Source: a virus
IMG/VR virus record: IMGVR_UViG_3300017788_000170
Location: 1 to 23,923 of that record
Reading direction: 5' to 3' (one strand)
Length of the DNA stretch: 23,923 bases
Part shown: positions 1-23,923 of the stretch, piece by piece
Numbering within the stretch: position 1 is the first letter of the stretch
Layout of the letters: the number at the start of each line of letters is the position of its first letter
Translations under genes and position numbers: made by a program
Notes under the pieces: model-generated
What the model was told of the DNA's origin: nothing
The model's database searches: none
The model's input: the letters and a program-made list of their open reading frames with translations, nothing else

Positions 1-2810
1 CCATCAATGTTGAACAGCCAAGATTTCGTGCTGCCTTCCGAATCTGTGGACTGCAATGCTATGCCTCGATCATTGGCTCCTTGTAGCGTAAAATATGTGT
101 CTAACTCTGGAGCTGGATTGTAAGTTTGTATTGTGCCGGCACTGTCTACGATTATAGTGGCAAATGTTGGTGAACCTGTGGTCGACAGTTCAGAATCTTG
201 GTCAGTTCCGGGACCTGACTCTCCCTGTGGCCCTGCGGCACCTGCTGGTCCTGTAGCACCAGTGGGTCCTGAGTCTGTAATTGATAAAATGCCCGACATA
301 CTGCCATGAAACTGGCAAATATAGTATAATGTACTGGGCGCATCAAAAGGTACTGTGAAAATTACAGTGCCTGAACCGGTTCCGTTGTTAGTAACACCAC
401 TAGTATACGCACTACCTGTACCAGTAGTTTGGCTAGTTTTAATCCAAAATGGGTGCCCACTAGCAGCAACAGTGAAATAATAAGTAAACCCACGCAGTAA
501 ATTGATAGTGGGATTGGCACTACCGTTGATTAAGTAGCTACTAGCACCGCTGTTAGACACAGCATAATTAGGTCCGCCAGTTAGGCCTGTGGCACCTGCT
601 GGTCCTGGATCTCCCTGTGGACCTGGATCTCCCTGTGGACCTGGATCGCCTTGTGGACCTGGATCTCCCTGTGGACCTGGATCTCCTTGTGGTCCTTGAG
701 CACCGCCACCTCCTAATAATCCTTCAGTGTCAGTTAAGTCTGAAACATCTGCGGGGATAGTGGGTAAATCTTCTAATGTAATATATCCTGCATCGTTTTC
801 TAAATCGCTTAGATTAACTGGTGCTGTAACATCAGTGATAATGGAGGGTCTTTCTTGAATCGTTAAATAACTCCACGTGGATGTCGAACCGTTGTTTGTT
901 CCGTCATTCAGTAATAATCCGCCAGAAAATTCTGCAAATCTTAATTTATTATCTACCACTGTAAATGATATTGCAGGTTGTGACTGTGAGGGAATAGTGA
1001 TTTCAGAAAACTGCGGCCCAGTATAAAGTACTACAGAGGCCGATGGCAAGTCATCACTGAAATAATCTTTGCCAGGATTTATAACCAGACCATACTCATA
1101 TGGTTCGATTGGGTCCGGAACCAACGCATATGAGTTATTGTCGTATCCTGGATCACGAAATCCAATTTCACCGCCTTGCAGGCTTGCCCAAGCCCAATAG
1201 CCTAATCCTTCAGGATTTCCTGGCCAATCTTCGTCATTGATATCTATCACTACGGCAGGATAGGACCATCCGTCTCCCGAAACAGTAGTATAACTTTGTG
1301 ATACGCCTAGTGTTATTAGGTCACCGTTAATAGGTCTCCACGACACTACCAGCCCCACCGGCATATTGATACCATTTACGATGCCGTCAAAAGGAATAGT
1401 GTTAGTTGTTGATACACTGGCATCGGGCGGAGTATTTGGTACCACTCCCTCTACCGCTGTGAAGGAAGATTGGAATCCGCTATATTCTATAACTCCGTCT
1501 AACAGATGATCTTGTCCTACAATGCCAGTCCTAGTAGCAGTAAGAATTTTTTGGAACCTAACGGCCTGTCCTTCAGATAAAGTAACAGGTTCAGATAGTG
1601 TAATTTGATTGCCATTGACTGCTTGAACTGTTATATCGTTTTGACTGGTAAGAAAGCTTCTATAATAGGAAGTTTTAGAATAATAGCCTATATCTAACAA
1701 TACCATTTTCATTCCCGCTTCGATTCCTGTACCTCCTAACTGATATTCCGGATGCCACCAAGGAAAGTCGTCATTGTGATCCTGCCAAAGAGCCCGCCAA
1801 TTAAACTGATCTGGACTATTGTTGATATAACTGTATACCTCCCAGTCATCACTTTCGCCCCCTGCGATAGTATAAGGTCCAATCTGAGCGGTTGTTAAAG
1901 ACACTGTGTTAGGATTTACATTAAGCACTGTTCTTTTGGCTACGGCATAAAGTCCTACTTGGAAATCTTGCGTAGGGATAGGAAAATTTGTTGCGGAAAA
2001 AGTAACCACTTGACCTCTTTGATAGGTCACAGAACTCGACCAAACGCTTTTAAACCAAGTAAACCATTCTGATTTTAAAGGAGGAGTTGCTAATGAAGAT
2101 CCTTGATCTAATGTTATAGTTGCTGAATTTTCAACTGCTGTTGTTGTTACTCTTTGAAGAGTTCTCGCTACAAAACTAACTGGATCAGGACCACTTACAA
2201 AGTTTCTTTTTGAGAGTTCTGATGATTGTTGTGGAACAGCACCGTTCCAATCTGACTTTTTATTAAAAGTCACGGCTCTTGCCCCCGTGCCTTTTGATAG
2301 AGTGATATTTTGTATACCAGAAGTAGAAACTATCGGGGAACTAGTGATCAAAGAACCGCCAATATTACTAATTTCAATCCCGCCTAAATCAATAGTGTTA
2401 CCACTAAGATATAAATCACGGAATCTATTTGTAGGACTGCCCAAATCATACGCAACATCTGTGTCAGGAATAATGCTTTGATCTATAGCTGACAGATCTA
2501 CATGTTCTAATAAATTTTGTGTGTCAGTTAGGTCTGAAACATCTGTGGGGATAGCGGAAATGTCATTTGCTAGTGATAAATTTAATCGGTTGTTTATGTC
2601 GTCATAGTCAACGTTTATGCCAGAGTGTACGCCCGACACGATCATCTGAGCTGCATAATCTTGAGCTAATTCTGTTATCCCTTCTACGGTACCGCTGGTT
2701 ATCGCATATAGCTCATTAAAATTTTGATTTACTTTGTTAAATGCATCTCTTATAGCGTCGCCGTCTTTGGAATTAGGTCTCGTTCCGATGTTTATCGTTT
2801 GTCTAGCCAT
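1..2810 (-). CDS. Collagen-like tail fibre/virion protein with cupredoxin domain (3' end outside window)
   Basis: An open frame runs from ATG at 2810 leftwards off the window edge, giving at least 936 residues without a stop. The N-terminus ([20 protein letters not shown]..., then [13 protein letters not shown]) is the type that opens many structural proteins of marine T4-like phages. Visible modules in order: [11 protein letters not shown] near residue 87; a long beta-rich, Trp-rich region; a second [11 protein letters not shown] near residue 685; a collagen-like Gly-X-Y stretch at about 705-745, mostly GPQGDP repeats; a cupredoxin-like domain at about 748-843 with His786, Cys832, His835 and Met838 as likely copper ligands; a second Gly-X-Y stretch at about 848-868; then the start of a module with [10 protein letters not shown]. 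It is probably a trimeric fibre or head/tail decoration. The late-promoter-like box GGTAAATA lies 20 bases upstream, and GGGG lies 7-8 bases before the ATG as a weak ribosome site. The fibre role is inferred; the receptor is unknown. Confidence 0.9.
282..572 (-). other. Cupredoxin-like (type 1 copper) domain inside the fibre gene
   Basis: The segment encodes a beta-rich domain ending in [12 protein letters not shown]. This has the spacing Cys-x2-His-x2-Met, the short ligand loop of amicyanin-type cupredoxins (plastocyanin has Cys-x2-His-x4-Met). About 46 residues earlier is SGHPFWI, which supplies the first histidine (His786). All four classical ligands are therefore present in the right order. 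Collagen-like Gly-X-Y repeats flank the domain on both sides. Copper binding is inferred from motif and spacing only. Confidence 0.75.
601..690. repeat. Five tandem 18-bp units encoding collagen-like GPQGDP
   Basis: Five consecutive copies of an 18-bp unit (consensus ggacctggatctccctgt) lie at 601-618, 619-636, 637-654, 655-672 and 673-690. They differ only at a few single positions. On the minus strand they encode the hexapeptide Gly-Pro-Gln-Gly-Asp-Pro, a collagen-type Gly-X-Y repeat. Such near-identical units can change copy number by slippage, which would lengthen or shorten the fibre shaft without a frameshift. Confidence 0.95.
727..758. repeat. 32-bp direct repeat, copy 1 (DVSDLTDT module)
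   Basis: This 32-bp stretch matches 2521-2552 at 30 of 32 positions. The copies are 1794 bp (598 codons) apart in the same reading frame. On the minus strand they encode [11 protein letters not shown] and [11 protein letters not shown] respectively. The nucleotide conservation suggests recombinational shuffling of fibre modules. Confidence 0.9.
2521..2552. repeat. 32-bp direct repeat, copy 2 (DVSDLTDT module)
   Basis: Partner of the repeat at 727-758, with two mismatches in 32 bases and in the same frame of the same gene. It encodes [11 protein letters not shown] near residue 87 of the fibre protein. Confidence 0.9.
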
Positions 2811-2830
2811 GATTTTACCCCGTTATCTAC

Positions 2831-2838
2831 TATTTACC
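2831..2838 (-). promoter_or_regulatory. Candidate late promoter box GGTAAATA for the fibre gene
   Basis: On the minus strand GGTAAATA resembles the T4 late -10 element TATAAATA. It stands 20 bases before the fibre ATG. By T4 geometry (start site about six bases past the box) transcription would start near 2825, leaving a leader of about 15 bases that contains GGGG. It is only four bases from the opposing box at 2843-2850. Confidence 0.55.
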
Positions 2839-2842
2839 TTGC

Positions 2843-2850
2843 GATAAATA
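2843..2850 (+). promoter_or_regulatory. Candidate late promoter box GATAAATA for the neck-protein operon
   Basis: GATAAATA differs from the T4 late element TATAAATA at one position and is followed by seven bases and then the ATG at 2858. T4 geometry would place the transcript start at about 2856, two bases from the start codon. The gap holds no Shine-Dalgarno sequence, so a nearly leaderless mRNA is predicted. Confidence 0.6.
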
Positions 2851-2857
2851 ATCTATC

Positions 2858-4423
2858 ATGCCCAGACTCAGCCTTTATCGTTCAGAAAAAACCAAAGATT
2901 TTAAATTTATAGATCGATCTGTCTACGAAATGTTCCAAGTAGGTGGAGTTGACGTTTATGTACACAAATATATTGGTCCTAAAAATCCCGAAATTGGGGA
3001 CGCTTCTCCTGATCAGCCGAGGTATTCTGCTGTTAAAGAAACGAATATACAGGATTTACTGTTCTTAGAAAATAGAGATAGAAAGTATGATCCCGATATT
3101 TACATAATACGCGGGCATTATCAAGTTTCTGACATAGATTTTAATCTTAGTCAGTTTGGCCTGTTCCTTCAAAACGACACGATATTCATGACTGTGCATA
3201 TCAATAATTCTGTGGACCTAATCGGTCGTAAGATTATGCCCGGAGATGTATTTGAACTTCCTAATTTAAAAGATGAATATGCATTAAATGATTTTCGTTC
3301 TTCCTTAAAAAGATTTTATGTTGTCGAAGAAGTTAATAGGGCAGCTGAAGGTTTTTCAGCCGTTTGGTACCCCCATCTGTATCGACTAAAATTAAAGCCT
3401 ATAGTAGACAGCCAAGAATTTAAAGACATATTAGATCGCCCCGAGGATGACGATACGTTTAGAGGCGATTACGACCCAGTTAAAATTTATTATCCTGGAC
3501 AGACTGTTAAGTATAAAGGCAACCTCTATCAATGTATCAATGAATCATTAAATGCCCCGCCACCGGATTCTAATTTTTGGCAGGTGTATTCTGCGAATAA
3601 CCTGAGAGATTTATTATCTACCTACGAAACAGAGATGCAGATTAACGAGGCAATCGTAGCACAAGCAGAAATAGATTCTCCCCTCAGCGGATTTGAAACA
3701 GATCAGTTTTATTCTTTGGCCTATGATGGCGAGGCTAGAAAGCCGTCGATACAGACTGTAGATCTAAACGATGTTGACGCTAGTTCTGATTACCTAGCTT
3801 CTAAATTAAATAAAGCACCATTAAAAGAAGGATATTCCGGATATTTGTTAGGTGATGGGATTCCTCCTAATGGAGAACAATTTGGGTTTGGTATACAATT
3901 TCCTAGGTCTGCTAGCTCTGGTGATTATTTTTTAAGAACGGACTACATGCCTAATCGATTGTTTCGTTACGACGGCTTCCGCTGGATTAAGTTTGAAGAT
4001 AAAGTAAGGATGACATTATCTAATACTGATGATCGTCAAACGCATAGGATGAGTTTTGTTAATAATACTAAATTTAGCGGCGTAGACAAAATAGCCACAG
4101 ACATCATCACGGTTGACGACGATCGATTGCCCGTTTTTACGCCTGGAGGATTAACGACAGATTTTCAAGTTTCGGATACTTTTGTGTTGATAAAAACCAA
4201 TTTAGATTATCTAGAGAATTACTCAGTAGAAATATGGATTGATGAAGAGTCGCAGATACAAAGCATCGAAAACCAATCTCTACAGGGAAAACTTGCATTT
4301 AAAATAAATCATAGGATTTTAGAAAATTCAAGGATAAGATATACGATCTATAATAAAGTAGTACCGCAGAAACAGGCAGTTTCTAAAGCGCTAAGAAAAT
4401 TAAAAGCAGAGGCAGACGAATAA
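2858..4423 (+). CDS. T4 gp14-like neck protein with carbohydrate-binding-like insert
   Basis: 521 residues, starting MPRLSLYRSEKTKDFKFIDR. The start fits the N-terminus I know for homologues in marine T4-like phages. Residues about 25-180 resemble T4 gp14: a segment like QVGGVDVYVHKYIGP, then a low-gravity acidic stretch with YQVSDIDFNLSQFGLFLQND, MPGDVFELPN, and FYVVEEVNR...YRLKLKPI. T4 gp14 sits in the neck and joins head to tail. T4 gp14 is about half this length. The extra C-terminal part contains a module at 204-245 with PGQTVKYKGNLYQCIN and PPPDSNFWQV, laid out like a CBM5/12 (chitin-binding type 3) domain, and at 355-382 a GDYFLRTDYMPNRLFRYDGF segment. The next gene starts by a one-base TAATG overlap and resembles gp15, matching the T4 order 14-15. 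The gp14 assignment is by remembered similarity. Confidence 0.75.
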   Translation: MPRLSLYRSEKTKDFKFIDRSVYEMFQVGGVDVYVHKYIGPKNPEIGDASPDQPRYSAVKETNIQDLLFLENRDRKYDPDIYIIRGHYQVSDIDFNLSQFGLFLQNDTIFMTVHINNSVDLIGRKIMPGDVFELPNLKDEYALNDFRSSLKRFYVVEEVNRAAEGFSAVWYPHLYRLKLKPIVDSQEFKDILDRPEDDDTFRGDYDPVKIYYPGQTVKYKGNLYQCINESLNAPPPDSNFWQVYSANNLRDLLSTYETEMQINEAIVAQAEIDSPLSGFETDQFYSLAYDGEARKPSIQTVDLNDVDASSDYLASKLNKAPLKEGYSGYLLGDGIPPNGEQFGFGIQFPRSASSGDYFLRTDYMPNRLFRYDGFRWIKFEDKVRMTLSNTDDRQTHRMSFVNNTKFSGVDKIATDIITVDDDRLPVFTPGGLTTDFQVSDTFVLIKTNLDYLENYSVEIWIDEESQIQSIENQSLQGKLAFKINHRILENSRIRYTIYNKVVPQKQAVSKALRKLKAEADE

Positions 4424-5763
4424 TGGAATTTTTTTATGACGGGCAGATTCGGCGGTATGTGGGGCAGGTAATACGTATGCTCAGTGGATTTAAATATCAA
4501 ACCGGAGACGGGAAACAAATCACTGTTCCGGTTATGTATGGAGATCTTACTAGACAAGTCGGGCACATTATCAGAGATAATTCTGAAAATAAAGTACCGT
4601 CAGTGCCTCGTATGGCTGTTTATATAACTAATTTACAGCAGGATAGGAATCGACTGGCAGATTCAACCTTCGTAAGCAAGATGCACTTGCGAGAAAGAGA
4701 ACTCGATTCTGCTACAGGAAATTATACTGAATTTCAGGGGTCGGCTTATACTGTAGAAAGATTGATGCCCACACCATATACATTAACTGTTAAAGTAGAT
4801 ATTTGGACATCAAACACTGATCAAAAACTGCAAATCATGGAACAGATATTGATGCTATTCAATCCTAGTTTAGAGATACAGACCACAGACAATTATATTG
4901 ATTGGACCAGTATTAGTGTGCTAGATCTTAAGGATATCACGTTCAGTTCTAGAAATATTCCCGTGGGGGCTGAAAGCGAAATCGATATAGGCTCTATAAC
5001 TTTTGAAACACCGATATGGATATCGCCGCCGACCAAGGTTAAACGACTAGGGGTCATACATAATATCATAATGAATATCCACGATACTGATTATTCTTTC
5101 CTCACCGAAGAGCACGTTACGGTTAGCGGATTTGATATATTTGTATATTTTAATAAATCTAGTCAGCAATATTTTGCAGAATTGTTAGATCGAAAAACTA
5201 TCATAGAAAATTTACCATTAGACCAACAAGAGGTATTCCGTAAACTAGGGCAAGATCTTAACTGGCGGATATTACTAGATCAATATGGTGGAAAATTTAG
5301 AGCAGGATCAAGCCAATTATTCCTAAAACAGTTGAACGGGTTTGAAATAGTAGGTACTGTAGCAGTTAATGAATTGGACGAAACTAAATTAATAGTAAAT
5401 TTTGATCAGGACACGTTTACCAGCAATGATTTTTACGTTAATGCTATAATTAACCCGCAGACTTTTGATAAAAACCTAGCGCCTGTAAATTCTAAATACA
5501 TCATATTAGAAAATATAATAGATCCCGATAACGATATTCCTTCGGTACAACGGCCGTGGCCTTCGGGGTTCACTGCTAGTGCCAACGACATTATTATGTT
5601 CGATGGTAGCAGTTGGTCAGTGATATTTGATTCTCAGAACGCCCAATCGATAACGTATGCTAAAAATGATCGTACGGGCGTTCAATATAAATTTGAAGAC
5701 GGCGAATGGGTACGAGCATTTGAAGGCGAGTATCCGAAAAATAGGTGGCGATTGATACTCTAA
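4423..5763 (+). CDS. T4 gp15-like tail sheath stabiliser/completion protein, extended
   Basis: 446 residues. The N-terminal ~215 residues line up with T4 gp15, which caps the tail and stabilises the sheath. Shared landmarks: FFYDGQIRRYVGQVIRMLSG against FYNSSFRRYATLMGDLFSN; VPVMYGD against VPITYAS; TPYTLTVKVDIWTSNTDQKL followed by QIMEQILMLFNPSLE against the T4 stretch ending QIVEQILPYFQP; and SITFETPIWISPP against SLTFEVNGWMYPP. T4 gp15 is about 270 residues, so roughly 220-446 is an added C-terminal region. It ends with two small Trp-containing units (IMFDGSSWSVIFDS and YKFEDGEWVRAFEGEYPKN). The gene overlaps the preceding stop by one base (TAATG), so translation is probably coupled. Confidence 0.8.
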   Translation: MEFFYDGQIRRYVGQVIRMLSGFKYQTGDGKQITVPVMYGDLTRQVGHIIRDNSENKVPSVPRMAVYITNLQQDRNRLADSTFVSKMHLRERELDSATGNYTEFQGSAYTVERLMPTPYTLTVKVDIWTSNTDQKLQIMEQILMLFNPSLEIQTTDNYIDWTSISVLDLKDITFSSRNIPVGAESEIDIGSITFETPIWISPPTKVKRLGVIHNIIMNIHDTDYSFLTEEHVTVSGFDIFVYFNKSSQQYFAELLDRKTIIENLPLDQQEVFRKLGQDLNWRILLDQYGGKFRAGSSQLFLKQLNGFEIVGTVAVNELDETKLIVNFDQDTFTSNDFYVNAIINPQTFDKNLAPVNSKYIILENIIDPDNDIPSVQRPWPSGFTASANDIIMFDGSSWSVIFDSQNAQSITYAKNDRTGVQYKFEDGEWVRAFEGEYPKNRWRLIL

Positions 5764-5776
5764 TTATAAGTATCGT

Positions 5777-6211
5777 ATGTCTGAACAAATCATTTGCTCT
5801 GGAGCCCTGGTATATTCTCGATCAACTAAACGATTTTTATTTTTACAAAAAGCAGCGGGAAAAAATAAAGGAACTTGGGGGTTAGTCGGCGGATCTATGC
5901 TAGAAGGAGAAAATCCCTGGCAGGCATTGCAGAGAGAAATTTTTGAAGAAATCGGAACGCCGCCAGAAATAATAAAAACTATTCCATTAGAAACGTTTGT
6001 TTCTAATGACAAGATTTTTAATTTTCATACTTATCTCTGTGTGATTGATGCTGAATTCGTTCCTAACCTTAGTAAAGAACACTGCGGATGGTCGTGGTGT
6101 GTAATCGAAACTGCTCCCAGACCCCTACATCAGGGACTTAAAAGCAGTTTTTCTAACAAATCGTTGATGCGCAAACTCGAAACAGTTTTCAAAATCGTCG
6201 ATCTTCTTTAA
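5777..6211 (+). CDS. Nudix hydrolase
   Basis: 144 residues with a perfect Nudix box at 39-61 (Gly39, Glu45, Arg53-Glu54, Glu57-Glu58, Gly60), matching G-x5-E-x7-REUxEExGU. Such enzymes hydrolyse nucleoside diphosphates linked to another group X, with a divalent metal held by the box glutamates. The substrate cannot be read from sequence; nucleotide sanitation, ADP-ribose-type substrates or NAD(P)/RNA-cap hydrolysis are all possible. It is the last gene of a plus-strand operon, 13 bases after the gp15-like gene, with no Shine-Dalgarno sequence visible. It is the only clear enzyme of nucleotide metabolism among virion genes. Its stop codon overlaps the opposing stop of the 2017-residue gene. 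Confidence 0.92.
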   Translation: MSEQIICSGALVYSRSTKRFLFLQKAAGKNKGTWGLVGGSMLEGENPWQALQREIFEEIGTPPEIIKTIPLETFVSNDKIFNFHTYLCVIDAEFVPNLSKEHCGWSWCVIETAPRPLHQGLKSSFSNKSLMRKLETVFKIVDLL

Positions 6212-9200
6212 AATTCTATATACGTCTTGATGAATTTAATCTGAAGACTGTTATTATTAAAAGAATTAAAGATTAATCTAACATTATCGCCTGCTATATT
6301 AGTGGTAAAAAATCCTTTACCTGCGCCGTTAGTTGCTACACTGCCAAATTCAACCAACCTAGATACAGTATTTCCATTTTGTACCAGATCAACATTTATT
6401 GTTTGATATGATAAGTCTGTTAGATTAGATATTTGAACTTTATAACTAGCAGACCTATAAGCAGATTTATCAAAACTATCGACAACGATTGGTGTTGTAG
6501 ATGAGACTGATGTTGCTCCGGTATCGGTCTTCGTGAAATCTACAGTTAGGCTCGATATTGATATTTCGTTAACCCAACCCGGTGTCAGTGTTCCTGGAAC
6601 CGGTTCGGTTACTGCTAACAGTCTATTCCTAGTTCCTATTGCTATTTTTCCAAAAGTAGAAACACTGTTAGCAAATAAAATATCTCCAGTACTATAGCTA
6701 GTTAGCCCCGTCCCACCTTTAATTATAGGTACAGGGCTAGTTAAGTTTACGGGATTAAGGAAATAGGATGAATCTAATCCGTCTAACGTACCAGCATCTA
6801 GCACTCCATTTTTAATAGCCACGTTACCTGCTGTAGCGCCTGTTCCGATATCGAATTGTTCTTTTAAAAATCTAGCTGTACCTAGGTTAGTAAACAACGG
6901 TGTTCCCGTAACTCCATCAACACGAGATACATCTATAGATACTGTATTATAAAATCCAGTCAGATCTCCTGAGCCATCTATGCTAATTGCGCTATCGACG
7001 GTATTTTTTATAACTTTTGTTACTACTGGTGCCCAAACAGAATCACCTCTTAAAAAAGTTTCGTTGTTTGCAGTTCCTATATTAGCTAATCTAGTAGTTG
7101 ATATTGTTCCACTAACGATAGAAGAAGCATCGATAGTATTAACATTTACCAATCTCCAGTTATTTTTATTTCTGCTTGATGTATTGACTACACCGATTAT
7201 AGATACGTCTTGTTTAGTGATATCGGCCGTGCCCGAACCTTGTGTTGAAATATCCACAGGGCTGACGGATACGCCGGCGACGCTGTTTAACGCCTCCCCA
7301 CGATTTGTATGGAGACTGAACGAATTAGAAGTCACTCCGCCTATATAAAAGAATTCGCCGGATATAATCGGAGAAGATAAATCTAAACCTTCAATTTTAA
7401 CAGCATCTCCAGTGAGCAATCCATGATTTACGTAAACAAATCGATCGACTTCCGGAGTCACGCTAGATCTTGTTAGTGTATGCGTTCCGGTACTATCAGA
7501 CGTAAATACTAGTTTATTGGTCAATGAATACTCTGAGTATAATTCTATGGAAGTTGATGTAATAACTTTAACATAATATATTGCCTGAGATAAAATTCCG
7601 CCGATTGGCAGATTAGCTCCGGGATTATATTTTACTGGATCGCCATTAGCATAGGAATGTGCTCCTAATATTTGACTGTTAGTATAATTAACTTCTGCAC
7701 TGGCGGCAGGTGCGAGAAAACTTTGTACAGAGGAACCGGTTAGCGTAATAGTTATTGGGCTAGCTGAATTGCTTTGTATAAAATCTGGTGCGGTCTGTGA
7801 AGCTATGAATTTAACATTTCCGATTAATTCTATGTATAATCTATTTTCGATATTATTAACAGCGATTGAAAAAGGTGTCGTTGGGTTTACTCCCCCCAAC
7901 AGCAGGTAATCAGCAGAGAGTTGATCTCCGATTTGATAACCGGATCCGCCTCTTCTTATATCCACGATAGAAATTGATCCATTAGCCACAGTAATATCGG
8001 CCCTGGCCCCTGATCCGATTCCGGTCACACTAGTTAACGGAACATCCGTATATGTAATAGATCCCACAGATGGATCGTAACCTACTCCTACAGTCATTCC
8101 CGCATTATTAACTGATACTACAACACCGTTAATTTCATCGGTGATAATCCCCTGTGCCTGATTGACCACACTTGTTATTGTATTGCCTAGAGTAAAACTA
8201 TAATCTGTGTTTAATATTAAAAATTGATTTGTTGAATCGGATCCTAGGAAATAATTAGTAGCTTCTGAAGATTTACTAGAAACTGCTACGACATCAAACC
8301 CGGTTGAATCGCCGACTGTTATAATTTCACCGGTTATAAAATCTGGACTAAAGGTTCCTTTCACACTGCCCACTTCGATAGTTGTACTGTTAGACCAGTT
8401 TCCTATGAGATATCCCTGAGCACCTGAATTTATTTGTGTAACAAGTTCTCCGTCTAGCCCTCCCATGATCGGACTATCAAGGTCTAATGTAATTTTTTCA
8501 AACTCTTCGCTTGCTATATCTCCGCCTAAGACGTTCACTGGTGGTATATCGTCGGCTAATGCTAGCCTATTATTATAACCTTTGGCTACGTTTACAGAAA
8601 AGTTTCTCGTTGGGGGGATTAGATCTGGATTAATCTGACCCGAACTGTTTAATTGTACCACTGAACCTGGTACAGCATTTGTTGATAAATCCTTATCGAT
8701 AAACTTTCCTAGTCTATTCTTTAAAAAAGTTCTTACGGCTAGCTGTGTTGATAATCTAGAATTTTTAGCGCCTCCTGGCTCGTTATCTCCCAGCCCTGTG
8801 TCGATGGACAGCGCTTGGATTTCTATATCGCTAAGACTTAATTTGAGAGCAGTTAGCTCTGATACTATAACTTTATTTCTAAAACTAATATTTCCTGTTT
8901 TATTTTCTGCTACAATAAAATCGCCAACTTTAAAATCGCCTAGTTCATTAGTTCCTGATGTATAAACTCTGCCCGGTAATTCTGAAAATTGTTCAAATTT
9001 TACTACAGTTTTTCCGCCGTTTTGTGGAAGAGCATTATAGTCGATACCGGAGCCGGCATATTCCCAGGTATGACTAGAAGAGTTAACGACAGACGGTCTA
9101 TGTAAATACAGCTGAAAAAACGTAAGAGAATTAATATTACTTAATTGATTGTTAGTTACGGTCGACTTTATAGTAAATTCTGCAGAAAAGATATCGGTTA

Positions 9201-12200
9201 ATCGAACAGCATCGATCACTATGATATTAGTTGCCGAACCTTGGTCGGAATTAATTGTGCTGCTAGGTGTAAATAGGACTCGTTCTTGGCTTACTCCAAC
9301 TGATACTTTATTAATGCTAACTTTTAACTTATATGTTATCGGATTATAGTCGTAAACAAACGCATTGTTATTTACGGTGTTTACTATTCCAGTGATCGTC
9401 GCGCCAGGAACGAATGAATACGAGCCTGGAGTTAGTGTTAATTCTTGATAAACATCATGGCTATCAATAATATTATTGACGAAAAATTCTTCGACATTTG
9501 AAAGCAAGGAATGGGTTCCTGAACCAAAAGAAAGTAGATCGACTTCTAGAGTTTTTTCTTCATCGAAAAATAATTTAATAAAGTCAGGCCCAATTATTCC
9601 TACATAATATATTTGATTTTCATCCAACCCGCCAATAGTTGTGTTGCTATTTGTTACATAAAGTACTTCTTGTTTTTCAATATATCCGTGAGAGGGGATG
9701 TTTATAGTATTAGCTATAATGTTAATGTCGTTGGTTGCGTCGAATTGCTTTTCTGTGAGCGCGGGTTTAAAACTTTCAGTTACATCTATGTTAGAGGAAT
9801 TCCTAAATCGAAGCACGAAATGATTTACTGGTACCCTGCCAAACCCTATGGTTTTTAAAGTTTGTTCACCTTCTACCGAACCGCTGCCTGCGATATAACC
9901 GCGATCGAAAATAAAAGCGTTAGGGGAATAGCCCGAAGCCCTGAGTGCATATAAACCAAAATTAGTTGCTGAGTTAGTAATAGAAACATATCCGCCGCTC
10001 TGGCAATATGTGCCGTTTAGCATAAAAATCTGGAAGCAGGAAACTAGCTGAGCATATGCATCATTGATTAACCTCCATCCGGTGCCTCCAAAACTAATCA
10101 TAGTGAATGCGTTTGCGACGAATGATTTCCCTTGTTCTGGTACGCCGTCATTAAGGTTGACCGGAATTTCTAATTCTTCTGCGATAGGCGGAATATTTGG
10201 AGTTACTACTTTGTTACCATCTATTAATACACCGTTGCCTCCTAAGAAGCTGATTAGAGAACAATTTTGTATGTACGGTGACGTGCTGATAAAAGGTTTT
10301 GATATCGGAAGATTTATATATCCTAACCTATTAATATCGAGATCTAGCGGATCGTCAAAGCTAAAAGCATAATTCCATGTATTAACTGGAATGCCGTCAT
10401 CGTTTACTTTGTCTCTAAATGTAAACTCAGTGAAGTAACAAGCATTTCTAACCTTGAACATATCTTTGTTAGCATTTAATGGTCTGATGATACATGATCT
10501 AAGACCGTCGCCCACTACGCTAACATTGTCTGGAATTATTAACGGATTAGCTTCGTTGTATTCGCCGCTAGCCACGGCTACAGTAACCTTTACATTGTTG
10601 GGAACATAGTTACTAGTAAAAGAAATAACATTATCTGCGAATACATTTTTAGCTGCTAGTAAAATTTGTCTATCTGCTGCTAGACTAGAATCGGCGATCG
10701 CTGTTGGATTAATTAATAACGGAGCAAAAGTTACTCCGTTAGTTATGATATTATTAACTAAATCAAATAGAAAAGAAATTCTATCTGCGGAATCACTGCT
10801 GCCCGGAGCTGTTCCAAATAGTTGAACATTAGTTAATACTCCGGTAGTTGTGACTGGAATGTTTTGTGCGACTTGCCGAGCGACTTCTTTAGCTCTATTT
10901 AGAGCTGCGACTGTCTGTAGTACTTGACCAGGTATCTGTAATACGTTAGCTGAAGAATCATCTCCCACACCGTCATAATATTTAAGACCAGCATCTCTGC
11001 TTTGGCTGTTACCGCCGTAGATCATATCGTATACAACAGAAAAAACTATAAGTTTCGTGTCTCTAGTACATTTAGCTTGATCATAGGTAAACAATGTATT
11101 AAACGGATCAATGTTACCGGCTATTTGTGCATTAATCCATGCTACTGTTTCTTCGGCGATAAAATTTACATTATCGATTAAGTTATCTTTGGCGTTGATA
11201 AACCCTTGATCGGCTCCTGATGGGTTTTCCATGAATATTTGATTAGTGTCGCCAAACGCTGGGGCCGCAGACGGTCCTTCATCAAAAATATAAATGACAT
11301 CGTCTAAACGATCGCTGTATCGGTCCATTGATAGCAGAGAAATGCTGCTACCTAGCGACATTACTCTAGATTTTAAAAATTGAAGTGCTGCTAATGTTTC
11401 TGATTTCTGAGAATTTATAACACTTGCCGCAGTGGCATTATAATATGTCAACCCTGCTTTTACGGATTGCCAATTAGAATTGTAGATAGAATCGTAACCT
11501 ATCGCTTCAATGATTAACCCAACATCTCTTCTACAAATATCTTCGTTATAGTCAAACGTTCTTTTGTATACAAGCCCCGATGCTATTTGCAAAGCACGCC
11601 TTAGAGTTTTAACCGGTTTTAAAATGCCGTCGTTGTTATCGTTTCCAACCTTGGCACTACAATAAACTCGATTACCTGCCAGATCTAAGGATTCGAAGAG
11701 TAGTTGTCCGCTGACGCCCACACCTAAAAACGTGCCCGGAGGACCCAAGGTTTCGGGCAATTTTAAGTTATAATTCGATGTCATGTTTTCGCTGGCGCTC
11801 AGCGAAACTTTAAAGTCTCCCGGGGTTATGCCGTCTGGACTTACTTCGACTATTTCGAGTTGGTTTGTGGTTAATTGTTTGCTTTGTAGACCAAATCGAT
11901 TAGCTGAAGTTGATAATATGCCGTTGGTGTAAAATAGTACGGTATTTTCATTAGCGCCTGGAAATGATTCTGCTAGTATATAAGTATCGCCGTCTATATC
12001 TCGTATACCCCCGAGAGATGACCATGCTAGTCCATTGTAGCCTTCAAATTCGTTGCTGTCTGTGTTAAATCTCGCTAGCCCGGTAATTGGTGCCGGGCGA
12101 CGAGTCGAGGTTCCCTTAGGGAATAAAAAGGCCCGAGAATTCTGCATCTCTATCAATGAATCTTCGGGTGCTCTAAGTACTACCGTTCCGTCAACGGTGG

Positions 12201-12261
12201 TAGAAATAGCAGCGTCGGTTGCTCTATTTGGATTAATATTATTTTGTTTTAAAAATTTCAT
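6208..12261 (-). CDS. Giant virion structural/fibre protein with beta-helix region
   Basis: 2017 residues. Residues about 197-230 (RVYCSAKVGNDNNDGILKPV, KTLRRALQIA) and 555-615 (VTVAVASGEYNEANPLIIPD, NVSVVGDG) have the look of a right-handed beta-helix of the pectin-lyase type. Two copies of a Cys-x-Arg-Asp module interrupt it (237-274 and 392-429). Further on there are three copies of a beta module ending in GTHSL/GTHTL (about 852-920, 1530-1597, 1608-1681), a GSGARADI...GGSGYQIGDQL unit near 1415-1450, and TTRLANIGTANNETFLRGDS near 1722. The C-terminal ~100 residues (from about VVDSFDKSAYRSASYKVQIS) resemble an end domain of other marine T4-like fibre proteins. No catalytic motif is evident. 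The start codon overlaps the previous stop as ATGA. Likely a fibre, baseplate or decoration protein; the exact location is unknown. Confidence 0.88.
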   Translation of the reverse strand: MKFLKQNNINPNRATDAAISTTVDGTVVLRAPEDSLIEMQNSRAFLFPKGTSTRRPAPITGLARFNTDSNEFEGYNGLAWSSLGGIRDIDGDTYILAESFPGANENTVLFYTNGILSTSANRFGLQSKQLTTNQLEIVEVSPDGITPGDFKVSLSASENMTSNYNLKLPETLGPPGTFLGVGVSGQLLFESLDLAGNRVYCSAKVGNDNNDGILKPVKTLRRALQIASGLVYKRTFDYNEDICRRDVGLIIEAIGYDSIYNSNWQSVKAGLTYYNATAASVINSQKSETLAALQFLKSRVMSLGSSISLLSMDRYSDRLDDVIYIFDEGPSAAPAFGDTNQIFMENPSGADQGFINAKDNLIDNVNFIAEETVAWINAQIAGNIDPFNTLFTYDQAKCTRDTKLIVFSVVYDMIYGGNSQSRDAGLKYYDGVGDDSSANVLQIPGQVLQTVAALNRAKEVARQVAQNIPVTTTGVLTNVQLFGTAPGSSDSADRISFLFDLVNNIITNGVTFAPLLINPTAIADSSLAADRQILLAAKNVFADNVISFTSNYVPNNVKVTVAVASGEYNEANPLIIPDNVSVVGDGLRSCIIRPLNANKDMFKVRNACYFTEFTFRDKVNDDGIPVNTWNYAFSFDDPLDLDINRLGYINLPISKPFISTSPYIQNCSLISFLGGNGVLIDGNKVVTPNIPPIAEELEIPVNLNDGVPEQGKSFVANAFTMISFGGTGWRLINDAYAQLVSCFQIFMLNGTYCQSGGYVSITNSATNFGLYALRASGYSPNAFIFDRGYIAGSGSVEGEQTLKTIGFGRVPVNHFVLRFRNSSNIDVTESFKPALTEKQFDATNDINIIANTINIPSHGYIEKQEVLYVTNSNTTIGGLDENQIYYVGIIGPDFIKLFFDEEKTLEVDLLSFGSGTHSLLSNVEEFFVNNIIDSHDVYQELTLTPGSYSFVPGATITGIVNTVNNNAFVYDYNPITYKLKVSINKVSVGVSQERVLFTPSSTINSDQGSATNIIVIDAVRLTDIFSAEFTIKSTVTNNQLSNINSLTFFQLYLHRPSVVNSSSHTWEYAGSGIDYNALPQNGGKTVVKFEQFSELPGRVYTSGTNELGDFKVGDFIVAENKTGNISFRNKVIVSELTALKLSLSDIEIQALSIDTGLGDNEPGGAKNSRLSTQLAVRTFLKNRLGKFIDKDLSTNAVPGSVVQLNSSGQINPDLIPPTRNFSVNVAKGYNNRLALADDIPPVNVLGGDIASEEFEKITLDLDSPIMGGLDGELVTQINSGAQGYLIGNWSNSTTIEVGSVKGTFSPDFITGEIITVGDSTGFDVVAVSSKSSEATNYFLGSDSTNQFLILNTDYSFTLGNTITSVVNQAQGIITDEINGVVVSVNNAGMTVGVGYDPSVGSITYTDVPLTSVTGIGSGARADITVANGSISIVDIRRGGSGYQIGDQLSADYLLLGGVNPTTPFSIAVNNIENRLYIELIGNVKFIASQTAPDFIQSNSASPITITLTGSSVQSFLAPAASAEVNYTNSQILGAHSYANGDPVKYNPGANLPIGGILSQAIYYVKVITSTSIELYSEYSLTNKLVFTSDSTGTHTLTRSSVTPEVDRFVYVNHGLLTGDAVKIEGLDLSSPIISGEFFYIGGVTSNSFSLHTNRGEALNSVAGVSVSPVDISTQGSGTADITKQDVSIIGVVNTSSRNKNNWRLVNVNTIDASSIVSGTISTTRLANIGTANNETFLRGDSVWAPVVTKVIKNTVDSAISIDGSGDLTGFYNTVSIDVSRVDGVTGTPLFTNLGTARFLKEQFDIGTGATAGNVAIKNGVLDAGTLDGLDSSYFLNPVNLTSPVPIIKGGTGLTSYSTGDILFANSVSTFGKIAIGTRNRLLAVTEPVPGTLTPGWVNEISISSLTVDFTKTDTGATSVSSTTPIVVDSFDKSAYRSASYKVQISNLTDLSYQTINVDLVQNGNTVSRLVEFGSVATNGAGKGFFTTNIAGDNVRLIFNSFNNNSLQIKFIKTYIEF

Positions 12262-12611
12262 GCTATTCTCAGATAACTAAATGTCACTACTAATCTATTA
12301 TTAGTAGAGGCCTGTGCAAAAACTTGATCGCCAGTTCTTAAAATTAGTTTCTCGGTATCGAAGGTAACAGTTTCTGTAGCTGGTATAGTTAAATTATTTA
12401 CGATTTTGTGTTTAGATGTTATTCCTGGAGAACTAGCATTTATCGCCTCACCTTGCGGTACTACATAAACATCTACATCAACAGGATTATAAGAATCGTT
12501 GCAAAAAATCATACTAGTTAATGCGTATTCTTGCGGGTCATTAGGTAACGTTCCGCCTGCGATAAAAACCGCAGATCCCGGAAATGTTACTTTTGCATTA
12601 GAAATAGCCAT
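12258..12611 (-). CDS. Small virion-type protein, function unknown
   Basis: 117 residues, starting MAISNAKVTFPGSAVFIAGG, predicted mostly beta strand, with no signal peptide or membrane segment. It has the polar beta-sandwich composition of a small structural subunit (NPVDVDVYVVPQGEAINA, then ETVTFDTEKLILRTGDQVFA near the C-terminus). I recall similar small proteins beside fibre genes in marine T4-like phages but cannot name a function. AAGGAAA precedes the ATG at a suitable distance. Its stop overlaps the start of the 2017-residue gene by four bases (ATGA), so the two are likely co-translated and may assemble together. Confidence 0.85.
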   Translation of the reverse strand: MAISNAKVTFPGSAVFIAGGTLPNDPQEYALTSMIFCNDSYNPVDVDVYVVPQGEAINASSPGITSKHKIVNNLTIPATETVTFDTEKLILRTGDQVFAQASTNNRLVVTFSYLRIA

Positions 12612-12620
12612 TGTTTTTCC

Positions 12621-13559
12621 TTAAAATATCACACTATAAGCAAGAGCACGCCTAGCACTTATAAATTCTCCTACGATATTATTGGGTGTAGTAAAATATA
12701 AACCAGTTTCCCCTCTTCCGGGATTTTTAGAAAAAACTATAGTGCTGTCTGAGAGGCCAGGCGGCGTGAATGGTAACTGTTTAAGTCTCATCGAATCGTC
12801 GATTTGCACATGTCCAGCTCCTGCGCTAGACAAAATTAAATCTCTGTTACTGATAGTTGGCTCTATTCTCGATTCAACTATTAGAATGTTTTGCACTTGA
12901 TGATAATTCCTATCCCAAATTGCGCGAATAGATCCGTTTAAATTAAGCACTAATTGTCCCTCGATACCCCTAGACACTGTTAACCGAGAGTTTCCGTCAA
13001 CAATATAGTCTGGTTCGGCTAATCCTGCAGCTATAGCATCATCAACATATTTTTTATTAGGAATGTGATCGTTGCTGGTAACACGACTAGCATAATTTAC
13101 AGTTCCTTCTACACTGATAACACCGTTTCCGGAATTTATCAAATATAGATTATTACCTGCAGTGTTAATGTGATTAGTTCTTATTGGAAGTATCGAGTTG
13201 TTTTCGTCTTTTAAGACAAAAGAACCTTGTGCATTAATCTGTGTTAAAAGAGAGTTTGGTCTAGTTATGTTTTCGTCAAACAAAAACTTAGCGTTAGGCA
13301 ATGCCCCTCTATCGATTTCTATACCTGATTGATTAGCGTTTACTGTGATACCTAGTCCGACTTCACCGCTATTCAATACTATTATGTTATCTTTGATTAA
13401 AGTATTTTCGGCGGTAATATTGAAAACTGCACCGAGGATAGTTAGATTTCCCGTAACTACAACTCCACCGACGTTTTCGCCGGTGTCTAGGATTATAGTT
13501 CCACCTTGATTTACTGATAATCGATAGTCATTATCGTAAACTTTAACTATCTTTGACAT
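12621..13559 (-). CDS. Virion structural protein, fibre-like
   Basis: 312 residues. The segment GGVVVTGNLTILGAVFNITA followed by DNIIVLNSGEVG and GIEIDRGALPNAKFLFDE is a signature I associate with fibre-type structural proteins of marine T4-like phages, probably a beta-structured trimeric domain. The C-terminus (GETGLYFTTPNNIVGEFISA) ends with RRALAYSVIF. No enzyme motif was seen. It lies between two small virion-type genes, nine bases before the next start, in an operon running towards the giant fibre gene. It could be a short fibre, a decoration protein, or an attachment partner for the 2017-residue protein; the sequence does not decide. Confidence 0.85.
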   Translation of the reverse strand: MSKIVKVYDNDYRLSVNQGGTIILDTGENVGGVVVTGNLTILGAVFNITAENTLIKDNIIVLNSGEVGLGITVNANQSGIEIDRGALPNAKFLFDENITRPNSLLTQINAQGSFVLKDENNSILPIRTNHINTAGNNLYLINSGNGVISVEGTVNYASRVTSNDHIPNKKYVDDAIAAGLAEPDYIVDGNSRLTVSRGIEGQLVLNLNGSIRAIWDRNYHQVQNILIVESRIEPTISNRDLILSSAGAGHVQIDDSMRLKQLPFTPPGLSDSTIVFSKNPGRGETGLYFTTPNNIVGEFISARRALAYSVIF

Positions 13560-13571
13560 CGGATATCTCTA

Positions 13572-13934
13572 TTAAATAGCGGTTAATTCGATATATGTCG
13601 AAGTTGAATCGTCTACTACGTACCATTTATATCGATTATTTGAAAAATCTCGACAGGTTCGATTATATAATTTAGATAACCTAATTGTCTGGCTACCAAA
13701 GTTTCCAAACAATATCATTTCACCTTCTGCTAGTGCGCCCGGGGCTTTGTTAACTACTGTACAGACTGCTGTTGCAGCTGAGGTAGTGACTTTAAATTTT
13801 TTAGTGCCGCGTTGGCTAACGATAAAGCCATCTACTGCACCACTACCGTTTGTGTTTGCTGTGATTCTAATGCTGATATCAGGGCTGGTATTAGCTAATT
13901 GACCAAAATATTTTTTATTAACTGGACGTCCCAT
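13572..13934 (-). CDS. Small virion-type protein, function unknown
   Basis: 120 residues, starting MGRPVNKKYFGQLANTSPDI. It is a soluble, probably beta-rich protein with a basic N-terminus and no signal peptide or membrane segment. AAGGAG lies just before the ATG. I associate this N-terminal pattern with small conserved structural-region proteins of T4-like marine phages without a known role. It is the first gene after an intergenic stretch holding a candidate late promoter and a leader hairpin, so it probably heads the transcript for the following three genes. Confidence 0.85.
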   Translation of the reverse strand: MGRPVNKKYFGQLANTSPDISIRITANTNGSGAVDGFIVSQRGTKKFKVTTSAATAVCTVVNKAPGALAEGEMILFGNFGSQTIRLSKLYNRTCRDFSNNRYKWYVVDDSTSTYIELTAI

Positions 13935-13961
13935 TGTTTTCTCCTTATGACGTTTTAGGTC

Positions 13962-13981
13962 TATGCGGCGGGTACCGCATA
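13962..13981 (-). promoter_or_regulatory. Hairpin in the predicted mRNA leader of the 120-residue gene
   Basis: TATGCGG at 13962-13968 pairs with CCGCATA at 13975-13981 around a six-base loop. The hairpin lies between the candidate promoter at 14012-14019 and the AAGGAG ribosome site, inside the predicted 5' leader. It has no U-tract, so it is not an intrinsic terminator. It could stabilise the mRNA or affect initiation. Confidence 0.4.
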
Positions 13982-14011
13982 AGTTCCGTTACCGGATTCT
14001 TTTAGACAAAG

Positions 14012-14019
14012 TATTTAGC
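14012..14019 (-). promoter_or_regulatory. Candidate late promoter box GCTAAATA for the small-gene/giant-fibre operon
   Basis: The minus strand reads GCTAAATAC, sharing the TAAATA core of the T4 late element. It is 77 bases before the ATG at 13934, in the gap between two genes on the same strand. It sits in the loop of a 7-bp inverted repeat (AGACAAA at 14004-14010, TTTGTCT at 14022-14028). Confidence 0.5.
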
Positions 14020-14038
14020 TGTTTGTCTTTGTTAATAT

Positions 14039-14551
14039 TCAATCACCATGATAAACTCTTATGCCAACAAAGTCGATATATCCTTGATCTTTATGAGGAG
14101 TTTTTTTGTTAGGTCCTAATTCGATAACGATTCCAAACGACTGTCCTGACAATTGTTGTGGAGAAATGTTTGATTCCCACACATTGTTTGATCCGCCGTA
14201 TATCTGCAAATCTTCGGCAAGGTCGTTATATAGATTTTTTCCTATTAATTCATTGTCATAGGTTAATTGTATCACATAATCTTGTATTCTAGCCAATCGC
14301 TGAGTAACTAATTTAAGTTCAATTCCTGTAATATTTTCTAATAACGGAATTTGAAAATTAGTACACCATAATTGCGTAGAAGAATTAACCCCTCCTAAAT
14401 TGTCTCTCCTTGCGATACGATAAAACGGTTTTTCTGTGATATTAAAGCTGTCAATCTGACCTAATGAAAAATTATTGATCCAGCTTATATCGTTGTCTTG
14501 ATTAGATACCTGCAAAATCGTCTTTGGGGAATAGAATTTAGTAACGGACAT
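14039..14551 (-). CDS. Unrecognised protein downstream of the capsid gene
   Basis: 170 residues from the ATG at 14551 (MSVTKFYSPKTILQVSNQDN). The open frame extends further upstream to 14680, but that would overlap the capsid gene out of frame and read through the capsid terminator, so the later ATG is preferred. I do not recognise the family. It is soluble and probably beta-rich, with NVWESNISPQQLSGQSFGIV and ends GYIDFVGIRVYHGD. A late-promoter-like box GGTAAATA stands five bases upstream and no Shine-Dalgarno sequence is visible, so its mRNA may start on the ATG. Its position just after the capsid gene suggests a virion or head/tail accessory role, but that is only context. Confidence 0.75.
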   Translation of the reverse strand: MSVTKFYSPKTILQVSNQDNDISWINNFSLGQIDSFNITEKPFYRIARRDNLGGVNSSTQLWCTNFQIPLLENITGIELKLVTQRLARIQDYVIQLTYDNELIGKNLYNDLAEDLQIYGGSNNVWESNISPQQLSGQSFGIVIELGPNKKTPHKDQGYIDFVGIRVYHGD

Positions 14552-14556
14552 AAAAA

Positions 14557-14564
14557 TATTTACC
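14557..14564 (-). promoter_or_regulatory. Candidate late promoter box GGTAAATA, leaderless geometry
   Basis: The minus strand reads GGTAAATA, then TTTTT, then the ATG at 14551. With T4 geometry the transcript would begin at the A of the ATG itself. The box directly follows the T-tract of the capsid terminator, so termination and re-initiation are packed into under 40 bases. Confidence 0.55.
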
Positions 14565-14567
14565 AAT

Positions 14568-14591
14568 AAAAAAGGGCTCCGAGGAGCCCTT
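14568..14591 (-). terminator. Intrinsic terminator after the major capsid gene
   Basis: On the minus strand AAGGGCTC, loop CTCG and GAGCCCTT form an eight-pair stem (14572-14591; nine pairs if the loop is only two bases), followed by a run of six T including two from the stem (14573 to 14568). It begins about 25 bases after the capsid stop codon. It is a textbook factor-independent terminator and ends the capsid-assembly transcript. Confidence 0.88.
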
Positions 14592-14615
14592 ATAACTTTT
14601 AAAAAGTTTTTTTGA

Positions 14616-15785
14616 TTAACTGAACTTAACGTTGCTGCTAGTAACATCAACCTTAGCCAGATAGTCAGCAGCATTACCAAGAGACGATGCTGTGTTGGTT
14701 AGTTCAACATAGCCATACCTTGTCATGAAGCTTACGACTGGTTCAAATGTTGCTGGATCTAGAACAACACCACTGCTCATCAATGGAATGTATGGGCAGT
14801 AGAATGCTGCTGCATCAGATTCAGAAGAACCTTTGTATCCGATCAATACTGCAGTACTGTCTGGAGCATAGGTATCGACGTAGACTTTCATCGCAGAGTT
14901 TAGAGTTCCAACGAACTTAGTGTTTGTTGGAGCTTCGAAGGTACCTTCTGTGGTTCTTGCGAATGCAGAAGTTGTCGCGCTCTGAAGGATGGTCAATGCT
15001 AGTGGGCTAACCACAGCAAAGTTACCAGCACCACGACGTGTACGCTGAGCGATGATGTTAGAAGCACGATTGATCTGGACAGCCAGAGCAGCATGCTCGT
15101 CACCGACGAACGTAGCTGTACCACTAACTGCACTCTGATCATAGGTTTGAACCGCAGTTCCTGCTAGTGTACGAAGGCTAGCGAGGATTTCTTGATCGAT
15201 TTCAGCTGTGATTTCTTGTGCAAGCGCAGCCATGATTTCTGCTTCAACGTCAATACCTTGTTGGGCTTGTGCGTCTTGTGCAGCTTCGAACGTCCAGCGA
15301 GCAGACAATTTACGTGTCTTAGCTTCAACCGTCTGTTTCAAAATCTGGATGCTCATGCGCTTTCCGGCAACACCTTCTAGAGCGGCCGTAGAAGCAGCTT
15401 TAGGAGCACTATCGCTGTCGTTACCAGAATAGGCACGAGCGATATTGAATGGGCTTAGAGCCTCATCACCTGCAGTTACACCATCAGCTTGATCGGCATA
15501 TCTAACACGTAGAGTATGGATCTGTCCGACTGGCCCAGTCATAGGCTGGACACCGACCAACTCGTTAGCAATAACTGTTGGCATGACCCGTCTAATCACG
15601 GGTAGGATAACACGGTTAAGTGTTGCGACGTTACCGGCAGAAGTGGCACCAGTAGTAGCAGATTCTGACAGATACTTGCGAGTATTCTCTAAAGTAACTG
15701 CCATAACTGACTTCTTAGTACCTTGAAGGCCTTCTAATAGTGCCTCTTTAGTTTCTTGCCAGCGGCTTTCTAGTAGTTCTGACAT
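14616..15785 (-). CDS. 23: Major capsid protein (T4 gp23-like)
   Basis: 389 residues. It shows gp23 landmarks: the segment ending NELVGVQPMTGPVGQIHTLR then VRYAD near 75-100, and the C-terminal block VLIGYKGSSESDAAAFYCPY followed by IPLMSSGV, FEPVVSFMTRYGYVEL. It forms the hexamers of the icosahedral head with the HK97 fold. T4 gp23 is 521 residues, so this is a compact version, probably without the large insertion domain. The N-terminal stretch KYLSE41|S42 matches the (I/L)-x-E cleavage rule of T4 prohead protease; cutting there leaves 348 residues. AAGGAGA precedes the ATG. It follows protease and scaffold in the T4 order and is closed by a strong terminator. No separate vertex-protein paralogue (gp24) is seen here. 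Confidence 0.95.
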   Translation of the reverse strand: MSELLESRWQETKEALLEGLQGTKKSVMAVTLENTRKYLSESATTGATSAGNVATLNRVILPVIRRVMPTVIANELVGVQPMTGPVGQIHTLRVRYADQADGVTAGDEALSPFNIARAYSGNDSDSAPKAASTAALEGVAGKRMSIQILKQTVEAKTRKLSARWTFEAAQDAQAQQGIDVEAEIMAALAQEITAEIDQEILASLRTLAGTAVQTYDQSAVSGTATFVGDEHAALAVQINRASNIIAQRTRRGAGNFAVVSPLALTILQSATTSAFARTTEGTFEAPTNTKFVGTLNSAMKVYVDTYAPDSTAVLIGYKGSSESDAAAFYCPYIPLMSSGVVLDPATFEPVVSFMTRYGYVELTNTASSLGNAADYLAKVDVTSSNVKFS

Positions 15786-15797
15786 TTAAGTTTCTCC

Positions 15798-16892
15798 TTA
15801 TTTCAATCCAGCGAGGCGTCTGATATCTATTACATCGGCCTGGCTTGCAGTAGCACTACTAATGCTATTTGTTTCTTTATTGCCTGTGATTTCTTTAGCC
15901 TCTACTAATGCCTTCTTCTTCTCCGGTGTGGTACCTTGCAAGACTGCTGGCAGATATTTGTCATAGCTGCTTTGTAATTTTGAGGTCTGCACACTTTCTA
16001 ATAACTCGCTCATAATGTTTTTTTGGTCGTTGTTTAAAGGACTGAAAAGCTCATTCATAATTTCTTTTCTTTGGGCAATAGCTTCTGCTCTAGCAATTTC
16101 TTGCTGTTTGCTTTCAATTAACTGTTGCTTTTCTGAGATAGCTTCACGAGCCTCTGCGAGTTGCTTTTCTTTTTCTGCGACTACTTTCAATAATTTAGAT
16201 GTTTCCGATTTCTCGTTTAACAAACTTGATTGATATTCAGTAGTAAATGCTTCAAAGATTTTACGACCAAAGTCATTTTTCCTAGCTTGGTCGATGTCTT
16301 CTTTCAACTGAGTAATTTCTTTAGTTAATCCTTTTGTTACAACATCTTCGATTAAACCAACACTTTGTTTAATAAACTTAGTTTTCAGTTTTTCGAATTG
16401 TACTTTAGCTTCTTTTACTAAACGTACCTTAGTTTCTGCGAGGTCTTTTTTATCTTCGTAGAAATCTGCGATTTCTTTAGCAAGAGATTCGATTATAAAT
16501 GTTTCTAGCTTTGCGAAATTTTCAGCCATGGCTTTTTGATCTTCATGTAATTCTGTGATCTCTTTGGCCAGGCTTTCTAATACAAACTTGTTTAATTTAC
16601 CGGTATGTTCACGGATCGCTACAGCATATTTGGCTTTAGCTTCTGCCAATTGTGCTCGATCTTCAGTAAATTCCTGTATTTCAGCAGTAAGACGGTCGGT
16701 GATCATTTGATCGATAGCTTCAATCATTACTTGCTTGTCGTGTTCGTATTTTTGTGCGAATTCTTCGCGGAGCTCTTGTGTAGCTGCTTGTCGATTTTCT
16801 TGAATTTTTTGTTCCCAAGCTCGTTCGATATCAGCTTTGATCTCTTCAGAAATCACATTGTTTTCAAATAATTGTTTTAGTGCATCCAACAT
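15798..16892 (-). CDS. 22: Prohead scaffold/core protein (T4 gp22-like)
   Basis: 364 residues, almost entirely charged alpha-helix and coiled coil, placed between prohead protease and major capsid protein exactly as T4 gene 22. In T4 this protein forms the internal core that directs shell assembly and is then degraded by the protease. Four copies of a helical motif with the pattern xLxxEIxEFxEDxxxLAE occur at 64-84, 104-124, 133-153 and 185-204. The C-terminus (VIDIRRLAGLK) is basic and conserved-looking, as expected for a shell-binding tail. GGGAGAA precedes the ATG. Identification rests on synteny and composition more than on residue matches. Confidence 0.88.
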   Translation of the reverse strand: MLDALKQLFENNVISEEIKADIERAWEQKIQENRQAATQELREEFAQKYEHDKQVMIEAIDQMITDRLTAEIQEFTEDRAQLAEAKAKYAVAIREHTGKLNKFVLESLAKEITELHEDQKAMAENFAKLETFIIESLAKEIADFYEDKKDLAETKVRLVKEAKVQFEKLKTKFIKQSVGLIEDVVTKGLTKEITQLKEDIDQARKNDFGRKIFEAFTTEYQSSLLNEKSETSKLLKVVAEKEKQLAEAREAISEKQQLIESKQQEIARAEAIAQRKEIMNELFSPLNNDQKNIMSELLESVQTSKLQSSYDKYLPAVLQGTTPEKKKALVEAKEITGNKETNSISSATASQADVIDIRRLAGLK

Positions 16893-16906
16893 GTGATTCT
16901 CCCTAG

Positions 16907-17536
16907 TTATTGGAGTCCACCTATTATCTTTAATAGGCTTTCTTTTAAGTACTTCTGTGCCTTTTTGTCGCCTTGTATTTCATTTGCTATTTTCATAGCG
17001 TTGTAACCACCTTTATTGTTCATCAAATGCTCATAAATTGGTGTTGGATATGCACCGGGTGCGCTGGGCTGTGCTACAACGTCAACGGTGATAATCTCGT
17101 AATCAGACACTTCACCGGAACCGTCCTCTCGGACGTTTCCGGATCCGCGCGAACTGACACCTAACTTCACACCGCTTTCTAGCATGGTTTTAACCAGCTG
17201 TCCCATCGGTGTGGGCAGGATTTTCATTTTTCCGTAGCCATTTGGTCCTTCCATCCACATCTCTGTGATCATATGGCTTACACGGTCTAGGTTAATCTTT
17301 AAATCATCGGGGTGATCTACTTCTCCGAGAACTGAATATCCGCCAGTGACTTGATCGTTTAGTGTTTTGACAGCCCTAGAGATCTCGCTCACAGGATACA
17401 CACGCTGATTAGCGTTGCGGATGCCGCCTTGGATGCAGATACCTTTCATGTAAAGGTTCTTACCGTCAGCACCATCCGATTCCACGACCATTCGGGCTTG
17501 ATCGAATGTTAGGTTCTCTCTTAAGTAGAAACTCAT
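16907..17536 (-). CDS. 21: Prohead protease (T4 gp21-like)
   Basis: 209 residues. The catalytic histidine is in GEVDHPD (His75) and the nucleophile serine in GVSSRGSG (Ser128 or Ser129), followed by VDVVAQPSAPGA with Asp152. These are the hallmarks of the T4 prohead protease family (U9), serine proteases with the herpesvirus-assemblin fold. The enzyme sits in the prohead core and, after assembly, cleaves scaffold and the capsid N-terminus. T4 gp21 is of similar length. The C-terminal tail (about 170-209) may be removed by self-cleavage. AGGA lies about eight bases before the ATG. It is 14 bases after the acidic core-like gene and 14 bases before the scaffold gene, within one operon. Confidence 0.95.
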   Translation of the reverse strand: MSFYLRENLTFDQARMVVESDGADGKNLYMKGICIQGGIRNANQRVYPVSEISRAVKTLNDQVTGGYSVLGEVDHPDDLKINLDRVSHMITEMWMEGPNGYGKMKILPTPMGQLVKTMLESGVKLGVSSRGSGNVREDGSGEVSDYEIITVDVVAQPSAPGAYPTPIYEHLMNNKGGYNAMKIANEIQGDKKAQKYLKESLLKIIGGLQ

Positions 17537-17550
17537 CTTCAGATCCTAGA

Positions 17551-18408
17551 TTACTTTTTTCCGCCGATTAGGCTCTTGGTATTGGCTCCATTGTCGCCGC
17601 TACCTTTCTTTTCTACGCCATGCCCTTTGCTGTCTTTGCTGTAGAAAGACTTAGCATTAGTTCCACCGACTTTGTTTACGTTTCCGGTGTTCATGTCTTT
17701 AGGGCTAGGATTAGCTAGACCACCTTGCGTGCCGCCTTTTTCTGTAGAAAAGCTCTTAGCGATATTTGCGGTTGTGCCGCCCATATCGTTCTTTCCAGCT
17801 ACCGCAGACTTGGTATTAGCACCATTATCGCCCATTGTCGCTGTTCTTTTTTCGGTGTACTCACGTATTCCTTCCTTGGCAAACGGATTACCTTCTTCTT
17901 CGGAATCGTCGTCACCCTCTTCGGAATCGTCGTCACCCTCTTCAGATTCTTCACCTGCTAGCATAGCTTCAAATTCAGCTTTTAGATCTTCTAATGCATC
18001 TTTGATATCCATGACATCGTCTTTTGTAGCAGGCTCATCGCCGTCCATGCTATCGTCGTCAATTTCTCCGCCAATGTCATCCATACCGTCTACATCGGTG
18101 TCAACAACATCAGACATCATACTATCAGCAGGATCACCACCGATTTCCTGCATACCAAACATTTCATCAACTTCTTCGTCCGAAGCTTCGTCTAAATCTT
18201 CGTCAGCTGACGACTCATCAACTTCCTCATCCGACGACTCATCAACTTCCTCATCTGAATCTTCTACCTGGATGTCATCATCGAGAAGATTTTCATAAAT
18301 TTCGCGAGATTTAGCAACCACTAATTCGTGGAACAGTTCCTCGGCTTTATCTTTTTCTTCATTAATCAGATGTTGCAGCATCTGTTCTAGTTTAATTCTA
18401 TCAGACAT
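17551..18408 (-). CDS. Acidic prohead-core-like protein with repetitive C-terminal tail
   Basis: 285 residues with a split composition. Residues 1-40 are a predicted helix with mixed charge; 43-82 are extremely acidic with SDEEVDES repeats; 85-172 remain acidic (GEIDDDSMDGDEPATKDDVM, then a helix DALEDLKAEFEAMLAG, then EEGDDDS repeats). From about 180 to 285 the protein is basic, Gly/Asn/Lys-rich and repetitive (GDNGANTKS at 193-201 and 271-279; related AKSF units between). It occupies the place of T4 genes 67/68, which encode small prohead core proteins, T4 gp67 being acidic. A role in the prohead core is inferred from place and charge; I see no clear residue match. AGGAG precedes the ATG. 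It is the first gene after a terminator-promoter pair. Confidence 0.85.
   Translation of the reverse strand: MSDRIKLEQMLQHLINEEKDKAEELFHELVVAKSREIYENLLDDDIQVEDSDEEVDESSDEEVDESSADEDLDEASDEEVDEMFGMQEIGGDPADSMMSDVVDTDVDGMDDIGGEIDDDSMDGDEPATKDDVMDIKDALEDLKAEFEAMLAGEESEEGDDDSEEGDDDSEEEGNPFAKEGIREYTEKRTATMGDNGANTKSAVAGKNDMGGTTANIAKSFSTEKGGTQGGLANPSPKDMNTGNVNKVGGTNAKSFYSKDSKGHGVEKKGSGDNGANTKSLIGGKK
17899..17940. repeat. Two exact 21-bp tandem units encoding EEGDDDS
   Basis: The 21-bp unit ttcggaatcgtcgtcaccct(c) occurs twice in immediate succession (17899-17919 and 17920-17940). It gives the duplicated acidic heptapeptide in the core-like protein. Confidence 0.9.
18209..18255. repeat. 24-bp period repeat encoding SDEEVDES
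   Basis: A 23-base core beginning gacgactcatcaacttcc occurs at 18209-18231 and again at 18233-18255, a 24-bp period. It encodes successive SDEEVDES octapeptides in the acidic part of the core-like protein. A weaker third copy follows in the same protein (SDEEVDEM). Confidence 0.9.
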
Positions 18409-18456
18409 GTTTTTCTCCTATGGTTATGCGGGATTTTCCCTTAAAGGCTGTCGAAG

Positions 18457-18464
18457 TATTTAAT
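18457..18464 (-). promoter_or_regulatory. Candidate late promoter box ATTAAATA for the capsid operon
   Basis: The minus strand reads TATATTAAATACTTCG, with the TAAATA core of T4-like late promoters. It lies 48 bases before the ATG of the acidic core-like gene and just past the hairpin at 18477-18496. It would drive core protein, protease, scaffold and capsid as one late transcript. Confidence 0.55.
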
Positions 18465-18476
18465 ATAAATGTAAAA

Positions 18477-18496
18477 TAACCGGTCAATACCGGTTA
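18477..18496 (-). terminator. Hairpin, probable terminator after the portal operon
   Basis: TAACCGGT (18477-18484) and ACCGGTTA (18489-18496) form a perfect eight-pair stem around a four-base loop. It lies 12 bases beyond the stop codon of the 193-residue gene. On the minus strand it is followed by TTTTAC, a short T-tract, so termination may be partial. Its place between two same-strand operons, directly before a promoter box, supports the role. Confidence 0.6.
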
Positions 18497-18508
18497 AAAA
18501 CGGTCGTT

Positions 18509-19090
18509 TTATCGATTAATTTCTAATTGAAATTCGTCATAGTTCATCATTTTAAAATTTTGATATTTTTCTTTCCAATTAAAATCTAAAGGGTTATCTT
18601 CGGTTACCCTTGTATATTCTATATTTGGATTTTCTTTTATTACTAATTCCGTCTGTCTGCTCCAGTTTCCGTGATATGTTGCGGGATCTGTGCTTCTACG
18701 ATAATTAGGAGTATCGGAGTAGACATTATTAAAAAATTTTTCATTAACGCCTTTGTAGTCAAACCCTAATATGTATATTTTTTCGTGTTTGTTGATCGAT
18801 GCTAGATGTAGTGCCGTAGGGCCTGAACTCCAACCTTTAGAAACATCAAAATAATTTAAATTTTGCATACCTCGATATCTGCTGTTACGATTGGTCCAAA
18901 CATTGGTAGTATATTGCACACGCTTTTCGTTTAATTCGACTATCATTTTTGGATCTACTGCTATGAGATAATCAGGAAGGAAATCTCTATATATGGCATT
19001 ACACCCGTATATCTTTCCTTTGTGTTTTAAAATCTGCATATCTATTACTAGTCGACTTCGGCCGTTACCTAGTACAAACGCTATACTCAT
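18509..19090 (-). CDS. Putative DUF115/glycosyltransferase-like protein in the portal operon
   Basis: 193 residues. The N-terminus FVLGNGRSR followed by IYGCNAIYRDFLPDYLIAVD and later SSGPTALHLASINKHEKIYI then LGFDY resemble the nucleotide-sugar-binding fold of DUF115/MptE-like proteins and of GT42-type sialyltransferases (GNGxS near the start, C-N-x-hydrophobic, then an Asp). Similar proteins occur in marine T4-like phages, in my recollection without a known function. It is cytosolic, with no signal peptide. It lies three bases after the 79-residue gene with no Shine-Dalgarno sequence, so translation is probably coupled. T4 has no such enzyme between genes 20 and 21, so it looks like an added gene. 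It might modify a virion protein or host glycan; substrate and activity are unknown. Confidence 0.85.
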   Translation of the reverse strand: MSIAFVLGNGRSRLVIDMQILKHKGKIYGCNAIYRDFLPDYLIAVDPKMIVELNEKRVQYTTNVWTNRNSRYRGMQNLNYFDVSKGWSSGPTALHLASINKHEKIYILGFDYKGVNEKFFNNVYSDTPNYRRSTDPATYHGNWSRQTELVIKENPNIEYTRVTEDNPLDFNWKEKYQNFKMMNYDEFQLEINR

Positions 19091-19093
19091 AGA

Positions 19094-19333
19094 TTACATT
19101 GATTCTTGTGCAGGTGTGCTATACATCATAGAAATAAATTCTAATTCTTTTTGTTGTTCTTTGATATGCTTCTCTGATGCTCGCCGAATCTCATTGATTT
19201 GTCCTAGTGTTAACCTAGTTTTCCTAGTGTCATCATAGTCTAAGATGCTAGTATCTCTAGATGGCATATAGCTGTCGTCTGTAGTTTTTTCTGCAGTATC
19301 TCTGTTAAAATAAAATAGTTCTCTAAGTATCAT
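19094..19333 (-). CDS. Small conserved protein after the portal gene (gp67 position)
   Basis: 79 residues: MILRELFYFNRDTAEKTTDD, then DTSILDYDD and TRKTRLTLGQINEIRRASEK, ending in a charged helix and MYSTPAQESM. I recall short proteins of this pattern directly after the portal gene in marine T4-like phages. T4 has gene 67, a prohead core protein, at this place, but I cannot show residue similarity to it. A role in prohead initiation is inferred from position only. The start is supported by the box AATAAATA seven bases upstream, spaced as at the neck-protein gene. No Shine-Dalgarno sequence is visible, so the gene may be read from a nearly leaderless mRNA as well as from the portal transcript. 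Confidence 0.82.
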   Translation of the reverse strand: MILRELFYFNRDTAEKTTDDSYMPSRDTSILDYDDTRKTRLTLGQINEIRRASEKHIKEQQKELEFISMMYSTPAQESM

Positions 19334-19340
19334 GATATGA

Positions 19341-19348
19341 TATTTATT
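19341..19348 (-). promoter_or_regulatory. Candidate late promoter box AATAAATA, nearly leaderless geometry
   Basis: The minus strand reads AATAAATA, then TCATATC, then the ATG at 19333. Box and spacing closely match GATAAATA-ATCTATC-ATG of the neck-protein gene, including ATC just before the ATG. It lies in the 18-base gap behind the portal stop codon. Confidence 0.5.
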
Positions 19349-19351
19349 TTG

Positions 19352-21049
19352 TTAGGCTGGCTGCGGTGGTGGAGTTTCAGGAGCGGGTGAATCTGCATTT
19401 ATCTCTGAATCCATAGTATCTGGAGCTTCATCTCCTTCTGCTGAACCTAGATCGCCGTCTATCCCCGTGGGGCTAATACCCGCAGTTCTTAATTCTCCTG
19501 CTGCGTCTAGACTAGCTTTTCCAGATCCGTTTTCTTCTTTCCAAAGATTTTCATTTTCTGCAACATCCTCATCAGTCATTCCCAAAAATCTCTTTAATGC
19601 AAATCGCTTGCTGATAAAAGGTAATCCGACCATTTGTGTAAAAGTAGATATACGTTGGTTATCTAATTCTGCTTGTCGATAAGCAGCAAAATTTTGAGGA
19701 CTTTGGAATTTTAGTTCAAATAAACTAAAGTCTACATTTATTCCTTTATTATACAGATATAATTTAAATTCTTGATCAAACGTGTTTATCATCAAGGTTT
19801 GTAGACGCTCACAGTATTTGTTGAATCTTAGTTCTTGTATGTAGGCAGTACCAACTCTACCGTCATTATATTGGCTTTGGCTATCGTCCGCACCGGTGGG
19901 TAGATAGCTGCTAGGAATACGCAGAGCACGCATTAATTTATTAGTAAAATATTTTAGATCGTCGATTTCGCCTAGATTAGTACCGCCTGGCAGCGTGTCA
20001 ACCTTAGATCCACGACCTTCCGCAGTCTGCGGAAAGAAATAATCTTCATTGATAGACAAAGGATTATAGGCAGAATCTATCACAGACCCGCCCCCAGTTG
20101 ATGATGGAATTCTGCGCTGGTGTATTTCGTTTTTAACACGCTCGACAAACCCCATAGCGAGGTGGCTGGGCATGTTTCCTACATCGATATAAAAAACTCT
20201 GCGTTCAGGCGCACGTTGCACTCGATAAATGATGATAGCATCTTCTAAAAGTTCTTTCTGTTTGTAGACTTTGAACACAGATTCTAATAAACTGTTTCCA
20301 AATGGGTAATTGTTATCTAATCCTTCAGAGAGACTGAGATGCACAACATGTTTAGAATCTATAGCGAATTCGTTTTGAGCTACAGTAAATCTAGAACCGG
20401 TTTGCTGAGGGTACGATCCGGTCATTCCTCGAGCTCCACTACCGCCTTGCACGTAGGCTGCACCTCCAGGTTGTTGATTTTGTGTGTTAGGATTGATCTG
20501 CGTGACTACGAGATTTTGAAAATTAACATTAATATCTCTTATCACATATTGTTCGGGTTTTTTACCCTCGCTTTCATTAACTATGATTCTAGTAACTTTA
20601 CCTGGATCTACATAAAACCATTTTTGTGTTTCGGGATCTCTAATAAAAAACCCATCGCCATATTTGAATAGATTTCTTGCTACACGAAACATTCTAGTGT
20701 TCAGTTCTTGTAACTTAGTCCACTGTTGTAGATATTCTTTTAACACAGTTATTTCGGTGTTAGTTGGTCTACCTTTAAAATTTAACGTAAACGGTGTGTT
20801 ATTTTCTTTGTTTTTTTGGGTACAAAACTCAGCGAGTATATCTAGAGCAGCATTAACTTCCGAATCCCAATCCATGGTATCATATTGCATATACCGTTCG
20901 ATGCGATTAGGACTTCCGCTGTAAACATCTGGAAGATAAGAACTATAGTTAGTTCTAGCAGGTCCGGCTCTACCACCAGCCCCAGATATAGGGCTTATAG
21001 TGCCTGAAGCTGCTCCTTGAACAGGGGAGAAATGTCTTTTCCAACTCAT
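19352..21049 (-). CDS. 20: Portal protein (T4 gp20-like)
   Basis: 565 residues, close to the T4 portal (524). Shared landmarks: RIERYMQYDTMDWDSEVNAA then LDILAEFCTQ (50-78), LFKYGDGFFI (127-136), RRVFYIDVGNMPSHLA (283-298), INEDYFFP (333-340), VDTLPGGTNLGEIDDLKYF (350-368) and MRALRIPSSYLP (373-384). It forms the dodecameric ring at one vertex through which DNA is packaged and to which the neck binds, and it nucleates prohead assembly. A Gly/Gln-rich insert at about 190-220 and a Gly/Pro/Asp-rich tail at about 508-565 look disordered. AAGGA lies 12-14 bases before the ATG, rather far. It is 18 bases after the tape-measure gene. In T4 it precedes genes 67, 68, 21, 22 and 23, an order kept here. 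Confidence 0.96.
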   Translation of the reverse strand: MSWKRHFSPVQGAASGTISPISGAGGRAGPARTNYSSYLPDVYSGSPNRIERYMQYDTMDWDSEVNAALDILAEFCTQKNKENNTPFTLNFKGRPTNTEITVLKEYLQQWTKLQELNTRMFRVARNLFKYGDGFFIRDPETQKWFYVDPGKVTRIIVNESEGKKPEQYVIRDINVNFQNLVVTQINPNTQNQQPGGAAYVQGGSGARGMTGSYPQQTGSRFTVAQNEFAIDSKHVVHLSLSEGLDNNYPFGNSLLESVFKVYKQKELLEDAIIIYRVQRAPERRVFYIDVGNMPSHLAMGFVERVKNEIHQRRIPSSTGGGSVIDSAYNPLSINEDYFFPQTAEGRGSKVDTLPGGTNLGEIDDLKYFTNKLMRALRIPSSYLPTGADDSQSQYNDGRVGTAYIQELRFNKYCERLQTLMINTFDQEFKLYLYNKGINVDFSLFELKFQSPQNFAAYRQAELDNQRISTFTQMVGLPFISKRFALKRFLGMTDEDVAENENLWKEENGSGKASLDAAGELRTAGISPTGIDGDLGSAEGDEAPDTMDSEINADSPAPETPPPQPA

Positions 21050-21067
21050 ATTTTTATTTCTGTATCC

Positions 21068-23605
21068 TTAAGCCAATGAAGATGAGCCTATCAAAGTTCC
21101 TGTTCTCATCGAAACAAGCATGCCTTTTCTAGCTCGAGCTAATTCATCATTGTTTACACTCTGTAAGTTAACTAGATCAGCTACTAGAGTATTTAACTGA
21201 TTTATTTTTTCATTCATTGAAACTAGAGAATCGTTCTGAGATCTCATCAGCGATATATTCGTATCCGACGAAGCATTATTTTTCATAATTTGCTCATTGT
21301 TAGATTTAGAGTTTTCTTTGGTTTTATCCAACTCTTCTTGGATCCTTTTCACTTCTTCTCTGTATTTTTTTTCTATTTCACTGGCTTGATCAAAAACATT
21401 TTTTGGACTAGGGGGGCTTGCCGAAGTATTCGACCCGGCACCAGTTAGTCCAGCGAAAAATTTAGCAGCCTTTTCTGGGCTAATAATTCCTAATGTCGCA
21501 GCACTGACCAATCCTCCAGCACCGGCTGCTGCAGTTTCTCCGGCAGTTGCCGATCTAGGTTTACCGGTTTTTGGATCTATTGGTAGTCCTAAAGTCTCGC
21601 TGGCGTTATATGCTGCATGTATAGTTTCTCCGGCACCTACTAACAATCCCACCCCGGGTATGAATTTCGCCGCACCTAGACCTAATCTTTTTAGCAAAGC
21701 GCCCGCACCTGCAGCAGTCCCTTGTTTTAAAGAGTCCCCAGGCAAAGTTGGACCTTTATTTCTGCTGGCGCTAACAGCGTCTTTAGTAGCCTTGATCGCA
21801 TCTCCAGGTGCTCGTAACACATCTCTCGCACCTCTAATTATAGCTGATTTAGCAAATAATAAACTAATAGCACCGGCTAATGCTGCTGCAGCAACTGGAC
21901 TGGTAAACAATGATAATAACCCTTCTCCAACCATAGGAATCACTGCAGTGAATAAAGTGTTTATTCCAGCCTGGGCATAGGGCTTTAGGTCTTCGAACAT
22001 TTTTTGTAGATAAGGGCCGCCATAATTTTTAAGATCTTCCCAGAGTTGCCTAAATGCTTCGTTAGCTCCTTGTGTTCCCAGCGTATCTATAAACTCTTTC
22101 ATCCGTTGTGCTGTCATCTGAGCAAACTGTTCTATAGATTTTATTAGTTCACCGCCTGGACCTAGTTTTATAACTAGATTAGCTCCAGCTAATTCTAAAG
22201 CTTTTAATGCAGGTATCATTGCGATCGTTACAGCATTCCGTATGTCTAGCAGCACACCATCTAGATTAGCCAGAGATTTTTCGGTAGTTGATAACGCTGT
22301 TTTTTGACTATTAGCAGCATCTTCGTGCCCAAGACCAAATTTCTGTAATCCCTGTAAATACGCTGCGGTGGCAGGTGGCAGTTCTTTGCCCATGGTCATT
22401 GTTTGGGTGATGAATCGCCGAGTCGGCTCATCTAGGTCGTTCATCCTTTCGGCAGCGGTGCGAATCTGTTCTTCAAATCTTGCCACAGATCCTGGTACTC
22501 CCCGAAACATGTCTTGGATAGTCGGTGCTAGATCTATACCTATCGCTTTCAATCCTACTGCAAAACTTTTTGCTGAATCCGTCAACGGCACACCAACACC
22601 GCCGATCATATCTCTTAAAATGGTTACGAGTTGACCTCGACCTTCTTCTTCTAATTGCCTAAGGCCTGCATTTAATCTATTCCGCTCTGAAGTTTCTAAC
22701 TTTGATAGAGCATTACGCATCCTAGTATCAGCAGCTACCTGTTTATTAGCATCGTCGATCGACCTTCGTTGTAGGCCAGTGGCTCTTGCCAATCGATCTA
22801 ACTCGAAATTATAATTTTGTGCACCTTTGGCTAGTTGATCGGTGCTCATCGATTCTATCCTGCCCAACCTTCGTTGTTGATCTAGATAGCTAGCAGTAAA
22901 CTCCGCAGTTTCCTCCATAGAAAATCCTAGCCTAGCAAACTGAGGTCTAAGTTTCTGCACTTCTCCGCTGATCTGCGTAAATCTTCTGGCACCTTGGTTC
23001 ACAGAACCGCCTAAGGCACTAAGGTCTCTGGCATTCTCTGTTATAACTTTTTTATAGACTTCTAACGGCAGATTGGCTTCTACCGCACGGAGCTTTATAT
23101 CGGTGAGACCGGTTCCGAGATCCGCACCTACCTGACTTAAATCTCGAAAATCTGTGATCATACCTTCGAGGACATGTCCAAATGTTCCTAGAGTGTTTAT
23201 AGGTATGATGCTGGTCAAAGCATCAGTCATTTGGGTTAGCTTAGGAGTATTCGTCGCGAAAGCGATATTAAATGCTGATGAAACGGTGCTATCTATGAGT
23301 TTGGCTAATCCTGTGATTAGCCCGAGAGTACCTTTAGCTAGAGAGGAAATGCTGGTGGCTGCAGTTTTAGCCGATTCGCCTAGTTTTTCAACGCCAACAT
23401 TTGACTGTCTCAGCGAACGATTATAGAGATCTTGTAATCTAGCTCGCTCTCTATCTGAAGCGATATTATTACCGCCGGATCCTGATCTCCTAGAGCTAGA
23501 ACTTTCGACCAGTTCTACTAGTCGTAAGAGAGTAGCTTCGGACGCAGCGTTTTCTAATATACTACCATCGAGGTCACCACCTCGAACTTCGACTCGTTCA
23601 GCCAT
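21068..23605 (-). CDS. Probable tail tape-measure protein
   Basis: 845 residues, helical and repeat-poor, with hydrophobic Gly/Ala-rich segments at about 84-104, 545-590 and 640-665 and a coiled coil at about 740-815. This layout is typical of tape-measure proteins, which fill the tail tube, set its length and enter the host envelope during infection. T4 gp29 is about 590 residues; using the same residue-to-length ratio the tail would be roughly 1.4 times the T4 length. The plus-strand gene to its right looks like a baseplate hub protein, as in the T4 hub cluster that holds gene 29. No lysozyme or peptidase motif was seen. There is no clear Shine-Dalgarno sequence. A candidate promoter box lies 55 bases upstream. 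Identification is by size, composition and context. Confidence 0.75.
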   Translation of the reverse strand: MAERVEVRGGDLDGSILENAASEATLLRLVELVESSSSRRSGSGGNNIASDRERARLQDLYNRSLRQSNVGVEKLGESAKTAATSISSLAKGTLGLITGLAKLIDSTVSSAFNIAFATNTPKLTQMTDALTSIIPINTLGTFGHVLEGMITDFRDLSQVGADLGTGLTDIKLRAVEANLPLEVYKKVITENARDLSALGGSVNQGARRFTQISGEVQKLRPQFARLGFSMEETAEFTASYLDQQRRLGRIESMSTDQLAKGAQNYNFELDRLARATGLQRRSIDDANKQVAADTRMRNALSKLETSERNRLNAGLRQLEEEGRGQLVTILRDMIGGVGVPLTDSAKSFAVGLKAIGIDLAPTIQDMFRGVPGSVARFEEQIRTAAERMNDLDEPTRRFITQTMTMGKELPPATAAYLQGLQKFGLGHEDAANSQKTALSTTEKSLANLDGVLLDIRNAVTIAMIPALKALELAGANLVIKLGPGGELIKSIEQFAQMTAQRMKEFIDTLGTQGANEAFRQLWEDLKNYGGPYLQKMFEDLKPYAQAGINTLFTAVIPMVGEGLLSLFTSPVAAAALAGAISLLFAKSAIIRGARDVLRAPGDAIKATKDAVSASRNKGPTLPGDSLKQGTAAGAGALLKRLGLGAAKFIPGVGLLVGAGETIHAAYNASETLGLPIDPKTGKPRSATAGETAAAGAGGLVSAATLGIISPEKAAKFFAGLTGAGSNTSASPPSPKNVFDQASEIEKKYREEVKRIQEELDKTKENSKSNNEQIMKNNASSDTNISLMRSQNDSLVSMNEKINQLNTLVADLVNLQSVNNDELARARKGMLVSMRTGTLIGSSSLA

Positions 23606-23630
23606 TTAATTTTTCAGTATAATCTGCTCA

Positions 23631-23638
23631 GATAAATA
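23631..23638 (+). promoter_or_regulatory. Candidate late promoter box GATAAATA for the baseplate gene
   Basis: GATAAATAC is the same box as at 2843-2850. It is 43 bases before the GTG at 23682, so a leader of about 38 bases containing GGAGGA is predicted. Confidence 0.6.
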
Positions 23639-23659
23639 CAATCAAGAATCAACATACAC

Positions 23660-23667
23660 TATTTAGT
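23660..23667 (-). promoter_or_regulatory. Candidate late promoter box ACTAAATA for the tape-measure gene
   Basis: The minus strand reads ACTAAATAG, with the shared TAAATA core. It is 54 bases before the ATG at 23605. It faces the plus-strand box at 23631-23638, so the two predicted start sites (about 23654 and 23644) point into each other. Confidence 0.42.
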
Positions 23668-23668
23668 T

Positions 23669-23674
23669 GGAGGA
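23669..23674 (+). promoter_or_regulatory. Shine-Dalgarno site supporting a GTG start
   Basis: GGAGGA is followed by seven bases and then GTG at 23682. No ATG in frame lies near, so this strong site decides the GTG start of the baseplate gene. Confidence 0.85.
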
Positions 23675-23681
23675 AATAACC

Positions 23682-23923
23682 GTGGTCGAACAGAATCCAT
23701 TGCAGAAGTATTATAGACAGCCTAAAATCTATATTAGATTGCCTAGTTCCGGTAGCTATTATCCCCCGGGATCGTTAGAGAGATCAAACAACGGTGAGTA
23801 TCCGGTATTCTCGATGACTGCCAGAGATGAACTGTTGATAAGAACGCCCGATGCGCTGTTAAACGGACAAGCTACCGTGGATATGATACAAAACTGCGTG
23901 CCGAACATACGCAATGCCTGGGA
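23682..23923 (+). CDS. Baseplate hub-type protein, T4 gp26-like (3' end outside window)
   Basis: Only the first 80 codons lie in the window. The sequence begins with GTG (read as Met) and then VEQNPLQKYYRQPKIYIRLP counting the start, followed by SSGSYYPPGS, PVFSMTARDELLIRTPDALL and NGQATVDMIQNCVPNIRNAW. The pattern of a proline-flanked beta start, MTAxDEL, TPDALLNGQ and CVPxI is what I know from proteins annotated as baseplate hub (gp26-type) in marine T4-like phages. Such proteins take part in assembling the central hub of the baseplate. It stands back to back with the tape-measure gene, another hub-linked function. Reading as coding is secure; the gp26 name is from memory and needs a profile search. 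Confidence 0.7.
   Translation, partial: MVEQNPLQKYYRQPKIYIRLPSSGSYYPPGSLERSNNGEYPVFSMTARDELLIRTPDALLNGQATVDMIQNCVPNIRNAW

Follow-up and report, generated by a model that had tools for sequence, protein, structure and literature searches.

The fiber protein encoded at one end of a T4-like virus record of 23.9 kb (hereafter the window, that is, the whole 23,923-nucleotide stretch of DNA that was analyzed) carries, between two collagen-like runs, a domain that on the evidence of sequence comparison and structure modeling is a member of a so-far unnamed family of the cupredoxin superfamily, distinct from the amicyanins, and that very probably contains an intact cupredoxin metal site kept by selection. 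Computation establishes that the full type-1 ligand set is present, that the fold is that of a cupredoxin, that the set is under selection, and that the domain behaves as a module. The metal in the site would be copper, and the architecture of the protein suggests that the domain is located on the virion surface. While the cupredoxin fold itself is already known, the family and its setting are new.

The fiber protein and the virus that encodes it

The fiber gene and the features discussed below lie at the following positions of the window.

3..2810, minus strand: fiber protein gene; 936 residues read, with an open 3′ end and the C terminus beyond the window edge
2691..2810, minus strand: N-terminal anchor (residues 1–40), T4 gp9/gp10-like and common to cyanophage “gp9” proteins; PF07880 match below cut-off
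570..722, minus strand: collagen-like Gly-X-Y run (residues 697–747; Pfam Collagen), upstream of the cupredoxin-like domain
273..569, minus strand: cupredoxin-like domain (residues 748–846; ∼99 residues)
453..455, minus strand: His786, putative Cu ligand 1, in the loop that follows model strand 32–38
315..317, minus strand: Cys832, putative Cu ligand 2
306..308, minus strand: His835, putative Cu ligand 3
297..299, minus strand: Met838, putative axial ligand (Gln in the relative L282)
207..269, minus strand: Gly-X-Y run (residues 848–868), downstream of the cupredoxin-like domain

The protein matches the Pfam Collagen model (E = 6.9e-8) and PHROG tail families. Its N-terminal anchor is ∼27%–55% identical to gp9-type relatives over 35–81 residues, and the match of the protein to PF07880 (T4_gp9_10_N; E = 1.2e-4) scores 22.7 bits, below the cut-off of 25. 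The part of the fiber that falls within the window shows no enzyme domain. The residue numbers that an earlier sequence-only reading of this DNA had assigned to the four ligands are exact and map onto codons in the window, and the Gly-X-Y repeats that it had described on both flanks of the domain correspond to the two runs listed above. Cys832 is the sole Cys among the 936 residues read, and a second Cys-x2-His-x2-Met in any of the six frames of the window is found only once, in a frame that is interrupted by stops.

As to the virus, the Gp23 capsid, Gp20 portal, and gp15 sheath-stabilizer proteins reach Pfam cut-offs. The Gp23 major capsid protein (14616–15785) is 70%–73% identical to its closest homologs, which are found in very large phages such as Vibrio phage 2.275.O, Erwinia (SNUABM) and Serratia phages of ∼350 kb, and the 469-kb Sinorhizobium phage Phosso; by this capsid marker, the virus is therefore not a cyanophage. 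Judging from these sequences, the window is probably one piece of the larger genome of a jumbo phage of the T4-like type. A NUDIX hydrolase gene (5777–6211, plus strand) lies between the gp15-like sheath-stabilizer gene and a gene for a 2017-residue fiber, and an 845-residue protein encoded beside the portal gene (21068–23605, minus strand) has no match in Pfam or PHROG.

Predicted fold and kinship to cupredoxins

An AlphaFold2 model of the domain, built from an alignment of 52 diverse relatives, has a mean pLDDT of 97.1 and a pTM of 0.89, and its strands (residues 4–10, 14–17, 25–28, 32–38, 44–47, 69–75, 83–88, and 95–101) follow the cupredoxin order. The sequence-only reading had looked to structure prediction for a verdict on whether the four side chains come together; at the level of strands and loops, the model places the ligands where cupredoxins have them. 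H42 (that is, His786) is placed in the loop between strands 32–38 and 44–47, C88 at the end of strand 83–88, and H91 and M94 before strand 95–101. In cupredoxins, the copper ligands occupy these same places, a His first and then Cys-xn-His-xn-Met/Gln before the last strand. The predicted structure combines the features by which the superfamily is recognized, a Greek-key β-sandwich and a type-1 ligand set in the expected loops. When the model was compared with the PDB using Foldseek, all 20 matches at E ≤ 0.001 were copper proteins, the best being rusticyanin (4.2e-5); other matches include AcoP, multicopper oxidases, a CuA protein with an amicyanin loop, and CuNIR. In VIA-align, the top match is the cupredoxin domain of Hyphomicrobium CuNIR (2dv6; Z = 11.1, 1.9 Å over 89 residues), followed by rusticyanin (2cal; Z = 10.9, 2.1 Å over 93 residues).

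The domain thus shares its predicted fold with the single-domain blue copper proteins (rusticyanin, amicyanin, auracyanin, and plastocyanin), including the His before the fourth long strand and the Cys, His, and Met in the last loop, the latter with the Cys-x2-His-x2-Met spacing of amicyanin. It differs from these proteins in being part of a fiber, without the context of a mobile electron carrier, and its identity to solved cupredoxins is ∼20% or less, below every curated cut-off. Three-domain copper nitrite reductases have an extra cupredoxin domain, and this gives the best structural match (2dv6, with 9cck by sequence); in these proteins, the domain is fused to the enzyme and feeds electrons.

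At the sequence level, the window protein reaches no curated cupredoxin model in Pfam or NCBIfam, and no model in either collection covers the domain family; sub-threshold matches are, however, recurrently to cupredoxins (TIGR02657, TIGR03095, TIGR03102, and PF00127). Among 52 relatives, the amicyanin model TIGR02657 gives weak matches in 9 (best E = 0.016) and PF00127 (Copper-bind) in 14 (best E = 0.0047), in both cases short of the cut-off and with no match to the window domain itself, and the halocyanin model matches 4 weakly; the rusticyanin model TIGR03095 gives 15.1 bits against a cut-off of 146.7 (E = 0.02–0.024 for the window domain). The “amicyanin-type” motif of the sequence-only reading accordingly stands as a description of the loop spacing but not as an assignment to the amicyanin family. 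The best PDB profile match of the family alignment is the C-terminal domain of the CuNIR 9cck (E = 0.036), which has the segment Y-I-C-x2-H-x2-M-x-G in common with the fiber domain; auracyanin is also listed. When the family was aligned by hhalign with PF00127 proteins from the same bacterial genomes as the domain relatives, the score was 30.0, above all of 100 shuffled or reversed controls (mean 13.1, s.d. 2.8, maximum 19.3), and in a full-length pairing with one such protein (L337) the Cys residues align with each other, as do the His. The profile comparison with cupredoxin families that the earlier reading had proposed thus points to kinship in hhalign but misses the cut-off of every curated family. 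Among other candidate relatives, NAGLU_N, DUF4352, and At5g54830 (Pfam) were dropped, being sub-threshold where shown singly, and the only phmmer match in the PDB, a glycophorin, was judged meaningless.

PHROG 677 (“baseplate wedge tail fiber protein connector”, cyanophage gp9) and PHROG 9158 match the domain with E = 1.3e-35 and 6e-21, respectively, the rest of the protein being different except for the gp9/10-like N terminus. The same domain makes up the C-terminal ∼100 residues of their members, which lack the collagen flanks and whose annotation is silent on cupredoxins and copper.

Conservation and joint loss of the ligand set

Across 219 distinct site-bearing relatives, the ligands are kept at 99%–100% while most other positions vary, and the four ligand columns rank 2, 3, 4, and 6 of 99 in conservation. 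Both synonymous codons are present at the His, Cys, and His positions among 74 distinct relatives, which argues that the residues are held by selection rather than by recent copying. A point against a blue copper site is that the stretch of loop from Cys to His contains neither Pro nor Gly, one of which is present at this place in many blue copper proteins.

Homologs that routinely lack the Cys or a His had been named in the sequence-only reading as an outcome that would count against it, and this outcome is not what the homologs show. In a census of all fetched loci, 217 of 256 distinct domains are HCHM, one is HCHQ, and one is NCHM; another 30 have Phe, Ala/Ser, Thr/Val/Ile, and Met at the four positions, and the remainder consists of two domains with all ligands altered (both from L382), three truncated ones, and two misregistered or partial rows. 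Two apparent site losses were rejected: “ICHM” (L319) comes from a longer variant whose row is out of register and in which the His can be seen in an NHPL motif, and “VCHM” (L086) is a partial row. In L282, an acidobacterial lipoprotein-like member, Gln replaces the axial Met (CQFHSSQ); Gln is a natural axial ligand in stellacyanin-type copper sites. It should be noted that the first homolog search used patterns that contain ligands. A repeat search with a 49-residue query that stops short of the first His, and so includes no ligand residue, gave 22 distinct domains, 20 of them HCHM and the other two those of L382. A tblastn search of annotated phages, for which no motif is needed, gave 13 distinct domains from 12 records (11 HCHM, one FAVM, and one partial row).

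The site-less domains fall mainly into what we call the S-B05 clade (about 30 domains; the S-B05-type L228–L278, and L090), in which His, Cys, and His are replaced together by Phe, Ala/Ser, and Thr/Val/Ile. Among the 22 best-conserved columns, these three are the only ones that the clade uniformly replaces, the others being nearly unchanged, and an S-B05-type domain is still modeled with a cupredoxin fold (pLDDT 92.3, Z = 10.7; its alignment took in some site-bearing relatives). The joint loss of His, Cys, and His with retention of the fold indicates that the three residues behave as one separable unit, as expected for a metal site, and that they are not needed for folding. The Met838 column is kept in the site-less clade as well (29/29), so that conservation of the Met adds no separate support for its being a copper ligand. 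A second loss, apparently independent of the first, is seen in L382:1-1344, a fiber with two family domains that both lack the ligands (NST- and YSDL). In a tree built without the ligand columns, the S-B05 clade is placed, on supported branches, beside the site-bearing L275 and phage Bellamy (L083), and the YSDL domain of L382 pairs with the site-bearing L351; this tree requires the site status to change three times. The suggestion that the domain in the window might retain only the fold is unlikely to hold, the fold-only state being that of a different, derived clade, and this clade offers a ready natural control without a site.

Distribution and possible roles

A domain with such a putative copper site, which the sequence-only reading had thought would be unusual on a virion surface, turns out to be widespread in phages, with relatives in 338 annotated phage records (E ≤ 1e-3), mostly of Synechococcus and Prochlorococcus phages. 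In many cyanophages (S-ShM2, P-SSM4, S-CAM8), the domain is the C terminus of the gp9 “baseplate wedge tail fiber connector”; in P-SSM2 and Bellamy it lies within fibers, and in the podoviruses P-SCSP2 and P-GSP1 it is close to the N terminus of a protein. Gly-X-Y runs flank it on both sides in 66 of 83 window-like occurrences. A copy that is 96% identical to the domain in the window (L001/L346) belongs to a fiber whose N- and C-terminal parts are different, indicating that the module moves between fibers. One genome scan further gave 54 chromosomal bacterial loci, 44%–66% identical, in Flavobacteriaceae, Rhodobiaceae/OCS116, Acidobacteriota, Myxococcota, Neomarinimicrobiota, and others. These relatives are secreted or lipoprotein-like proteins (export signals judged by eye), some with CHRD or Lipoprotein_15 repeats. 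The tree of phage and bacterial domains, with seven label changes, many open forks, and no inferred root, favors neither transfer from bacteria to phages nor the reverse.

The role that we prefer, tentatively and with a little less than even confidence, is that of a copper-stiffened knob in a trimeric stalk. The fiber trimer would fold in the host cytoplasm with three preformed apo-sites; because free copper is very low in the bacterial cytoplasm, these would be loaded outside the cell, after lysis, apo-cupredoxins being known to take up copper readily, and the bound copper would then tie the end loops together into a rigid, stable knob. We favor this role because the domain is located mid-stalk or at the end of gp9 in unrelated phages, because it is far less variable than the usual receptor-binding tips, and because hydrophobic residues have taken the place of the site in the site-less clade.

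Such a knob and a copper-dependent role in partner docking or redox chemistry agree equally well with the strict conservation and with the kinship to surface proteins. In the docking or redox role, which we regard as possible but on the whole unlikely, the exposed His end would dock onto a surface or periplasmic protein of the host that serves in electron transfer or copper uptake, or would pass electrons, and would thereby aid adsorption; we know of no partner for a fiber cupredoxin domain. In favor of this role, few columns are as conserved as those of the ligands, the bacterial relatives are secreted or lipoprotein-like, and the majority of annotated relatives belong to phages that infect picocyanobacteria, whose photosynthesis relies on copper proteins. 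There is also a precedent for iron, the “Ferrojan” or Trojan Horse proposal for tail fibers (PMC11705849). On the other hand, the domain is not confined to receptor-binding tips, phages from widely separated lineages have kept it, and the S-B05 clade lives without the site.

The site could instead bind another metal (Zn, Ni, or Fe), or provide a reactive Cys for redox sensing or for cross-links between chains. Cys832 has no companion in the residues read, Cys is absent outside the domain in 22 of 59 related fiber reading frames, and apo-cupredoxin sites are able to take Zn; however, the residues at the cupredoxin positions (His, Cys, His, and Met/Gln) are the type-1 copper set, and the two His are conserved to about the same degree as the Cys, although a Cys that reacted on its own would have no need of them, making this reading improbable. 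A stronger objection meets the view that the cupredoxin scaffold serves simply as an Ig-like adhesion or spacer domain with ligands retained by descent. The S-B05 clade and L382 do show that the fold can serve a fiber without the site, and the module is shuffled like the Ig-like and other decoration domains of phage fibers, which are likewise β-sandwiches common to bacterial surface proteins; the fiber domain nevertheless adds a conserved metal-ligand set, and the near-invariance of this set in site-bearing relatives, together with its loss as a unit, leaves the view with very little probability. Finally, a chance motif in an unrelated β-sandwich, in keeping with the failure of the window protein alone to reach a curated cupredoxin model, is effectively refuted by the model fold, the PDB matches, the hhalign score relative to controls, the census, and the conservation of the ligand columns.

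In the literature outside subscription journals and preprints, we found no link of cupredoxins to phage fibers or virions. The nearest published idea is that of iron in tail fibers, bound by HxH motifs in T4 gp37 and in fibers of marine phages (PMC11705849); these are likewise metal sites in the tail fibers of aquatic phages, but they differ in fold, in their paired-His octahedral ligands, and in the metal. If our reading is right, a metalloprotein fold with a selected, intact metal site would sit on the exterior of very abundant aquatic viruses, in the products of genes now labeled “baseplate connector”, “tail fiber”, or “hypothetical”. The function-poor PHROG 677 and 9158 gain a fold and a hypothesis, and phage fibers become linked to secreted proteins of Bacteroidota, Alphaproteobacteria, Acidobacteriota, and others. 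A testable question is raised, namely whether these virions contain copper and whether infection depends on it. The far-reaching proposition that aquatic T4-like phages widely carry copper-loaded type-1 sites on the virion exterior, with copper taken from the water and used in host contact or redox chemistry, is doubtful at present; if true, it would make copper-loaded virions the copper counterpart of the iron Trojan Horse.

Some further cupredoxin-like proteins were noted. A “baseplate wedge subunit” gene (T4-GC 399) beside gp9 in the cyanophage loci L089 and L093 encodes additional, longer cupredoxin-like domains (for example, GHPLRMS...YYHCAYHRYM; domain E = 1.4e-14). L300, L304, L306, and other Rhodobiaceae/OCS116/PS1 loci encode two family domains in tandem, the first being a longer variant, in proteins of open-ocean Alphaproteobacteria that belong to no known family. 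In BFVD, the model of the fiber domain matches A0A481Z6J5, A0A481Z7Q7, and A0A481YVH3, with E values of about 4e-8 to 6e-7; these “Beta-sandwich” proteins come from metagenomic genomes of Pithovirus and Marseillevirus.
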